Of a stretch of 64,000 nucleotides of DNA, positions 1-64,000 are shown in pieces. The number at the start of each line of letters is the position of its first letter. The stretch's first letter is position 1. The stretch comes from Hymenobacter latericoloratus (GTDB lineage: Bacteria; Bacteroidota; Bacteroidia; Cytophagales; Hymenobacteraceae), in contig NZ_JACHNV010000005.1 in assembly GCF_014199535.1 (NCBI RefSeq), positions 1 to 64,000 on the forward strand, read 5' to 3'. The notes under the pieces were generated by a model, which did not search any database, was not told the origin of the DNA, and worked only from the letters and a program-made list of their open reading frames with translations. The translations under genes and the position numbers were made by a program.

Positions 1-187
1 ACGAATTCACCCCCGTCAGCCACGTCACGTGGCTCCTGATTGCCAACATCACCCTCTGCCTCAATCGATGACCAAAATTCCCCAACACCTTCTAACGCCG
101 GCCCTGCTGGCACCCTACCTGCAGGCGGTAACGCAGGAGTACAACCAGCGCCTTACGCCTCCCGTTGGCGCACCGCCTCAAAAGTAA
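1..187 (+). other. Unresolved left edge, possible end of a gene
   Basis: An open frame enters from the left edge and stops with TGA at 69-71. An ATG at 68-70 overlaps that stop and opens a 39-codon frame to a TAA at 185-187, which would overlap the convergent RNA methyltransferase gene by about 35 bases. The ATGA overlap looks like translational coupling, but both pieces are too short to recognise and the second could be a chance frame. I assign no function. Confidence 0.2.
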
Positions 188-959
188 GAATGGCGGTAGC
201 CGTGCTTACGTTCAGCGAGTCGATGGCCCCGCGCATGGGAATGATGATGGTCTGGTCGCAGGCCTGCAGCAGCTCGGGCGTAAGGCCATCGGCTTCGGTG
301 CCCATCACCAGCGCCGTGGGGCCGCGAAAGTCGCAGGTGGTGTAGGGAACTGCTTTGTCGGTGAGGGCCGCGGCGTAGGTGCGGATGCCGTGCTGACGGC
401 ACCAGGCCAGCAACTCGGGGCGGGTGGTGGCAATGGTGGGCACCGTGAATGAGCAGCCGATGCTGCTGCGGATGGCGTTGGGATTAAACAAATCGGTGCG
501 CGGGTCGCAGACGATGACGGCCGTAGCCTGGGCTGCATCGGCGGTGCGCAGAATGGCGCCCAGGTTGCCGGGTTTTTCCACCGCCTCCAGCACCAGCAGC
601 AGCGGGGCGGCCGGCAGGGGCAGCTGCGCCAGCGTGCGGTAGGGCGGCTCGGCCAGGGCCAGCACGCCATCGGAGCCCTCGCGGTAGGCTACCTTCTCGA
701 AAACAGCCTTCGATACTTCGAACCACTCCGTTGAGCTACCCCCGAACAAGCCCCGCAGCTGCTGCTGGCGCTCTGCTCCGGCCAGCACGGGGCATACAAA
801 CAGGGCCGGCACCACTACGCCGGCACCGTGAGCAATGGTGAGTTCGCGCAGCCCTTCAATGATAGTGAGCCCCTGAGCGCGGCGCTCCGACGACTTCTGC
901 TGGAGCTTAAGCAGGTTTTTGATACGCGGATTCTGGGGGCTGGTAATTGCGTCGGGCAT
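153..959 (-). CDS. TrmH/SpoU family RNA 2'-O-methyltransferase
   Basis: This 268-residue protein is a SPOUT-class S-adenosylmethionine-dependent RNA 2'-O-ribose methyltransferase, acting on tRNA or rRNA in the cytoplasm. The N-terminal ~100 residues (SPQNPRIKNLL, then IIEGLREL) match the L7Ae-like substrate-binding domain of TrmH/RlmB-type proteins. The catalytic domain carries the three SpoU motifs: EKPGNLGAILRTADA near residue 130, the NPNAIRSS segment near 160, and GTEADGLTPELL followed by IPMRGAIDSLNVSTA near 220-255, which builds the knotted cofactor site. Length is normal for the family. The start at 959 is an ATG. It is transcribed away from the histidine kinase gene with about 150 bases between them. 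The exact modified nucleotide cannot be told from sequence. Confidence 0.9.
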   Translation of the reverse strand: MPDAITSPQNPRIKNLLKLQQKSSERRAQGLTIIEGLRELTIAHGAGVVVPALFVCPVLAGAERQQQLRGLFGGSSTEWFEVSKAVFEKVAYREGSDGVLALAEPPYRTLAQLPLPAAPLLLVLEAVEKPGNLGAILRTADAAQATAVIVCDPRTDLFNPNAIRSSIGCSFTVPTIATTRPELLAWCRQHGIRTYAAALTDKAVPYTTCDFRGPTALVMGTEADGLTPELLQACDQTIIIPMRGAIDSLNVSTATAILTFEAVRQREA

Positions 960-1070
960 GGGGAAGCGGACTAGCGGATGTGGCAGGCGGCCGGCGGGGC
1001 GTCGCCGCCGCGAAGATACGGACCGCGCTCCGGGCCGGCCACGGGGTAGGCAGCCTAGCGCCGCAGCACG

Positions 1071-1078
1071 TACCTTGC
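1071..1078 (+). promoter_or_regulatory. Candidate -7 promoter box (TACCTTGC)
   Basis: The box lies 35 bases before the histidine kinase ATG and resembles the Bacteroidota sigma-A -7 consensus TAnnTTTG. The same TAnCTTGC form recurs before several other starts in this window. Confidence 0.35.
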
Positions 1079-1112
1079 GGCCGGTATCGTTTCACTTGCC
1101 GCACCACCGCCG

Positions 1113-2597
1113 ATGGGCCTTAAGCTAAACACGAAGATAATTCTGGGATTTATTATTGCCGTGGGCGTGCTGCTGCTGACCTCGGTTACCTCCTGGTACA
1201 GTATTCAGCAGCTTTCGTACTACACGCAGCAGGTAGAGCACACCTACCAGGTACTGCAGGGCACGGCCAACATCCGTACCCACATGCGCGACGCCCAGAG
1301 CCACATCCGCAGCTATCTGCTGCTGGCGGATACCACTGCCCTGACCAGCTTCCGGCAGCTGCAGCCCGAGGCCCACGCCGACTTTGAGCAGTTGCACCGC
1401 CTCACGCTCGATAACCTGCGCCAGCAAAGCCGCCTCGATACCCTGAAGCGGCTGATGGCTGATGAAATAGCCTACCTGGCTCGCTGGACCGACCGCCGCC
1501 CCAGCGGCGAAGCCGTGCGGGAGCTGGTACTCGGCGACCGGGACCGGCAGCTGCAGCTGCGCAATCTGCTGATCCGGGTGCGCCTCGAGGAAGAAGCCCT
1601 GCTGGCTCAGCGCCGGCAGCAACAGGATATGTACGAGAACATCACGCCTGTTGCCGTTGTGGTTTCGGCCGTGCTGGCCGCCCTCATTGTGCTGTGGCTG
1701 TTCCGGCAAATTACCCGGGAGGTGCGGGCCAATGAAGCCTTACAGCAGGAGCTCTCGCGCAGCAACGACGAGGTGGCCCGCCGCATCCAGATTATTGAGG
1801 CGCTGGCCAACCGGGTGGTGCAGGGCGACTACACCGTGAAGATTACCGACCAGGAGCAGGACAGCCTGGGCAACCTGGCCACGGCCCTCAACCGCATGAC
1901 CCAGACCCTGGATACCAACTTCACGGCCCTGGAAAACCGCAACCGCGAGCTGGACCAGTTTGCCTACGTGGCCTCGCACGATCTGAAGGCCCCCCTGCGC
2001 GGGGTAGTGACGGTGGTGAAATGGATTGAAGACGAGCTGCCCCACGAGCTCAGCCCCCAGATGCGCCAGTACCTGGAGATGATGAAAGGCCGCCTTTACC
2101 GCCTCGAAGACCTGATTAACGGTTTGCTGGCCTACGCCCGGGCCGGCCGCACGGAGCAGAAGCTGGAGGAAGTGAGCGTGCAGCAACTGGTGCAGGAGGT
2201 AGCCGAGCTGGTGGTGCCGCCCACCTTCCGGGTTGCCACCCCTACCCCCCTGCCTACCTTCGTTACCGACCGGCTCAGTCTGCAGCAGGTGTTCACCAAC
2301 CTGATGGGCAACGCCGCCAAGTACCATCACCGTCCCGATGGCCTGATTACCGTAACCTGCCGCGACATGGGGGAGTGCTACGAGTTTCGGGTGCAGGACG
2401 ACGGCCCCGGCATTGCCCCCCAGTTTCACCAGAAAGTTTTCCTGATGTTCCAGACCCTGCGCGACCGGCACACGGCGGAAAGCACCGGTATTGGCCTGAG
2501 CATCGTAAAACGCATCATCGAGGAAAGAAAAGGCACCATCCACCTCGAATCGGCAGAAGGCGCCGGGGCGTCTTTTATCTTCACTTGGCCGAAGTGA
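1113..2597 (+). CDS. CHASE3/HAMP sensor histidine kinase
   Basis: This is a 494-residue membrane sensor kinase. A transmembrane helix at about residues 7-27 is followed by a roughly 150-residue helical extracytoplasmic domain of CHASE3 type (the MRDAQSHIRSYLLL region) and a second helix at about 178-198. A HAMP-like linker (IIEALANRVVQGDY...LGNLATALNRM) leads into HisKA with the H box ASHDLKAPLRG and phospho-acceptor His289. The HATPase domain has the N box (TNLMGNAAKYHH), G1 (DDGPGIA) and G2 (STGIGLSIVKRI). It most resembles cyanobacterial/phytochrome-type kinases that signal to stand-alone CheY-like regulators. The next gene encodes exactly such a regulator, so the two probably form a pair. 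The signal sensed is unknown. Confidence 0.9.
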   Translation: MGLKLNTKIILGFIIAVGVLLLTSVTSWYSIQQLSYYTQQVEHTYQVLQGTANIRTHMRDAQSHIRSYLLLADTTALTSFRQLQPEAHADFEQLHRLTLDNLRQQSRLDTLKRLMADEIAYLARWTDRRPSGEAVRELVLGDRDRQLQLRNLLIRVRLEEEALLAQRRQQQDMYENITPVAVVVSAVLAALIVLWLFRQITREVRANEALQQELSRSNDEVARRIQIIEALANRVVQGDYTVKITDQEQDSLGNLATALNRMTQTLDTNFTALENRNRELDQFAYVASHDLKAPLRGVVTVVKWIEDELPHELSPQMRQYLEMMKGRLYRLEDLINGLLAYARAGRTEQKLEEVSVQQLVQEVAELVVPPTFRVATPTPLPTFVTDRLSLQQVFTNLMGNAAKYHHRPDGLITVTCRDMGECYEFRVQDDGPGIAPQFHQKVFLMFQTLRDRHTAESTGIGLSIVKRIIEERKGTIHLESAEGAGASFIFTWPK

Positions 2598-2812
2598 GGG
2601 TAGGCGGGTAAGAAGGTGTGAGGGTAGGAGTTATACAAGGGGGGTGGGGTAGGGAGGCAGGAAAACGCTGCTTTCCAGCCCACACGAAGCAGAAAAGCAC
2701 TGCTCCCGGCTTTCCAACCCCATCACCGGCCTACCTTCACCTTACTCCTCAAACCACTCCTACCTCGACCCCCTCACGCCCTCTTACCCTCTTACCCTCC
2801 TACCCTCTTCCT
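2598..2812. repeat. Degenerate GGGTAGG / CCTACCC inverted array
   Basis: The gap between kinase and regulator starts with G-rich units (GAGGGTAGGCGGG, later GAGGGTAGGAG and GGGTAGGGAGG) and ends with a pyrimidine run of CCCTCTTA / CCCTCCTA units that reaches the regulator ATG. Only T-rich or C-rich units occur in the right half and only G-rich units in the left half, so transcripts could fold on themselves. It looks like a decayed relative of the cleaner element at 34,381-34,508. Confidence 0.5.
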
Positions 2813-3223
2813 ATGCGCTCCGTACTACTGGTTGAAGACGACTTTTTTGACACCATGACGGCCCAGAAGGCCTTCGAGAAATTTAGTGTACCCCACAAGC
2901 TGTACACGGCTTTCAATGGCCTGGAGGCCCTGGATATGCTGCTGGGCACCAACGGCGTGGAGCCCATCCGGCCCCTGCCGGAAGTAATTCTGCTGGATTT
3001 GAACATGCCCAAGATGAACGGCCACGAGTTTCTGGCCGAGCTTCGGACCAACCCCGAGTTAAATGCCATTCCGGTATTTATTACCACTACCTCCGGCATG
3101 GATGTGGACCGACTCAGCGCCCAGAACCTGGGAGTAAGCGGCTACATTTTGAAGCCCCTCGATTTTGAAACCAGCGCCAATATGGTAGACAGTATTAATT
3201 TGCTGGAAAAGCTGCTGCGGTAG
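2813..3223 (+). CDS. CheY-like response regulator (Rcp1 type)
   Basis: This is a stand-alone receiver domain of 136 residues with no output domain. The acidic pocket is E8-D9-D10, the phospho-acceptor is Asp62 (LLDLNMPKMNG), the conserved Thr/Ser lies near residues 91-94 (TTTS), and the conserved Lys is Lys114 (YILKPLDF). The slightly long loop before Asp62 (GTNGVEPIRPLPEV) is typical of the Rcp1 group that pairs with phytochrome-like kinases. I chose the ATG at 2813 because the upstream in-frame extension is low-complexity repeat. It follows the kinase gene by 215 bases of repeat sequence and probably relays its phosphate to a partner protein. Confidence 0.9.
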   Translation: MRSVLLVEDDFFDTMTAQKAFEKFSVPHKLYTAFNGLEALDMLLGTNGVEPIRPLPEVILLDLNMPKMNGHEFLAELRTNPELNAIPVFITTTSGMDVDRLSAQNLGVSGYILKPLDFETSANMVDSINLLEKLLR

Positions 3224-3252
3224 CCGTTTTTCACCTCTTTTTCCGGCCGGGT

Positions 3253-3654
3253 ATGGAATTGGTATTTCAAAATCAGCATTGCGCCATATTCTTCGATCCG
3301 GTCACCCGCTGCCTCCACCAGACCTGGACGGGCTTTGCCACCGGCGAGCTGCTGCGGGAAGCCCACGAGGCTACCCTGGTACTGCTCAGCCGCCACGGCG
3401 TGCAGCAGGTCCTGGCCGATACCCGCGAAATGCGCACGATCTTGCGCACCGACCAGCAGTGGATTACCGACAATTTTTTTCCGCGGGCCCTGGCCCGGGG
3501 CTACCGCCGGGTGGCCATCGTCATATCGGCTGATATGTTCAACCAGCTTTCCGTGCGGGCCATTCTGGACCTGGTTTTGGGGCAAAGCCTGTTCACGGCC
3601 GAGTATTTCGGCAACCTGGAAACAGCCCGGGAGTGGCTTATTCAGGAGACCTGA
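3253..3654 (+). CDS. STAS/SpoIIAA-like hypothetical protein
   Basis: This is a 133-residue cytoplasmic protein without a signal peptide. The pattern (F-D-P...L-x-x-T-W-x-G-F, then VLADTREMR, AIVISADMFNQL and a C-terminal EYFGNLETAREWL) fits the small STAS-like alpha/beta proteins that are common in Hymenobacter-type genomes. It is a paralogue of the protein at 21,206-21,634, sharing the D-x-R-x-M-R core and the Y-F-x-N/D-x-E-x-A-x-x-W-L ending. It lies 29 bases after the response regulator, so the kinase, regulator and this protein may be one signalling operon. Its function is not established. Confidence 0.6.
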   Translation: MELVFQNQHCAIFFDPVTRCLHQTWTGFATGELLREAHEATLVLLSRHGVQQVLADTREMRTILRTDQQWITDNFFPRALARGYRRVAIVISADMFNQLSVRAILDLVLGQSLFTAEYFGNLETAREWLIQET

Positions 3655-3846
3655 GCTGCTATTGGGTAGGCTTTGCTTCCCCAAACCCACCCGGACCTCT
3701 CTTCTTTTCCGACCTGGAAGGTTGCATATACAGCTAAAACGGATTAATTCGTTGGGTTCTTGGGCCGGGCACCTTCACGAAGGACCGGCTGTTAAGGAAA
3801 ACCCGTTGGTCCGGCCGGCCCTTCCGGATCAGAGCAGGCAGCGGCT

Positions 3847-3854
3847 CATCTTTG
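3847..3854 (+). promoter_or_regulatory. Candidate -7 promoter box (CATCTTTG)
   Basis: One mismatch to TAnnTTTG, 48 bases before the chosen ATG of the secreted protein at 3903. The preceding 3655-3846 gap shows no coding signal. Confidence 0.35.
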
Positions 3855-3902
3855 CCTCACGCTCCGGGCCGACGTTGTCACCCCACTGCTTTACCTGCCT
3901 GT

Positions 3903-4820
3903 ATGGTACTTCGCCTTCTCCCACTTGTGTTGTTTTTGTGCGCGGCAGCCGCACCCACTTTTGCCCAACAAACCCCACGGGAACTGAACACCCTGCCCGG
4001 TACCCCGCAACCGGCCACTCCGGCCCAACCGGCTCCCGTACCTACTACGGCTACCCCGGTCCCCGCCGCCCCTGCCGCCGTAGCCTCACCTGATTCAGCC
4101 CGCCGCCCGGCGCCGGGGCAGTTGCCCGCGGCTACTACCAGCCGCTACGCTGTGGGGCTGAAAACCGGCCAGGTAGTGCGCGCCTACGATGTAGAAGTGA
4201 AACAACCCATTCTGGGCCGCACCTTTTTGCTGGTAGATGGGCAGCAGCGCCTCGACCTGAACGACGTGCGCTACTACGAGGATGAAACCGGCTTTTATGT
4301 GCGCACTACCCTGCCCGGCCGCTCCAAGCGCGAAAGCACGCTGCGCCGCGACCGGGTGGGCCGCATCAGTCTGTACTCCATCACGCGCCAGCAGTACACC
4401 AATGGCCCCTACGGCTACAGCCCGTACGGCATGGGCCGCTATGGGTACGGCTACCCCTACGGGGGCTACGGCGGGTTTGGGGGCTACCGCACGGTGCGCC
4501 AGGAATACTTCAGCAAAGACAATGGCCCCATTGAGGACCTGAGCGTGCGCAACCTGCAGCTGGCCACCGCCGATAACCCCGGCGCGCAGCAGCTGCTGGC
4601 CAATGCCCGCCGCTACCAGACCCTTACTACCCTGAGCTACGTAGGCGCGGGGGGCCTGCTGCTGGCGGGCGTGCTCTCCAGCTTCGGCGGAAGCAACGGA
4701 GCCTCCGTGTCGCCGCTGATGTACGCGGCTATTCCGCTGGCTGTGGTACCGCTGGTTATTGGCGGCAAGCAGCAGAACAACATCAAGCAGGCTATTCTGC
4801 TGTACAACCGGGGCCAGTAG
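3903..4820 (+). CDS. Secreted hypothetical protein with Tyr-Gly-rich loop
   Basis: The protein has 305 residues and I recognise no named family. The ATG at 3903 gives a clean signal peptide (MVLRLLPLVLFLCAAAAPTFA, cleaved before QQ). A Pro-Ala-Thr linker to about residue 80 is followed by a folded region that repeats the GQVVRAYDVEV / RTFLLVDGQQRLDLNDVRYY pattern, then a Tyr-Gly-Pro segment (YGYSPYGMGRYGYGYPYGG) near residues 178-202. The C-terminal third has two hydrophobic stretches (YVGAGGLLLAGVLSSF and YAAIPLAVVPLVIGG) that could be membrane segments. An exported or inner-membrane envelope protein is likely. A strong terminator follows. Confidence 0.6.
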   Translation: MVLRLLPLVLFLCAAAAPTFAQQTPRELNTLPGTPQPATPAQPAPVPTTATPVPAAPAAVASPDSARRPAPGQLPAATTSRYAVGLKTGQVVRAYDVEVKQPILGRTFLLVDGQQRLDLNDVRYYEDETGFYVRTTLPGRSKRESTLRRDRVGRISLYSITRQQYTNGPYGYSPYGMGRYGYGYPYGGYGGFGGYRTVRQEYFSKDNGPIEDLSVRNLQLATADNPGAQQLLANARRYQTLTTLSYVGAGGLLLAGVLSSFGGSNGASVSPLMYAAIPLAVVPLVIGGKQQNNIKQAILLYNRGQ

Positions 4821-4843
4821 GGCAACATCCTTTTAACCAAGAA

Positions 4844-4875
4844 AGCCCCGGCGCCTGCGCAGCCGGGGCTTTTTT
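4844..4875 (+). terminator. Rho-independent terminator
   Basis: A perfect 9-bp stem AGCCCCGGC / GCCGGGGCT with a 9-base loop followed by five T, just after the secreted protein stop. Confidence 0.85.
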
Positions 4876-4922
4876 GTGGAGGCGCCCTAACCCCATCGGC
4901 AGCAAGTTGCGTAGGCAGAAGC

Positions 4923-5654
4923 GTGGCCTCTTCTTCCCTACCCCTCTCCGCCGACCCAACCTATTTTGCCCGCCAGGAACTGGCCCTGTGGGTGCACGAG
5001 CGGCTGTGCGCCGAATACGGGGCGCCGTTCCGGTTTTTCAGCTCCAAAGACCCGCTTAGTGAGCTGATCAGCTCCCTGCTTTCGCACCGCACCCGCAACC
5101 AGGATTCGCACCGGGCTTACCAGCAGTTGCGGGCCCGCTTCCCGACCTGGGATGAGGTGCGCGACGCTCCTACGGCCGAGGTGGAGGAGGCCATCAGCCC
5201 CTGCACCTGGCCTGAGCAGAAGGCCCCGCGCCTGCAGCAGGTGCTGCGCGAGGTAGGCCAGCGCTGTGGCGGCCCCTGCAACCTGGAGTTTCTGGCCGCG
5301 CTGCCCATTCCGGAGGCCCGGGCCTGGCTGGAGCAGCTGCCCGGGGTAGGCCGCAAAACCAGCGCCGCCGTGCTGCTGTTCAGCACCCTGCGCCTACCCG
5401 CCATGCCCGTGGATAGCCACCACCACCGCGTGGCCCAGCGCCTGGGCTTGATTGGGCCGAAGGTGGGCGAGGCCGCCGCGCACGCCCTGCTGGAAGCGTT
5501 GCTGCCCCTCGGCTGGGACGCCCAGCAGGTGTACGACCACCACGAGGCCCTAATGTTCCATGGCCAGAAATGCTGCTACTTTCATACTCCCGCCTGTGGC
5601 CGCTGCGTGGTACTGAGCCGCTGCCCCTTCGGGCAGGCTCGCGTGAATACGTAA
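4923..5654 (+). CDS. Endonuclease III-like HhH-GPD DNA glycosylase
   Basis: This 243-residue base-excision repair enzyme has a GTG start. The helix-hairpin-helix LPGVGRKTSAAV (about residues 139-150) carries the catalytic Lys145, and Asp164 in MPVDSHHHRV fits the conserved catalytic Asp. The C-terminus keeps a full [4Fe-4S] ligand set, Cys218-x6-Cys225-x2-Cys228-x5-Cys234. Compared with classical Nth, the post-Lys helix and the VDSHHHRV motif (usually VDTHxxRV) differ, so this is a divergent Nth-like branch. Lesion specificity cannot be assigned. It has its own transcription unit after the terminator at 4844. Confidence 0.85.
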   Translation: MASSSLPLSADPTYFARQELALWVHERLCAEYGAPFRFFSSKDPLSELISSLLSHRTRNQDSHRAYQQLRARFPTWDEVRDAPTAEVEEAISPCTWPEQKAPRLQQVLREVGQRCGGPCNLEFLAALPIPEARAWLEQLPGVGRKTSAAVLLFSTLRLPAMPVDSHHHRVAQRLGLIGPKVGEAAAHALLEALLPLGWDAQQVYDHHEALMFHGQKCCYFHTPACGRCVVLSRCPFGQARVNT

Positions 5655-5661
5655 CTTCTCC

Positions 5662-5669
5662 TACCTTGC
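5662..5669 (+). promoter_or_regulatory. Candidate -7 promoter box (TACCTTGC)
   Basis: Same octamer as at 1071, 32 bases before the ATG at 5701. Confidence 0.35.
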
Positions 5670-5700
5670 CTTCCTTCCTCCATCTCCTGCCTGCTGCCTC

Positions 5701-5901
5701 ATGAAAACGACTTACGGCCTGCCCGCTTTACTTTCTGCTTTTTTCCCCGGCCTGGGCCAGTTAATAAAAGGCCAGATTCTGAAGGCCATCTTCATCTGGC
5801 TGGTGGGCGGGGCGGTTGGGTTTCTGCTGAGCTGGACGATTATCGTGCCTGTGGCCCTGTGGGCCTGGAACGTGTACGACGCCTACAACGACCCCGCCTG
5901 A
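5701..5901 (+). CDS. Small membrane protein, TM2-like
   Basis: A 66-residue protein. A Pro/Gly-rich N-terminal helix (LPALLSAFFPGLGQLIKGQ) followed by a strongly hydrophobic stretch (AIFIWLVGGAVGFLLSWTIIVPVALW) and WNVYDAYNDPA is characteristic of small TM2-domain / DUF5683-like membrane proteins (the GLGQ..G, then WxxYDAY signature). Role unknown. It is followed after 3 bases by the DUF167 gene, so the two are cotranscribed. Confidence 0.75.
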   Translation: MKTTYGLPALLSAFFPGLGQLIKGQILKAIFIWLVGGAVGFLLSWTIIVPVALWAWNVYDAYNDPA

Positions 5902-5904
5902 GCA

Positions 5905-6174
5905 GTGCCCGTGCTACACCTGAAAGCCAGGCCCAACGGCCGCCGCAACCAGCTGGAGGTAGCCCCCGACGGCAGCGTAACTGTGCGCCTGAACGCGCCG
6001 GCCCAGGATGGCAAAGCCAACGCCTGCCTGCTGGGCTACCTCGCCGAGGTATTTGGGGTAGCCAAATCCAGCCTTACGCTGCTCAGCGGCCACACGGCGC
6101 CCTTCAAGAAAGTAGAAGTAGGGGGCCTTTCGCCGGCGGAGTTCGAGGCAGTGCTGGCTCGTTTTCGGGGGTAG
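5905..6174 (+). CDS. DUF167 (YggU) family protein
   Basis: An 89-residue alpha/beta protein of the YggU/DUF167 family. It carries the family core VxLxAPAxDGKANxxLxxYLAExFGVxKSxxxLxSGxxxxxKxV (here APAQDGKANACLLGYLAEVF and SLTLLSGHTAPFKKVEV). The family is widespread but has no settled function. The start is a GTG 3 bases after the TM2-like stop. It likely shares the promoter at 5662. Confidence 0.85.
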   Translation: MPVLHLKARPNGRRNQLEVAPDGSVTVRLNAPAQDGKANACLLGYLAEVFGVAKSSLTLLSGHTAPFKKVEVGGLSPAEFEAVLARFRG

Positions 6175-6276
6175 GCAAAGGCAGCGCATAATGCATCTTT
6201 CGGCGTAAAGGTTGCGTTGAACGGTTCAGTTCCGGCTTTTAGCCGGGTTCCGTCCTTCTCTCTCCCCTCTCTTTCC

Positions 6277-7077
6277 ATGATTGATTTTCCTACCTGGGCC
6301 GTAGCAGGCTTCTGGGGCCTGGTTTCCGGCTCAGCCCTGCTGCTGGGCGCGGCCATCGGCTACTTTGCCCACGTGCCACAACGCCTGATTGCTGCCATCA
6401 TGGCCTTTGGCAGCGGGGTCCTGATTTCTACCTTATCGTTTGATTTGATGGAGGAAGCCTACCGGCAAGGCGGCTTCGATGCGACGGCCGTGGGCTTTGT
6501 GGGCGGAGCGGCCGTGTACACCTTCGCTAACTGGCTGCTGGCCCGCCAGGGTGCCAAAAACCGCAAACGCTCCGGCAAGCACCAGGCGCGGGAGCGCCAG
6601 GCCGTGCAACAGGGCCAGACGGAAGCCTCCGACCCTGGCTCCGACAACGGCATGGCCCTGGCCATTGGGGCCCTGCTCGACGGGATTCCGGAAAGCATTG
6701 TGATTGGGCTGAGTATGCTGGCCGGCGGAGCCGTGAGCATGGTGGCGGTGGTAGCCATTTTCCTGAGCAACTTGCCCGAGGGCCTGAGCAGCGCGGCCGG
6801 CATGCGCAAGGCGGGCCGCACGCCGGCCTACGTGCTGGGCCTCTGGGCCGGTATTGCCCTGGTTTCGGGGGTTGCTTCGCTGGTAGGCTACACCGTGTTC
6901 AGCGGCTTTTCCTCGGAAGTGGTGGCCGCTACCACGGCCGTAGCGGCGGGGGCCGTGCTGGCCATGATTGCCGATACCATGATTCCGGAAGCCTTTGAGG
7001 TGGCCCACAACTTCACGGGCCTGATTACGGTGCTGGGCTTTCTGGTGTCATTTGTCCTCAGCAAGCTGGGCGGGTAG
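6277..7077 (+). CDS. ZIP family metal permease
   Basis: This 266-residue inner-membrane protein has about seven to eight hydrophobic helices and a charged, His/Arg-rich cytosolic loop (residues ~93-125: KNRKRSGKHQARERQ). The helix pair DGIPESIVIGLSM and FLSNLPEGLSSAAG corresponds to the two metal-binding helices of ZIP transporters (HNFPEG-like and xxPEG). The first histidine is replaced by Asp/Gly, which is common in the bacterial ZIP-like group of this length. It is likely a divalent metal transporter, but the substrate is unknown. The ATG at 6277 is preferred because the upstream in-frame extension is not membrane-like. Confidence 0.75.
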   Translation: MIDFPTWAVAGFWGLVSGSALLLGAAIGYFAHVPQRLIAAIMAFGSGVLISTLSFDLMEEAYRQGGFDATAVGFVGGAAVYTFANWLLARQGAKNRKRSGKHQARERQAVQQGQTEASDPGSDNGMALAIGALLDGIPESIVIGLSMLAGGAVSMVAVVAIFLSNLPEGLSSAAGMRKAGRTPAYVLGLWAGIALVSGVASLVGYTVFSGFSSEVVAATTAVAAGAVLAMIADTMIPEAFEVAHNFTGLITVLGFLVSFVLSKLGG

Positions 7078-7157
7078 CAACGGTTGCCGCGGCAGCAGCC
7101 TACCCTAGCTTTCAGACTTAACCAAGCGCCAGCATTCCGAGGGGGCCTAAATCTGCG

Positions 7158-7165
7158 TAGCTTGC
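7158..7165 (+). promoter_or_regulatory. Candidate -7 promoter box (TAGCTTGC)
   Basis: 28 bases before the ATG of the AAA ATPase; it would drive the three-gene TPR operon. Confidence 0.35.
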
Positions 7166-7192
7166 AGGTATCGACTTATTGTACGGATACCT

Positions 7193-8602
7193 ATGCCCGC
7201 TACGCCCGACCCGTCTGCTATTCAACCGCTGCTGGAAGCCCTATCCTTCTCGCCCGATAACCTGGCCCTGCGCAAGCACGTGGCGGGCCTGCTGGTGCAA
7301 GCCGGCCGCCTGCCCGAAGCCGAAGACCTCTACCGCACCGGCCTGCGCCAGGCCCCCGACGACCCCGACCTGCAGCTGGGCCTGGCCGAAACCTACGCTG
7401 GTATGGGCAAAACGTCGGCGGCGTTTGTGGTGGTGGAAGAGCTGCTGGCCGCCCGCCCCGAGCACGCCCGGGCCCATCTGCTGCACGCCCGCCTGCTGCT
7501 TGCTACGGAGCAAGTAACGGCGGCCCGCGAGGCCTACCACACGGCCCTGCACTACAACCCCACCCTGGAAGATGCCGAGCTGGCCGGCCGCCTGCGCGGC
7601 AGTGCCAGCGCTACGGCCCAGCCGGCCCACGGTGGGGCGCCTACCCCCCTCCCCGGCACCAACCCCGATACCTCAACCGGCTCCGACGATGATTTTGGCA
7701 GCCTGGAGCAAAACCTGTTCAGCGGCCTGGAGCGCCCCAAAATCACCTTTGCCGATGTGGGTGGCATGGAGGCCATCAAGGAGGAAATCCGGCTGAAGAT
7801 TATTCACCCCCTGCAGTTCCCGGACCTGTACAAAGCCTACGGCAAGGCGGCCGGCGGTGGGCTGCTCCTGTACGGCCCGCCCGGCTGCGGCAAAACCCAC
7901 CTGGCCCGCGCTACGGCCGGCGAGGTGCAGGCCAGCTTTATTCACGTCGGCATCAACGATATTCTGGATATGTGGCTGGGCAACAGTGAGCGGAACTTGC
8001 ACCAGATTTTCGAGCAGGCCCGCCTGCAGGCGCCCTGCGTGCTGTTTTTTGATGAGGTAGATGCCCTGGCGGCCAACCGCCACGATTTGCGCCAGAGTGC
8101 GGGCCGCACCGTCATCAACCAGTTTCTCTCGGAGCTGGACGGCGCCACCCGCTCCAACGACGGCGTCCTGATTCTGGCCGCCACCAACGCGCCCTGGCAC
8201 CTCGACTCCGCCTTCCGCCGCCCCGGCCGCTTCGACCGGATTTTGCTGGTTACCCCGCCCGATGAGCCCGCCCGCGAGGCCGTGCTGGAGGTGCTGCTGC
8301 AAGGCAAGCCCGTGGCACCCTCGGTTAATCTGCGCAAGCTGGCCGCTCAAACCGCCGGCTTTTCCGGCGCCGATCTGCAGGCCGTGGTAGATGTGGCCGT
8401 GGAAAGCCGCCTGCGCGAATCCATGAAAGCCGGCAAGCCCCTGCCCCTGGAGCAGGCTACCTTTCAGGAGGCCATCGGCAAAGTAAAGCCCAGCACCCGC
8501 GAGTGGTTCGCCACGGCCAAAAACTACGCCCTCTACTCCAACGAAGGCGGCGTGTACGACGACATTCTGGTGTATCTGGGCATCAAGAAGCCTTCGGCGT
8601 AA
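7193..8602 (+). CDS. AAA ATPase with N-terminal TPR repeats
   Basis: The first ~140 of 469 residues are TPR repeats (for example LPEAEDLYRTGLRQAPDDPDLQ and ARLLLATEQVTAAREAYHTAL). A Ser/Pro/Thr linker follows, then one classical AAA domain of the Cdc48/Vps4 type: LERPKITFADVGGMEAIKEEI entry motif, Walker A GPPGCGKTHLA (~228), Walker B VLFFDEVDAL (~285-292), and a second region of homology with arginine fingers (AATNAPWHLDSAFRRPGRFD, ~330-349). It probably forms a hexameric protein remodelling ATPase whose TPR part recruits substrates or the two TPR membrane proteins encoded 12 bases and ~1.3 kb downstream. No peptidase or MIT domain is seen. Confidence 0.85.
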   Translation: MPATPDPSAIQPLLEALSFSPDNLALRKHVAGLLVQAGRLPEAEDLYRTGLRQAPDDPDLQLGLAETYAGMGKTSAAFVVVEELLAARPEHARAHLLHARLLLATEQVTAAREAYHTALHYNPTLEDAELAGRLRGSASATAQPAHGGAPTPLPGTNPDTSTGSDDDFGSLEQNLFSGLERPKITFADVGGMEAIKEEIRLKIIHPLQFPDLYKAYGKAAGGGLLLYGPPGCGKTHLARATAGEVQASFIHVGINDILDMWLGNSERNLHQIFEQARLQAPCVLFFDEVDALAANRHDLRQSAGRTVINQFLSELDGATRSNDGVLILAATNAPWHLDSAFRRPGRFDRILLVTPPDEPAREAVLEVLLQGKPVAPSVNLRKLAAQTAGFSGADLQAVVDVAVESRLRESMKAGKPLPLEQATFQEAIGKVKPSTREWFATAKNYALYSNEGGVYDDILVYLGIKKPSA

Positions 8603-8614
8603 GCAGAGCCGCCG

Positions 8615-9820
8615 ATGGAAGAAGTTCGCGCTACTAAATGGCAGGAGGCGGTGCGGCATCTGCTGGCCGTGTGCCGGCCGGAGCAGGCCGAGCAGCTGGT
8701 GCGGCGGCACTTAGCATCTCATCCGCTGGATGCTGCTGCCCACGAGCTGCTGGGCCTGGTGCTGCTCAACGTGCCCGGCCGGGAAGCCGAGGCACAAGCC
8801 GTCATTCGGGAGGCCATTGGCCTGGACCCGCAGCAGCCTGACGCGCACTATTTCCAGAGCGTGACCCTGCTGCGCAGTTCCCAGCCGTTTGCCGCCCTGC
8901 AGGCCATTGACGAGGCCCTGCGCCTTAACCCGCGCAACGCCACGTATTTCGGCTACAAGGCAGTTATCCTGAATGCTCGCCGGCAGCCCGAGCCGGCCCT
9001 GCAGGTGGCGGATGCGGGCCTGGCTTATAACCCGGGGCATCTGGAGTGCTTGTACCAGCGTATTCGGGCCCTGCAAGCCCTGCGCCGGCAGGAGGCCGCA
9101 ACCCAGACAATCGGGCAGCTGGCCCGGTGGCACCCCACCTCCTTCCTGGCGCACTACCTGTTGGGAGAAGAAGCGGAGCGCCAGGGCCACACCGCAGCAG
9201 CGGCTTCTCATCTGCAGGAAGCCCTCCGGCTCCATCCCCACAGCACCCAGGCTCAACAAAAACTGATGCCTGTGTTGGCGCAGCTGGGGCGGGCGGCCCG
9301 GCAGCGCGGGGAGGCAGAAGCGGCCCGCGCCTACTTCTGGCAAGCCTGGCACCTGCAGCCCGGCAACCCCGATACGCAGCGGGAAATAGAACAGCTCGCC
9401 CAGCACAGCTACTGGCTGAAACGGCAGCTGCTGCGGCTTGATGCGTGGTCGGAGGCGGTGCAGCACAACCTGAAAAAAGGCAAGCCGCGTGCTTTCCTGC
9501 AGCTGTATCTGGTAATGGTGCCGCTGATAGCCGTGTTTTGTCTGCCCTTGCTGCTGGCTATGCTTTACGCTACCGTGCAGTGGCGGCTGCACCCCGATGT
9601 ACGGCTGCTGCGGCAGCACTCGCGCCGCGCCACCGTGGGCCGGGTGGCGCTGGAGGTAGGCGCAGGACTCCTCATACTGGGGCTGATGGTAGCATTTCGG
9701 CTTTGGCTTGATAGCGTACCGGAGGAGGTCATCCTGCTCCTGCTGTTACTGCTGGCAGGTGTAGGTGGCATCTGGGTGCGGCGTGAACGGAAGAAAACGT
9801 CTTCGCCCCAGCCCCAATAA
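8615..9820 (+). CDS. TPR protein with C-terminal membrane domain (first copy)
   Basis: This 401-residue protein has about six to seven TPR repeats in residues 1-260 (AHELLGLVLLNVPGREAEAQAVIREAIGLDPQQPDAHY pattern). A YWLKRQLLRLDAWSEAV linker then leads to two or three hydrophobic helices (LYLVMVPLIAVFCLPLLLAML, LEVGAGLLILGLMVAF, VILLLLLLLAGVGGIWV) and a short basic tail. There is no signal peptide, so the TPR region should face the cytoplasm and be membrane-tethered. The start is 12 bases after the AAA gene stop. It is paralogous to the next gene in order of parts and in the Y-W-L-x-R-x-x-L-R linker. No known function. Confidence 0.8.
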   Translation: MEEVRATKWQEAVRHLLAVCRPEQAEQLVRRHLASHPLDAAAHELLGLVLLNVPGREAEAQAVIREAIGLDPQQPDAHYFQSVTLLRSSQPFAALQAIDEALRLNPRNATYFGYKAVILNARRQPEPALQVADAGLAYNPGHLECLYQRIRALQALRRQEAATQTIGQLARWHPTSFLAHYLLGEEAERQGHTAAAASHLQEALRLHPHSTQAQQKLMPVLAQLGRAARQRGEAEAARAYFWQAWHLQPGNPDTQREIEQLAQHSYWLKRQLLRLDAWSEAVQHNLKKGKPRAFLQLYLVMVPLIAVFCLPLLLAMLYATVQWRLHPDVRLLRQHSRRATVGRVALEVGAGLLILGLMVAFRLWLDSVPEEVILLLLLLLAGVGGIWVRRERKKTSSPQPQ

Positions 9821-9859
9821 CCCATTCTGTTTTCTCTTCCCCGACCCTCTTCTACCCCC

Positions 9860-11068
9860 ATGGAACAAGCCAACTGGCCCGACCGGATTTTACTGCTGCT
9901 GCGCCAGGGCCGGGCGGCGCAGGCCGAGCAGGAGCTGCGCCGCATACTGCGCCAGGAGCCCAACGATGCCCTGGCCCATGCCTGGCTGGGCATGGCCCTG
10001 CTGGACCTGGGGCAGCTGCCCGAGGGACAGGAGCACATTGAAATTGCCATTGGCCTGGCCCCGGAGTTCGACTTTGCTTACTACCTGCTCAGCCTGGCCC
10101 ACCAGCGTCAGCACCGCCTTTCGGAGGCCCAGGAAGCCATTGAGGAAGCCCTTCGTCTCGACCCCACCGACCCCAACTACCACCACACCCTCGGCCTGAT
10201 TCGGTTTCAGCGGGGGCAGTGGGAAGGCGCGCTGCGGGCCGCTGAAATGGGCCTGGCCTACGACCCCGAGCACGTGGACTGCCTGGGGCTGCGGGGGCGC
10301 TGCCTGGCCCGCCTCGGTCGCGCCCAGGATGCCGAGGCTTCCCTGCAAACCGCCCTGCGCCACGACCCCGACGATGCCGGCACCCACGCCGACGCCGGCT
10401 GGGTAGCCCTGGAGGCCGGCCGCCACCGCCAGGCCCTGGAGCACTTCCGCGACGCCCTGCGCCGGCAGCCGACCTCCAACTACGCCCGCGAGGGGTTGGT
10501 GGAATCATTAAAGGCGCAGTACTGGCTGTACCGGGCCTTCCTGCGTTTCACCGTCTGGACGGAAAAGCTGGGCGGCGGCACGCGGCGTCTGCTGTTCATT
10601 GGGCTGTATGTGCTGGTGCGGTTTGTGCCGGTGCTGCTGCCTGTTTACCTGCCCTTGGTGTTCATGAGCTGGTTTGCCGACCCCATGTTTAATGGGCTGC
10701 TGCTGCTGAACCCCTACGGCCGCCATGCCCTTTCGGAGCCGCAGAAGCGGCAGGCCCTTGCGTTTCTGGGGGTACTGCTGGGCGCTACGGCCCTGCTTAC
10801 CACCGCCACCTTCACTTCCCTGCCCGGGCTGGGCATTTTGGGTGGCAGCCTATTGGCAAGCCTGTTCCCGCTAACGGTAGCGCTGCGGCCCCACGCTACC
10901 CGCCGGGCCCGCACCTGGGCTATTGTGGCCGCTACCCTGCTGCTGGTGCTGGGGGTAGCCGGCACCGGAGCCAGTTTCCTACTGCCGGAGGCAGGTATTG
11001 AGAAAGGTTTGGTGGGGCTACTGTTCATTATCTGGCTGGTGTACCTGTGGTCCACGGCCCTGAGCTAG
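9860..11068 (+). CDS. TPR protein with C-terminal membrane domain (second copy)
   Basis: This 402-residue protein has six or so TPR units in residues 1-215 (RILLLLRQGRAAQAEQELRRIL and repeated ALRxxPxD starts). The linker YWLYRAFLRFTVWTEKL matches that of the preceding protein, and about four hydrophobic helices follow (LFIGLYVLVRFVPVLLPVY, FLGVLLGATALLTTATF, TWAIVAATLLLVLGVAG, GLVGLLFIIWLVYLW). It begins 40 bases after its paralogue and ends the operon before a terminator. The pair probably arose by duplication, with divergent membrane parts. A cytoplasmic TPR scaffold for the AAA ATPase at the membrane is my inference. Confidence 0.8.
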   Translation: MEQANWPDRILLLLRQGRAAQAEQELRRILRQEPNDALAHAWLGMALLDLGQLPEGQEHIEIAIGLAPEFDFAYYLLSLAHQRQHRLSEAQEAIEEALRLDPTDPNYHHTLGLIRFQRGQWEGALRAAEMGLAYDPEHVDCLGLRGRCLARLGRAQDAEASLQTALRHDPDDAGTHADAGWVALEAGRHRQALEHFRDALRRQPTSNYAREGLVESLKAQYWLYRAFLRFTVWTEKLGGGTRRLLFIGLYVLVRFVPVLLPVYLPLVFMSWFADPMFNGLLLLNPYGRHALSEPQKRQALAFLGVLLGATALLTTATFTSLPGLGILGGSLLASLFPLTVALRPHATRRARTWAIVAATLLLVLGVAGTGASFLLPEAGIEKGLVGLLFIIWLVYLWSTALS

Positions 11069-11110
11069 CGGGTGTTCCGGCGGGGCGCTCGGCAGCCAGC
11101 AGCGCATAAG

Positions 11111-11144
11111 AAAAGGCCACCGGATTCCCCGCCGGTGGCCTTTT
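11111..11144 (+). terminator. Rho-independent terminator
   Basis: A stem AAAAGGCCACCGG / CCGGTGGCCTTTT of 13 bp with a short loop, ending the AAA-TPR operon. Its symmetric A/T ends allow weak action for the convergent amt gene as well. Confidence 0.85.
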
Positions 11145-11234
11145 CTTTATTGCCTCTCACCCTTCTATGTTACCTACTGCCGGAGAGGCACCCCAGGATT
11201 CCCCGGCCTGGAGCTGTGGCAGCAGGCGTTGCTG

Positions 11235-12617
11235 TTACACGTTTTCCGGCGTTAGCTCGCGCCGGTACGTGCGCTCAAATTCCTCATCAATGTGATAGGT
11301 GGATTCCTCGTGCTGGCTTAAATCCAGGCCCAACTCCTCTTCCTGCACTTTTACGCGCAATCCGAAGATACGGTCGGTGATTTTCAATAAAATCCAGGCG
11401 CCGCCGAACGAATAGGCAATAACGATGACCAGGCCCAGCAAATGGTAGCCGAACGTGGTAAAGGTGCCGTGAATCAGACCTACCTTATCGGCAAACACGC
11501 CCGTGAGCAGCATGCCCACAATGCCACCCAGGCCGTGGCAGGGAAACACGTCCAGGGTATCATCAATGGTAGTGCGCGAGTTTTGCCAGTGCACGGCGGC
11601 GTGGCTGATGAGGGCGGCCAGCACCCCAAACAGAATGCTTTGCCCATACCCTACGTAGCCGGCCGCGGGCGTAATGGCCACCAGCCCCACTACGGCCCCG
11701 GTGCAGGCCCCTACCGCCGTGGGCTTGCCGCCCCGGGCTACCTCAATCAGCACCCAGGCAATGAGGGCGGCAGCCGAGGCCAGGTTGGTATTCACGAACG
11801 ACAGGGCTGCCAGTTCGTTGGCTCCCAGGGCCGAGCCGGCATTGAACCCAAACCAGCCAAACCACAACAGCCCGGTGCCCAGCAGTACGTAGGGCACGTT
11901 GGGGGTAGAGAAAGACGAGCTGCGCAGGCTGGCCGAGCGGCGACCCAGCACCATAGCCCCGGCCAGCGCGGCCACGCCGGCCGAAATATGCACCACCGTA
12001 CCGCCCGCGAAATCGAGCACGCCCCACTTACGCAGGAAGCCCTCGGGGTGCCAGGTCCAGTGGGCCAGCGGGCAGTAAATAAACAGGCTGAACAACACCA
12101 TAAAGGCCAGATAGCCTTTGAAACGCACCCGCTCGGCAAAAGAGCCGGTAATCAGGGCCGGGGTGATGATGGCGAACTTCAGCTGAAAGGCGAAGTAGAG
12201 AATAAACGGAATGGTAGCGGCGAAAACCGGATTAGGCGCTGTGCCCACGTTGCGCAATAGCGCAAACGTGCGCGGGTCCCCGATAAGGCCGTACCAGGAG
12301 TCGCCGTAGCAGAGCGAAAAGCCCACGAAGTAAAAAAGCACCGATACCACGCCCAGAGCCACAAAGCTTTGCAGCATGGTACTGATAACGTTTTTGGGCC
12401 GCACCATGCCTCCATAAAAAAAAGACAGGCCAGGGGTCATAATGAGCACAAAGGCGGTGGCCGTCAGCATCCAGGCTACATCGGCCCCGTTGAGCGAGCC
12501 GGGCGCGGCCGCCGGATGCGGTACTTCTACCAAAGCGGCTACCAAGGCCAGCACCAGCAGAGTTCCCAGCATCAGTAAGCTAAGGCCAGGACGGAAGGGG
12601 GCAGCTTTAGCGTTCAT
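11235..12617 (-). CDS. amt: Ammonium transporter (Amt family)
   Basis: This is a 460-residue inner-membrane Amt/Mep/Rh channel with about 11-12 helices that conducts ammonium/ammonia. The family landmarks are present: FFYGGMVRPKNVISTMLQSF early, DFAGGTVVHISAGVAALAGA with the conserved Asp and pore His, and DVFPCHGLGGIVGMLLTGVF with the second pore His. The cytosolic tail (KVQEEELGLDLSQHEES) resembles Amt tails that bind PII proteins, yet no glnB/glnK lies next to it here. The ATG start is at 12,617. The 5' region is AT-rich and carries two ATACCCCCT sites. Confidence 0.95.
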   Translation of the reverse strand: MNAKAAPFRPGLSLLMLGTLLVLALVAALVEVPHPAAAPGSLNGADVAWMLTATAFVLIMTPGLSFFYGGMVRPKNVISTMLQSFVALGVVSVLFYFVGFSLCYGDSWYGLIGDPRTFALLRNVGTAPNPVFAATIPFILYFAFQLKFAIITPALITGSFAERVRFKGYLAFMVLFSLFIYCPLAHWTWHPEGFLRKWGVLDFAGGTVVHISAGVAALAGAMVLGRRSASLRSSSFSTPNVPYVLLGTGLLWFGWFGFNAGSALGANELAALSFVNTNLASAAALIAWVLIEVARGGKPTAVGACTGAVVGLVAITPAAGYVGYGQSILFGVLAALISHAAVHWQNSRTTIDDTLDVFPCHGLGGIVGMLLTGVFADKVGLIHGTFTTFGYHLLGLVIVIAYSFGGAWILLKITDRIFGLRVKVQEEELGLDLSQHEESTYHIDEEFERTYRRELTPENV

Positions 12618-12933
12618 AACATGTTTTTCAGAATACTACTATCGTTTTCAAAGGCAATATATCAAATATCATAGGTTATTATTCCATATACCCCCTAAAA
12701 GTATAGGCATCTTGCAAAAATCACCTTATTATCAGCCCATACCCCCTCAAAAAACTACACCCTAACCAAAGCAAGCTGCCTGGCTTGAAATACGCACTTC
12801 ATCTTGTCAGATGATGGACGGCTCAATCCAGGCAGCTTGTTTATGGGGGCCAGCACACTTGTGCTACCTGTTTTGCAGGAGGCAGCAGCTTTTCGCCGCC
12901 GACTTTCGGTATTTCGGTACGGTTTCCGGTGTT
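12618..12933. promoter_or_regulatory. Upstream region of amt with repeated ATACCCCCT sites and an inverted repeat
   Basis: This 316-base gap is strongly AT-rich to about 12,770. It holds ATACCCCCTAAA at 12,688-12,699 and ATACCCCCTCAA at 12,739-12,750, both upstream of amt on the minus strand. A perfect 12-bp inverted repeat CAAGCTGCCTGG / CCAGGCAGCTTG sits at 12,772-12,783 and 12,828-12,839 with an inner CATC/GATG hairpin, and may end threonine synthase transcription. No gene is visible. Confidence 0.45.
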
Positions 12934-14130
12934 TTAGGCCAGCCCCACAATGTTCTCCAGGTATTTCTGCCCGGAGCCGGTATTGAGCAGCAGCACCCGT
13001 TCCTCGGGCCGCAGCCAACCAGTACGGAACAGGTGGCGGGCCGCCATCCAGACGGCCGCTCCTTCCGGCGCCACAAACAGGCCTTCTTCCTTGCCTAACT
13101 CACGCAGGCCCTCCAGCATTTGCTCGTCGGTGATGGGTAGGGCCAGGCCCTTCGATTCGCTCAGCACTTCCAGCATCAGCGGCTCGCCCAGGGGGCGGGG
13201 CACGGCCAAGCCATTGGCAATGGTGGGCTGGCCCACGTAGGCGTGGCAGTTGGGCTGGCGCCCGGCCCGGGTTTCAACCAGCGGGCAGCAGTTGGCGGCT
13301 TGCACGGCTACCATGCGCGGGAGCTTCAGGGTGGCGGGCAGCCAGCCCAGCTGCTGCATTTCGCGGAAGGCCTTCCAGATACCGATAAGCCCCGTGCCGC
13401 CGCCGGCCGGGTACAGCAGTACGTCGGGCAGCTCCCAGTTCAGCTGTTCGGCAATTTCGTAGCCCATGGTTTTCTTGCCTTCGAGGCGGTAGGGCTCTTT
13501 CAGGGTTGACACATCGAGCAGCTCGCCGGCCGCGTTCAGCTCCCGCACCCGGGCGGCGCAGTCGTTAATCAGGCCGTCCACCAGGTGCACTTCGGCCCCG
13601 TACCAGTAGCACTCCTCCTTAAAGGCCTGGGGGGTGTGGCGCGGCATCACCACCACGGCCCGCATGCCGGCCCGGGCGCAGTAGGCCGCCATTGCCACGC
13701 CCGCGTTGCCCGCCGTAGGAATGATGCAGCCCGTCACGCCCAGCTCTTTGGCTTTGGAAATGGCCATGCTCAGCCCCCGGGCCTTAAAGGAGCCCGTGGG
13801 GTTCTGGCCCTCATCTTTGAGTTGCAGGTCGTGGAAGCCGTAGCGGGCTGCCAGCCGGGGCAGGGCCAGCAGCGGCGTCCAGCCCTCGCCCAGCGTTACC
13901 CGGTTTGCCTCGTCGAGCAGGGGTAGCAGGGCGGCGTAGCGCCACATGGAGTTTTCCGGGGCTTGGATGCCGGCCGCTTTTGATAACGGTTCCTGCAGCT
14001 CGTAGTCGGCTATCAGGGGCTGGGCGCAGCAGGCGGAAACGCGTTGCAGGCTGAAGGCCGGGTAGGGGGCGCGGCAGGCGGCGCAATGCAGCTTTTGCAG
14101 ACGCGAGGTGGTAGCGAGCAGGGTAGTCAT
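12934..14130 (-). CDS. Threonine synthase-like PLP enzyme
   Basis: The 398-residue product is a fold-type II pyridoxal-phosphate enzyme converting O-phosphohomoserine to threonine. The N-terminus has a short zinc-ribbon-like Cys set (LHCAACRAPYPAF...SACCAQPL) seen in many thrC products. The PLP lysine lies in GQNPTGSFKARG, and the phosphate-binding glycine loop is YPAGGGTGLIG. I chose the ATG at 14,130 (MTTLLATTSRLQKL) over the longer frame that starts at 14,184. Cystathionine beta-lyase-like or cysteate synthase-like relatives share these motifs, so the exact substrate is probable rather than certain. The LysR gene lies 65 bases upstream on the same strand. Confidence 0.8.
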   Translation of the reverse strand: MTTLLATTSRLQKLHCAACRAPYPAFSLQRVSACCAQPLIADYELQEPLSKAAGIQAPENSMWRYAALLPLLDEANRVTLGEGWTPLLALPRLAARYGFHDLQLKDEGQNPTGSFKARGLSMAISKAKELGVTGCIIPTAGNAGVAMAAYCARAGMRAVVVMPRHTPQAFKEECYWYGAEVHLVDGLINDCAARVRELNAAGELLDVSTLKEPYRLEGKKTMGYEIAEQLNWELPDVLLYPAGGGTGLIGIWKAFREMQQLGWLPATLKLPRMVAVQAANCCPLVETRAGRQPNCHAYVGQPTIANGLAVPRPLGEPLMLEVLSESKGLALPITDEQMLEGLRELGKEEGLFVAPEGAAVWMAARHLFRTGWLRPEERVLLLNTGSGQKYLENIVGLA

Positions 14131-14195
14131 AGCGTGGAGTTCAACGCAAAACTGCCCCGGGGTTATGCCTCCTGCAAACGGCAAATTGGAATAGG

Positions 14196-15101
14196 CTATT
14201 CCCGTTTGGAATAGTGACGCCGCGCAAACTGCACGAATTCCTTGTAGGGCAGGTTATTCTCAGTACCCTTGCGCTGCACGAAATCGAAGTGACGTACCAG
14301 GTTCAGGTCCCGGATGGCTACCTCCACCAGCTCACCGGCTGCCAGCTCCTTCATCACCGACTGCCGGGGCAGGAAGGCCAGGCAGGTATCTACCCGCACA
14401 AAGTTTTTCAGGGCCTCGGTGCCGCCCAGGCGCACTTTCACGGGCAGGTCAGTCAGGCGGATGCCTTTTTCGGCCAAGGCTTCTTCCAGCACGGCCAGCG
14501 TACCCGAGCCCGTTTCGCGCAGGGCCACCGGAATCCGGCGCAGGTCCTGGGCCTGCAGCTCGTGGCGGTGCAGGGGGTGGCGGCCCGAGCACACGGCCAC
14601 TACCTCGTCGGTGAGCAGAGGCGTGTAGGTTACGTTGCTGACTTTGTGAATGCCCTCAATGATGCCCAGGTCGATTTCGTGCTCCAGCAAGGCCTTCAGG
14701 ATGTTCTCGGAGTTGCGGTTTTTGAGTGTGAGCTGGGTATGCGGGTAGCGGCCCAGGTAGGCCGAAAGCACCGGCGGAATCACGTACAGTGAAATGGTAG
14801 TACTGGCCCCGATAACCATGTGCACCTGCGGCGAAAACCGGGGGCTGAGCTCCGTGATTTCCTGGTGCAGCTCGTGCTGCAGCTGCCGGGCCAGCAGCAG
14901 CTTGCGGTACAGCAGCTCGCCGGCCGGCGTGAGCTGAATACTGTTGCCCAGGCGCTCAAACAGCCCCGTTTTGTAGTGCTCTTCCAGCGCCTTCACCTGC
15001 TTGCTTACCGCCGACTGGCTAAGGAACAGCGTTTGCGCTGCCTTGGTAAAACTGAGTTGCCGGGCTACTTCCAGGAATATTTCGTGCGGGTGGGAAAGCA
15101 T
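14196..15101 (-). CDS. LysR family transcriptional regulator
   Basis: This 301-residue regulator begins with the LysR winged helix: HPHEIFLEVARQLSFTKAAQ, then LFLSQSAVSKQVKALEEHY as recognition helix and LFERLGNSIQLTPAG. A linker helix and a periplasmic-binding-protein-like effector domain follow. Its order of motifs is closest to the CysB/CysL/CbbR kind, which respond to small metabolites. It is followed on the same strand by the threonine-synthase-like gene and faces the DUF2339 gene on the other side, where an AT-rich gap (15,102-15,358) could hold its operator. Target genes are not shown by the sequence. Confidence 0.9.
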   Translation of the reverse strand: MLSHPHEIFLEVARQLSFTKAAQTLFLSQSAVSKQVKALEEHYKTGLFERLGNSIQLTPAGELLYRKLLLARQLQHELHQEITELSPRFSPQVHMVIGASTTISLYVIPPVLSAYLGRYPHTQLTLKNRNSENILKALLEHEIDLGIIEGIHKVSNVTYTPLLTDEVVAVCSGRHPLHRHELQAQDLRRIPVALRETGSGTLAVLEEALAEKGIRLTDLPVKVRLGGTEALKNFVRVDTCLAFLPRQSVMKELAAGELVEVAIRDLNLVRHFDFVQRKGTENNLPYKEFVQFARRHYSKRE

Positions 15102-15358
15102 GGCCGGAAGGTAGGGGAATGCGCCGGTAAGGCAAGTAGCTTAAAGAGCCCTCAGCGCTGCTTAGAGCCATATCAGAAAAAATATGTGTAAAATTTTGTC
15201 ATGCACTTGATAAGTATTCAGAGAGTAATTGGTAGGTTTCGGTCCCTATGCTACTGTGCGCTACGGCGGCGGCTTTACTACCGGCCGCGCCCGGCCCACG
15301 CCCTTATAGGCTGCCTGACGGCAGCCAGTTGTGTGTTATCCTTTACCGTTCTTCATCT

Positions 15359-16063
15359 ATGGGTACTTCCTTGCTGATGCTGGTCGCCGTGGTGGTGGCT
15401 TTGCTGTATCAGAAGATTACCAGGCGCGTGCAGGAGCTAAGTGAGCAGCTGCAGCAGCGTGAAAACGAGCACCAGGCCCTGCACTCCACCGTGGAGCAGC
15501 TGCGGCAGGAGCTTCGGCAGCTGCGCTCCAGCACAGCACCCGCCGCAACGGCCGCGCCTTCGGCTTTGGCCGAGCCCGCAAAGGCAGCGGCTCCAGCGGC
15601 CGCTCCGGCAGTAGCTCCTCCCACGGCCCAGGAAAGGTATCAGACAGCGGCTCCGGCGCCTACCCCTGCTGCGCCAAGTAGTACGCCCCCGGTTGCGGCT
15701 ACTCAGCCCACGGCGCCGACCTTGCCCGCTCAAGCTACCCCACCTCCCGCCGCGGCTCCCGTACTGCCCGCTGCCGCGCCAGTTGTTCCGGCTGCGCCTA
15801 CACCCGCGCCTACACCCGTAGTTGCGGCCTCAGCGCCGGCGGAGCCGGTACTACCCGTTGTTCCAGCATCGGCGGCTACGCCGGCAACATCTGTTCCTTC
15901 GGTAGCAACTTCATCGGCATCTTCTGCGGAGGCAGCTCGCGCGGAAAGCCCCACTCCTACCCCGCCCCGCACCCCCAAACCACCAGCCCCGGCTCCGGTA
16001 GCTGCTGAGCCGGCCGGACCGAGCTGGTGGGACCGCGCCGAGCAGTTGCTGCTCGATAACTAG
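15359..16063 (+). CDS. N-terminal piece of a DUF2339 membrane protein, ended by in-frame TAG
   Basis: A 234-residue product from the ATG at 15,359. It has a membrane helix (LLMLVAVVVALLYQ), a coiled coil (RVQELSEQLQQRENEHQ to ~60), a long Ala-Pro-rich linker and the end PSWWDRAEQLLLDN. In DUF2339 proteins the WWxRAE motif directly precedes a stretch resembling TGILGAIVLVTGIGFLG and the first of many helices. Here that continuation follows in the same frame after a single TAG at 16,061-16,063. The gene is therefore probably the 5' part of one split gene. A nonsense mutation, a reading error or stop readthrough are all possible. Confidence 0.7.
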   Translation: MGTSLLMLVAVVVALLYQKITRRVQELSEQLQQRENEHQALHSTVEQLRQELRQLRSSTAPAATAAPSALAEPAKAAAPAAAPAVAPPTAQERYQTAAPAPTPAAPSSTPPVAATQPTAPTLPAQATPPPAAAPVLPAAAPVVPAAPTPAPTPVVAASAPAEPVLPVVPASAATPATSVPSVATSSASSAEAARAESPTPTPPRTPKPPAPAPVAAEPAGPSWWDRAEQLLLDN

Positions 16064-16084
16064 ACCGGCATTCTGGGGGCCATC

Positions 16085-19000
16085 GTGCTGGTGACGGGCA
16101 TTGGCTTTCTGGGCGTGTACACGGCCCTGCGCGTAAGCGCCCCGGCCCGCTTCGGCATGATTACGGCTTTTGCGGCGGTGCTGCTGGCCCTGCACTACTA
16201 CCTGCGGCCCAAGCCGTTTGCCGCCCGGCTGCATGTATGGTTGCAAAGCAGCGCGGCGGCCGTGTTTTTGTTTGCCTGCGTGGGCGCCGTGAGTGTGCCC
16301 GGGCTGCAGTGGGCGGGCCCGCCCCTGAGTTACCTGCTGCTGCTGAGCGGGGTAGCCGCCAACCTGTGGCTGGCCTGGGACGCCAGCCGGGAGTCGGTGG
16401 CTACCCTGCACGGCGTGCTGAGCCTGGTGGCCCTGGCCGTGCTGCCCCATACCCTGCTCACCCTGGGAGCGGCGGCGGGCGTTACGGCGTTCCGCATTGG
16501 GATTACCTACCGGCAGCGCTGGAAATACCAGCTGCTGCTGAGCATCATCAGCTTCTTCGCTTTCCATTACTACTGGCATGCCTCCCTTACCGCAGCCGGG
16601 CCGCTTACCGGCGGGCTGCGGCTTGGGGCGCTGGGCTTCGTGCTGCTGGTGGGGGTAGCAGCGGCCGTGGTGCAGTACCGCAAAGTGTACGCTAACGCCC
16701 GTTTTGATGGGCTGCTGTTTTCGGCCCACATGCTGAACTGGACGTGCCTGGGCATCAATCTGTACCTGTATAGCACCGGCTCGCCCTGGAAAACGGTGCC
16801 GCTCGGCCTGGGGGCCCTGCTTACTTTTGGCGTGGCCCGCCGGGCGCGGCAGCTGGGCATCCGGTGGCTGTTCCGCACGGATAGCATTATTTCCCTGGCA
16901 CTGGCCTTGTTCACGGCCTTTTCTTTGCAGGGCTGGCACGCGTCTGGCTCCCTGATTCTGCTGTTTATGCTGCTGGAAACGCTGCTGGTGGCGTTCATTA
17001 TGGTCCGGGAAAACGAGGCTATGGTGTCGCAGGTGGCCATGGTGGGGGCGGTACTGGCAGCGGTACTGCTGCTGGTGCTCAACATCAGTCAGGTAGCTGC
17101 CTACTCGCCCGCCGAGCTGCACCGCAACGCGTTTTTGCTGCTGCTGGCCGGGCTGCTGGGCGCTGGCTACTACCACTTGCTGCAGCGCCAACCCGCACCC
17201 GACGGCGAAGCGGGACTTATTGGCCGGGAGCTGTACCAGGGCTTTGGGCTGATGGTAGGCGCCCTGTACCTGGGCACGGCTGTGTTGCTGCTCCGGGCGC
17301 TGTTTGGCGTGCCGCACCCACCAGTTGGGGCGTTGCTGGGCGGTGCATTTGGAGTCGCCGGAATATTGTTTGGTGGGGCGTGGTGGCTGCGTAGCTACCC
17401 CGGCTGGTTCCGGAGCATGCATTACTTGGGTGGCCAGGTATTTTTGGCGGTTGCCATCGTGGGCCTACATAAGCTGGGGCTGAGTTGGCCGGCCACTGCC
17501 GCCCTGCTCTACCTGGAAACCCTGGTGCTGGCCGGCGCGCTGGCCTGGTATGGCGAGGCCGCGTTGTACCGAATACTCGCGGGGGCGGCCCTGCTCGGCG
17601 GCGGCTGGTTTCTGCTGGCTTCTGCCCACGCCTTCCGGGTGGTGCCGGAAACGGTGCTGTACCAGCGGCTGCTCCTGCTGGTACTGGCGGGCCTAAGCAA
17701 CACTGTCCTGCTTTCACTGCCCACCCGGTGGCCCCGCTTTACGCAGGCGGTAGCGGCAGCTTCTGCCCAACGCCTACTCACGGGCCTGCAGCTGTTCACG
17801 GTGCTGGTGTATCTGACCGGGGCCGGGCTACTGGGGCAGGCGCTGTTTGGGGTTGCGCACCCGCCGGTAGCTGCTCTTCTTGGAAGTACGGTGGTAGTGG
17901 CGGCCGGGGTATTCGGGCTGGCAGAGTGGCTGCGCGGCAGTACCGGCTGGTTCCGGCCCGCCCACCTGCTGCTCGGGCAGCTTCTGCTGATGATAGCCGT
18001 ACTGGGCCTGCACGAAACGGGACTGTCGGGGCCCGCAACCGGCACCCTGCTGTACCTGGAAGTGCTGCTGATGACCGTTTGGCTGGCCTGGCGGGCCGAG
18101 TTGCTGGTGTATCGGGTGCAGCTGTACCTGGCGCTGGCCCTGGCTGCCGTTCTGCCGTTGCTGGCTTATCAAACCGGCCAGATAACGGACTCCCTGCGGG
18201 CCCTGCTGCTGACGGGTGCGGCACTGGCTACCCTGGGCACGCAGTTGCTGCTCAGCTGGCGCCAGGCCCCACCCCACGATGCGCTGCCCCTGCCCGACAG
18301 CCCCGCCTTCCGGGTGCGCCTGTTCAGCCTGCTGATGGGCCTGCAGCTGCTGGCGGCCGGCGGGCTGGTATATGAGCACACCTGGGCCGGGTGGGTGGCC
18401 GCCGCCGTAGGCGCGGGCCTGCTCGTGGTTCGGCGGGTAGGCAAGGTACCGGGCTTGTGGAGCGGGGTAGCCGCCGCGGCTATTGGCTACCAGGTGCTGC
18501 AGTGGAGCGAGGTGCTGCCAGCCGGATCGGTTTTCCGGCCGTGGGCGGTACTGGGCTACCTGCTGCCGCTGCTGGCCCTGCCCGCAGCGGGTATGTTCTG
18601 CTCGTGGTGGGCAGCCCGGCAGCAGCACGTACGCTGGCCGTGGCTGTACCTGGGGGGCTTGCAGCTGCTGCTGGGAGCGTGGGCAACCCTTGCCCCGCGC
18701 ACCGAGGCCCTACCCGTTCTGGCCTGGACCGGGCTGGCCGCCGGCCTGGCCCTGGCAGCCCAGGTAGTGCGCCGCCGCTTCGGCCAGGCCGAGGCTCTGC
18801 GCCGGGCTGGCTCGCCCGATAGTTTTCTGTTGCATCTGGCTTACGTGCTGCTGGCCGTGGCCTTTCTGGGGCACTTTACGCTGCTGGCCACCCACTCGTC
18901 TGATGTTTTGCTGGGCTTGCCCGCCCGGCGCTTCACGGCGGCGGCCCTGCTTCTGATGGTGGCCGGCTGGGCCTGGCAGCGCCCACCTGCCACGGCGCCG

Positions 19001-19789
19001 GTTTACCGCTCCTGGCGCTACCTGCACCCATTGCTGCCGGAAGTAGCCCTGGTGTTCGGCGGCTTCACGGCGTGGCACGAGGCCCGCACAGCGTGGCACG
19101 CCCCGCTCTGGCTGCTGCTGGCTTTTGCCCTCACCCTGGGCGGGCGCTACCTCCCCCTGCGCCTGCGGCGGGTGCGCGTGTACGGGCTGCTGTTCTTTGG
19201 GGCAGCGGTGCTGAGCAGTAGCTACGTGGCCCTGGCCTACCTGGCGCCGGGCCAGCTGCTTAGCCTCGCCGGCCTGACCACCATGGCCACTACGCTGGCG
19301 CTGTTTGCTTACGCGGCGGTAGCGCTGCAGCATTTCCCCAGCGCGGCGGCCGCCACCTGGCCGCGCCTGCTGGCCCCGATGGCCGCCCTGGGCCGCCTGC
19401 CCACCCAGGCGCTGATTCCGCTGCTGCTGTACCCGGCCTTCGGGGTGCTCACGCTGCTGCTGCTGCAAACCTTCGACCGCTCTATTCTCACGGTGCTGCT
19501 CATGCTGGAGGTAGTGGCCGCTTTTGTTAGTAGCCTGCTGCTGCGCCGCCAGGATTTACGCTACGCCTCCCTGGCCGGCACCGTGCTGTGCTTTGGCCGG
19601 CTGCTGCTCATCGACCTCCGGCAGCACGGCACCATCACCCGCGCCATCGTCTTTATCCTGATGGGGGTGCTGCTGCTGGGCATGAATGCGCTGTATGCTC
19701 GTTTCAAAAGCCGGTTTGCGGCCCCCGCGTCCACCGGACCGCCCGACCCCGACGAGCTGGCCGAGCCCCTGGCCGATTCGCTGCGCTAA
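16085..19789 (+). CDS. Main membrane part of DUF2339 protein
   Basis: This 1234-residue, extremely hydrophobic protein has roughly thirty or more predicted membrane helices, Leu/Ala/Gly rich. The order of motifs (LGVYTALRVSAPARFGMI at the start and SLAGTVLCFGRLLLIDLRQHGTITRAIVFILMGVLLLGMNALYARF at the end) matches the DUF2339 family, whose cellular role is unknown. Internal segments such as GQALFGVAHPPVAALLG and RALFGVPHPPVGALLG repeat within it, pointing to internal duplication. The GTG at 16,085 is simply the first possible start after the TAG; the original protein very likely included the upstream piece. A good terminator follows. Confidence 0.8.
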   Translation: MLVTGIGFLGVYTALRVSAPARFGMITAFAAVLLALHYYLRPKPFAARLHVWLQSSAAAVFLFACVGAVSVPGLQWAGPPLSYLLLLSGVAANLWLAWDASRESVATLHGVLSLVALAVLPHTLLTLGAAAGVTAFRIGITYRQRWKYQLLLSIISFFAFHYYWHASLTAAGPLTGGLRLGALGFVLLVGVAAAVVQYRKVYANARFDGLLFSAHMLNWTCLGINLYLYSTGSPWKTVPLGLGALLTFGVARRARQLGIRWLFRTDSIISLALALFTAFSLQGWHASGSLILLFMLLETLLVAFIMVRENEAMVSQVAMVGAVLAAVLLLVLNISQVAAYSPAELHRNAFLLLLAGLLGAGYYHLLQRQPAPDGEAGLIGRELYQGFGLMVGALYLGTAVLLLRALFGVPHPPVGALLGGAFGVAGILFGGAWWLRSYPGWFRSMHYLGGQVFLAVAIVGLHKLGLSWPATAALLYLETLVLAGALAWYGEAALYRILAGAALLGGGWFLLASAHAFRVVPETVLYQRLLLLVLAGLSNTVLLSLPTRWPRFTQAVAAASAQRLLTGLQLFTVLVYLTGAGLLGQALFGVAHPPVAALLGSTVVVAAGVFGLAEWLRGSTGWFRPAHLLLGQLLLMIAVLGLHETGLSGPATGTLLYLEVLLMTVWLAWRAELLVYRVQLYLALALAAVLPLLAYQTGQITDSLRALLLTGAALATLGTQLLLSWRQAPPHDALPLPDSPAFRVRLFSLLMGLQLLAAGGLVYEHTWAGWVAAAVGAGLLVVRRVGKVPGLWSGVAAAAIGYQVLQWSEVLPAGSVFRPWAVLGYLLPLLALPAAGMFCSWWAARQQHVRWPWLYLGGLQLLLGAWATLAPRTEALPVLAWTGLAAGLALAAQVVRRRFGQAEALRRAGSPDSFLLHLAYVLLAVAFLGHFTLLATHSSDVLLGLPARRFTAAALLLMVAGWAWQRPPATAPVYRSWRYLHPLLPEVALVFGGFTAWHEARTAWHAPLWLLLAFALTLGGRYLPLRLRRVRVYGLLFFGAAVLSSSYVALAYLAPGQLLSLAGLTTMATTLALFAYAAVALQHFPSAAAATWPRLLAPMAALGRLPTQALIPLLLYPAFGVLTLLLLQTFDRSILTVLLMLEVVAAFVSSLLLRRQDLRYASLAGTVLCFGRLLLIDLRQHGTITRAIVFILMGVLLLGMNALYARFKSRFAAPASTGPPDPDELAEPLADSLR

Positions 19790-19792
19790 CGT

Positions 19793-19828
19793 AAAAGCCG
19801 GAGCCGGATTACTTCCGGCTCCGGCTTT
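19793..19828. terminator. Bidirectional Rho-independent terminator
   Basis: A perfect 15-bp stem AAAAGCCGGAGCCGG / CCGGCTCCGGCTTTT lies between the convergent DUF2339 and M28 peptidase genes. A and T tracts on both sides suit use in both directions. Confidence 0.85.
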
Positions 19829-19861
19829 TGCGTTACAGTGTCTTTACCACCCGAAAGCCGC

Positions 19862-20725
19862 CTACAGCCCCAGAATGGCGGCGTACACGCCGTTTACTAC
19901 CTCAGCCATGCGCCGGAAGTCTAGGGTATCGATAGTATCGGAGGGAAGGTGGTAGTGAGGGTTGCGCAGGAAGGCCGTGTCGTTGATCATCACGGCCTCG
20001 TAGCCGTAGGTCCAGTAGTTGCGGTGGTCAGAGAGGCCCGCCAGGCCCATTTCGGCCGGCAGGTTGATGCGCTGCACGTCAATATCGGCGTTGGCCTGCA
20101 TAAGCTCCTGCACCTGCTGGGTAAACGCCTCCTGCCCCGTGCGGCCTACTACCGTAATAAAATTGCCGGTGCTGGGGTAGCGGGCGGCCAGCTGCTCGTT
20201 GGGAAAGCGCTGGGAGCCGGGCTCGTCGCGGAAGTAGCCAATCATTTCGTAGCAGAGCATGGCCCGCACCGGCACGCCGGCCTCGTGCAGGGACTTGGCG
20301 TGCACGGCGCTGCCCATGTACTCGGTGGCAAAGTAGGGCGGCTCCTCGTTGGGGTAGGCCACCAACTCTACGCAGTATTTGAGGTTGGAGCCCAGCGTGT
20401 GCAGCAGGCGAGCCGTTTCCAGCAGGCCGGCCACGGCGCTGGCGTTGTCGTCGGCCCCGGGCGTTTCATCGAACACATCGTAGTGGGCTCCCACTACAAT
20501 GCGCGGCGCGCTCAGGGAGCCCACCGACAAAATAATGTTGCGGTACTGCCGACCATCGGCCCGGAAGAGCTGCTCCGCCACGGAACCGCCCCCCAGTTTC
20601 TCGAACTCCGCCTTAATGTAGTCGGCCGCTTGGTCCAACGACCGGAGGTTGCGGTAGTGGCGGGCAGGCTGCAGAGAAGTCAGGAACTTGACGTGGGCGT
20701 AGAGCAGGTTCTGGTCGGCGTGCAT
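19862..20725 (-). CDS. M28 family zinc aminopeptidase
   Basis: This 287-residue metallopeptidase starts from the ATG at 20,725 (MHADQNLLYAHVKFL). The two-zinc site is readable: His/Asp in VVGAHYDVFDETPGADDNASAVAG, catalytic Glu pair in YPNEEPPYF, a further Asp downstream, and the final His in NPHYHLPSDTIDTLDF. Family members cleave N-terminal residues of peptides. No signal peptide is visible with this start, so a cytoplasmic place is likely, although an upstream in-frame extension exists. Convergent with the DUF2339 gene. Confidence 0.85.
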   Translation of the reverse strand: MHADQNLLYAHVKFLTSLQPARHYRNLRSLDQAADYIKAEFEKLGGGSVAEQLFRADGRQYRNIILSVGSLSAPRIVVGAHYDVFDETPGADDNASAVAGLLETARLLHTLGSNLKYCVELVAYPNEEPPYFATEYMGSAVHAKSLHEAGVPVRAMLCYEMIGYFRDEPGSQRFPNEQLAARYPSTGNFITVVGRTGQEAFTQQVQELMQANADIDVQRINLPAEMGLAGLSDHRNYWTYGYEAVMINDTAFLRNPHYHLPSDTIDTLDFRRMAEVVNGVYAAILGL

Positions 20726-21205
20726 GCGGACGGCGGGCGTAAGGGAAGCAGCAGGTGGGGCGTTGCACGGCGGGCATCGCAGGCGCTCAGGCTCAACAGG
20801 GCCCACAGCCCCCGGCTACCGCTTCGTGGCAGAAACATACCCCCTAAACGGCAGCGGGCCCTAATGGGTCATCGGATGCCGGCTTTCTTTTTCAGCCGTG
20901 CAAATGCCCCGCTGAGCAAACGCGGACGGGCCAGGCCCCGAAGTAGGGCCTGCTCCTGCGGCCATAACCCCGGGCCCGGGGCGGCGGCGGCTTGCACCCG
21001 CGGGGTAGCCGGGCTTCCGGACCGTGGCTACCCGAGCCAAGTGCCGTAGGCCCGGGGAACAGCTCTGGGCTGGCCATTATGAGCCCGCATGCCGCGCAGA
21101 GCGGGCTTTCGGGGCCAGCCCAGGTGCCGGGCCGGGCTGTTCGCGCGCTTCGGCCGGCCGCGCAACGTTGGGGCAGGGGCACGGGCTAACCCAAAACGTC
21201 GGCCG
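20726..21205. other. GC-rich intergenic region without a recognisable gene
   Basis: These 480 bases lie upstream of the M28 gene. They contain ATACCCCCTAAA at 20,837-20,848, identical to a site upstream of amt, and very GC-rich sequence from 20,920 on. The 14-mer GCGGCTTGCACCCG at 20,987-21,000 recurs inverted at 56,923-56,936. The frames here look like chance frames in GC-rich DNA. Confidence 0.4.
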
Positions 21206-21634
21206 CTATTCTTCCAGCAGCCAGCTTTCGGCTTCCGCCTCGTTATCGAAGTACTTGACCGTGAGGGGCAGGCGCCCCAGCTGCATGACTACTTGCGCGG
21301 CAGCCAGCCGGCTAAACACGTTGAACGACTGCACCACCGCCGCCCGCTGGTACCCACAGTCCTGCACGGCTTGCTGGGTCCAGGTGCTAACCAACCAGTG
21401 CTGCAGGTCTGCCGAGAGGGGGCGCATGTCCCGGTGGTCGGTGAGGATGCCCGTGACCCCGTACTGCAGCAGCGCCTCACTCGCCGCTTCGTAGAGCCGC
21501 TGCACTTCCGCGTCGGAGGCCGGAGTACTGTACCAGTCCAGGCGTACGTACCCGGCAGAATGGTAAACGACTTTGCCAGCCTGATTTTCGAGAATCAACA
21601 GGTCGGCGTTATGAAGAAAGTATGCGGCGGCCAT
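21206..21634 (-). CDS. STAS/SpoIIAA-like hypothetical protein (second copy)
   Basis: 142 residues from the ATG at 21,634; an upstream TTG could add 13 more. It shares the layout of the protein at 3253-3654: an N-terminal strand pair (LLILENQAGKVVYHSAGYVRLDW), VTGILTDHRDMRPL, AAVVQSFNVFSRLA, and the ending VKYFDNEAEAESWLLEE. The two are clearly paralogues at low identity. Unlike the first copy, it is not next to a kinase. Family function unknown. Confidence 0.6.
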   Translation of the reverse strand: MAAAYFLHNADLLILENQAGKVVYHSAGYVRLDWYSTPASDAEVQRLYEAASEALLQYGVTGILTDHRDMRPLSADLQHWLVSTWTQQAVQDCGYQRAAVVQSFNVFSRLAAAQVVMQLGRLPLTVKYFDNEAEAESWLLEE

Positions 21635-21780
21635 AAGGGCGGCAAAGCTAGCTGGCACTTGTTCACTAGGCAAGCAAGCTCGCTTATAAGGTCAACTATT
21701 TTTTCTATTGCGCACTTGAAAAATACCAATCGTCCCGCCGGATTAGTCCTGCACGGCACGCCTCCCGCCGGCGCTTTCCG

Positions 21781-21788
21781 TATCTTTA
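21781..21788 (+). promoter_or_regulatory. Candidate -7 promoter box (TATCTTTA)
   Basis: Seven of eight positions fit TAnnTTTG; it lies 25 bases before the Uma2-type gene start. The flanking 21,660-21,780 stretch is AT-rich. Confidence 0.4.
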
Positions 21789-21812
21789 CTACTGCCCGAA
21801 ACGCCCGCTATT

Positions 21813-22409
21813 ATGCCGCCCATCACCAGCCTTTCTCAGCTCGACCTCACCAAAACCTACACCTACGCTGATTACCTGACGTGGCAGCTCACGGAGTGGG
21901 TAGAGCTCATTCGGGGCAAAGTGCGCCCCATGAGCCCAGCGCCACGGGTAGTGCACCAGCGGATTTCCAGCCGCCTGATGGGTATAATTTACGCCCGGTT
22001 GGCGCAGCATCGCTGCGAAGTTTTCCACGCTCCCTTCGATGTGCGCCTGACTACAACCTCCGCCAACGGTGATGCCGAGGTTACCACCGTCGTGCAGCCG
22101 GATATCTGCGTGGTGTACGACCCAGGCAAGCTGGATGAAAAAGGCTGCGTAGGTGCTCCCGACTGGATTATCGAAATCCTGAGCCCCGGCAACCTTGCCC
22201 GCGACACCAAGGAGAAATTCGACCTCTACGAGGAGGATGTGGTAGGCGAATACTGGATTGTGTCGCCCGGCGAGAAGAGCGTGACGGTGTATGTGCTCCG
22301 GGACGGCTGCTACCAGGTGCGCGGCGAGTTCTACACGCCCGGCCTCATTCCGGTGCACACGTTGCCCGAGTTTGGCGTTGAGTGGACGGAGGTGTTTAAG
22401 GGGGTGTAA
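21813..22409 (+). CDS. Uma2 family (DUF820) restriction-endonuclease-like protein
   Basis: The 198-residue protein has the PD-(D/E)xK-like Uma2 fold: YTYADYLTW, the WVELIRGKVRPMSPAP entry, HQRISSRLMGII, then VVQPDICVVYDPGKLDEKGCVGAPDWIIEILSPGN with the Asp and Glu of the putative catalytic site. K-x-x-x-Y and VGEYWIVSPGEKSVTVYVL follow. The family is expanded in cyanobacteria and Bacteroidota, and its biological targets are not settled. It stands alone and has its own promoter-like box. Confidence 0.85.
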   Translation: MPPITSLSQLDLTKTYTYADYLTWQLTEWVELIRGKVRPMSPAPRVVHQRISSRLMGIIYARLAQHRCEVFHAPFDVRLTTTSANGDAEVTTVVQPDICVVYDPGKLDEKGCVGAPDWIIEILSPGNLARDTKEKFDLYEEDVVGEYWIVSPGEKSVTVYVLRDGCYQVRGEFYTPGLIPVHTLPEFGVEWTEVFKGV

Positions 22410-22449
22410 GGGGGTATTGGCACTACAACCAACTACCCCACTAGTACAT

Positions 22450-23040
22450 CTACTCTTCTTTAGGAAATAAAACTTTGAATCTGCTACATAAGGCCAGGAA
22501 GGGAGCAACTTGCCTGTTATTGGAACTATGTAGTGGACCTACATCAATCCGAATATTTCCGTATTTACTCTTAATATTTAGTATTCCACTCACATCGTCA
22601 GTTTCAAAGTGCGTTTGTTTTGGTTCGTTATAAATAGTATCAATGTTTGAAACTGCTACAGACTTATACACTGCTTTGGCCAGATTGAACAAGCTATCAG
22701 CCTGTGATGCCGTGACTGCTACCTCTACTGTATCATGTGTTGCTACTTCTCGCTGCAGCTTATCATCGTAATCATATTGGCTTGTTAGTCGGTAAGCATA
22801 CATTGTTGCGCCCGGCTTTTCAGAGAAACGATGGAATTGCCACAGTCTTCGAATTTTAGGTCTCAATAAGAACTGGGTGTCACCTCTGTTAATTACAGTG
22901 CCTCTTACTGAGGCCCCTATAGTATAGAAATAGCTACGCTTAAGCGTAAAATTTTCTTCGGCCTTGGGTTGACATCTTGTAAGCAGGAGGCCTGCAAGAG
23001 CGCATAAGAGTGATAAATGATATATGCGCACTCCATTCAT
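22450..23040 (-). CDS. AT-rich hypothetical lipoprotein
   Basis: This is a 196-residue protein with a lipoprotein signal peptide (LSLLCALAGLLLTRC, lipid-modified Cys at about 23). The mature part is soluble and polar with no family I recognise. Its base composition is much lower in GC than nearly all neighbours, with many AAA/ATA/TTT codons, which suggests recent acquisition. It faces the alpha-2-macroglobulin gene divergently with about 108 bases between starts. Confidence 0.65.
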   Translation of the reverse strand: MNGVRIYHLSLLCALAGLLLTRCQPKAEENFTLKRSYFYTIGASVRGTVINRGDTQFLLRPKIRRLWQFHRFSEKPGATMYAYRLTSQYDYDDKLQREVATHDTVEVAVTASQADSLFNLAKAVYKSVAVSNIDTIYNEPKQTHFETDDVSGILNIKSKYGNIRIDVGPLHSSNNRQVAPFLALCSRFKVLFPKEE

Positions 23041-23148
23041 GTCAGACTGTCCTTATTAGTATTTATCCCTTCCTCAAACCTATACAAAACATAGCAGAAA
23101 CGCCGTTTTTCTATACCTTCCGGCGTCCTTTCTACCTCCTCCCTATCC

Positions 23149-26100
23149 ATGCTATTCCGCTCCGTTTCTCGCCTGCCGCTGCTGGTGCTGCTGGCTTTGC
23201 TGTGTGCCTGCTCTAAGTCGGGCTCCGATGCCACTTTGGACCCCAACGGCGAGGAAATTGACCCCTACCAGAATCTGGTGTTTCAGTTTGCCGATGCCGT
23301 GGCCAACCCGGAGCAGCAGGACCGCTGGGATACGGTGCAGGTAGTGAAGTTTGAGCCGGCCATGCGCGGCAAGTTCAAGTGGACCTCGGATCGGGAGTTG
23401 ATTTTCTCGCCCACCACGCCCTTTAAACCCAGCACCGCCTTCAAGGCCACCCTGCAAAAAGAGGCCCTGCCGGAGGGCAAACGCAACGTAGAGCTGCCCG
23501 AGAACCGCCAGAAATTCCACACGCCCTACCTGCAGCTGCAGGAGCCCCAGGCCTTCTGGGGCCGCTCGGAGCGGGCGGCGGGCACGGCTGAAATGCGGGT
23601 GGAGCTACCCTTCAACTACAGCGTAAAGCCCGCCGACGTAAAGCCCCTGCTCCGCGTGACCCAGGACGGGCAGCCCGTGGCCTTTGAGGTGAGCGGAGAG
23701 CCAGGCCAGGTAGTGCGCGTGAGCCTCAACCAACAGGTGCGCCCCGGCAGCCCCCTCACGGTAGCGCTGGGCCAGGGTCTGCGCGCCCAGGGTAGCGACC
23801 AGGCCTCTACCGCCGACTACGAAAAGCAGGTGCAGGTGCCCGACCCGGAGGCCCTGGAGGTGCGCTCTATCACCGGTACCCTGCAGTCAGCCGACCCCGT
23901 CATCACCATCCTGACCAGCCAACCAGTAACCACGGGTGACTTACAAAATGCCCTATCGGTGTCGCCGCAGGTGGCCTACGAGGTGGAGGAGCTGGAAAGC
24001 GGCTTCCGACTCAAGGGCGGTTTCGAGGTGGGTAAGAGCTACCAGGTGAGCTTGCGCCAGGGGCTGCGGGGTGGCCTAGGCGGTCATTTAAGCGAGGACT
24101 TTACCCAAACGGTAAGCTTCTCCGATGAGCGGCCGACCATCAGCTTCGCCAGTGCTGAAAAGGCCATGTACCTCGATGCCCTGGGTGGGCGCAACCTGGG
24201 CGTGCGCATCAACGAGGTAGGCCAGGTGAAGGTGACCATTGCCAAGGTCTACGCCAACAACATCCAGCAGCTCTTGCGCGGCGGCACCCAGTACGGCTAC
24301 CCCGGCTACGACGGAGAATATTCTGGTGATGAAGACCAGGATGAGGAGGGCGAATACGTGGACCGCTCCTACCAATACTACGACGTAGAAAACCTGGGCA
24401 ACGTACTCACGGAGCGCACTTACACCGTGTCGGGGCTGCCGAAGGCGCAGGGGCTGCGGCTGCTGAACCTGAATCTGAAGGACCTGGAGTTTTCCGGTGG
24501 CTTGAAGGGCCTCTACATCATTAAAGTGCAGGACACCGAGCGGCAGTGGCTACAGGTAAGCAAGCTGGTGGCCGTGTCGGATATTGGGCTGATTGTGAAG
24601 CAGGGCAAGGCCGGTAGCACGCTGGTATTTGCCAATTCTATCCGCAACGCCAAGGCCCTAAGCGGCGTGGAAATGCGCTTTATCAGTACCAACAACCAGG
24701 TAATGGGCACCGGCCTTACCAACGGCGAGGGTGTAGCAAAATTCGATAGCACCGCCCAAAACGGCCGGTTCCGGCTGGGCATGGTGATGGCCCAACAGGG
24801 CAACGATTTCACCTTCCTCGACCTGAGCCGCAGCCGCGTAGAAACCTCCCGCTTTGAGGTGGGTGGCCTACAGAGCAACGCCGCCCGCTACCAGGCCTTT
24901 CTCTACGGCGACCGGGACCTGTACCGCCCCGGAGACACCATCCAGACCAATACCGTCATCCGGACCGAGGATTGGCAGGCGCCGCCCAAAGGTTTGCCAG
25001 TGAAAATCAGGCTGCTGCTGCCCACCGGCAAGGAGTACGCCGGTCTGCAGAAAACCCTGAATGCAGCCGGCTCCTTCGAAGCGCGTTTCCTGCTACCCCC
25101 CGCCGTGATGACGGGCCTCTACACGATGGAAGTACTGACCGGTAACGACGTGCTGCTAGCCTCGCGTCAGATTTCGGTGGAGGAATTTATTCCGGACCGC
25201 ATGAAGGTAACGGTGAAAGCCTCCAGGGCTGTAGTGAAGCCCGGTCAGGCCGTTGCAGCCCAGATTACGGCCCAGAACCTGTTCGGCCCGCCGGCCGCCG
25301 ACCGCAAGTTTGAAGTAGAGTTTTCCTTGAAAGAAAAAGCCTTCAATCCCAAAGGCTTTGAGCAGTACACCTTCGCCATTAATAGCGGCGAGCGGCGGCG
25401 CGGCGGCTACGGCTACCAGGAATCGACGCCCATTTCCGACCGCTTCGAGAAAACCACCCGCGAAGGCACTACGGATGCCGCCGGCCGCGGCACGGCCACG
25501 TACGAGGTGCCCGATTACACCGACCTCGGTACTCTGGAAGGCGCGGCCTTCACAACGGTGTTCGATGAAACCGGCCGCCCCGTGAACCGGCTGGCTACCT
25601 TTGAAGTGCAAACTCAACCCGTGTTGTTCGGCATTAGCAGCCCCAATGAGTTGGTGAGCACCGGCAAGCCCCTGGCCGTGCAGCTGGTGGCCCTTACCCC
25701 AGCTGGCAAGCCCACCCAGGCTCAGGCCCAGGTGCGCATTGTGCGCCTGCTCTGGGAAACGGTGATTGAGCGTCAGGGCGGCCGCTACGTGTACAACTCG
25801 CAGAAGCGGGAACAGGTAGTGCTAAACCGCACCATTCCGGTGTACGGCGGCAGCAATGCCGAGGCCCACCTGGGCTTCTCGCCCACCTACTCCGGCGAAT
25901 ACGAAATCCGCGTGTCCCGGCCTGGGGCCGTCACCTACGTGGCCCGGCAGGTGTACGCCTACGGCTACGGCGACACCCAGAGCAACTCCTTCGAGGTAAA
26001 CAACGAAGGTGAGGTGACCATTGAAGCCGACAAGCCCAAGTACGAGCCCGGCGAAACGGCTAACCTCCTGCTGAAAACGCCCTTCCCCGGTCGCGTGCTC

Positions 26101-28758
26101 GTGACGGTGGAGCGGGACCGGGTGCTGGACCACTTCTACGTGAACACCGACGAGAAGTCGGCCCGCGTGAGCATTCCCATTCGCACCGGCCACGTGCCCA
26201 ACGTGTACGTGACAGCCACCGCCATCCGCGAAATCAAGGACAACCGTCTGCCCCTCACGGTGGCCCGCGGCTTCGTGCCGCTCACGGTAGAAAAGCCCGG
26301 CGCCAAGCTGCAAGTGGCCATCAAAGCCTCTGCCCAAAGCCGCTCCCAAACTGCCCAGACCATTGAAGTTACCACCGCCCCCGGCGCCCAGGTGACGCTG
26401 GCTATGGTGGACGAGGGCATCCTGCAGATGAAGGACTACCGCACGCCCGACCCCTACGGCTACTTTTACCAGAAGCGCGCCCTGGAAGTACAGGCCTACG
26501 ACGTCTACCCCTTTCTGCTGCCCGAACTAGGGACCAGCAGCACCGGCGGCGACGGTTACGACCTCTCGCGTCGCACCACGCCCGTGCCCAACCGCCGCGT
26601 GAAGCTGCTCGCCAAATGGAGCGGCGTGCTCACCGCCGATGCCAGCGGCAAGGTGCGCTACAAGCTGCAAGTGCCCCAGTTCAGCGGCGCCGTGCGCATC
26701 ATGGCCGTGGCCTACAAGAACGACGCCTTCGGTTCCGCTGAGCACACCATGCGTGTCGCTGACCCAGTAGTCATCAGCACCGCTCTCCCCCGCTTCCTCA
26801 GCCCCGGCGACACAATTGACGTGCCCGTAACGCTGACAAACACGACGAAGTATCGAATAATAGGTGGCGTAAGAATATCCACGTCCATACATTCTTCTGA
26901 AGATCCTCTGATTCGGGTTCAGACTAAAGACGACCTAGACCCTAACAAGAGTGATAGAGGTATATATGAGGAAGAATTGCATGGCCTTCGAATTGACTTA
27001 GCGCCTGATAGAGAGCAACGTGTTGTTTTTCGAGTAGCAGCAACACACATTGGAAATTCTCGAATAAGCATGAATGCTCGGGTTAGACAAATAGGAGCTC
27101 CGCAGCCTAAGAAGTCGAAGGTATCTTCTGATCCTTACCAATTTTTCACCGAAACCATCGAGATACCCGTCCGTCCTGCTTCACCACTGCAGAAGCGCAC
27201 GGGAGCGGGCGTGGTGACGGGCGGCGCAGCCCAGCAGCTGAACCTGAAAACCGACTTCCTGCCTTCGTCGCTGCGGAGCCAGCTGGTGGTGAGCCGCTCC
27301 CCCATGACGGAGTTTGCCAAGGACCTGCGCTACCTGCTGCAATACCCCTACGGCTGCCTGGAGCAAACCGTGTCGGCCGCTTTCCCGCAGCTATACTACG
27401 GCGACTTAGCCGCCACGCTAGGCCAGAAAACCGGCAAAACCGGTAAGGCGGGCCTGTTCAACCCCAACTACCACGTGCAGGAAGCCGTCCGGAAGGTGGA
27501 AGCCCAGCAGATGTACAACGGCTCCCTCAGCTACTGGCCCGGCGGCGACTACGATAACTGGTGGGCCACCACCTACGCCGCTCACTTCCTGCTGGAAGCC
27601 CAGCAAGCCGGCTTCGACGTGAACAAGAACGTGCTCGATAGGGTACTGCGCTACCTGCAGGCCCGGGTGCGCAAGCGCGAAACCGACACCTACAACATCA
27701 TCCAGACCGGCGGCGTGATCCGCCCCCTCACGCTGGCCAAGAAGGAGGTAGCCTACTCCCTCTACGTGCTGGCCCTGGCCGGCCGCCCCGATGCCGTAGG
27801 CCTCAACTACTACAAAGCAAACCGCCCCCAGCTGGCCGAAGATTCGCGCTACCTACTGGCGGCGGCCTTCGCCCTGAGCGGTAACCAGCGCGGCTACCAG
27901 AGCACGGTACCCACCCGTTTCGGGGCCGCGCCCAGCATCGCCGGCCGCCAGCTCGATGGGGCCTTCTCCTCTCCCATCCGCGACGAAGCCCTGGTGCTCA
28001 ACGCCCTGCTCGCCGCCGACCCCGCCAATCCGCAGATAAACACCCTAGCCCGTCAGCTCAGCCGCCAGGTAAAGCAAGCCGGCTGGCTCAACACGCAGGA
28101 ACGGTCATTTGCACTGCTGGCCCTCGGCAAGCTGGCGAAGAAAAACGCCGGTAGCACCGTGGTAGCTAGCCTGCTGGCCGACGGTAAGGCCATCGGAAAC
28201 TTCTCAGGCAAAGACCTCACGGTAAGCAACGTGGCCAACCGCCAGCTGCAGCTGCGCACCAGCGGCAAGGGCAGCCTCTACTACTTCTGGGAAACCGAAG
28301 GCATTTCGCCCACCGGCCAGGTGCGCGAGGAAGACGCCTACCTGCAAGTGCGCCGCCAGTTCCTGGACCGCAACGGCAACTCGGTGGGCTCTACCTCTTT
28401 TAGGCAAAATGACCTGGTAGTGGTTAAAATCACTATTCAATCAGCGGAAACGGCGGGTGAGGTAAAGAACGTGGCTATTACGGACCTACTGCCCGCCGGC
28501 CTGGAAATTGAGAACCCGCGCATCGGGGCCGTGCGTGACCTGACCTGGGCCACCGACGCCGCCCAGCCTGACTACCTCGACGTGCGCGACGACCGGATTA
28601 ACCTGTTCACTACCGTTACCACCGCGCCCAAGTCGTTCTACTACCTCTGCCGCGCCGTGAGCAAAGGCACCTTCAAGCTCGGTCCCGTCAGCGCCGACGC
28701 CATGTACAACGCCGAGTACCACAGCTACGCTGGTAGCGGCATAGTGCGGGTGCGGTAG
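23149..28758 (+). CDS. Alpha-2-macroglobulin family lipoprotein
   Basis: This 1869-residue bacterial alpha-2-macroglobulin is predicted to be lipid-anchored on the periplasmic side (lipobox LCAC, Cys21). Such proteins trap attacking proteases: bait-region cleavage exposes a thioester that captures the enzyme. The thioester motif is intact as YGCLEQTVSAAF (Cys1403, Gln1406). The macroglobulin beta-domains, the RDLYRPGDTIQTNTVIRTEDW segment and the MG/CUB-like parts occur in the usual order, and length is normal. A low-GC patch at residues ~1229-1342 interrupts an otherwise uniform GC-rich gene. In other bacteria this type is paired with PBP1c, and a PBP1c gene lies three genes downstream. Confidence 0.93.
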   Translation: MLFRSVSRLPLLVLLALLCACSKSGSDATLDPNGEEIDPYQNLVFQFADAVANPEQQDRWDTVQVVKFEPAMRGKFKWTSDRELIFSPTTPFKPSTAFKATLQKEALPEGKRNVELPENRQKFHTPYLQLQEPQAFWGRSERAAGTAEMRVELPFNYSVKPADVKPLLRVTQDGQPVAFEVSGEPGQVVRVSLNQQVRPGSPLTVALGQGLRAQGSDQASTADYEKQVQVPDPEALEVRSITGTLQSADPVITILTSQPVTTGDLQNALSVSPQVAYEVEELESGFRLKGGFEVGKSYQVSLRQGLRGGLGGHLSEDFTQTVSFSDERPTISFASAEKAMYLDALGGRNLGVRINEVGQVKVTIAKVYANNIQQLLRGGTQYGYPGYDGEYSGDEDQDEEGEYVDRSYQYYDVENLGNVLTERTYTVSGLPKAQGLRLLNLNLKDLEFSGGLKGLYIIKVQDTERQWLQVSKLVAVSDIGLIVKQGKAGSTLVFANSIRNAKALSGVEMRFISTNNQVMGTGLTNGEGVAKFDSTAQNGRFRLGMVMAQQGNDFTFLDLSRSRVETSRFEVGGLQSNAARYQAFLYGDRDLYRPGDTIQTNTVIRTEDWQAPPKGLPVKIRLLLPTGKEYAGLQKTLNAAGSFEARFLLPPAVMTGLYTMEVLTGNDVLLASRQISVEEFIPDRMKVTVKASRAVVKPGQAVAAQITAQNLFGPPAADRKFEVEFSLKEKAFNPKGFEQYTFAINSGERRRGGYGYQESTPISDRFEKTTREGTTDAAGRGTATYEVPDYTDLGTLEGAAFTTVFDETGRPVNRLATFEVQTQPVLFGISSPNELVSTGKPLAVQLVALTPAGKPTQAQAQVRIVRLLWETVIERQGGRYVYNSQKREQVVLNRTIPVYGGSNAEAHLGFSPTYSGEYEIRVSRPGAVTYVARQVYAYGYGDTQSNSFEVNNEGEVTIEADKPKYEPGETANLLLKTPFPGRVLVTVERDRVLDHFYVNTDEKSARVSIPIRTGHVPNVYVTATAIREIKDNRLPLTVARGFVPLTVEKPGAKLQVAIKASAQSRSQTAQTIEVTTAPGAQVTLAMVDEGILQMKDYRTPDPYGYFYQKRALEVQAYDVYPFLLPELGTSSTGGDGYDLSRRTTPVPNRRVKLLAKWSGVLTADASGKVRYKLQVPQFSGAVRIMAVAYKNDAFGSAEHTMRVADPVVISTALPRFLSPGDTIDVPVTLTNTTKYRIIGGVRISTSIHSSEDPLIRVQTKDDLDPNKSDRGIYEEELHGLRIDLAPDREQRVVFRVAATHIGNSRISMNARVRQIGAPQPKKSKVSSDPYQFFTETIEIPVRPASPLQKRTGAGVVTGGAAQQLNLKTDFLPSSLRSQLVVSRSPMTEFAKDLRYLLQYPYGCLEQTVSAAFPQLYYGDLAATLGQKTGKTGKAGLFNPNYHVQEAVRKVEAQQMYNGSLSYWPGGDYDNWWATTYAAHFLLEAQQAGFDVNKNVLDRVLRYLQARVRKRETDTYNIIQTGGVIRPLTLAKKEVAYSLYVLALAGRPDAVGLNYYKANRPQLAEDSRYLLAAAFALSGNQRGYQSTVPTRFGAAPSIAGRQLDGAFSSPIRDEALVLNALLAADPANPQINTLARQLSRQVKQAGWLNTQERSFALLALGKLAKKNAGSTVVASLLADGKAIGNFSGKDLTVSNVANRQLQLRTSGKGSLYYFWETEGISPTGQVREEDAYLQVRRQFLDRNGNSVGSTSFRQNDLVVVKITIQSAETAGEVKNVAITDLLPAGLEIENPRIGAVRDLTWATDAAQPDYLDVRDDRINLFTTVTTAPKSFYYLCRAVSKGTFKLGPVSADAMYNAEYHSYAGSGIVRVR
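26835..27175 (+). other. Low-GC patch inside the alpha-2-macroglobulin gene
   Basis: About 340 bases with codon choice unlike the rest of the gene: AGA, ATA, AAA, GAT and TCT in place of CGC, ATC, AAG, GAC and AGC. Edges are sharp, between the VPVTLTNTTK and EIPVRPASPLQK coding regions, and the frame is kept. The neighbouring lipoprotein gene at 22,450-23,040 has similar composition. It encodes a macroglobulin domain just before the thioester domain and may be a recombined or gene-converted segment. Confidence 0.7.
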
Positions 28759-28783
28759 TTTTCGATGCATAACAAAAGTTAGT

Positions 28784-28874
28784 GTCATGCTGAGCTAGTC
28801 GAAGCATCTCTACCGCTCCGTCCTCACAATTGGGGTAGCCAGAGGTAGAGATGCTTCGACCAGCTCAGCATGAC
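28784..28874. repeat. 91-bp palindromic repeat, 31-bp arms
   Basis: The arms at 28,784-28,814 and 28,844-28,874 are inverted copies with one mismatch. They begin GTCATGCTGAGC and continue through TCGAAGCATCTCTACC, with a 29-base loop. It has the look of a non-autonomous dispersed repeat (MITE-like) and contains an ATG (28,851) in frame with the next gene, though I prefer a later start. Confidence 0.8.
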
Positions 28875-28946
28875 GTTCTTTTTCACACTACATCCTCACT
28901 TTTTATCATAATCAACTTCCGCCTTATTCTGATTTCCATCCTGGTT

Positions 28947-29237
28947 ATGTTCATCGGCATGATTCTGTGGATGGGCTACTACTTCTATTTCCGCACCGAT
29001 GGCCAGGGCCGCGTAACGCGGGAAGCAGACAGCCCCGAAGCGGCGGCCCGGGGCCAACAAACCCTGCGCCGGGCTGACGCTCTCATCAATCAACGGCAAT
29101 ATGAGCCGGCCAAAGCCCTACTCGATTCCCTGCGCGACGCTGACCTGAACCCCGCATTCTTCGTCAGCACCGAGGATCTGCAGCAGCGCTTCGATACGCT
29201 GCGGGTGCGCAGTTACCGCGAGAAGCAGGTTCAGTAA
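28947..29237 (+). CDS. Small membrane-anchored hypothetical protein
   Basis: 96 residues from the ATG at 28,947. The frame is open further upstream, so a longer N-terminal helix (LILISILVMFIGMILWMGYYFYF) is possible, with an initiator inside the palindrome at 28,851. One membrane helix is followed by a soluble helical segment with a TPR-like look (ADALINQRQYEPAKALLDSL). Not recognised. It lies between the alpha-2-macroglobulin and the chagasin-like genes on the same strand, which suggests an envelope role. Confidence 0.6.
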   Translation: MFIGMILWMGYYFYFRTDGQGRVTREADSPEAAARGQQTLRRADALINQRQYEPAKALLDSLRDADLNPAFFVSTEDLQQRFDTLRVRSYREKQVQ

Positions 29238-29388
29238 GCGAGGGGGGGGGTAGCATCCCAGGCAACTTCGCTCAGCAAGCTCAACTGCAGCCTTTTACTT
29301 GTGCATTCGTAGAATTTCTACCGCAGCCGGCGCTTCCTAAGTGGCCGGCTGCGCTGCTGTTGATGAACTCTATTTCTGGCGCCGCTCC

Positions 29389-30165
29389 ATGAAACCTACC
29401 CTGTGCTTCTCTCTGTTTCTGCGCCTGGCTACCGCCCTGCTCCTGGTGTGCGTAGTCCTTCTTTTTCCTACCCCTGCGCAGGCCGACATCGTCACGCTCA
29501 CGGCCACCGACAATGGCAAGCAGGTGCAGTTGAACGTGGGCGACCAGCTGGTTATCCGGCTACCGACCGTTTCACCGCGCTTTGGCTGGCGCCTGACCCA
29601 AACGTATCCGGGGCAACTGACCGTGACGCAGGTCCACAGCCTGCCGGGGTTGAGCAGCGGCGTACCGGGGGCGCCGGCTACCTTCGAAATTCACTTTCAG
29701 GCAACCGGCACCGGGGGCCTCGACCTGGCGCTGGTGTCGGCGCAACCGGGTACGGGCTTTTCCCCGCTGGGCGATTTTTTCCGGGTTTTTGTGACGATTG
29801 ATAAGCCGGGCGTAGCCAAAAACGTGAACATCACGGAGTACGGCAACCGCAGCCGCGTGAAAGTAAACAAAGGCGACCAGCTCGCTATTCGGCTTGATAA
29901 CACGGGCGGCTCGAAGTACCAGTGGGAAGTGATGCCCATTGCCAACGGCGTCATCCAACTGATTCCGCCCGCGGCCACCCCGCCCACCAAGAAGCCGAGA
30001 AAGAAAGCTAAAGCGGGCGGCGAGGAAGATGTGACCTTTCAGTTTCAGGCCCTAAACCCCGGCAAAACCACGCTGCGTTTCCTCTACCGCAACACGGCCA
30101 ACAACGAAGCCCCACCCAAGCGCGACTTTGAGCTGGAGGTAGAAGTACCCGAGCCGCCCAGATAA
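29389..30165 (+). CDS. Exported protein with two chagasin-like (I42 inhibitor) domains
   Basis: The 258-residue product starts at the ATG at 29,389 and has a signal peptide (LATALLLVCVVLLFPTPAQA). Two similar beta-rich domains follow. The first has VGDQLVIRLPTVSPRFGWRL and ATFEIHFQATGTGGLDLAL; the second has KGDQLAIRLDNTGGSKYQWEV and VTFQFQALNPGKTTLRFLYRN. The pattern G-D-Q-L-x-I-R-L, an N-P-T-T-G-Y-x-W-like loop and a late F-Q-A-x-x-x-G motif fits the chagasin/ICP cysteine-peptidase inhibitor family (MEROPS I42), though the loop motif is degenerate. A Lys-rich insert (KKPRKKAKAGG) splits the second domain. The context next to a protease-trapping macroglobulin supports an anti-protease role, by inference. 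Confidence 0.6.
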   Translation: MKPTLCFSLFLRLATALLLVCVVLLFPTPAQADIVTLTATDNGKQVQLNVGDQLVIRLPTVSPRFGWRLTQTYPGQLTVTQVHSLPGLSSGVPGAPATFEIHFQATGTGGLDLALVSAQPGTGFSPLGDFFRVFVTIDKPGVAKNVNITEYGNRSRVKVNKGDQLAIRLDNTGGSKYQWEVMPIANGVIQLIPPAATPPTKKPRKKAKAGGEEDVTFQFQALNPGKTTLRFLYRNTANNEAPPKRDFELEVEVPEPPR

Positions 30166-30191
30166 AAGCACCACTACCGCTGCCAGCTTTC

Positions 30192-30240
30192 TATCTTGCT
30201 ACCCCTAATCCATGGCTGAATGCCGTGGGTTAGGGGTAGC
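30192..30240 (+). promoter_or_regulatory. TATCTTGC box and leader hairpin before pbpC
   Basis: TATCTTGC at 30,192-30,199 resembles the -7 box. An inverted repeat then follows: GCTACCCCTAATCCA at 30,198-30,212 and TGGGTTAGGGGTAGC at 30,226-30,240, with one mismatch. The right arm ends exactly at the base before the ATG at 30,241, so a folded leader would hold the start region. Confidence 0.55.
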
Positions 30241-32622
30241 ATGAAACGCGCTTTTAAGGTTCTTCTGGGGGTAGTGGCGTTCCTGGCGTTGGCCGGGGGC
30301 CTCGACCTGCTTTTCCCGCTGCCGCCTACCCCCCGGTACTCGCCCATTGTGCTGGCCGCCGATGGCTCGGTGCTGCATGCCTACCTCAACCCCACCCAGA
30401 AGTGGCGGATGAAAACCGAGCTGCGCGAGATTACGCCGGTGCTGCGCAAAGCCATTCTGGAAAAGGAAGACCGGTGGTTTCGGTGGCACTTTGGGGTGAA
30501 CCCGGTGGCACTGGTGCAGGCCGCCGCCCGCAACCTGTTTGGCACGGGCCGCACCACGGGGGCCAGCACCATTACCATGCAGGTGGCGCGGCTGCTGGAA
30601 CCCAAGGAGCGCACCTTCGGCAACAAGCTACTGGAAATGCTGCGCGCTACCCAACTGGAGCTGCATTACAGCAAGGACGAGATTTTGCAGCTTTATCTGA
30701 ACCTGGTGCCTTACGGCGGCAACATGGAGGGCGTGAAATCGGCCGCCCTGCTCTACTTCCAGCAAACGCCCGACTACCTCTCCCTGGCCCAGACCGTCAC
30801 GCTGGCTATCATCCCGAACCGGCCCAGGGGCCTGGTGCTGGGCAAGAACAACGCGGCCGTGCTACAGGAGCGCAACCGGTGGCTGAAGCGGTTCGGCGAG
30901 GCCGGGTTATTTCCGAAAGAAGAGGTAGCCGACGCCCTGCTGGAGCCCTTGGACGTGCAGCGCCACCCGGCCCCCACCCTGGCTCCCCACCTTTCGCGGC
31001 GGCTGGTGCGGCAGTTCCCGGGCCAGGCCATCATCCGGAGCAGCTTGCAGCGCAGCAAGCAGGCCCGGGCCGAGGACCTGACGCTGGGCTACGTGCGCCG
31101 CCTCCGGGAATTGGGCATCAGCCAGGCCGCCGTGCTGGTGGTGAATAACCGTACCCGGCAGGTGGAGGCCTACGTGGGCTCGGCCGATTTTCGCGACTTT
31201 GGCAGCCAGGGCCAGAACGATGGGGTAGTGGCCGTCCGCTCGCCAGGTAGCACGCTCAAGCCGTTTCTGTACGCCCTGGCTATGGACCGGGGCCTGGTTA
31301 CGCCCAAGCTGCTGCTGCCCGATGTGCCCACCAACTTCCAGGGCTACCGGCCCGAAAACTTCGATAAGCGCTGCAACGGCGAGGTAACGCTGGAACGCGC
31401 CTTGGCCTATTCGCTCAATATTCCGGCCGTGCGCGTGCTCAACCAACTGGGCGTGCCCGCCTTCACCGACAAACTCCGCCAGGCGGGCTTCCGAAACATT
31501 ACCCGTAACCGGGCCCGCCTGGGCCTGAGCAGCATTCTGGGCGGCTGCGGGGCGAGCCTGGAAGAGCTGACCAACCTGTACGTGACCCTGGCCGAGGGCG
31601 GGCAGTATAGTCCGCTGCAGTTTACCTCACCCCCCGGCCCCCTCCCCTTCAAAGAGGAAGAGCTAGGCGCGAGTAGCAGAACCAAATCGTCGGGCTCCCC
31701 CTCTCTGAAGGAGAGGGGGCCGGGGGGTGAGGCCCAACTTATTTCCCCCGCCGCCGCCTTCCTCACCACCGACATCCTGGCCCAGCTTACCCGCCCAGAT
31801 TTGCCCCTGGGCGCGGCCAGCAGCATGCGGCTGCCCAAAGTGGCCTGGAAGACCGGCACCAGCTACGGCCGCCGCGACGCCTGGAGCATTGGCTACAACC
31901 GGCAGTACACCATTGGGGTGTGGGTGGGCAACTTCAGCGGCCAGGGCAGCCCCGCCCTCACGGGCGCCGATGTGGCTACCCCCCTGCTGTTCGACCTGTT
32001 CAACGCCTTGGCCTACAACTCGCCCAACAACTGGTTTACGCCTCCGGCCGCGCTGGATTTCCGGCTGGTGTGCGCCGAATCGGGCCGGGTGCCGGGCGAG
32101 AACTGTCCGGATCAGGTTATCGACTATTTCCTGCCAGGCGTCAGCAACGGGCAGCGGTGCCAGCACCAGCGCGAGGTGCTGGTAGCAGCCGATGGCAGCA
32201 GCGCCTATTGCCGGGCCTGCGCGCCGGCGGCGGGGTACCGGCGGGAGCTGTTCCCGAACCTGCTGCCCGAGGTAGCGGCCTTTAAGGAGGCCCAGGGTAT
32301 CCCGTACCGCCGCCTGCCCCCGCACAACCCCCAATGCCAGCGGGTAAGCGGGGGCGCGGAGCGGGCCCCCACCATCACTTCCCCTACCCCCAACACCGAA
32401 TACGTGCTCAACCGCCACGAGCAGCAACAGCTGCTGCTCAGTTGCACCACGGGCAACGAGGTGCGCCAGGTGCACTGGTACGTCAACGACCGGTTTCTGC
32501 GCACGGCGGCGGCCACGGAGCGGGTCTTTTTCCGGCCGGCGCCCGGTCCGCTGAAAGTTTCCTGCGCCGACGACCACGGCCGCAACACCGATGTGCTGGT
32601 GACAGTAACCGAGCTGGAATAG
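30241..32622 (+). CDS. pbpC: Penicillin-binding protein 1C, bifunctional peptidoglycan synthase
   Basis: This 793-residue type II membrane protein polymerises and may cross-link peptidoglycan in the periplasm. An N-terminal anchor (FKVLLGVVAFLALAGGLDLLF) is followed by the glycosyltransferase domain with EKEDRWFRWHFG (Glu76), GASTITMQVARLLEP and the ELHYSKDEILQLYLNLVPYGG motif. The transpeptidase motifs are SPGSTLKPF (Ser337), YSLNIPAV and WKTGTSYG. The C-terminus has the cysteine-bearing PBP1C tail domain. The start at 30,241 fits the anchor. Between the SLN and KTG motifs a 36-codon palindromic insertion (31,625-31,732) is translated in frame as TSPPGPLPFKEEE...SLKERGPGGEA, replacing the short loop seen in relatives. 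It lies with the macroglobulin gene upstream. Confidence 0.93.
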   Translation: MKRAFKVLLGVVAFLALAGGLDLLFPLPPTPRYSPIVLAADGSVLHAYLNPTQKWRMKTELREITPVLRKAILEKEDRWFRWHFGVNPVALVQAAARNLFGTGRTTGASTITMQVARLLEPKERTFGNKLLEMLRATQLELHYSKDEILQLYLNLVPYGGNMEGVKSAALLYFQQTPDYLSLAQTVTLAIIPNRPRGLVLGKNNAAVLQERNRWLKRFGEAGLFPKEEVADALLEPLDVQRHPAPTLAPHLSRRLVRQFPGQAIIRSSLQRSKQARAEDLTLGYVRRLRELGISQAAVLVVNNRTRQVEAYVGSADFRDFGSQGQNDGVVAVRSPGSTLKPFLYALAMDRGLVTPKLLLPDVPTNFQGYRPENFDKRCNGEVTLERALAYSLNIPAVRVLNQLGVPAFTDKLRQAGFRNITRNRARLGLSSILGGCGASLEELTNLYVTLAEGGQYSPLQFTSPPGPLPFKEEELGASSRTKSSGSPSLKERGPGGEAQLISPAAAFLTTDILAQLTRPDLPLGAASSMRLPKVAWKTGTSYGRRDAWSIGYNRQYTIGVWVGNFSGQGSPALTGADVATPLLFDLFNALAYNSPNNWFTPPAALDFRLVCAESGRVPGENCPDQVIDYFLPGVSNGQRCQHQREVLVAADGSSAYCRACAPAAGYRRELFPNLLPEVAAFKEAQGIPYRRLPPHNPQCQRVSGGAERAPTITSPTPNTEYVLNRHEQQQLLLSCTTGNEVRQVHWYVNDRFLRTAAATERVFFRPAPGPLKVSCADDHGRNTDVLVTVTELE
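31625..31732. repeat. 108-bp palindromic element inserted in frame in pbpC
   Basis: The outer arms are about 35 bp, starting CCTCACCCCCCGGCCCCCT on the left and its inverse GGGGGCCGGGGGGTGAGG on the right, with about four mismatches. The element is exactly 108 bases, a multiple of three, so the gene frame survives. It adds about 36 residues at ~461-497 of the protein, in a loop between transpeptidase motifs. Confidence 0.8.
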
Positions 32623-33016
32623 GCCCGCCGGCCGGGCTTGTTCCAGCTCGGCGTTAGGGCCTGTTCTGCTACCTATTGCTGCCCAAACCGCCCGCGGCGT
32701 AGCTGGGCGCTACGTGCCCTGTGCTACCTGTTGAGGTACATTTTATTTCTGCGGACCGCATAACCTTTCGGTCCTACCCCGGTTTATCAGCCTTGTAATC
32801 CTGAAACCATGCTGTTATTCATCTTGGATAATCTTGGATGAGTACTACGCTGAATTTCAGAACCCTTTTCATTTTCCCACCGAATACCCCCTGATGGCAG
32901 GCAGCGGTGCGGCGAAAGGCCGTGTCCTTGCGCCTGATGGTTTGGATTCCGGGCGGCTGCCATTAGTCGCCTACCGTGCGTTGGCTACGTGGTGTAGTAG
33001 CTGCTTTACCCCGAAT
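32623..33016 (+). promoter_or_regulatory. 394-base upstream region of the RND efflux operon
   Basis: No gene is visible. AT-rich patches at 32,740-32,765 and 32,805-32,890 are the likely promoter area. A short direct repeat ATCTTGGAT occurs twice around 32,820-32,836. An upstream in-frame extension of the TolC frame exists but has no signal peptide and is probably not translated. Confidence 0.4.
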
Positions 33017-34369
33017 ATGAAACAAACGAAACGGGCGCTCCGCTTGCTGCTTGGGCTGTTTATGCTTGCCCCGGCCTGGCTGCAGGCGCAGCCCACCTCC
33101 CCTCCGCCCCCGCCCAGCGCCCTCACGCTGGAGCAGTGCCTGCAATACGCCCTGCAAAACCAGCCGGTGCTCCGGCAGGCCCGCCTCGATGAGGAAACCA
33201 ACGAGGCCACCATTCGCATTGGGCTGGCCGGCTGGCTGCCCCAGGTGGGCCTCAACGCCACGGGGCAGCACTACTTCCAGTTGCCTTACACGGTGTTTCC
33301 CAACGCGGAAGGCGTGAACGTGCCTCGCCAGATTGGCCTGAGAAACACCTCTACCGTGGGGCTGGCCGCCACCCAGGCCCTCTACAACAACGATGTGCGC
33401 CTGGCCCTGCGCACAGCCCGCCCCTCCAGGCAGTTCTATCAGCAGAACACGGTAGGCGTGCGCATTGATGTGGTAACCGACGTGAGCAAGGCCTTTTACG
33501 ACGTGCTGCTTTCCCAGCGCCAGCTGGACGTGCTGGGCGAAGACATCGTGCGCCTGCAGCGCAGCCTCAAGGATGCCCGCGCCCGCTACGAAGCCGGCAT
33601 TGTGGATAAAACCGATTACAAGCAGGCTGAGATTCTGCTCAATAACTCCGTGGCGGCGCGCAAGCAGGCCCAGGAGGCCATCAAGGCGAAATCGGCGTAC
33701 CTGCGGGAGCTGATGGGCCTGAGCGGGCAGCAGCCCCTGACCCTGCAGTACGATACCCTGCGGCTGATGCAGGATGCGGCCGTGGACACGGCCGTGGCCC
33801 TGGACCCCGCCAACCGCATTGAGCTGCAGCAGCTGCAAACCCAGAAAGCCCTGCAGGCCGCCCAGATCAGCTACTACCGCTGGGGGTTCCTGCCGTCCTT
33901 GTCGGCGTTTGGTAACTACAACGCGGCTTTTCTGAGCAACGAAATCAGCACGCTCTACAACCAGCGCCTACCCAACTCCTACGCGGGGCTGCAGCTGAGC
34001 CTGCCCATTTTTCAGGGCCTGCGCCGCCTCCAGAACCTGCGCCGCGAACGGCTCACCGACCAGCGCCTCGACCAGGATATTCTGGCTACCCGCAACCGCA
34101 TCAATACCGAGTTTGAGCAGGCCCTGGCCAGCTACAAAGGCTACTACGCCGACTACCTCATCGGGCAGCGCAACCTGGCTTTGTCCAAGGAAGTGTACTC
34201 CGTGGTGGACCTGCAGTACCGGGAGGGCATCAAAACCTACCTCGACGTGATTGTGGCTCAGACTACGCTGCGCACGGCCCAGCTCAACTACTACAGCGCC
34301 CTGTTTCAGGTGCTCAGCAGCAAAGTGGATTTGCTGCGCGCCCAAGGCAATCTGCCAACCGGGTTTTAG
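33017..34369 (+). CDS. TolC family outer membrane efflux protein
   Basis: The 450-residue product is a TolC-like outer-membrane channel. A signal peptide (MKQTKRALRLLLGLFMLAPAWLQA) is followed by LTLEQCLQYALQNQPVLRQARLDEE, the typical first helix, and two repeats of coiled-coil helices with beta strands (LPQVGLNATGQHYF, LPSLSAFGNYNAAF). The ATG at 33,017 gives the signal peptide. It is the first gene of a three-gene RND efflux operon; the substrate is not evident. Confidence 0.92.
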   Translation: MKQTKRALRLLLGLFMLAPAWLQAQPTSPPPPPSALTLEQCLQYALQNQPVLRQARLDEETNEATIRIGLAGWLPQVGLNATGQHYFQLPYTVFPNAEGVNVPRQIGLRNTSTVGLAATQALYNNDVRLALRTARPSRQFYQQNTVGVRIDVVTDVSKAFYDVLLSQRQLDVLGEDIVRLQRSLKDARARYEAGIVDKTDYKQAEILLNNSVAARKQAQEAIKAKSAYLRELMGLSGQQPLTLQYDTLRLMQDAAVDTAVALDPANRIELQQLQTQKALQAAQISYYRWGFLPSLSAFGNYNAAFLSNEISTLYNQRLPNSYAGLQLSLPIFQGLRRLQNLRRERLTDQRLDQDILATRNRINTEFEQALASYKGYYADYLIGQRNLALSKEVYSVVDLQYREGIKTYLDVIVAQTTLRTAQLNYYSALFQVLSSKVDLLRAQGNLPTGF

Positions 34370-34591
34370 GGCATGAGGGGGTGGGGGTGCGAGGTGTAAG
34401 GGTAGGAGGGTAGGAGGGTAGGAGGGCTTGAGGGTATAGCTTCTGATGACAAAGCCCTCCTACCCTCCTACCCTCCTACCCTCCTACCCTCACACCTCGC
34501 ACCCCCACACCTTCACACCTTCACGCCCTCCTACCCTGACACCCCCTACCCCCAAGCAACGCATCCTTTCCGCCGCTCCTGCTTACCCCAT
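34370..34591. repeat. GGGTAGGA / TCCTACCC inverted array
   Basis: A left arm at 34,381-34,428 (GTGGGGGTGCGAGGTGTAA, then three GGGTAGGA units) is mirrored by a right arm at 34,453-34,508 (four TCCTACCC units, then CACACCTCGCACCCCCAC). Each strand has four or more GGG tracts in a row, so each could form a G-quadruplex besides the hairpin. The arms differ by one unit, a sign of slippage. It lies between the TolC and adaptor genes. Confidence 0.8.
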
Positions 34592-35752
34592 ATGAAAAAC
34601 ACAGTTCTTGCCTTGTCTTACGCTGCGGGCCTGCTGGCTTTGGCCGGCTGCGGCAACAAAGAGGCCGAAAAGCCCGCCGGTCCGCCGCCGGCCACGCCCG
34701 TGACCCTGGTAGCCGCCCGCGAAACCGATGCGGTGTACTACGATGAGTACCCGGCCACGGTAGTCGCCATCAACAACGTGGAGCTGCGCAGCCAGGTAGC
34801 GGGCTTTATCACGGGCATCTTCTTTAAGGAAGGCGACGTGGTGCAGAAAGGCAAAACCCTCTACGAAATAGACCGCCGCAAGTACCAGGCCGCCTACCAG
34901 CAGGCCCAGGCTGCCCTGCGCAGCACCCAGGCCACGGCCCAGAACGCCCGCGTAAACCTGAACCGCTACGAGCGGCTGCTGGAGCAGGATGCCGTGGCCC
35001 GCCAACTAGTGGACAACGCCCGCACGGCCTACGCCACGGCCCAGGCGCAGATTGCCGAGGCCCAGGCTGGCGTATCGGCCGCCCGCACCGACCTCGACTA
35101 CTCCCTGATCAAGGCGCCCTTCACGGGCCGCATTGGTATTTCGCAGGTGCGGCTGGGCTCCCAGGTCAGCCCGGGCTCTACCTTGCTCAACACCATTGGC
35201 GGCGAGGACCCGATGGGGGTTGATTTCGTGGTGACGGAATCGGACCTCACGCGCTTCAACGACCTGCAGCGCCAGGGCGGCGGGGCTTCCGACTCCACCT
35301 TCCGGCTGGTGCTGCCCGATGGCACCCGCTATGAGCAGCCGGGCAAAATTCTGGCCATCGACCGGGGCGTAAACCAACAGACCGGTACCGTCCGGATTCG
35401 GGTGCAGTTCAGCAACCCCCAGCGCCAACTCAAGGATGGCATGAGCACGGTGCTGCGCGTGCTCAACCGGCAGTCGGGCCGCCGCATCGTCATTCCTTAC
35501 AAAGCAGTGGTAGAGCAGATGGGCGAAAACTTCGTGTTCGTGGCCGGCGACAGCAGCAAAGCCTACCAGCGCAAAGTGCAGCTGGGCCCGCGCCTACGCG
35601 ACCAGATCGTCGTTATGGAAGGCATCAAGTCCGGCGACCAGGTAGTAACCGAAGGCCTGCAGCGCCTGCGCGACGGCGGCCAGATTCAAACCGGCCCGCC
35701 CGCCCAGGCCCAGGGCGGCGCAGGAGCCCCGGCCGCGGGTGGCGCCAAGTGA
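34592..35752 (+). CDS. RND periplasmic adaptor (membrane fusion protein)
   Basis: This 386-residue lipoprotein (lipobox LAGC, Cys21) has the HlyD/AcrA-like layout: VELRSQVAGFITGIFFKEGDVVQKGKTLYEID (lipoyl half), a coiled-coil hairpin rich in Gln/Ala (YQQAQAALRSTQATAQNAR), the second lipoyl half (DYSLIKAPFTGRIG), beta-barrel and membrane-proximal domains, and a Gly/Ala-rich tail. It joins the TolC channel and the RND pump encoded on either side. Confidence 0.93.
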   Translation: MKNTVLALSYAAGLLALAGCGNKEAEKPAGPPPATPVTLVAARETDAVYYDEYPATVVAINNVELRSQVAGFITGIFFKEGDVVQKGKTLYEIDRRKYQAAYQQAQAALRSTQATAQNARVNLNRYERLLEQDAVARQLVDNARTAYATAQAQIAEAQAGVSAARTDLDYSLIKAPFTGRIGISQVRLGSQVSPGSTLLNTIGGEDPMGVDFVVTESDLTRFNDLQRQGGGASDSTFRLVLPDGTRYEQPGKILAIDRGVNQQTGTVRIRVQFSNPQRQLKDGMSTVLRVLNRQSGRRIVIPYKAVVEQMGENFVFVAGDSSKAYQRKVQLGPRLRDQIVVMEGIKSGDQVVTEGLQRLRDGGQIQTGPPAQAQGGAGAPAAGGAK

Positions 35753-35764
35753 CCTAAAATGTAG

Positions 35765-35906
35765 AGCTATGCTAGCTGCTCTCCTCGGAAAAGGAGGGAT
35801 TGGGGGTGGTTGACCGAAGCGCCTACACAATAACTAGCTCTAGTTTTTGAATCTGAAAATCAACCACCCCAGCCCCTCCTTTCCGAGGAGGGCAGCTAGC
35901 ACAGCT
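35765..35906. repeat. Palindromic element between adaptor and pump genes
   Basis: The arms at 35,765-35,813 and 35,860-35,906 are inverted copies of about 47 bases with a few mismatches and one length difference. The outer part is AGCTnTGCTAGCTGC, then a CCTCCTCGGAAAGGAGG-type core and a GGGGTGGTTGA inner end. It differs in sequence from the other palindromes here and probably is a separate dispersed family. Confidence 0.8.
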
Positions 35907-35938
35907 TTTCTCCCAGCAGCGCATCTATTCCTTCTGAT

Positions 35939-38900
35939 ATGATTGCAGAAACCTTTATCCGGCGCCCCGTCACGGCCATTGTCACCTCCCTGGTGATTGT
36001 GCTGGTGGGGGTGCTGGCCATCCTGAATCTGCCCGTGGGGCAGTATCCGGAAATCACGCCGCCCACGGTGTCGGTGAGCGGCACTTACACCGGGGCCGAT
36101 GCCCAAACGGTGGAGCAGACGGTAGCTACGCCCGTGGAAGTGCAGGTGAACGGCACGCCCGGCATGACCTACCTGCAAAGCAACAGCACCAGCAACGGGC
36201 AGATGAGCATGACGGTGAACTTCGAAGTGGGCACCGACATCAACATTGCCGCCTTGGACGTACAGAACCGCGTGGGCATTGCCCAGCCTACCCTGCCCCA
36301 GGAGGTACAGCGCCTGGGCCTGGTGGTGCGCAAGCGCAACCCCAGCATTCTGATGCTGGTGGCCCTGTACGCCCCCAACGGCTCGCACAACAGCACCTTC
36401 CTCGATAACTACGCCAACGTGTTCATCAAGGACGCTTTGCTGCGTACCAAGGGGGTAGGCGACATCGTGTCGCGGGCCGATGACTTCTCCATGCGCGTGT
36501 GGCTGAACCCTGACCGGCTTTCCCAGCTGGGCGTAACGGCCCAGGAAGTAACGGCGGCCATTCAGGAGCAGAACGCCCAGATTGCGGCCGGCTCCATTGG
36601 GGCGCCGCCCTCCCAGCGCGGCCAGACGTTCGAGTACATTGTGTTCGTGAAGGGCCGCCTGACCACCACCGACGAGTTTGGGGATATTGTGGTGAAAACC
36701 CGCCCCGACGATGGCTCGGTGGTGTACCTCAAGGATGTGGCCCGCCTGGAGCTGGGCAAGTTTAATTACGCCAACAACTCCTACGTGGACGGCAAGCGCG
36801 CCGCCTACCTGCTGGTGTACCAGGCCCCGGGCGCCAACGCCCTGGAAACCTACGAAAACGTGCTGGGCACCATGACCCAGCTGAAAAAGCAGTTCCCCGC
36901 CGACCTCGATTACGTGGTGCCGTTCGAGGCTGCTTCCGTGGTGAAAGTGTCGATTGAAGAGGTGCTGCACACGCTGGTAGAAGCCCTGATTCTGGTAATT
37001 GTGGTGGTGTACCTGTTCCTGCAGAGCTGGCGCTCCACCCTGATTCCGGTGCTGGCTATTCCGGTGTCCATCATCGGCACGTTCATCCTGTTTATTCCGC
37101 TGGGCTTCACCATCAATACGCTCACCATGTTCGGCTTCGTGCTGGCCATTGGTATTGTGGTCGATGACGCCATTGTGGTGGTGGAGGCCGTAGAGCACAA
37201 CATGAACGAGCGGGGCATGAGCCCCCTGGACGCCACCCTGGCGGCCATGCGCGAAATTTCGGCGCCGGTTATTGCCATTGCTCTTATTCTGGCGGCGGTG
37301 TTCGTGCCGGTGGGCTTTATTCCGGGCATCACGGGCCGCTTATACCAGCAGTTTGCCATTACCATTGCCATTTCGGTGCTGATTTCGGCCTTTGTGGCTC
37401 TCTCGCTCACGCCGGCCCTGTGCGTGCTGCTGCTCAAGCCCCACAAGCGCGACGAAAACTCCCGGGGCGTTGACCGCCTGTTCTACAAGTTCAACACCTG
37501 GTTTGATAAGGTGACCCGCAAGTACGGCAACGGCGTACAGCGCGGCATCAATCACTCCCGCTTCGTGGTGGTCATTCTGGTGTGCATTGTGGCTGGTACG
37601 GGCCTGCTGTTCGCTAAAAAGCCCGGCGGCTTTATCCCGACCGAGGACGAGGGCCGGGTCATCATTACCTTCAACCTGCCCGAAGCCGCCGCCACGGAAC
37701 GCACGGTAAGCACCCTGAATGCCATTATGAAGGAGCTAAGCCAGATCAAGGGCATCCGGCACTACGCGGGTCTGGGTGGTCTGAACGCGGTAAACTTCTC
37801 TTCCAAATCAAACAGTGGCACGGTGTTCTGCCAGCTCCAGCCCTGGGAAGAGCGCAAGGACAAAGAGCTGCAGCTTCAGGGCCTGATTGCCACCATTCAG
37901 CAGCGCCTAAGCCATCTGAAGGAAGCCAATATCGTTGTGATTTCGCCGCCCGCTATTCCGGGCCTGGGTAACACGGGCGGCTTCTCGTTTATTCTGCAGG
38001 AGCGCGAGGCGGGCGGCGACATCAAGAACTTCGATGCCCAGCTCCAGAACTTCCTGGGGGCCCTGCGCAAGCGCCCCGAAATTGCGGCTCCCTTCTCCTT
38101 CTTCACGGCCAATACGCCCGGCTACCAGCTTACCATTGACCGCGAGAAAGCCAAGAAACTGGGGGTATCCATTGCCGATGTGGGCACGGCCCTGCGCACC
38201 TATCTGGGCTCGGCCTACGTGAACGACTTCACGGTGTACGGCCGCAACTTTCGGGTGGTAACCCAGGCCGACAGCATGTACCGCACCAACATCAGCAACC
38301 TGGGGCAGTACTACGTGCGCAACTCCTCGGGCGGCATGGTGCCCCTGAGTACGCTCACCAGCTACCAGCGCACCGAGTCAGCTCCCCTGATTTCGCACTA
38401 CAACCTGTTCCGCTCCGCCGAAATCAACGGCAACGCGGCCCCCGGCTACTCTTCCGGCGACGCCATTAAGGCCCTGCAGGAAACGGCTGCCCAGAGCCTG
38501 CCCCAGGGCTACGGCTTCGAGTTTTCGGGCCTGACGCGGGAAGAGCTGCTGGCCGGCGGCCAGACGGTGTACATCTTCGCCCTGTCTTTGGCCTTTGTGT
38601 TCCTGTTTCTGGCGGCCTTGTATGAAAGCTGGTCGGTGCCGTTCTCCGTACTGCTGGCCGTGCCGGTGGGGGCCTTCGGGGCTATTCTGGCGCTTACCTT
38701 CCTGCCCAAGCTCACCAACAACGTCTATGCCCAGATCGGGCTGATCACGCTGATCGGTTTGTCGGCCAAAAACGCCATTCTGATTATCGAATTTGCCAAA
38801 GAGCGGGTGGACAAAGGCATGCCCCTGGTAGATGCTACCCTGGAAGCCGTGCGCCTGCGTCTGCGCCCCATTGTGATGACCTCGCTGGCCTTTATCCTGG

Positions 38901-39166
38901 GCGTGCTGCCGCTGGTGTTTGCCTCCGGGGCCGGCGCCCAAAGCCGCCAGACCATCGGCTGGACGGTGCTCGGCGGCATGCTTTCGGCTACGCTGCTGGC
39001 CATCTTTATTGTGCCGGTGCTCTACGTGCTCATCACCCGCTTTGCTTACGGCAAAGAGAAGCTGGCCGAGCTCGAAGCCAACTATAAGCCCGATGAAGAA
39101 CACGGCGGCCCCAAAGAAGAAGGCCCCGGCGAAGGCAACCACTCTCCCGCCCCCAGCCCGGCCTAG
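35939..39166 (+). CDS. RND (HAE1) efflux pump inner membrane transporter
   Basis: This 1075-residue AcrB-like drug/proton antiporter has 12 membrane helices and two large periplasmic loops. Seen motifs include FIRRPVTAIVTSLVIVLVG at the N-terminus, the helix-4 proton-relay FGFVLAIGIVVDDAIVVVEAVEHNM with its DD pair, GFIPTEDEGRV, and the second-half LIGLSAKNAILIIEFAKE. A charged, Pro-rich tail ends the protein. Length matches the family. It is the third gene of the efflux operon and is followed by a strong terminator. Confidence 0.95.
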   Translation: MIAETFIRRPVTAIVTSLVIVLVGVLAILNLPVGQYPEITPPTVSVSGTYTGADAQTVEQTVATPVEVQVNGTPGMTYLQSNSTSNGQMSMTVNFEVGTDINIAALDVQNRVGIAQPTLPQEVQRLGLVVRKRNPSILMLVALYAPNGSHNSTFLDNYANVFIKDALLRTKGVGDIVSRADDFSMRVWLNPDRLSQLGVTAQEVTAAIQEQNAQIAAGSIGAPPSQRGQTFEYIVFVKGRLTTTDEFGDIVVKTRPDDGSVVYLKDVARLELGKFNYANNSYVDGKRAAYLLVYQAPGANALETYENVLGTMTQLKKQFPADLDYVVPFEAASVVKVSIEEVLHTLVEALILVIVVVYLFLQSWRSTLIPVLAIPVSIIGTFILFIPLGFTINTLTMFGFVLAIGIVVDDAIVVVEAVEHNMNERGMSPLDATLAAMREISAPVIAIALILAAVFVPVGFIPGITGRLYQQFAITIAISVLISAFVALSLTPALCVLLLKPHKRDENSRGVDRLFYKFNTWFDKVTRKYGNGVQRGINHSRFVVVILVCIVAGTGLLFAKKPGGFIPTEDEGRVIITFNLPEAAATERTVSTLNAIMKELSQIKGIRHYAGLGGLNAVNFSSKSNSGTVFCQLQPWEERKDKELQLQGLIATIQQRLSHLKEANIVVISPPAIPGLGNTGGFSFILQEREAGGDIKNFDAQLQNFLGALRKRPEIAAPFSFFTANTPGYQLTIDREKAKKLGVSIADVGTALRTYLGSAYVNDFTVYGRNFRVVTQADSMYRTNISNLGQYYVRNSSGGMVPLSTLTSYQRTESAPLISHYNLFRSAEINGNAAPGYSSGDAIKALQETAAQSLPQGYGFEFSGLTREELLAGGQTVYIFALSLAFVFLFLAALYESWSVPFSVLLAVPVGAFGAILALTFLPKLTNNVYAQIGLITLIGLSAKNAILIIEFAKERVDKGMPLVDATLEAVRLRLRPIVMTSLAFILGVLPLVFASGAGAQSRQTIGWTVLGGMLSATLLAIFIVPVLYVLITRFAYGKEKLAELEANYKPDEEHGGPKEEGPGEGNHSPAPSPA

Positions 39167-39206
39167 GCTACTCTGGCCGCTCCACCCATTTGCCGGAGGC
39201 AACCGG

Positions 39207-39263
39207 AAGCCCCTGTGAAACCGACACTCCTTAATCTGAGCTATCGGTTTCACGGGGGCTTTT
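39207..39263 (+). terminator. Rho-independent terminator
   Basis: A perfect 18-bp stem AAGCCCCTGTGAAACCGA at 39,207-39,224 pairing with 39,244-39,261, followed by T residues, ends the RND operon. Confidence 0.85.
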
Positions 39264-39487
39264 CGTTTGGTAACAACTGGCTTACGGCCGCCAATAGCAT
39301 CTTTAGTTACCTTACCGCCAGCAATATAGCTTGGTAGCTAGGCTCTCCAGGGCATATTGCGCAGATCCATTACACTACTAAATTCAATAGCATAAGCAGG
39401 CTAATATTAACCTAATTTTATACTAAAATTATTAGCATAACTAATGCGGATTACCGAACTTGAGGCTACCAACTTACCCCGCTTCGT
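39264..39487 (+). promoter_or_regulatory. AT-rich upstream region of the SWIM gene with a palindrome
   Basis: The 39,290-39,440 segment is much more AT-rich than its surroundings. A perfect inverted repeat TAATTTTA-TAC-TAAAATTA lies at 39,413-39,431, about 57 bases before the SWIM-protein ATG, and could be an operator or part of a promoter. Confidence 0.45.
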
Positions 39488-40828
39488 ATGTCTGATTTCG
39501 CTTATGCTTATGCCCGTCCTTCTGCGCTGGAAGCCCGTCCGGAAGGCAATGCCTTGCTTTTGTCTGCCTTCGCCGAGGATGCCGCTGAATCCGGTACTTC
39601 CTGCTTTTTCTGGGGGCGGCTACGTAACTCCTGGCTAGCCGCCCGCGGGCTAAGCACGTTAGCTAAAGTGGTGGCCTCGCGGTTCGTGCCGCAGAGCGCC
39701 GCCCTCCGCGACCCCATCGTAACGGCCGGAGCCGGGCTGCTGCGCTTCGAAGCATTTTCCTCGTGCAATGGCGTGTACGCCCGCCTGGACCTGGGGCCGG
39801 AAGCCCTGGACGGGGAGTTTCTGAGCAGCGGCACTACCAACGTCGATTTCAACGAGCCCATGGTGAATGCCCTGGCCCGCATTTCGCGCACCGAGCCGGT
39901 GCTGCTGTCGGTGGGTGAGCAAGAGGTAGTACTGGAGCGGGCCGAGGGCCGCGTGACGGAGCGCAAAGTAGCCCTGCCGGAGCGCTGGATTAAAGGCCTG
40001 ACCGCCGTGCAGGCCTACCTGGCCCTGATGGAAGAAAAGATGCGTCTCACCCGCGTGCAGGCCGTGCAGCTGGTGCAGGGCCTACCCGCCGGCACTGCCA
40101 AAACCGACGTTTTTCTGGTGCTGCGCGGCCCCCGGCCCAGCTTCTCGCCGGTGGCGACGGCGGGGGCGGTGCGGGTGGGCGGCGCCCACCGACTGCGGCT
40201 CCTGGAGGGGCTGCTGCCTTTGTGCGAAGCCCTGCGCGTGTACGCTACTCCTGATGGGCAGGCCTCGGCCTTTGTGCTGGAGCTGGGCGGCGGGCAACAG
40301 TTTGTGCTGGCCTTGTCGGCGGATGTGTGGCGGGGCTTTTCGGGGGAAGGCAACCAGCTGGATGCCCTGATGGAAGAATTGCCCACCGAGTGGATTGCGG
40401 GTGCCAATAACCTGTTTCGGGGCAACGAAACCTTCAACCCTACCCTCTTCGCCCTCGAAAACAACCTCGACCCCAACACCGTGGACAAGCTCTGCGCCAG
40501 CCTTTCGGCCATGGGGCTGCTGGGCTTCGACCTGGCCGAAAATCAGTATTTCTACCGCCGCCTACCCTTCAAAACCCAGCGCATCCTCAGCCTGAACCCG
40601 CGCCTGAAAAACGCGCGGGCCCTGCTGGCCGCCGCCGATGGCCTGCAGCTGGTGGGTGTGGGCGAAGGCGGGCGCACCGAGGCGCGAGTGCGCGGTACGG
40701 GCGTATGGCACACGGTACTGGTAGGTGGGGCGCAACCGCCCCAATGCACCTGCACCTGGTTTAGTGAGCACCAGGGCCAGCGTGGCCCTTGCAAGCATAT
40801 TCTGGCGGCTCAAATGCAATTCGCTTAA
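39488..40828 (+). CDS. SWIM zinc-finger protein
   Basis: This 446-residue protein has a C-terminal SWIM domain: CTCTWFSEHQGQRGPCKHILAAQM carries the C-x-C-x(n)-C-x-H ligands. The upstream region is a mix of beta segments (GAGLLRFEAFSSCNGVYARL, VRVGGAHRLRLLEGLLPLC) with no named domain I recognise. SWIM domains bind nucleic acid or protein. It is 65 bases upstream of a large HEAT-like protein gene with which it is usually found in Bacteroidota, so they likely work together. Confidence 0.75.
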   Translation: MSDFAYAYARPSALEARPEGNALLLSAFAEDAAESGTSCFFWGRLRNSWLAARGLSTLAKVVASRFVPQSAALRDPIVTAGAGLLRFEAFSSCNGVYARLDLGPEALDGEFLSSGTTNVDFNEPMVNALARISRTEPVLLSVGEQEVVLERAEGRVTERKVALPERWIKGLTAVQAYLALMEEKMRLTRVQAVQLVQGLPAGTAKTDVFLVLRGPRPSFSPVATAGAVRVGGAHRLRLLEGLLPLCEALRVYATPDGQASAFVLELGGGQQFVLALSADVWRGFSGEGNQLDALMEELPTEWIAGANNLFRGNETFNPTLFALENNLDPNTVDKLCASLSAMGLLGFDLAENQYFYRRLPFKTQRILSLNPRLKNARALLAAADGLQLVGVGEGGRTEARVRGTGVWHTVLVGGAQPPQCTCTWFSEHQGQRGPCKHILAAQMQFA

Positions 40829-40893
40829 ATTCCCTACCCCCGTTGTCTGCTTAAACGCGGTCCTATCTGCGGCTGCGTAGGCTCTGCTATTCT

Positions 40894-43800
40894 ATGACTA
40901 CTGCCGAAACCTTCGAGCACATTATCCGCCACCAAAGCTGCCGGGAGCTGGTGCCCTTCCTGGGGGCGCTGGGCAACTCCGACATTGTGGCGGTGCGCCA
41001 GAAAACAAAAAGCCTGCTCCGGGAGCTGGACCGCTACGAGAAAACGCATGGGCGGTCAGGCCTGGGCGAGTACCGCCGGGTTATCACGCCGGAGCAGGAG
41101 ATGATGCTCTTCTTTGCCGGCCTGGCTACTTACTCGCGCAAAGAGGCCCAGGCCCGCAGCTTCTCGCTGCCCTGGCACCTTTCTGATCGGGGCCCCGACC
41201 CGCAGGGGCACCAGGAGCAGTTTATGACGGTGCTGGAACAGGCCCGGCCCGCGTGGCTGGCGGAGTGGCTGGTGCGGCTTACCCGCGCGAACCAATGGGC
41301 TGTTCTATCCTACAAACAGCTGCGGGAGCTGGAAGACCGGAACCTGCTGGCCCACGACCCGTGGTTGTTCACTCAATCGGTAGCTCACCAGCTGACCCGC
41401 TATAACTGGCTGCGCAACACCTATAAGAAACCCGATATTGACGGCTACGACCAGCAGATTCTGCAGCAGCTACAAGAGGACCCCACCCTACTGCAGCGCG
41501 ACCTGCTCCTGCTGTTCGATTATGACAGTCTGGTGGATTCTGACAGCACCTTCAGCGGGAAAGACCGGGAATTGATTAACTGGCTGACTCTGCTGCCCCG
41601 GTTGGTTGCTTCGGGTCACCTGAACCGCCCGGAGGTGCTGACCCGCTGCCTGCTGGCTCTGCGCCGCGACTTCCGCCGGCCCCTGCTGACGTGGTTCAAG
41701 AACCTGTTTCTGGCCCTGCAGCCTACCCCCGCCGAGCGGCTGGCCCGGCAAACCGAACTAGTTGATCTGCTGGCCCACCCGCTGCCGCTGGTCATTAACT
41801 TTGCGCTTGATCAGCTGAAAGAGCTGTGGACGCAGCCGGCGTTCGATGCCGCCGCCCTGCTGCTGTACGCCGATGCGCTGGTTACCCGCCAGGACCTGAA
41901 AACGGGCCTGCGCACGCTGTTCAATGGCCTGGAAAAACTACTTAAGCAGGACCCTACCCTGGCCCCAACCCTGAGCCGGCTCAGCACCACGGCCCTTACC
42001 AGTGCCGATGCCAGCGTACAGGAGCGGGCCGCCAAGCTGCTCAAAACCATTCTCGGGGCCCGGAAACCCTTGCTGACAGCCGCGGAGGCAGCGGAAACCA
42101 CCGATACTATTAGCCTCTACACCGACCTGCTGACGCCGGCTGCCCGCACCCTGCTGGGACCGTACCTGACTACCGCACCCACGCCCGGCAGCTCTACGGC
42201 GCTGGCTGCCGCCTACGCGCCGGCCACCGGCTTCACCCCCGATATTTCAGAGGCTACGGTTATTGCTCCGGTGCGTGACTGGCACGAACTGCTGTTTCTG
42301 ACCGGCGAGCTGCTACAGCACAACAGCCCCGTCAGGGTGGAGCGGTGGCTTGATGGCCTGGGGCGCCTGCGCGGCCACTACCCCGCCGACTACGCCCAAC
42401 AGCTGCGACCGTATATCGTGCAGACGGCCTCTTCGGAGCTTAAAAACAAGACCGACGACGAAATCCGGGAGTACTTCCGCACCTACTCGTTCGGCGGAAT
42501 TCGGCAGGGCCGCCGGGAGCTGCTTGTTGCGCTGCTGATTAGCTGGTACCAGGGCTTTACCCAGGGCAACGTGCCGCGTGCCAACCTGCAGCCCCAGCAG
42601 TATAGCGCCCCCGACCCGCTGCTGCTAGTAGAGCAAGCCCGCCTGGCCGCGCTTGAGCAACGCCTCCACACCGGCAGTCCCGCCCTACCCCTGCTCAGTA
42701 CGCCAAGCCACGCTCCGCACTGGGTGGCGCCCTCCGCGCTGGTGCAGCGCCTGCTGGCCTACCAGGCCGCCAGCGCAGAACCTGCTGCCGCCGACCTCGC
42801 CCTGGCCCTGACCCGCACCGCCGCCACGGCCCCCGATGATGCCGCTGCTGCCCGCCTGCTGCTCCCGCAACTGCAGCATCCGGAACTACGCGCCCTGCTC
42901 GAGTGGTACCTGGCCCCCCAACCTGAGCCCGCCGCCTTACCCCTGCAGGTGGCACCATCCCCTGGCAAGCCCATAGCCCGCGAGCTAACGGAACGGCTGG
43001 GCAAGCTGATTCCGTTTCTGAAACGCACACCGGCTGCGGATTCCTCCCCGCCCCTGGCGGAGTCCCTGCCGTGGCTGTGGGTGGTGGCGGCCCGCACACG
43101 TTTGCCCTATCAGGAGTTGCCGGCGCTGGCCGCCGTGGCCAGCTACCCCGGCGTGGCTCAGCCCTGGCTTCCGGGGTGGCACTTCGAGCAGAAAACGCAC
43201 ACTTACAAGCAAAGCTGGAACAAGCAGCACCCCGAAGTGACGAATACGTGGCAGGAGCTTTTGGTGCATACTCCTCCGGTGCCGCAGGGACTGCCCAACC
43301 CCTTGCTGCTGTATTCCTACTACGTGCAGCCGCCCAAGTCCACTACTGGCTGGTACTCACTTTTCTCCCTGCAGCTGGAGCTACCTTTTTTGCTTTCCCT
43401 GTTTCCACAAAACCCCGACCCGCTGTACTGGCACCTGATCCGGTTGAGCTGCCGGACGGATAACTCGGATACTACGGCCCGGGAGGTAATTCAAACGGCG
43501 CTGCACGCACTTCTGGCGGCGGGACCGGCCTTCAGCGAGCCGGCTACCCTGCTGCTGGCGCTAGGGCTCACGCATTCTACCCCGGCAGGCCGGGCCGTAG
43601 CGCTGGAGGTTTTGCTGGCTTCCGTTGATACGGGCCGGCTAGTGCCGGATGCGCTAGGCAGAATACTGGGCAAGCTGCTGGCGGTAGGGTTTGCACCGGT
43701 GCAGCGCCTCAGCGACGCCCTGGCCCAGGCCCGCGCCATCAGTCCCCTGCTAGACGATGCGGTAGGCCAGGTGCTGGACGAGTTGCTGCCGCTATTGCCA

Positions 43801-43962
43801 ACGGCCACGCCTCTGCGCAACACCCGCAAGCTGCTGGAAGCCTACACCGATGTGCAACAGCGGACCACCCGGGTAGTGCCGGCCCCGGTTGCTCAGCACC
43901 TGCAGGCCTGGAGCCAGTCAGCGGCCCTCAGGAAGGCCGCCGCTAGCTTACTTACGGTGTAA
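40894..43962 (+). CDS. Large helical-repeat protein, DUF6493-like
   Basis: The 1022-residue cytoplasmic protein has a strongly alpha-helical, HEAT/ARM-like pattern (LLEKLLKQDPTLAPTLSRLSTTAL, DLVDLLAHPLPLVINFALDQLKELW) and an N-terminus MTTAETFEHIIRHQSCRELVPFLGAL. From memory, such proteins carry the DUF6493 label and sit beside SWIM genes in related genomes. I have not verified this. No enzymatic motif is seen. It shares the operon with the SWIM gene (65-base gap). Confidence 0.6.
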   Translation: MTTAETFEHIIRHQSCRELVPFLGALGNSDIVAVRQKTKSLLRELDRYEKTHGRSGLGEYRRVITPEQEMMLFFAGLATYSRKEAQARSFSLPWHLSDRGPDPQGHQEQFMTVLEQARPAWLAEWLVRLTRANQWAVLSYKQLRELEDRNLLAHDPWLFTQSVAHQLTRYNWLRNTYKKPDIDGYDQQILQQLQEDPTLLQRDLLLLFDYDSLVDSDSTFSGKDRELINWLTLLPRLVASGHLNRPEVLTRCLLALRRDFRRPLLTWFKNLFLALQPTPAERLARQTELVDLLAHPLPLVINFALDQLKELWTQPAFDAAALLLYADALVTRQDLKTGLRTLFNGLEKLLKQDPTLAPTLSRLSTTALTSADASVQERAAKLLKTILGARKPLLTAAEAAETTDTISLYTDLLTPAARTLLGPYLTTAPTPGSSTALAAAYAPATGFTPDISEATVIAPVRDWHELLFLTGELLQHNSPVRVERWLDGLGRLRGHYPADYAQQLRPYIVQTASSELKNKTDDEIREYFRTYSFGGIRQGRRELLVALLISWYQGFTQGNVPRANLQPQQYSAPDPLLLVEQARLAALEQRLHTGSPALPLLSTPSHAPHWVAPSALVQRLLAYQAASAEPAAADLALALTRTAATAPDDAAAARLLLPQLQHPELRALLEWYLAPQPEPAALPLQVAPSPGKPIARELTERLGKLIPFLKRTPAADSSPPLAESLPWLWVVAARTRLPYQELPALAAVASYPGVAQPWLPGWHFEQKTHTYKQSWNKQHPEVTNTWQELLVHTPPVPQGLPNPLLLYSYYVQPPKSTTGWYSLFSLQLELPFLLSLFPQNPDPLYWHLIRLSCRTDNSDTTAREVIQTALHALLAAGPAFSEPATLLLALGLTHSTPAGRAVALEVLLASVDTGRLVPDALGRILGKLLAVGFAPVQRLSDALAQARAISPLLDDAVGQVLDELLPLLPTATPLRNTRKLLEAYTDVQQRTTRVVPAPVAQHLQAWSQSAALRKAAASLLTV

Positions 43963-44003
43963 ATAGTTGCTTTCTACCTCTCACTCTTCCCGTGGTTCTT
44001 ATA

Positions 44004-44927
44004 ATGCGCGCCTTTCTGCTTTCCCTTCTCCTTAACCTGACTTCTTCTGTGGTGATGGCCCAAACGCACCCTGTTATTCCATTATATGCGGGCGCGGTGC
44101 CCAACTCTAAGCCGAGCCCAACGGCCGAAGCCGTCACAAGGAGGCCCGACGGCAGCCCGCGCGTTTCGCAGGTAGTACAGCCCACCCTCACGGTGTATAA
44201 AGCGGCCAAAGCCAACGGCACGGCGGTCATCATCTGCCCCGGCGGCGGCTACGGAATGCTGGCCATGGACCACGAGGGCCACGACGTAGCAAGGCGGTTC
44301 AACGACATGGGCATTACGGCCTTTGTGCTGAAATACCGCCTACCCCTCGACGCAAGCCAAACCGACAAATCCATTACCCCGCTGCTGGATGCCCAGCAGG
44401 CCCTGCGGCTGGTGCGGCAGCGGGCCGCCGAGTTTGGGGTGCACCTGGGCCGGGTGGGCCTGATGGGCTTTTCGGCCGGCGGGCACCTGGCGGCTACCAC
44501 GGGTACCCACTTCACTACCCCCGTCGGCGATACGAAGGACAAAACCACCGTGCGCCCCGATTTTCTGATGCTGATTTACCCGGTGATTAGCTTGTCGGAT
44601 AGCCTCATGCACGCCGGCTCCCGCACGAATCTTCTGGGTGACAAGCCCGCGGGTGAGCAAATCAAGCGCTACTCCAACGAGCTGCAGGTGACCGCCCAAA
44701 CGCCGCCTACCTTCCTGGTGCACGCCCAAGACGACCAGGTGGTGAAAGTGCAGAACAGCCTGGCGTTCTACGAAGCCTGCCTGCACCATAAGGTACCCGT
44801 GGAGATGCACCTTTATCCGCTGGGGGGCCACGGCTTCGGCATGCACAACAAAACCACCCAAGACAACTGGACCGACCGCCTGCAGAACTGGCTGGCGGCC
44901 GGCGGCTGGCTGGGCCAGAGCAGGTAG
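44004..44927 (+). CDS. Exported alpha/beta hydrolase (esterase, BD-FAE type)
   Basis: The product is 307 residues from the ATG at 44,004, with a signal peptide (RAFLLSLLLNLTSSVVMA). It shows the esterase/lipase layout: oxyanion loop VIICPGGGYGMLAMDHEG, nucleophile GFSAGGH with Ser, catalytic Asp in VHAQDDQVVKV and His in LGGHGFGMH. It resembles secreted carbohydrate esterases and xylanase-linked acetyl esterases (BD-FAE family). A GTG at 43,992 is a possible earlier start. Substrate unknown. Confidence 0.85.
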   Translation: MRAFLLSLLLNLTSSVVMAQTHPVIPLYAGAVPNSKPSPTAEAVTRRPDGSPRVSQVVQPTLTVYKAAKANGTAVIICPGGGYGMLAMDHEGHDVARRFNDMGITAFVLKYRLPLDASQTDKSITPLLDAQQALRLVRQRAAEFGVHLGRVGLMGFSAGGHLAATTGTHFTTPVGDTKDKTTVRPDFLMLIYPVISLSDSLMHAGSRTNLLGDKPAGEQIKRYSNELQVTAQTPPTFLVHAQDDQVVKVQNSLAFYEACLHHKVPVEMHLYPLGGHGFGMHNKTTQDNWTDRLQNWLAAGGWLGQSR

Positions 44928-45014
44928 AAGGCGGGAAACCATCCCCTCCTTCTTTGCTCCCGCTCAGGCTGATACCCGTTTTGGCTTACGCCTGGCGCAT
45001 GGGTCTGGCGCACC

Positions 45015-45320
45015 TCAAAGCAGCTCTTCCCAGCCTACCTCCGCCCCCGTCCACCAGACCTGCGCGCCGGCAGGCCCTGAAGCAGCGCCCGCCTGCGTCA
45101 GCAGCAGGCCCCGGATGAGGGGCATTTCGGTGCGGGCTATTTCTTCCACGGTAGCAAGGGCGGTTTCAGCGGGGCCGGTGGGGTAGCGCAGGCTGACTCT
45201 GAGGGCCGTGTGCAGGGCTAACTCCTGCAGCTCGGGCACCCCGGATGCAGGCAACAGCAGCACGCCCAAACCCGGCAGCGAAAAATTTTTATCGACCTGA
45301 AAAAGAAATTTTTCTTCCAT
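45015..45320 (-). CDS. Small hypothetical protein
   Basis: 101 residues, ATG at 45,320, without a signal peptide. A beta-rich N-terminus (FLFQVDKNFSLPGLGVLLLPA) is followed by a strand/helix pattern that ends VWWTGAEVGWEEL. I do not recognise the family. It lies in the gap after the esterase gene and is convergent with it. Confidence 0.5.
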   Translation of the reverse strand: MEEKFLFQVDKNFSLPGLGVLLLPASGVPELQELALHTALRVSLRYPTGPAETALATVEEIARTEMPLIRGLLLTQAGAASGPAGAQVWWTGAEVGWEELL

Positions 45321-45340
45321 GAGGCGCTGTACGCAAAAAC

Positions 45341-45451
45341 TGCCCGTATTGGCTGGAACACCATGTTTTCAACATTTCACCTGTCCAAAACAGAGGCCTC
45401 CCTTCGCCCTACTGCCGAGCTAAACCTGTCCCGACTTTTGCCCGTATTGGC
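45341..45451. promoter_or_regulatory. Direct repeat TGCCCGTATTGGC upstream of the glycine-zipper gene
   Basis: Identical 13-mers at 45,341-45,353 and 45,439-45,451, 98 bases apart. Each has the half-palindrome TGCC-N6-GGC(A). They lie between the start of the minus-strand small gene and the glycine-zipper gene start, where a shared operator could act. Confidence 0.35.
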
Positions 45452-45520
45452 ATGGTGCTTGTAAAACTGAGCGCAGGGCTACTGCTCAACCAGCCCACCG
45501 AACCTAAACTTCTCTTCGCC

Positions 45521-46048
45521 ATGAAAAAGGTAAGTCTGCTTCTCGCCCTGGTAATGTTCTTCTCCGCCATTGCTACCAGCTTTGCGCAGGATCGTAAGAT
45601 TAGCTCCCACGCCAAAGGGGCCGTCATTGGTGGTTTGGGTGGTGCCGCCGCTGGTGCCATCATCAACAAGAAAAACCGCGTAGTAGGTGGTGCCGTGGGG
45701 GGTGCGGCCGGCGCGGGCCTCGGCTACGTTATTGGTAAGAATGCCGACAACAAGCGCAAGGCTGAAGCGGCCCGCGTAGCCGCCGCCCGCCGGGCTGAGC
45801 AGCGCCGCGCGGCCGCCTACCGCGCGGGCCTGGCCCAGGGTGCTGCCAAGGCCAAGGCAAACAACACGGCCCTGGCCGCCGCTGCCGTGCCCGCCGCCGC
45901 TGCCGCCCCCGTTATGATGAACAGCTTTGGTGCTCCGGCCGGTGCTCCGGCCGCCCTGTCCATGAGCTCGGCCTACCTGCCGAACAACAACTACGGCGCC
46001 CGCGACGCGGCCTATCCTACCTCGGAAGTGCGCCGCAAGAGCTGGTAA
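45521..46048 (+). CDS. Secreted glycine-zipper protein
   Basis: A 175-residue exported protein (signal peptide KVSLLLALVMFFSAIATSFA). A glycine-zipper region follows (AKGAVIGGLGGAAAGAIINKKNRVVGGAVGGAAGAGLGYVIG), a repeat that packs against membranes and is found in outer-membrane and stress proteins. A long Ala/Arg/Lys helix and a low-complexity Ala-Pro tail complete it. The ATG at 45,521 gives the signal peptide. An envelope role is likely but not defined. Confidence 0.75.
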   Translation: MKKVSLLLALVMFFSAIATSFAQDRKISSHAKGAVIGGLGGAAAGAIINKKNRVVGGAVGGAAGAGLGYVIGKNADNKRKAEAARVAAARRAEQRRAAAYRAGLAQGAAKAKANNTALAAAAVPAAAAAPVMMNSFGAPAGAPAALSMSSAYLPNNNYGARDAAYPTSEVRRKSW

Positions 46049-46070
46049 TCCTATTTTTGCTCTAGCTTCT

Positions 46071-46096
46071 AAGCCCAGGCCCCCGGGCCTGGGCTT
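46071..46096 (+). terminator. Terminator-like palindrome
   Basis: A self-complementary AAGCCCAGGCCC / GGGCCTGGGCTT stem followed by three T, 23 bases after the glycine-zipper stop. Confidence 0.65.
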
Positions 46097-46147
46097 TCTG
46101 CTGCCTATCCTCTCTTCTTTTTCAGCCCTCACCTAACCTCTGTTCCC

Positions 46148-46624
46148 ATGAAACCTCTTTCTGGTTTTCTGCTTGGGAGTGCCGCTCTGCTGGCCTCCTG
46201 CTCGGCGCCCAAGCCCGATGATGCCGCCGCTGCCGCCGTGGATGTAAAAAGCCTCAACCAGCAGTTTATCGGGGCCTGGAACGCCAAAAACACCGCCGCC
46301 CTCGACACGCTGCTGGCCGACGACGTGCAGTACGCCCAGGGCGCTACCCGCTTCAATGGCAAGTCGGAAGTGTCGGACAAATGGGTGCGCGCTACCCTCG
46401 GCACTATTGCTGATCTGAAACTTTACGGCACCAGCACCGGCACCGATGCCAACACGGCCTACGAGGCGGGCACCTTCTCTACGGAAGTGCTGCCCGAGGC
46501 CCCCGGCCAGCCCAGCGGCGAAGGCGAAGGCAACTTCATTTTGCTCTGGAAGAAGAATAAGAAAAACGCCTGGAAGCTGAGCTACGTGCAGCTCGAAGGC
46601 CTGCCGGTAAAAATCAGCAACTAG
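46148..46624 (+). CDS. Lipoprotein with SnoaL/DUF4440-like domain
   Basis: The 158-residue lipoprotein (lipobox LLASC, Cys18) has an NTF2-like alpha+beta fold: SLNQQFIGAWNAKNTAALDTLLADDVQYAQGATRFNGK is typical of SnoaL/DUF4440 cone-shaped domains, and the C-terminal strands NFILLWKKNKKNAWKLSYVQ complete it. Such folds bind or convert small ligands; the substrate is unknown. A strong terminator follows. Confidence 0.75.
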   Translation: MKPLSGFLLGSAALLASCSAPKPDDAAAAAVDVKSLNQQFIGAWNAKNTAALDTLLADDVQYAQGATRFNGKSEVSDKWVRATLGTIADLKLYGTSTGTDANTAYEAGTFSTEVLPEAPGQPSGEGEGNFILLWKKNKKNAWKLSYVQLEGLPVKISN

Positions 46625-46651
46625 CTATCCGCCGTAAGCTCGCTTTCTACG

Positions 46652-46689
46652 CAAAAAGCCCCGCCCATCTTCTGGCCGGGGCTTTTTTG
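46652..46689 (+). terminator. Rho-independent terminator
   Basis: A stem AAAAAGCCCCG / CGGGGCTTTTTT around a 14-base loop ends the DUF4440-like gene. Confidence 0.85.
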
Positions 46690-46714
46690 CTATTGTATTG
46701 GATTGATAGCGCTA

Positions 46715-46968
46715 TTAGATTTCCGTAATCGGCTTGCTACCGCTTAAGGGGCCTTCCATCTTGCCGGTAACGGCACCGATGATGGACTTACCAGTGGCTA
46801 TTTGCTCTTTTTAGGCAAAAGAGCCGGGCACCGGCGGAGCCAGGACGGGAATATCGCCCAGCGGCGCTGCTTTTTCTACGTGGAATTCCCCTTTTCCATC
46901 AAGCGAAGGGCCCTCGAAGGCCGAAGCTGCAAAGCCGGAACAGGCGAGTTAAGTAGCCAGCGGAACTA
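46715..46968 (-). pseudogene. Remnant of a small lipoprotein gene
   Basis: On the minus strand a frame reads LACSGFAASAFEGPSLDGKG and so on to PPVPGSFA, then TAA, then continues in the same frame with KEQIATGKSIIGAVTGKM to a final TAA at 46,715. One stop splits the frame and another stop stands before the LACSG lipobox-like start, so no intact gene remains. It was probably a lipoprotein of roughly 100 residues. It lies directly after the 46,971-47,312 gene. Confidence 0.4.
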
Positions 46969-46970
46969 GG

Positions 46971-47312
46971 CTAGCGGGCCCGCCGCCGATAGACGTAGGC
47001 CGTGCCCGTCCGCTGCTGGTGCACCGTCACGCGCTGGTCGGGCGCCACCTGGCCCGGCTGGCTCACCCACTCGTACGCCACTTGTTGCTGCGCATCCCAG
47101 CAGTAGTGGCGGTTGCCGCTGCTGGTAATACTTTTCTGGGCGGCATTCGGCATTCGGTTGGAACTGAGCGGTAGCACGGAGGGGCTGGGCTTCGGGGCAT
47201 CTGCCTTTTCCAGCACCCAGTCGGGGTTTTGGCTACCGGGAACGGGTAAAAGCTGGGCCTGAGCTACCGAAGCTGCACTAGCCAGTATGAGAAGCAAAGC
47301 GGCTCGTTTCAT
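46971..47312 (-). CDS. Secreted hypothetical protein
   Basis: 113 residues with a signal peptide (KRAALLLILASAASVAQA). The mature part is short, polar and Gln/Arg rich (HQQRTGTAYVYRRRAR), with one Cys. No family is recognised. The ATG is at 47,312. Confidence 0.55.
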   Translation of the reverse strand: MKRAALLLILASAASVAQAQLLPVPGSQNPDWVLEKADAPKPSPSVLPLSSNRMPNAAQKSITSSGNRHYCWDAQQQVAYEWVSQPGQVAPDQRVTVHQQRTGTAYVYRRRAR

Positions 47313-47491
47313 AGCGAATAGAATAAGCGGATACTATTTTACGCAATTTGCCTGATGCCAGCCTGTTCGCAGCCGAAATAGTAAAGCCCGCTGGCCCGTT
47401 TGCTACCTACCGCTGCTCCCCTGAGCAAAGCGAGGGCTTTATTGCGCTGAAAAAACTGTTTCTTAACAGGATAAAGCGGCTTGCTACCCTC

Positions 47492-47708
47492 TTAGAAGAG
47501 ACTCAGCTTCTGCTGGCTGTAGGAAATCAGCATGTTCTTGTTCTGGCGGTAGTGCGCGAGCATCATCCTGTGGTTTTCGCGGCCGTAGCCCGAGGGCCTG
47601 TAGCCGCCGAACGGCGCGTCGGCGGGGTAGCAGTTGACCCACACGCGGCCGGCCTGAATGGCGCGGGGCGCCTAGTAGAGTTCGTGGGCGTCGCGGGTCC
47701 AGACGCCG
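47492..47708 (-). pseudogene. C-terminal fragment of an aldehyde dehydrogenase
   Basis: The minus-strand frame reads TGVWTRDAHELY, then a TAG at 47,672-47,674, then [20 protein letters not shown] and [18 protein letters not shown] to QKLSLF and a stop. This is the last ~70 residues of an NAD-dependent aldehyde dehydrogenase (the VWVNCY and FGGYKxSGxGRE regions). The catalytic Cys domain is missing and a stop sits inside, so it is dead. It abuts an AraC fragment. Confidence 0.85.
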
Positions 47709-47984
47709 GTGGAGTACATTATTCAGGAGCGGCTGGCCGAAGCCAAGCGCCTGCGGCGCAGTCTGCTGGTAACCGTGGCCGACGTGTGCTACCGGGCGGG
47801 CTTCCCCAACACGTCTTATTCTCCGAAGCTGTTCAAGCAGTACCAAGGCGTAACGCCGGACCTGTATAAGCGCCCGTATTGTGCGGGCGTGGCCCGAAAA
47901 GCGGCCCGCATGGCGCTTCGGCTGGCCTCGGTTTTGCTCCCCCGGCCGGCGGCCCGGAGCCAGCACGACAACCTTCCGGCCTGA
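47709..47984 (+). pseudogene. C-terminal fragment of an AraC family regulator
   Basis: The frame from 47,709 reads EYIIQERLAEAKRLRRSLL, VADVCYRAGFPNTSYSPKLF and KQYQGVTPDLYKR, the second half of an AraC DNA-binding domain. The sensing domain and first helix-turn-helix are lost. The tail after LYKR is out of the normal family ending. Its 5' edge meets the 5' edge of the aldehyde dehydrogenase fragment at about 47,708. Confidence 0.85.
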
Positions 47985-48045
47985 AATCCTGTTATCGGAG
48001 GCCACTTAGGCGGCTGCCAGCCAGCGCCCGCCGGTTTTTTGCCTC

Positions 48046-49284
48046 ATGACACACCTAGCAGCGGCCGACACCCGGCCCGTGCCTCAGGACGATACCCGTT
48101 CTAGTCCCCCTCCTCTCCCCCTGGCCCCCGCCCTGGTGTGGCTGATGGCCATTACCTGCGGGCTGGTGGTAGCCAACATTTACTACAACCAGCCTTTGCT
48201 GGCCGAAATTGGCCGCACGTTTAACCTATCGGAAAGCCGGGTAAGCCTGATGGCTACCATCACCCAGGTGGGCTACACGCTGGGTTTGCTGTTTGTGGTG
48301 CCCCTGGGCGACAAGCGCGAGCGAAAAAGCCTGACCCTGGTGCTGCTTTTGTGCGCCGCCGCGTGCATGGCGGGCGCGGCCGTGGCCCCTACGTTTGCCC
48401 TGCTGGCAGCGGCCAGCCTGCTCATTGGCCTTTTCTCGGCGGTGCCTCAGCTCCTGATTCCCATGGCCGCGTCGCTGGCTAGTGACGAGGAGCGCGGGCG
48501 GGTAGTGGGCAAAGTGATGAGCGGGTTGCTGATTGGCATTCTGTTGTCGCGCACTATTAGCGGCTACGTGGGCGCCCAGTTTGGCTGGCGCACCATGTTT
48601 TGGGTTGGCGCGGGCGTGATGGTGGTGCTCACCGGTATTCTGGCCCGCATGCTGCCCCGCAATCAGCCCCAGTTTACCGGCAGCTACGGCAGCTTGCTCA
48701 GGTCGTTGGGTACGCTTACTACCGAGCTGCCGGTGCTGCGCCGCTCGGCCCTGGTGGGCGCCTGCATGTTTGCCGGCTTCAGCGCCTTCTGGACTACCCT
48801 GGTGTTTTTCCTGGAAAGCCCGGCCTACCGCTACGGCAGCGAAGTAACCGGGCTGTTTGGCCTGATTGGGGCCAGCGGGGCCTTCGCCGCTTCCTTCGCC
48901 GGTAAATCGGCCGACACGAAAGGGGCCGACTACGCCCTCAACCTCGGGATTCTGCTGTTTCTGGGGGCGTATCTGCTGCTGGGCCTCGGCGGCACCTACC
49001 TGCTGGGGCTGATTGCGGGGGTAGTGATTCTGGACATCGGGCAGCAGATGACCCACATTTCCAACCAGACCCGCATCTTCACCCTGCGCCCCGAGGCCCG
49101 CAGCCGCCTGAACACGGTGTACATGACGGCCTGCTTTATCGGGGCCTCCACGGGCTCCTTCGTGGGCGGCCTGGCATGGGACCATTTCCACTGGCTGGGC
49201 GTGTGCGGCGTGGGGTTGGGCTTTGTGGTGCTGGCCTACCTTGCCAACCGGTTTTACGGCCAGGTGGCGGGCGCGCGGCCCTAG
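48046..49284 (+). CDS. MFS transporter
   Basis: This 412-residue inner-membrane protein has 12 helices. A Pro-rich cytosolic N-terminus is followed by LVWLMAITCGLVVANIYYNQPLL, the A motif PLGDKRERKSL between helices 2 and 3, and VPQLLIPMAASLASDEERGRVVGKVMSGLLIGILLSR. It resembles drug/sugar efflux-type MFS members of the YgaY/AraJ sort. The substrate is unknown. It follows the decayed aldehyde dehydrogenase/AraC zone. Confidence 0.88.
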   Translation: MTHLAAADTRPVPQDDTRSSPPPLPLAPALVWLMAITCGLVVANIYYNQPLLAEIGRTFNLSESRVSLMATITQVGYTLGLLFVVPLGDKRERKSLTLVLLLCAAACMAGAAVAPTFALLAAASLLIGLFSAVPQLLIPMAASLASDEERGRVVGKVMSGLLIGILLSRTISGYVGAQFGWRTMFWVGAGVMVVLTGILARMLPRNQPQFTGSYGSLLRSLGTLTTELPVLRRSALVGACMFAGFSAFWTTLVFFLESPAYRYGSEVTGLFGLIGASGAFAASFAGKSADTKGADYALNLGILLFLGAYLLLGLGGTYLLGLIAGVVILDIGQQMTHISNQTRIFTLRPEARSRLNTVYMTACFIGASTGSFVGGLAWDHFHWLGVCGVGLGFVVLAYLANRFYGQVAGARP

Positions 49285-49401
49285 CAGGGTAGCACACGGA
49301 TAATGGCGGGCTCTGCCCCACTGTAGCTGCCCCCCCCCAACGCCCGGATAAGATTATGGGGGGCACTAAAGCAGGAGGAGAACTACTGGTAATCTGATTA
49401 T

Positions 49402-49480
49402 AGCACCCACAAGGGTGCTGCTCCCAACGGCCCGGAGCCACAACCAGGCTAGCATGGTATGCTGCTCGGTTGTGGCTCCG
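49402..49480. terminator. Hairpins between convergent genes
   Basis: AGCACCC / GGGTGCT at about 49,402-49,419, and a perfect 13-bp stem CGGAGCCACAACC (49,433-49,445) / GGTTGTGGCTCCG (49,468-49,480), lie between the MFS gene and the convergent adhesin gene. T tracts are short, so termination strength is uncertain. Confidence 0.55.
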
Positions 49481-49524
49481 TGAAGGCGGCTCATCGGCCT
49501 AGGCGACGTAGGTCGGGGTATTTC

Positions 49525-52500
49525 TCACTCTATCATCAGATGCCCAACGACCTGCGGGCTACCCTCCGCGCTCAGCCGAACCAAGTATAGCCCGGCCGCT
49601 AGGCCGGGGATGCGAACAGTGGTACGGCTGCCAGCCGGGGCGGCGGCCAGGGCCTGCGCATGCATCACCTGGCCCAGGCTATTCACCAGGCTAAGCGTAC
49701 CCGGGCGCAGCAGCAGGCCTGCCGGCAGCTGAAGCGTAAACTGCTGGTGCGCCGGGTTAGGGTACAGCGCCACGGCGGCCAGCAGCGGGCTGCCCGGGGT
49801 GGCCGCCAGGGGCGCACCAGGATTGTTCAGACGAACGGCCAGGCCGTAGTTACCGTCCGAAAAGTTGTCCGTAGCCAGGTCCAGGTCGCCGTCCCCGTCC
49901 AGGTCGCCGAGCTGCAGGGTGACGGGCGTGCCAGTGGTGGGCAACGACGTAACCGCACTGAGAGCACCGCGCCCATCGTTGAGGAACAGGCGGATAAACT
50001 GCGCCGGGTTGCGGTAGTCGTGGCCCGAGGTGAAGGCATCTATGTCACCGTCCGCATCCACGTCGCCCAACTCCAGCACGTCGGCCACGGCGCTGGGGGC
50101 GGGCAGAGCCCGCCGGGGGCCCACGGTGAACCGGGCCGCGCCCGTGTTGCGCAGCACCGTCAGGCCCCAATGGTCGGCGCCGGGCAGGTCCTCGAAGTCG
50201 GTAATCACGGCGTCGAGAGTACCGTCCCGGTCCATATCGGCCAGCTTCAGGCCGGTGGGTACGGTGGGCAGGGGTAGGTTGGCAGCCGCCGTAAACTGAC
50301 CGTTGCCATCATTGAGTAGAATGCTCAGTACCCTTCGGCCGGGGTCGGCGTCGGATTCCCGGATGGCCACCAGGTCCAGGTCCCCATCGTTGTCCACATC
50401 GCCCAAGCGGAAAATGGTGAAGTACACGGTCAGGAGCTGCTGCGGGCCCGGGCTAAATACGCCCTTGCCATCGTTGAGCAACGCCGTGATGCTGCCCCGG
50501 TTGGGAGAGCCGGTGATGAGGTCCAGGTCGCCGTCGGCGTCAACGTCGCCAACCTCCAGGGGAATTTCCCGGTAGGCTCCGCCCCCAAAGTCGGGGGCGG
50601 GCACGTTCTGGGCGCCGCTCAGGTTGCCGCGGCCATCATTCAGCCGGATGGCCACTGTACCAAAGTTGTAGTACGTAGCTACGTCCAGGTCCCCGTCTCC
50701 GTCGAAGTCGCCGAGCTGCAGAACCGGGCTGCCGCTTACTACCGGGTTAGAGGTGTAGACAGGGGTAGCAAACCTACCATTGCCCTGGTTGAGCGCAACG
50801 CTCAGTTGGTTGTAGCCGCTGTTCGTTACTATATCCAGGTCCCCGTCGCCGTCCATGTCGCCCAGGCGCAGGGCGTTGACCAACAGCTTGTGTGCCAGGT
50901 CAGAGGGGCCGGCGAAGGTGCCGCGGCCCGGGCCGCTGGTAGCCGCCCGAAACTGAAACACCCGCTTCACCGTCCGGCCCCCTTCTGTGCCCAATAAAGT
51001 GGGCGGCAGGCTCACGCTGATTTGCTCGCCGGGGGCGAAGGGCTGGGCCGGCACGAAGCGCAGCGCCGCCGTGCCGCCGCCGGTGAGCGTGCCCGTGCGC
51101 TGCCCTTGGCGCTGGTTGCCGAACACGCGCAGGCTGCCGGCCGAAGCCGCCGAAATAGCCCGCGAAAACGACACCTCAATGGGGCTGGTGGCCGGTACGT
51201 GCGAGGCGTTCGGGCCGGGGACCCAGGTAGTAGCTACCGGCGCCGCCAGTACCGTAAACGGGCTGACGCTGGTGCCCGTCCCGCTGGGCGAGGTCAGGCG
51301 GATGGGAGCCGTGGCGGCGCCTTCGGGTACTACCGCCGTGGCCTCCGTAGCCGACACCACCGTGAACGAGGCCGCCGCTACCGTCCCGAAGCTGACGCCG
51401 GTGGCGCCGGTGAAATAGCTACCCCGCAGGGTAACCACCAGGCCCGGGCCGCCGGCCGTTGGGGTAAACGAGGCAATGGCCGGGGCGGGCAGCACGAACG
51501 GCGCGGCACTCACGGCCACGCCGTAAGGGGTAGTCACCTTGATAACGCCCGAGGTGGCCGTAGCCGGCACGGTAGCCGTTAGCTGAGTAGCCGATACCAC
51601 CGTAAAGCTGGCCGGTACCCCGTTAAAGGTTACCTGGCTGGTTCCGGTAAAGAAGCGCCCGGTAAGGGTTACTACCGTGCCAGCCTCGCCGGTAGTGGGC
51701 GTAAAGCTGCTGATAACCGGAGCCGGCAGCGAGTTCAGAAATACTCTTACGAACCCGCTGTTCAGCTGATCATCCACGGAAACCAGGTCCAGGTCCCCAT
51801 CCGCGTCAATATCACCGAGGGCCATTTCCCAGGGGGCTGAGCCGACAGGAACTTCCTGCACCGCCGCGAAGTTGCCGTGCCCATCGTTGAGCCGTACGCT
51901 GGTGGTTTTGCTGGTTACGTTGCTGGTCAGCAGGTCCAGGTCGCCATCGGCGTCTATATCACCCAGGAGCACGGCCTCCGGCTGGCGGCCCACCGCTACG
52001 GTTTGGCTGGCGCTGAACACGCCCTGCCCGTTGTTGAGGCCAATAGACACGCCTTTGTTGGGGTAATCTTCGGTAGAGGCTACCAGGTCCAGGTCGCCGT
52101 CGTTGTCCACGTCGCCGAGGGTTACGCTCTGGGGCCGGCCGCTCACCGGCACGTTCTGCGTGCCCGAGAAAAAGCCCAGCCCGTTGTTGAGGCGCACGCT
52201 CACGATGTTGGGTCGGTCGGTGTAGGAATCAGAAACGTTGGCTACCACCAGGTCCAGGTCGCCGTCGTTGTCCACGTCGCCCAGCACCAGGGTTTTAGGC
52301 TGAGTGCCCACCGCTACGGCGTGTTTGCCCGAGAAGCGGGCCTGCCCGTCGTTGAGGCGCACGTACACACTGTCGCGGCTGTAGTTGGCCAGCACCAGGT
52401 CCAGGTCGCCGTCGTTGTCCACGTCGCCGGTATTTACCGAGTAGAGGCGGCCGGGCACCGGAATAGACGGGGCCGCCGTGAAGTTCCCAGTGCCGTCGTT

Positions 52501-55500
52501 GAGCTGAATCGCCACCTCGCCCGTGGTACCGCCCCAGCTGCAGTGGCAAATGGGAATTATAATATCCAGGTCCTGGTCGTTGTCCACATCGGCCAGCTTT
52601 ATCTGTCCCGGACCGGTGGGCATGATTATTTCCTGGGTGCCGCTAAAGGAGCCCTGGCCATTGTTGCGCCGGATGCTGATGGTTTCGCTGCGGGCGTTGC
52701 TGCTCACCAGGTCCAGGTCCCCGTCATTGTCCACGTCGCCCAGGGCTACGCCCAGGGGCAGCTGGCCTACTTCTACCGGAGGCGCCGCCACAAAATTGCC
52801 GGTGCCCGGGCCGCTGGTAGCCGCCCGAAACTGATACACCTGCTGCACCGCGCTTCCGGCAGCTCCCTGCAGCGTATTGGGCACTACCACCGTTACCTCT
52901 TCGCCGGGGGCAAAGGGCTGGCTGGGCGCGAAGGACACCGCAGGTGTGCCGGCCCCGGTCAGGCTTCCGCTCCGCAAGCCCTGGCGCTGGTTGCCAAAAA
53001 CCCGCAGGTCGGTGGCCGTTTGCATGGGCTGCGCGAAGGTGAGAGCCACCGGGCCGGCCACGGGGGCTATATGGCTGTTGCGGGCCGGGCTCAGACTGGT
53101 AACTGCTACGGGCTGCGTAATTGTGAAAGCCTGCTCGGAAGCCCCCGTGCCAGCCGGCGACACCACGGTGATGGGGCCGGTGGTAGCAGCCGCCGGAACC
53201 CGCACGGTTAGTTGCGTGGCCGAGTTAATGATGTAGTCAGACGCTGCCTGCCCGTTGAAGCGTACCTCCCGGACGCCCACCAGGTGGCGGCCCGTCAGCA
53301 GCACCAGGCTACCGACGGGGCCCCGGGCCGGGCTAACCTGACTAATCACGGGTGCAGGGGTAGGCTGGTTGAAGCGCACACTCACGCTGTTGCCGTAGGC
53401 GTTGGCCGTGAGCAGGTCCAGGTCCCCGTCGTTGTCCAGGTCGCCGAGGGCAATCTGGTAGGCGGCGTCGTTGGGCGTTACCACGGCGCTGGGCGCGGGA
53501 GCAAAACCGCCGTGGCCGTCGTTGAGGCGGACGCTGATGGTATTGGGGCGGGTGAGCTGCTGCTGGTAGTTCGGAACCACCAGGTCCAGGTCCCCGTCGG
53601 CATCCACGTCGGCCAGCTCCAGGGCCGTAGGCTCCGGGCCCACCGGCACGGCCTGCAGGTTCCCGAACTGCCCGCGGCCGTCGTTGTACTGCACATGCAG
53701 GCGGCCAGTGGTCCGGTGTACGGTTACCAGGTCCACGTCCTGGTCGCCGTCGAGGTCAGCCAGGGCCAGGGCCGTAGCGGCGGCGCCCACGGCTACGGCC
53801 GGGCCCGGCGTGAAGCTGCCCCGGCCATCGTTCAGCCCGATTTTAGCGAATTTGCTGGTGAGGCCGTGGGTGGTTACTACGTCCAGGTCGCCGTCGTTGT
53901 CCACGTCGGCCAGGGCCAGACCCACGGCGTCGTCCAGGCCCGCGTAGGAGCCGGTGGTGAAGGTAGCGTTGCCGTTGTTGAAGAACACGTTCGGGCCCGG
54001 CCCGCTGTCGGCGCTCAGAATGTCCTGGTCGCCGTCCGCGTCAATATCTCCCACGGCCAGGAACTCGCCCCCGGTCAGCGCGTTAGTGCCCGAGAAGTTG
54101 CCGCGCCCGTCGTTGAGGCGCAGGCTGATTTTGCCCGTGCTGCTGCTGCTGACCAGCAAATCCAGGTCCCCATCGGCGTCCAGGTCGCTGAGCAGGGCCT
54201 GCTGGGAATGAAAGTCCGTGGGAATCTCCCGGCTTACGGGAAAGTTGCCGCTACCATCGTTGAGGCGCAGCACGATGGCCGAGTTGCTGTTTTTGGTGGT
54301 GGCTATCATATCCAGGTCGCCGTCGTTATCCACGTCGCCTACCGTCACGCCCCAGCATTCCGCGCCTACCCCTACGTTTTGCGTACCCGTGAAATTAGCC
54401 TGCCCCGACACGCCCGTAACGGCCGTCCGAAACTGAAAGACGTGGGGCGTTACGCCCCCGCTTGGCCCTTCCACCGTCGCCGGCACCGACACGCTTATTA
54501 CCTCGCCGGGCGCATACCCTTGGGCCGGGCTGAAGGTGAGGGTAGCACTACCGCCGCCCGTAATGGTGCCCGCCTGCCTACCCCGTAGCAGGGAGCCAAA
54601 CACGCGCACATTATCGGCTGAGGCCGCCGTCATGGGCTCCGAAAAGGTAATCTGCGCTGTTGTGCTGCGGTCGGCGGCTACGGTGTTGCGGGCGGGCGCT
54701 ACGGCAGTTACCACGGGTGGCACTTGTACTATATAGCTGGCGGCCGAGGTAGTGGTGCCCAGGGGGGTAGTAACCGTCAGGGGGCCCGAGGTGGTGCCGG
54801 CCGGTACGGTTACCGTCAGGCGCGAATCCGAATCAACGGTAAAATCAGGAGCCGGAATACCGTTGAAGCGCACCTGGGTAGCGGCCCAGAACCCGGTGCC
54901 CGTCAGGACCACCGTAGTGCCCACCCGGCCGCCGGAGGGGGTGAAGCTGGTAATGGCGGGCGGGCGCGACACGCCGTTCAGCCGGACGCTTACGGTGCTC
55001 TCGTTTTCATTGCTGGCCAGCAGGTCCAGGTCCCCGTCGGCATCCACATCGGCCAGGGCTAAGCCCGATGGATTGAGCCCCAGGGCTACCGGCACTACGG
55101 CTGTAAACGTGGCGCTGCCATTGTTCAGAAATACAGTCGCGTTTTTTCTACCGGCGGCCACTAAGTCGGCGTCGCCATCGGCATCAATATCGCCCAGCAC
55201 CAGGGCCGAGCCGGGCTCCGGCAGCGGCAGCGCCAGGGTACCCGTAAAGGTGCCCGCCCCCGTGTTCAGGCGCACGCTCACCGAAGAATCCTCGTCGTTA
55301 ATGGTAGCGAAATCCAGGCTGCCGTTGCCGTCCAGGTCGGCCAGCACCACGTCCTCCGGGCTAGTGCCTACGCTGACTGTAGTGGTGCCGCTGAAGGTGC
55401 CATTGCCCGCGTTCAGCCGCACACTCACGGTATTATCGGTGGCGTTGGCCGTGAGCAGGTCCAGGTCGCCGTCGTTGTCCACATCGCCCAGCACTACTTT

Positions 55501-56490
55501 CTCAGGAAAAGCGCCCACGGCGACCGTGCCGGTGCCCGAAAACGTGCCCGCGCCATTGTTGAGCCGGACGCTGACGGAATTGCTACCCGCGTTGGCGGCC
55601 ACAAAGTCCAGGTCGCCATCGGCATCCACGTCGCCCAGGGCCACGCTGGAGGGGCGCACGCCAACCACCCGGCTCTGGGCCCCGAATACAGTGCCCAGAA
55701 ACTCTCCTTTGCCATTGTTGGGGCAAATGCTCACGCTGCCCGCCCCCCCGCCCTGTCCAGCGTCCTGGGCGTCGGTAACCAGCATATCCAGGTCCCCGTC
55801 GCCGTCCACGTCGCCCAGGGCCACGCTGGTGGGGTGCCCGCCCACAATGGTGTTATACGGCGCCAGCGTATAGGTACCGTTGCCGTTGTTGAAGCCCACA
55901 GCCGCCCGGAACAGGTAGTCGTGTACTGTCACAAAATCCAGGTCCCCGTCGCCGTCCACGTCGCCCGCCGCAATACCAGTAGGCCAGGTGCCCACCACTA
56001 CCTCGGAGCCCCCCGTGAAGGTGCCCTGGCCCGTACCGCCCGCGGCGGCCGTAAACTCCAGCACCTGTTTAATGGCCCCGCTGCCGGTAGCACTTTGCAG
56101 GGAAGCAGGCACCGAAACCCGTACTTGCTCACCGGGTGCAAAGGGTTGGCTGGGGCTGAACGTGAGGGCAGCCGTGCCGCCGCCCGCCACGGTGCCGGCC
56201 CGCCTACCCTGCCGCTGGGCACCAAATACGCGCAGGTTGTTGGCAGAAGCTGCCGTAATGGGTTGCGAAAACTGCAGCTTTATTCCGGTCTGGATGCCCA
56301 GCACTGCCGTGTGGCGGGCCGGCTCGGTGCCGGTTACTACGGGCGCTTGGGCGCGGCTGCTGGTGGGTGCCAGCAGGGCCCCACAGGCCAGGCCAACGCC
56401 CATGGCAGTTAAGCCGGAGAGCGGACGGGAAAGAAAGCAAGCCAGAAAAAACGGAAAAGCAGAGGGGGAAGTAAAATTTTGCAAATTCAA
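49525..56490 (-). CDS. Giant FG-GAP/VCBS propeller surface protein with T9SS sorting domain
   Basis: The protein has 2321 residues. A signal-like N-terminus ends SSRAQA. Then comes a fourfold module: a Big_5-like Ig domain (P-x-R-x-T...F-S-x-P-x-x-A-x-S...LRVFGxQRQGxRxG), then seven FG-GAP/VCBS repeats each with a calcium loop of the form DxDxDGDLD (first/last near residues 173/478, 716/1013, 1249/1556 and 1873/2193). IPT/TIG domains separate modules (one, one, then two). The last ~70 residues (ALYPNPAHQQFTLQLPAG...GLYLVRLSAEG) form a type A Por/T9SS sorting domain, so the protein is exported by type IX secretion. The start codon at 56,490 is TTG; an ATG at 56,403 is the alternative. Adhesion or carbohydrate/protein binding is inferred. 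Confidence 0.9.
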   Translation of the reverse strand: MNLQNFTSPSAFPFFLACFLSRPLSGLTAMGVGLACGALLAPTSSRAQAPVVTGTEPARHTAVLGIQTGIKLQFSQPITAASANNLRVFGAQRQGRRAGTVAGGGTAALTFSPSQPFAPGEQVRVSVPASLQSATGSGAIKQVLEFTAAAGGTGQGTFTGGSEVVVGTWPTGIAAGDVDGDGDLDFVTVHDYLFRAAVGFNNGNGTYTLAPYNTIVGGHPTSVALGDVDGDGDLDMLVTDAQDAGQGGGAGSVSICPNNGKGEFLGTVFGAQSRVVGVRPSSVALGDVDADGDLDFVAANAGSNSVSVRLNNGAGTFSGTGTVAVGAFPEKVVLGDVDNDGDLDLLTANATDNTVSVRLNAGNGTFSGTTTVSVGTSPEDVVLADLDGNGSLDFATINDEDSSVSVRLNTGAGTFTGTLALPLPEPGSALVLGDIDADGDADLVAAGRKNATVFLNNGSATFTAVVPVALGLNPSGLALADVDADGDLDLLASNENESTVSVRLNGVSRPPAITSFTPSGGRVGTTVVLTGTGFWAATQVRFNGIPAPDFTVDSDSRLTVTVPAGTTSGPLTVTTPLGTTTSAASYIVQVPPVVTAVAPARNTVAADRSTTAQITFSEPMTAASADNVRVFGSLLRGRQAGTITGGGSATLTFSPAQGYAPGEVISVSVPATVEGPSGGVTPHVFQFRTAVTGVSGQANFTGTQNVGVGAECWGVTVGDVDNDGDLDMIATTKNSNSAIVLRLNDGSGNFPVSREIPTDFHSQQALLSDLDADGDLDLLVSSSSTGKISLRLNDGRGNFSGTNALTGGEFLAVGDIDADGDQDILSADSGPGPNVFFNNGNATFTTGSYAGLDDAVGLALADVDNDGDLDVVTTHGLTSKFAKIGLNDGRGSFTPGPAVAVGAAATALALADLDGDQDVDLVTVHRTTGRLHVQYNDGRGQFGNLQAVPVGPEPTALELADVDADGDLDLVVPNYQQQLTRPNTISVRLNDGHGGFAPAPSAVVTPNDAAYQIALGDLDNDGDLDLLTANAYGNSVSVRFNQPTPAPVISQVSPARGPVGSLVLLTGRHLVGVREVRFNGQAASDYIINSATQLTVRVPAAATTGPITVVSPAGTGASEQAFTITQPVAVTSLSPARNSHIAPVAGPVALTFAQPMQTATDLRVFGNQRQGLRSGSLTGAGTPAVSFAPSQPFAPGEEVTVVVPNTLQGAAGSAVQQVYQFRAATSGPGTGNFVAAPPVEVGQLPLGVALGDVDNDGDLDLVSSNARSETISIRRNNGQGSFSGTQEIIMPTGPGQIKLADVDNDQDLDIIIPICHCSWGGTTGEVAIQLNDGTGNFTAAPSIPVPGRLYSVNTGDVDNDGDLDLVLANYSRDSVYVRLNDGQARFSGKHAVAVGTQPKTLVLGDVDNDGDLDLVVANVSDSYTDRPNIVSVRLNNGLGFFSGTQNVPVSGRPQSVTLGDVDNDGDLDLVASTEDYPNKGVSIGLNNGQGVFSASQTVAVGRQPEAVLLGDIDADGDLDLLTSNVTSKTTSVRLNDGHGNFAAVQEVPVGSAPWEMALGDIDADGDLDLVSVDDQLNSGFVRVFLNSLPAPVISSFTPTTGEAGTVVTLTGRFFTGTSQVTFNGVPASFTVVSATQLTATVPATATSGVIKVTTPYGVAVSAAPFVLPAPAIASFTPTAGGPGLVVTLRGSYFTGATGVSFGTVAAASFTVVSATEATAVVPEGAATAPIRLTSPSGTGTSVSPFTVLAAPVATTWVPGPNASHVPATSPIEVSFSRAISAASAGSLRVFGNQRQGQRTGTLTGGGTAALRFVPAQPFAPGEQISVSLPPTLLGTEGGRTVKRVFQFRAATSGPGRGTFAGPSDLAHKLLVNALRLGDMDGDGDLDIVTNSGYNQLSVALNQGNGRFATPVYTSNPVVSGSPVLQLGDFDGDGDLDVATYYNFGTVAIRLNDGRGNLSGAQNVPAPDFGGGAYREIPLEVGDVDADGDLDLITGSPNRGSITALLNDGKGVFSPGPQQLLTVYFTIFRLGDVDNDGDLDLVAIRESDADPGRRVLSILLNDGNGQFTAAANLPLPTVPTGLKLADMDRDGTLDAVITDFEDLPGADHWGLTVLRNTGAARFTVGPRRALPAPSAVADVLELGDVDADGDIDAFTSGHDYRNPAQFIRLFLNDGRGALSAVTSLPTTGTPVTLQLGDLDGDGDLDLATDNFSDGNYGLAVRLNNPGAPLAATPGSPLLAAVALYPNPAHQQFTLQLPAGLLLRPGTLSLVNSLGQVMHAQALAAAPAGSRTTVRIPGLAAGLYLVRLSAEGSPQVVGHLMIE

Positions 56491-56953
56491 GACAATTAAT
56501 TGTACTATAACTTGAATAAATCAAGATTATTTCCTAAATATAAGCCGCTAAATGGGGTATCTGCCTTCCCTACTGGGAAACAAATGAAATTTGACCGTCG
56601 AGTTTTAATTGCACTTGGCCACTATGTACGGCCCGCACCGCAGCATTTGGCAGTGTCTGAACTCTGCCCTGGCAGAAACCCACGCGTTATTGCTACAGGA
56701 AGCCAGTTTGGCGGCTTCGTGCACGAGGTAGGCAGTCTGACTTCCGGTCCGCCTGGGGCCGCCAGGGCCGCATGAGCCTGGTTGCCTGAATAGCCGGCTG
56801 ATGCGCATCCGGCGGCCTAGCGGGCGGACAGGGGTGGGGCAAAAAATACTGGTAAGCAGCGGCGCCCCTCCCCTGCTTGCTTGCCGCGCGGAACCTGCCC
56901 GTGGGCTGCACCGCACGAAGCCCGGGTGCAAGCCGCCTGGCGGCATTTCCTCG
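56491..56953. other. 463-base gap upstream of the giant surface protein
   Basis: The stretch to about 56,620 is AT-rich and the likely promoter of the minus-strand adhesin gene. The rest is GC-rich with no recognisable gene. It contains CGGGTGCAAGCCGC at 56,923-56,936, the inverse of a 14-mer at 20,987-21,000. Confidence 0.4.
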
Positions 56954-57154
56954 CTAGGGTTGGGAAGGAGCCTCCCGCAGGGCGCACACATCTTCCCAGC
57001 TAAGCTCTCCGTCAATGTAGCGGCGGTAGAGCTGCGCAATGTGGCCGGTGGCCTTCTTGTACAAATCGGGCCGCACGGCCTGCATCTGGGCCAGTACATA
57101 GGCGCGCTGCTGAGGCGTTTGCGCAGCCGGGCCATATTTCGGATCATTCTTCAT
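56954..57154 (-). CDS. Small cytoplasmic hypothetical protein
   Basis: 66 residues, ATG at 57,154 (MKNDPKYGPAAQTPQQRAYV), helical and charged, without a signal peptide. Coding-like codon use and clean start/stop favour a real gene. Not recognised. Confidence 0.5.
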   Translation of the reverse strand: MKNDPKYGPAAQTPQQRAYVLAQMQAVRPDLYKKATGHIAQLYRRYIDGELSWEDVCALREAPSQP

Positions 57155-57457
57155 GAGCAGGCCTTCTAGAGCAGCAAGATGCTGAATTAAAAGCCTGGTG
57201 TCGAGGAAAATTCAGGGGCTTTTGTGACAACGGTTTCGCCCTGGGCACGGCGGGCAACTCTGCTCCCCGCCGCGTCCGTACCGGGCCGCCTGTTGGTAGA
57301 GAAAATAGCGGGGCAGGCCGATACTACCGGGGCATTGAAAGAGGCTACCCAGGCGTGACCGTATCAACGCTTTGCCGGGGCACAGGGCTTGCAAAGTACC
57401 CTACAGACACCCGGCGCTACTCCCTAACTCTTTCACTTACAGTATTTTTCTTTCGCC
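57155..57457. other. 303-base gap without a gene
   Basis: No coding frame of merit and no hairpin of note. The 57,400-57,457 part, pyrimidine-rich with ACAGTATTTTTC, should be the leader of the next small gene. Confidence 0.4.
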
Positions 57458-57670
57458 ATAAAAGCCACCATCTTCTCCCTCGTTGCCGCCCTGGGCCTGC
57501 TGGCCAGCTCTTCTTCCTTCGCCGCTCCGGCTGCCGCCCCTGACCCGTACAAGGCCCGCAAGGAAGCCATCAGGTACGACCGCAAAGCCGAAGTTGAGCG
57601 GGCCCGCCGGGAAGCGACCTACCGCCACGACAACCACGGCCACGGCCGCGACTATGGCTACCGCCGCTAA
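57458..57670 (+). CDS. Small secreted protein with ATA in place of the start codon
   Basis: The frame 57,458-57,670 encodes 70 residues: a signal peptide (KATIFSLVAALGLLASSSSFA), then a Lys/Arg/Tyr/His-rich mature part (DPYKARKEAIRYDRK, HDNHGHGRDYGYRR). The codon where Met is expected is ATA, followed by AAA GCC ACC. There is no ATG, GTG or TTG in frame back to a TAA at 57,425, and no internal Met. Either ATA initiates weakly or the start was lost by a G to A change. A strong terminator follows, which marks a real transcription unit. Confidence 0.6.
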   Translation: MKATIFSLVAALGLLASSSSFAAPAAAPDPYKARKEAIRYDRKAEVERARREATYRHDNHGHGRDYGYRR

Positions 57671-57696
57671 GCCCAGCCTACCCCTTCCCTGGCCCG

Positions 57697-57724
57697 AAAG
57701 CCCCGGCATAGTGCCGGGGCTTTT
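57697..57724 (+). terminator. Rho-independent terminator
   Basis: A stem AAAGCCCCGGCA / TGCCGGGGCTTTT with a 3-base loop, 26 bases after the stop of the small secreted protein frame. Confidence 0.85.
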
Positions 57725-57951
57725 ATGGTATATGCAGTGCCGGACCCGTAGCATTGGCAATGCTGAAAATAGCCGTTGGTGTCCTGAAGCAAGGCTGCTG
57801 CGTGCAGGAAAGAGCGTCAGTCAATCTGGACAATTCTTAGAAAGCAGGCACAACCGGAGCTTTCTCGGCAGTATCCGGGTTAGAACCCATACATTCAGTT
57901 TTCTTTTCCGGCCAAGGCAGTTTGTATTGCTTTTGCGCAGTACTGCTTCCA

Positions 57952-59037
57952 ATGACCAAACCCCTCAAGTTTACCAATGCCAACCGCTCTGCCTTCTTCG
58001 CCACGGTGCGTGAGCGGGTTGACGTGTATTTCCAGAGCCGGCAGCTCTCCCGCCACGCCAATGGGGCTATGTGGGTTAAAACTATTTTCTTCCTGACGAG
58101 CTTCGTGGGGCTGTACACGCTGATCCTGTCGGGGCAGTTCGGGCCCTGGGTTATGCTGGGACTGGCGGGTTTGCTGGGCGCCTGCTGCGCTTTCATCGGC
58201 TTTAACATCTGCCACGATGCCCTGCACGGCGCCTTTTCGGCAAATAAGCGCGTGAATAAGGCCTTTAGCCTGCTCTTCAACCTGATTGGGGCCAACCCCT
58301 ACGTCTGGACCATCACGCACAACATCGTGCACCACACCTACACCAACATTCCGGGCCACGATGAAGACATCGAGGTAGCGCCCGGCCTGATTCGGTTGTC
58401 GGAAGAGGAGCCGGTGCGGCCCTGGCAGCGCTTCCAGCACCTGTACGCCTTTCCGCTCTACGGCCTGGCCTCACTGTCGTGGGTAGTGCGCAAGGATTAT
58501 ATCAAGTTTTTCAAGTCGAAGATCGGACAGCATCCTACCCTCAATCACCCGCGCAAAGAGTACATCAACCTCTTCGCCTACAAGGCCTTGTACTACGCCC
58601 TGTTTATTGTGGCGCCGCTGGTAGTACTGCCTATTACGTGGTGGCAGTTCCTGATTGGCTTCCTGAGCCTGCACCTGGTAGAGGGCTTGGTGCTGGGCCT
58701 GGTTTTCCAGTTGGCCCACGTAGTAGAGGGCACGGAGTTTCCTACCCCCGACGAAACCGGCGACATGCAGGAAGCCTGGGCGGTGCACCAGTTGCGCACC
58801 ACGGCTAACTTTGCTCCGCGTAGCGCCGTGGCCAGCTTCCTGTGCGGCGGCCTGAACCGGCAGATCGAGCATCACTTGTTTCCGCGCGTCTGCCATATCC
58901 ATTACCCGGCCTTGGCGGGCATCATCCGGCAAACGGCGCAGGAGTTTGAGCTGCCTTACCTCGAAAACCCGTCGTTTCTGGCCGCGCTTCGCTCCCACTA
59001 CCGCATGCTTCACCAGCTAGGCCGAGAGGCCGCGTAA
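57952..59037 (+). CDS. Membrane fatty acid desaturase
   Basis: This 361-residue di-iron acyl-lipid or acyl-CoA desaturase starts from the ATG at 57,952. The three histidine boxes are intact: ICHDALHG (His88, His92), HNIVHHTYTN (His123-His128) and the variant QIEHHLFP near residue 306. The Q-x-x-H-H third box places it with front-end (delta-5/delta-6-like) desaturases, though no cytochrome b5 domain is fused. Helices FFLTSFVGLYTLILSG, MLGLAGLLGACCAFIGF and LPITWWQFLIGFLSL span the membrane. It probably adjusts membrane fluidity. Convergent with rmlD. Confidence 0.9.
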   Translation: MTKPLKFTNANRSAFFATVRERVDVYFQSRQLSRHANGAMWVKTIFFLTSFVGLYTLILSGQFGPWVMLGLAGLLGACCAFIGFNICHDALHGAFSANKRVNKAFSLLFNLIGANPYVWTITHNIVHHTYTNIPGHDEDIEVAPGLIRLSEEEPVRPWQRFQHLYAFPLYGLASLSWVVRKDYIKFFKSKIGQHPTLNHPRKEYINLFAYKALYYALFIVAPLVVLPITWWQFLIGFLSLHLVEGLVLGLVFQLAHVVEGTEFPTPDETGDMQEAWAVHQLRTTANFAPRSAVASFLCGGLNRQIEHHLFPRVCHIHYPALAGIIRQTAQEFELPYLENPSFLAALRSHYRMLHQLGREAA

Positions 59038-59060
59038 TTGCGTGCCTCTCGCGGCGAAAC

Positions 59061-59128
59061 CCTACCCCCTCTTTCATAGCAAAGCCCCGACAAGACTGCC
59101 GGGGCTTTGCTATGAAAGAGGGGGTAGG
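59061..59128. terminator. Perfect 29-bp inverted repeat, bidirectional terminator
   Basis: The arms at 59,061-59,089 and 59,100-59,128 are exact inverted copies (CCTACCCCCTCTTTC and onward to AAAGCCCCG) with a 10-base loop. It lies between the convergent desaturase and rmlD genes. The inner AAAGCCCCG core is like the other terminators here, and the outer bases add a long perfect extension. Confidence 0.8.
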
Positions 59129-59133
59129 AATAT

Positions 59134-59997
59134 CTATGCCTCCAGTCGGCTCAGGCAAACTTTCAGACTTTCGCGCCAGTGCGGAATGGCCACGCCCAGC
59201 TGCGCCTTGGCCTTCGACTTGTCCATGACCGAAAAAGCGGGCCGGGTGGCTTTGGTGGGGTATTCGGCGGTGCGGATGGGTAGGGTACGGGTGGGCAAGC
59301 CGCTGAGCTCGAAGATGGCCACCGCGAAATCGTACCAGGAAGTCAGGCCCTCGTTGCTGTAGTGGTAGATGCCGTACTGCTGGTTCTGCTGCTCGATGAT
59401 TGTGAGGATGCAGCCGGCCAGGTCGATGGCGTAGGTTGGGGTGCCCACCTGGTCCCAAATCACCTTCATTTCCTCCCGCTCCCGGCCAAACTTCAGCATG
59501 GTCTTCACGAAGTTGCCCGCGTACTCCGAGTACAACCAGCTGGTGCGCAGAATGAAATACTGGCTGGTAAGGGCCGGAATTACCTGCTCGCCTTCCAGCT
59601 TGGTGAGGCCGTACACGCTGATGGGCGCGGCTTCGTCGGTTTCCAGCAGCGGGGTATTACCGGTGCCGGCAAACACAAAGTCGGTGGAAATATGGATGAG
59701 CGTGGCGTTGTGCTTTCCGCATAGCCGGGCCAGGTTTTCGGCGCCGTCGCGGTTTACTTTGCGGGCAATTTCCACCTCGTCTTCGGCCTTGTCCACGGCC
59801 GTGTAGGCGGCGCAGTTAATCACGTAAGCCGGCTGGTATTGCTGAAAAACGGCCTGCAGCGCCTCCGCATTCAGGATGTTGGCCTGCTCCTCGGGCAGAA
59901 ACACCAGGCTGGTGAGGGTACGCTCCTGGGCAACGTGCTGCAGGCATTGTCCCAGTTGCCCGGAGGCTCCGAAGACGAGGGTAGTAGTTGTGCTCAT
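59134..59997 (-). CDS. rmlD: dTDP-4-dehydrorhamnose reductase
   Basis: This 287-residue extended short-chain dehydrogenase performs the last step of dTDP-L-rhamnose synthesis for cell-surface polysaccharide. Seen are the cofactor loop FGASGQLGQCL, NCAAYTAVDKAEDE, HISTDFVFAGTG, the YGLTKLEGE catalytic Tyr-x3-Lys, and LRTSWLYSEYAGNFVKTML. It stands alone here without rmlABC. The ATG is at 59,997. Confidence 0.9.
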   Translation of the reverse strand: MSTTTTLVFGASGQLGQCLQHVAQERTLTSLVFLPEEQANILNAEALQAVFQQYQPAYVINCAAYTAVDKAEDEVEIARKVNRDGAENLARLCGKHNATLIHISTDFVFAGTGNTPLLETDEAAPISVYGLTKLEGEQVIPALTSQYFILRTSWLYSEYAGNFVKTMLKFGREREEMKVIWDQVGTPTYAIDLAGCILTIIEQQNQQYGIYHYSNEGLTSWYDFAVAIFELSGLPTRTLPIRTAEYPTKATRPAFSVMDKSKAKAQLGVAIPHWRESLKVCLSRLEA

Positions 59998-60084
59998 AAC
60001 GAACGAAGAGAGAAAGGAATCCGCTGGTGGTTCTGGGTCAGGGCAAGATGCCGAAAACCCAGAACGGGCGCAAATTACCCTTTT

Positions 60085-61044
60085 TTACTCCGGCAGCGCA
60101 TCGGGGCCCGCTTCCAGCGCGGGGCCACCGGGCTGCACCGGCCGCTTGTTCTTGATGGGCTCGAAGCGCTGCTCCCGGGGCTGCTTTTCGCTGAGGTAGC
60201 GCCAGTAGCGCAGGGGCATGTGGCGGCGGTGCAGCTTCAGGTTTTTGCGCTCCGGGATGTTCACATGGTCGAAGTAGGACTGCCAGAGCAGCTTGAACAG
60301 GGGCTCCCGCTCGTCGAGCACGGTAGCGGAAATATCGGTGGTGCGCTGGGGGGCGTTGGTTTCAAACTGCACCACGTCGGTGCGGTGCAGATCGTAGTAG
60401 AGGCCGTAGCGGCGCCGCCGGTCGAAGATCAGCCAGCGCTGGTCGGCGTAGCGCTTCGTGAAGTGAGGGGCAATCAGCGGCAGCACATCGAAATCGGGGT
60501 CAATGGTGGCGTGAAACAGCCCGTCGGAGGTTTTCTCGAAGCGCACGAAGGCCTCCATGCGGTGCTTTTCGCGGTACATCTGCTGGGCAATGCCAGCCAC
60601 GCGGCGCACATTTTCGTCGGCGTAGTTGTCGGAGATGTCACGGCCGGCACGCATGGCCAGGTCGGCGTAGCGGAAAATCAGCAGTTCCCGGTCGGGCTGC
60701 TCGCTCAGAAAGGTGTGGAACAGGCGGGTGCGGGCTTCCTCATTCATGTGCCGAAGCAGGCCCTCCCACACGCGGGCCGCGGTGGCCTCGTGGGTGTCAA
60801 TCTGCACGGGTTGGGCAAACAAGCCACCCTGCACCGCGCCCAGGGGCTGAATGCTATTCGGGGCCGACTTGCGCTCATAAATGGCAAACAGCACCGTCAG
60901 CAGCCCCTCAAACGACCCATCGTAGGCGTAATCAAGCGGCGGGTTGGTGAGCTGCACCACCGTAGGGCGCGCGGCCACCGGGCCGGTCGCCTGGCTGGCT
61001 ACGGCTCTTTTTCCGGATGTAAGCGGGGTTAAGGAACGGCTCAT
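60085..61044 (-). CDS. TIGR03915 / DUF4130 family probable DNA metabolism protein
   Basis: 319 residues from the ATG at 61,044. The core is NPPLDYAYDGSFEGLLTVLFAIYERK, TRLFHTFLSEQPDRELLIFRYADLAMRAGRD, FVRFEKTSDGLFHATIDPDFDVLPLIAPHFTKRYADQRWLIFD and RRYGLYYDL. This is the family that accompanies a radical SAM partner (TIGR03916) in a presumed DNA repair or modification function. The partner is at 62,269-63,537, but an epoxide-hydrolase-like gene sits between them. It starts 10 bases after that gene. Mechanism unproven. Confidence 0.85.
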   Translation of the reverse strand: MSRSLTPLTSGKRAVASQATGPVAARPTVVQLTNPPLDYAYDGSFEGLLTVLFAIYERKSAPNSIQPLGAVQGGLFAQPVQIDTHEATAARVWEGLLRHMNEEARTRLFHTFLSEQPDRELLIFRYADLAMRAGRDISDNYADENVRRVAGIAQQMYREKHRMEAFVRFEKTSDGLFHATIDPDFDVLPLIAPHFTKRYADQRWLIFDRRRRYGLYYDLHRTDVVQFETNAPQRTTDISATVLDEREPLFKLLWQSYFDHVNIPERKNLKLHRRHMPLRYWRYLSEKQPREQRFEPIKNKRPVQPGGPALEAGPDALPE

Positions 61045-61054
61045 GGGTAGGAAA

Positions 61055-61939
61055 TCAGGGAGCAACGGGCGGCGAAACAGCCCGCAGAAACTCCAGCAGT
61101 AGTCGGTTTACTTTTTCGGGCTCTTCCTGGTGCAGCCAATGGGTAGCCTGGTTGAAATACGTCAGCTCGCCTTGGTCGCAGAGGTCAATGCTTAATTGCG
61201 CCAGTACGGGCTCCAGAAAGCTGTCGTGCCGGCCCCAGAGCATGCGCACCGGAACCTGTATGCGGCCGGCCTCGCCTACCCCACTCGGCTGCCGGAACGC
61301 GGCCCGGTACCAGTTAAGCATGGCGGTGGGGGCGCCGGGCTGGGCCCAGGCTTCGGTGTAGCGGTGCAAATCGTCGGTGGTGAACGTACCGGGCCGACTG
61401 GTGCCGCGCAAGGCCCCGCGCCCAAACCGAAACTGCCGCCGCCAGAACAGCTTTTCGGGCAGCCAGGGCAGCTGGAAAAAGAAAATGTACCAGCTCCTGA
61501 GCAGCTGCCGCGGCGCCCGCCGCAGGGCCCGGCCCAGTACGGCTGGGTGCGGCACATTCAGGATGGCAACTCCGTGCAAGCGGGCCGGATGGTGGGCCGC
61601 CAGCCACCACGTTACGGCCGCGCCCCAGTCGTGCCCAACCAAGGTGGCTTTGCCTACCCCCGCCGCATCCAGCAACCCCAGTATGTCGGCCCCCAGCTGC
61701 TCCATGCGGTAGTCGGCTACGCGGGGCGGCTTGTCGCTGAGGTTGTAGCCGCGCTGGTCGGGCGCCCACACGCGGTAGCCGGCGGCGGCCAGCGCCTGTA
61801 TCTGGTGGCGCCAGCCGTACCAAAACTCCGGAAAACCGTGCAGCAGTATCACCAGGGGCCCGGCGGCCGGGCCGCACTGCACCACCTGCAGCCGGATGCC
61901 GTTGGTGACAACAGAATGATGTTCAAGGTCGAAAGCCAT
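61055..61939 (-). CDS. Alpha/beta hydrolase, epoxide hydrolase-like
   Basis: The 294-residue product has the epoxide-hydrolase/haloalkane-dehalogenase order: HGFPEFWYGWRHQ oxyanion motif, GHDWGAAV nucleophile elbow with Asp, WGRHD acid residue and HWLHQEEPEKVN with the catalytic His. A cap domain (residues ~140-210) has the Trp/Phe-rich look of that class. It lies inside the radical SAM / DUF4130 unit with a 10-base gap to the DUF4130 gene. Confidence 0.85.
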   Translation of the reverse strand: MAFDLEHHSVVTNGIRLQVVQCGPAAGPLVILLHGFPEFWYGWRHQIQALAAAGYRVWAPDQRGYNLSDKPPRVADYRMEQLGADILGLLDAAGVGKATLVGHDWGAAVTWWLAAHHPARLHGVAILNVPHPAVLGRALRRAPRQLLRSWYIFFFQLPWLPEKLFWRRQFRFGRGALRGTSRPGTFTTDDLHRYTEAWAQPGAPTAMLNWYRAAFRQPSGVGEAGRIQVPVRMLWGRHDSFLEPVLAQLSIDLCDQGELTYFNQATHWLHQEEPEKVNRLLLEFLRAVSPPVAP

Positions 61940-61978
61940 AGGCTTCCTACCCCCGGCAGCCCGGCAAGGTTACCGGTG

Positions 61979-62164
61979 CTAGGCGGCCTCCGGGCGCTGC
62001 GCTTTGTGGGCCGCATTGGCGCGGGCCGCCTCGTGGTGCAACTGCTGCACCATGGGCAGCAGCTCCGACAGCTTGCAGCAGCAGGCCATGCGGGCCACTT
62101 TCGTAGGCTTACTGGCTTCCGCAGTAGCGGCCGACGCGTCGGCGGCGCGATGGGAGATGGTCAT
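61979..62164 (-). CDS. Small Cys-containing hypothetical protein
   Basis: 61 residues from the ATG at 62,164 (an upstream start at 62,179 is also possible). Short, Ala-rich and helical with a VARMACCCKLSELLPMVQQLHH core. It fills the 330-base gap between the radical SAM gene and the hydrolase on the same strand. I do not recognise it; it may be a chance frame. Confidence 0.35.
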   Translation of the reverse strand: MTISHRAADASAATAEASKPTKVARMACCCKLSELLPMVQQLHHEAARANAAHKAQRPEAA

Positions 62165-62268
62165 AGCAGCTTGGGTCACTGATGGTTTCTTTTCGGGTAG
62201 TTCGGGTAAGAAAAGTTGTTTTTCGCTCCTGCCAACACACTAAAAATCAACCGCCAGAAAACGAAAGC

Positions 62269-63537
62269 TTACGAGGCCTGGGCAAACAAATCGAGCTGCT
62301 GGGTTACCAGCGCCGAGCGCACCGAGCCCGCGCCAAACAGAATCTGGCGCCGAATGGTCTGCTCGTCGTAGTCGCGCTTCTCCAGGGCCTGGCCGCGGCA
62401 GGTCAGGAAGAACTTAGCCCGCTTCAGCACCACCCCAAACTTGTGCAGGTGGTCGAGGGTAATGGGCGAAAACCGGCGGGCCGCCACAATGCGCTTGGCC
62501 GAGCGCGCTCCTACCCCCGGAATCCGCAGAATCATCTCGTAATCAGCGGTATTCACATCCACCGGGAATACGTGACGGTTGCGCAGGGCCCAGGCCAGCT
62601 TGGGGTCAATTTCCAGATCGAGGAAGGGGTGGGCGGGGTCCAGAATTTCATCGGCCTGGAAGCCGTAGAAGCGCATGAGCCAGTCAGTCTGATACAAGCG
62701 GTGCTCCCGAATCAGGGGCGGCTGCGTTACCTGGGGCAGGCGGGCGTCGTCGGTTACGGGGATGTAGCCGGAGTAGTACACGCGCTTGAGGCCGTAACCC
62801 TTATAGAGCGAGTCGGTGAGGTTGATGATTTGCAGGTCGTTTTCCGCCGAGGCGCCCACAATGAGCTGGGTGCTTTGGCCGGCGCTGGCAAACTGCGGCA
62901 CTTTCTTAAACAGGGCCTTCTCATCCTTATTCAACTGAATCCCGTCCCGGATCTGGGCCATCGGGGTCAGAATTTCCTGGTAGTTTTTCTCCGGCGCCAG
63001 GGCGGTCAGGCTCATTTCGGAGGGTAGCTCGATGTTCACGCTCAGGCGGTCGGCGTAGAGGCCCGCCTCCTGAATCAGCTCCTCTGAGGCGCCCGGAATG
63101 GCCTTTACGTGGATGTAGCCGTTGAACCGGTGCTCCGTGCGCAGCTTTTTGATGATGCGCACCAGGCGCTCCATGGTGTAGTCGGGCGAGGAGAAAATGC
63201 CGGAGCTCAGGAACAGGCCTTCGATGTAATTGCGCCGGTAGAAGTTCATGGTCAGGTCCACTACCTCATCCACCGTAAAGGCGGCGCGCTTCACGTCGTT
63301 GCTTTTCCGCGACACGCAGTAGGCGCAGTCGAAGATGCAGTGGTTAGTCAGCAGAATCTTAAGCAGGCTCACGCAGCGGCCATCTTCGGTGTAGCTGTGG
63401 CAAATGCCCATGCCCTCCGCATTGCCCAGGCCTTTGTCCTCGTTCTTGCGCTTGCCGCCGCTGCTGGAACATGAGGCATCGTACTTCGCGGCATCTGCCA
63501 AAATACTTAGCTTTTCCTGAATACGCTGGTCGTTCAT
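62269..63537 (-). CDS. Radical SAM putative DNA modification/repair protein (TIGR03916)
   Basis: This 422-residue radical S-adenosylmethionine enzyme has cluster motif CIFDCAYC (C-x3-C-x2-C) after NEDKGLGNAEGMGICHSYTEDGRCVSLLKILLTNH. GLFLSSGIFSSPDYTMERLVRIIKKL and HVKAIPGASEELIQEAGLYADRLSVNIELPSE form the barrel. A C-terminal helix-hairpin-helix (RIPGVGARSAKRIVAARR) suggests DNA binding. It belongs to the family that pairs with DUF4130 proteins, here two genes downstream. The ATG is at 63,537. Confidence 0.88.
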   Translation of the reverse strand: MNDQRIQEKLSILADAAKYDASCSSSGGKRKNEDKGLGNAEGMGICHSYTEDGRCVSLLKILLTNHCIFDCAYCVSRKSNDVKRAAFTVDEVVDLTMNFYRRNYIEGLFLSSGIFSSPDYTMERLVRIIKKLRTEHRFNGYIHVKAIPGASEELIQEAGLYADRLSVNIELPSEMSLTALAPEKNYQEILTPMAQIRDGIQLNKDEKALFKKVPQFASAGQSTQLIVGASAENDLQIINLTDSLYKGYGLKRVYYSGYIPVTDDARLPQVTQPPLIREHRLYQTDWLMRFYGFQADEILDPAHPFLDLEIDPKLAWALRNRHVFPVDVNTADYEMILRIPGVGARSAKRIVAARRFSPITLDHLHKFGVVLKRAKFFLTCRGQALEKRDYDEQTIRRQILFGAGSVRSALVTQQLDLFAQAS

Positions 63538-63720
63538 CGTGCCGGTTTGTTGGCTTAAAAATAGAAGCTTGCGCGCACATACGCATCATCTTTAAGGCTA
63601 ATTTCGTTGGAAATGTTCCTTCAACCTCAACTTTCCTACCCGCGGGTATTGCCCCTAGATTTGGCGGGCTTTTTGGCCCGGCAACCGCAATAAAACCCGG
63701 CGCTAAACGCGTTTGGGCTG

Positions 63721-63728
63721 TATCTTGC
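63721..63728 (+). promoter_or_regulatory. Candidate -7 promoter box (TATCTTGC)
   Basis: Same octamer as before pbpC, 21 bases before the ATG at 63,750. Confidence 0.35.
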
Positions 63729-63749
63729 GAAGACTGGCCTGCTGTTTTT

Positions 63750-64000
63750 ATGAAGTATCTGGTTTGGGTTTGGGGACTACTGCTCGGGGTGGCCGTGGCT
63801 GCTACCCCCGTGCTGGCCCAAACCCCGGCCCTACCCCACCCCGATACCACCAAGCTGCCGGGGGCCCGCCCCGACTCGCTGCGCCGCCGCTTCGATCAGG
63901 AGCGCATGCTCAACAGCCTGAAGGCCTACACCAAGCGCAAAACCATAGCCGGCAAAGCCGCCTCGGCCCTGTTCAACTTCACGGAGCGACGCGAAGACCA
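63750..64000 (+). CDS. Exported protein, N-terminal part, cut by window end
   Basis: The frame opens at ATG 63,750 with a signal peptide (YLVWVWGLLLGVAVAATPVLA) and runs off the edge after 83 codons. The segment RRRFDQERMLNSLKAYTKRK and TIAGKAASALFNFTERRED looks like the start of BamA/TamA-type outer-membrane assembly proteins of Bacteroidota, but the decisive POTRA and barrel parts lie outside. This identity is tentative. Confidence 0.5.
   Translation, partial: MKYLVWVWGLLLGVAVAATPVLAQTPALPHPDTTKLPGARPDSLRRRFDQERMLNSLKAYTKRKTIAGKAASALFNFTERRED

Follow-up and report, generated by a model that had tools for sequence, protein, structure and literature searches.

Protein-coding palindromes are known mainly from Rickettsia and Wolbachia. 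The Rickettsia palindromic elements (RPEs) are described as palindromes of about 105-150 bp, in several families, that lie in frame in unrelated, conserved protein genes (PMC2229807, PMC10969869). In what PMC3733652 says of this class, the RPE repeats are tagged CGTC at one end, and these CGTC repeats seem to be without a dedicated transposase. The same source describes the REP/RAYT systems (REPtrons and TIRtrons), in which short palindromes, some of them within genes, also lie on both sides of a gene.

The palindrome described here lies in the pbpC gene of Hymenobacter latericoloratus (source genome, G000), in a stretch of 64,000 nucleotides that we call the window. It belongs to a repeat that we call family A. 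The features of the locus are:

30241-32622, plus strand: pbpC host gene (PBP1c), with Transgly, Transpeptidase and BiPBP_C domains
31603-31737, plus strand: hypervariable transpeptidase loop, QYSPLQF...GGEAQ, 45 aa, insertion hotspot
31625-31732, plus strand: palindromic element of family A in the pbpC reading frame, 108 bp, peptide T-SPPGPL...KERGPGGEA
31625-31663, plus strand: left arm, 39 nt, the more degenerate of the two
31664-31693, plus strand: spacer, 30 nt, between the arms
31694-31732, plus strand: right arm, 39 nt

By its behaviour family A appears to work like the RPEs, which does not imply descent from them. The element, 108 bp with terminal inverted repeats, falls within about 100-150 bp, and the family lies in frame in several unrelated conserved genes (PbpC, MetH and AAA ORFs, with MM-CoA mutase and PNKP in the genus). 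The sequence-only reading had seen the same resemblance; it stands for behaviour, whereas the CGTC tag reported for RPEs is missing from the family A ends. Family A also differs from the RPEs in its phylum, in that across the genus several families in turn refill a single loop, and in that a nuclease gene lies between arms of this kind. With MITEs it shares terminal inverted repeats, the lack of a gene of its own and many copies, but a target-site duplication was not found and a classical parent transposon was not identified.

Structure of the element and of its host protein

The pbpC reading frame runs from the ATG at 30241 to the stop at 32622. With the codon at 30244 as residue 1, the insert occupies residues 461-497. 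It lies between two invariant motifs, SLN (390-392) and KTG (536-538), as the sequence-only reading had noted. That reading had also described a 108-bp palindrome with arms of about 35 bp, an exact multiple of three and free of stops. The 108-bp inverted repeat and its 36 codons, open in the pbpC frame, are as described, but the arms are longer, 39 nt each. They are 90% complementary and lie 30 nt apart. The element has a hairpin score of 27, compared with a median of 6 and a 99th percentile of 12 for 1184 overlapping 108-nt segments of the 64 kb. Folded as RNA, positions 31622-31735 reach -82.9 kcal/mol (z -9.4), and none of 200 shuffles was equally stable. A search of Rfam with 31400-31950 gave no match at the gathering score.

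The loop has a pLDDT below 50 at residues 468-494 of the AlphaFold model, which has a mean of 81.5. The insert is thus predicted to be disordered, with the remainder of the model mostly confident, and on this ground it is plausible that PbpC still works and carries the extra loop exposed. Most likely the added residues serve no positive function.

Family A as a whole consists of two GC-rich arms of about 40 nt, each forming a hairpin by itself, with a short spacer between, and its termini are CCTCACC/GGTGAGG. In the nearest relative found (G073), the PbpC copy matches the central 30 nt of the pbpC element at 20/30 positions when inverted and at 8/30 directly; for the MetH copy of the source genome the figures are 22/30 and 8/30. 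Judged by these alignments, the pbpC spacer is in the orientation opposite to both copies.

We rejected a special avoidance of stops by the family. Depending on which of the six frames is read, between 6 and 18 of 28 copies are open, and shuffles are open at a rate of 0.48-0.53. As copies are open about as often as shuffles, a stop-free frame is by itself weak evidence.

Dispersal of family A

A search of the source genome gave 31 matches at 18 places, counting the pbpC copy itself and both strands, and matches were present in 94 of 101 genomes of the genus. Copies lie both between genes and within coding sequence. This genome search had been proposed in the sequence-only reading, together with the view that the segment is a mobile palindrome of a sort that genes can tolerate within their coding sequence. 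The dispersed copies support that view, and the opposing picture, an old domain without copies elsewhere, does not hold.

The seven genomes without a family A match include none with an A-type PbpC loop. Per-genome totals, which are first-look candidates rather than confirmed copies, have a median of 36 in genomes with an A loop and 16.5 in those without (p=0.003).

Recurrent occupation of the PbpC loop

We drew 101 genomes of the genus and parsed the PbpC loop in 94. Loops of up to 24 aa occur in 26 genomes and none is palindromic at p<=0.005; loops of 25-32 aa occur in 14, of which one is palindromic by the same threshold; and loops of at least 33 aa (33-69) occur in 54, of which 39 are palindromic and 15 are not significantly so. 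By peptide pattern the long loops comprise 32 of type A (including L177), 18 of type B, two of type D, one of type C and one untyped. Type B is itself a multi-copy palindrome, with 34-127 matches in seven of the 13 genomes searched and none in six. Within the loop, A-type sequence starts at nucleotide 22, 25 or 27 and is read in two frames, as judged by eye.

Seven genomes lie outside the parsed set. The loop of G007, read separately, is of type A, while in G084 a long palindrome-like loop was looked for at the site and was absent. The gene is interrupted by a contig end in G036, and G066 and G088 yielded no PbpC orthologue. In G029 and G065 pbpC carries a stop or a shifted frame at the insert, which is expected if insertion ignores frame. 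Repeated words were suspected, by eye only, on both sides of the L052 and L057 loops.

Eighteen matches outside the genus (residues 1 to 125 or 126) span 402-411 nt, giving outgroup loops of about 17-20 aa. Within the genus, loops of 17-19 aa are interleaved with occupied ones on the tree. Over 99 tips, Fitch parsimony counts 35 changes of type (mean 44 with shuffled labels, minimum of 500 shuffles 36) and 27 between occupied and empty (shuffled mean 33, minimum 25). As these changes are somewhat fewer than with shuffled labels, part of the occupancy is probably inherited. Landing in the PbpC loop is recurrent, not a one-off.

The loop could instead be a functional, selected low-complexity linker whose palindromic DNA is incidental. 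Short PbpC loops are also variable, and many of the long ones are rich in S, P, G and K, as such a linker might be. We consider this very improbable indeed: this DNA family is also found in MetH, MM-CoA mutase and PNKP and outside reading frames, most long loops are palindromic in their DNA, the modelled loop is predicted to be disordered, and over a quarter of the parsed genomes do with a loop of no more than 24 aa.

An exact, clean-edged absence of the pbpC copy, which the sequence-only reading had expected in relatives, was not borne out. The nearest relative carries a PbpC copy of its own, and about 9 residues are lacking by comparison with an 18-aa loop. An almost clean empty site was seen for a family A copy in MetH instead; the linker is occupied in the source genome and empty in that relative, and target bases are replaced there, not duplicated.

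MetH and other enzyme hosts

Across the 101 genomes MetH is continuous in 64, has extra sequence at one linker in 35 and is frame-broken without extra sequence in two. Thirty-seven genomes give the protein in two pieces, and G004, G010 and G066 were left out of the palindrome parsing. The first two show a frame change with no extra sequence and the third a frame change together with extra sequence that does not look palindromic; these frame changes may be assembly errors. Among the 34 of 35 inserts that were parsed, 21 are palindromic above all 50 shuffles and 13 are not significantly palindromic. By eye they include type A in two frames as well as B types. The MetH inserts that are not significantly palindromic, like the long PbpC loops of that kind, are either decayed copies or ordinary loop growth.

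In the source genome family A lies in the reading frames of PbpC, MetH and two AAA ORFs, one of them through a single arm. Other hosts in the genus, named from Pfam matches, include MM-CoA mutase three times at one place, PNKP twice, a UvrD helicase and others. One host survey left four of its 20 entries unparsed.

Alternatively, the loop may have received a single ancestral insertion that then diverged, while gene conversion between copies, acting through their arms, exchanged sequence without new insertion. This fits the better inverted match of the spacer between the source genome and its nearest relative, an outcome expected of recombination between inverted arms, the tree changes below the shuffled-label mean, and the single MetH linker occupied in 35 genomes. 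It has to contend with four palindromes, A, B, C and D, sharing one loop, with short loops interleaved on the tree and short in the outgroups, with a MetH linker that differs between the nearest relatives, and with A-type starts at three positions in two frames. This history seems to us rather unlikely.

We consider it very likely that the palindrome in pbpC is a mobile element of a MITE-like, non-autonomous kind, and this extends to the explanation that accompanies it. Insertions would fall at many places and in many frames, and purifying selection would spare those whose in-frame product is a harmless, disordered loop. Under such selection the few loops that permit insertion would come to look like hotspots, refilled after loss.

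Y1_Tnp (RAYT) genes and their palindromes

The short palindromes might be of the REP type and moved by Y1_Tnp (RAYT) proteins, with the DUF559 nuclease gene described below as a passenger. Three Y1_Tnp genes are present in the source genome and matches in 73 of 101 genomes, their numbers rise with those of family A candidates (rho 0.44), and REPs within genes are among those that PMC3733652 describes. The loci themselves point elsewhere. None of the three in the source genome has a family A core within 1.5 kb. Flanking inverted repeats scoring at least 20 were found at 16 of the 29 Y1_Tnp loci scored, four further loci being too short to score, and the 19 arms inspected (score at least 14) belong to palindromes of other kinds, several showing GTAG at one end or close to it and none being of family A. 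The family A ends are not GTAG, and the family occurs in genomes without any Y1_Tnp match, such as G008, G010 and G026. We regard movement by RAYT as improbable, and as the partner of family A we rejected it, since the Y1_Tnp loci carry other palindromes.

Nuclease genes bounded by inverted arms, mostly of family A

Inverted repeats scoring at least 20 flank 25 of 30 and 18 of 20 DUF559 loci (43 of 50) compared with none of 20 controls; L205 and L208 were too short for flank scoring. The arms are mostly of family A, and the elements measure about 500-700 bp. The gene between them matches PF04480 (DUF559; PD-(D/E)XK, Vsr-like), and a DUF559 protein of the source genome matches a solved endonuclease-like structure, PDB 3hrl (E=1.4e-19). 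Both arms of the element G000:C1:397645-398145 match, at 100%, a 40-nt stretch within which the right arm of the pbpC element (31694-31732) falls. The DUF559 element thus shares its ends with family A, and its role in transposition is that of a candidate. Between DUF559 arms and PbpC arms of one and the same genome the excess similarity is weak (mean rank fraction 0.41 over 22 loci). A literature search found no published link of DUF559 to palindromic repeats or mobility.

In its relation to family A, DUF559 resembles RAYT in its relation to REPs. The differences are that family A has no GTAG head, that the bounded gene encodes a PD-(D/E)XK nuclease and not a Y1 transposase, and that the Y1_Tnp genes of these genomes carry other palindromes. 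The nuclease would mobilise or spread family A, and short palindromes like that of pbpC would be non-autonomous forms derived from it, in the relation that REPs have to RAYT. We infer this tentatively, as a fair possibility and somewhat less than probable.

Counts per genome are consistent with such a partnership and are not specific to it. DUF559 and family A candidates correlate with rho 0.53 (n=101), or 0.43 after subtracting two arms per DUF559, in a comparison that treats related species as independent, which they are not. The correlation is non-specific because Y1_Tnp counts correlate too; the partial correlations are 0.50 and 0.40. Presence of DUF559 is not associated with presence of family A (82, 5, 12 and 2 genomes, p=0.25).

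DUF559 may also be cargo, or a decayed gene, in inverted-repeat elements moved by some other transposase, a reading that we hold to be a distinct possibility short of probable. A DUF559 match is missing from 14 of 101 genomes, 12 of which carry family A, and a DUF559 protein, Caulobacter VsrA, is described in PMC12907096, as far as that account goes, as a predicted mismatch-repair endonuclease. Cargo is harder to reconcile with arms that bound 43 of 50 loci and with the DUF559 domain itself lying in frame within RecG, LeuRS and MetH in other Bacteroidota. As it is found within host enzymes elsewhere in the phylum, DUF559 travels in the same in-frame way. These cases resemble inteins and homing endonucleases, with the difference that no Pfam splicing domain was found at E<=1e-5 in the hosts scanned, and from the sequences the insert seems to stay in the host protein.

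Returning to DUF559 as the mobilising activity, it is possible, though somewhat less likely still, that these elements form a class of minimal mobile element recurring in several phyla: a Vsr-like DUF559 gene with a hairpin arm on either side, the arms open to in-frame read-through, inserting into permissive protein loops. Full elements would be fused to or within PurQ, RecG, LeuRS and MetH, and palindromes lacking the nuclease would lie in proteins such as PbpC. The class would be intein-like without splicing, the host keeping the insert.

The hotspot in the PbpC loop, the further enzyme hosts and the DUF559 genes flanked mostly by family A arms all go beyond the sequence-only reading. In 101 genomes of a free-living genus the same PbpC and MetH loops are occupied, empty or differently occupied, and nearest relatives differ. 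DUF559, with ends of this kind on either side of its gene, is a concrete candidate enzyme for palindrome movement. With variable loops and a candidate enzyme, palindrome mobilisation and the origin of new protein loops from selfish DNA become directly testable in environmental bacteria.

In the phylum sample (L235-L263) the DUF559 flanking repeats are shorter and often near shuffle level. Among 10 plasmid loci of other phyla, examined from 38 matching records, flanking repeats are weak or missing at L287, L291 and L292, two mirrored hairpins without a clear arm pair lie in the flanks of L285, L288 and L289, and clear flanking inverted repeats are present at L284, L286, L290 and L293.

Results

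Family A, a dispersed family of palindromic repeats with GC-rich arms of about 40 nt and a short spacer, recurs in frame within genes and has its ends in common with elements carrying DUF559 (PF04480), a Vsr-like PD-(D/E)XK nuclease domain. The copy studied lies in pbpC, which encodes PBP1c:

Window 31625-31732: palindromic element of family A, 108 bp; two 39-nt arms, 90% complementary, around a spacer of 30 nt.

The inverted repeat, the reading frame and the motif positions bear out the sequence-only reading of a 108-bp palindrome in frame in the PBP1c gene; the inverted arms it noted are present, but measure 39 nt rather than about 35 bp. The predicted RNA fold of the element has an energy of -82.9 kcal/mol (z -9.4). 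In PbpC, a protein with Transgly, Transpeptidase and BiPBP_C domains (Pfam), the insert forms residues 461-497 when counting starts at the codon at 30244, and it falls between two invariant motifs, SLN and KTG. An AlphaFold model built with a 38-sequence alignment, the query itself included, has a mean pLDDT of 81.5; its sole long stretch below 50 (468-494) lies within the insert, and a second (701-706) comprises six residues.

Searching the genome and its relatives for copies, as the sequence-only reading had proposed, gave 31 matches at 18 places in the 5.04-Mb source genome, a figure that includes the element itself and both strands, while a 108-nt query from the PbpC copy of the nearest relative found (G073) matched 94 of 101 genus genomes. 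At 12 family A loci read in the source genome there were arm pairs spanning 108 to 501 bp, as well as single arms. Four of the 12 traverse long frames, those of PbpC, MetH, an AAA-domain ORF of 1006 codons and, as a single arm, an AAA_11/AAA_12 ORF of 1016 codons; two further loci, at the extreme start of a frame, were left out of this count. Among the best-matching copies of the fetched loci, 28 were scored and 14 lie inside a frame that continues for 60 codons or more on either side: two in PbpC, ten that a Pfam scan placed in known families, and two (L296, L300) that may be spurious. The hosts among the ten include MM-CoA mutase (three species, one place), PNKP (two species), a TPP enzyme, a UvrD helicase and an ABC ATPase.

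A clean-edged absence had been anticipated in the PbpC of a close relative. In G073, whose PbpC is 94% identical, this loop is instead occupied as well, by a separate copy lying 3 nt further along. The central 30 nt of the two copies match at 20 positions when inverted and at 8 directly, and the codons flanking the insert differ. Either the two copies were inserted separately, or the arms recombined and inverted the sequence between them.

The PbpC loop is an insertion hotspot. As one of the six peptide search patterns was derived from the insert, loop counts are based on the 101 sampled genus genomes, of which 94 were parsed. Of these, 26 had loops of at most 24 aa, and not one of the 26 was palindromic at p<=0.005; among the 14 loops of 25-32 aa there was one palindrome, and among the 54 of at least 33 aa there were 39. 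By peptide pattern the long loops comprise 32 of type A (in two reading frames), 18 of type B, two of type D, one of type C and one unassigned. Type B is AT-rich (NEELR...NSSFLIPHSS) and multi-copy: of 13 genomes searched, seven had 34-127 matches each and six lacked any. Family A candidates had a median of 36 per genome with a type A loop versus 16.5 in the rest (p=0.003), and the type A loop was absent from all seven genus genomes without a family A match.

Outside the genus, 18 loop-spanning PbpC matches have loops of about 17-20 aa, and the two matches covering nearly the whole query measure 414 and 390 nt; one metagenomic Bacteroidetes sequence (L094) has a longer, repeat-like loop. Short loops and insert types are interleaved on a PbpC tree of 99 tips from which the loop was excluded. 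Types required 35 changes (shuffle mean 44) and occupancy 27 (shuffle mean 33); both fall below the shuffle means, which indicates some phylogenetic signal, though occupancy carries little of it. In two further genomes a repeat-like insert breaks pbpC at the loop, by a stop in G029 (L198) and a shifted frame in G065 (L200).

The MetH linker is a second insertion hotspot. The joined MetH flanks of the source genome, run on 101 genomes, were continuous in 64 and in two pieces in 37, of which 35 have extra sequence at roughly the same residue; the other two (G004, G010) have a frame change without extra sequence. The site is empty in G073 (YEPRKL-PELPKA-TRLSGLEPF) and holds a full family A copy in the source genome. 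Of 34 parsed inserts, 21 were palindromic above all 50 shuffles, among them, as assigned by reading, A types (two frames) and B types; the other 13 were not. Between occupied and empty DNA, target bases are replaced without duplication. Frame changes near the metH linker in L432 (G010), L433 (G066) and L434 (G004) are perhaps assembly errors.

The arms also bound DUF559 genes. A source-genome element at C1:397645-398145 contains a complete DUF559 gene between 40-nt arms that match the right end of the pbpC element at 100% identity. It is read as continuing a PurQ-like GATase_5 frame (L203, 25-1836), which runs in frame through a family A arm into DUF559, an arrangement also read in ten more Hymenobacter loci; judged from these frames, Hymenobacter may produce PurQ fused to a nuclease. 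The best inverted repeat in the 300 bp flanking the DUF559 match on each side scored at least 20 in 25 of the 30 top loci. A second sample, drawn from the genus matches, gave 18 such loci out of 20, and 20 control stretches 20 kb away gave none. By reading, the arms of 36 of these 43 loci are family A-like and those of seven are another variant, mostly CTAG-containing. Such repeats also flank 16 of 29 scored loci (L467-L495) of the RAYT transposase Y1_Tnp, but with other sequences, several with GTAG; such Y1_Tnp genes with palindromes of their own are likely REP-RAYT units. The test thus also finds apparent units of this known type and separates them from family A.

PF04480 matched in 78 of 148 genomes of a phylum sample. 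Twenty large-frame cases were fetched, 16 parsed and six of these checked further. In loci L280, L281, L272, L273 and L275-L277 of other Bacteroidota, DUF559 domains lie in frame within RecG, MetH and LeuRS. The alignment of G202 RecG to 1gm5 runs to 1gm5 residue 515 and resumes at 519; the roughly 149 additional residues in between hold DUF559, which also lies within RecG of G183. LeuRS of G179 has an extra block between query residues 534 and 697, and that of G129 has DUF559 at a different place; MetH of G135 and a type ISP restriction enzyme of G236 also carry the domain. Flanking peptides (PSPQPSPSGRG, LPTGEDLGGAG) look like decayed arms, and the checked hosts gave no sign of splicing at these inserts.

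Discussion

Wolbachia also has protein-coding palindromes. Published work describes in-frame palindromes in Rickettsia (PMC2229807, PMC10969869), and a further paper reports intragenic REPs from several bacteria, with different REPs at about one recB site in two Xanthomonas species; according to that paper CGTC repeats, the class to which it assigns Rickettsia palindromic elements, seem to be without a dedicated transposase (PMC3733652). In the open-licence literature we found no paper title on Hymenobacter palindromic elements of this kind, and no paper on DUF559 together with inverted repeats.

Insertion would be blind to reading frame, with selection retaining the loops that are harmless, and occupied sites may also swap spacers through their arms. 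More speculatively, DUF559 might cut or nick DNA and thereby start the spread. The Caulobacter DUF559 member VsrA is described as a predicted mismatch-repair endonuclease that is needed for a DNA-damage response (PMC12907096). Against such a role for the nuclease, the 101 genomes showed no association between having DUF559 and having family A (p=0.25).

Other palindromes in the window

Window 28784-28874: 91-bp palindrome (GTCATGCTGAGC...GCTCAGCATGAC), directly downstream of an alpha-2-macroglobulin-like frame.
Window 34374-34515: 142-bp palindrome with tandem GAGGGTAGGAGGGTAGG-like units, downstream of a TolC-like gene.
Window 59061-59128: 68-bp near-perfect palindrome, terminator-like, between CCTACCCCCTC and GAGGGGGTAGG.

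Sequence similar to the first (TCATGCTGAGC/GTAGAGATGCTTCG) surrounds the source-genome family A copies L007 and L009, and the repeats therefore seem nested in one another.
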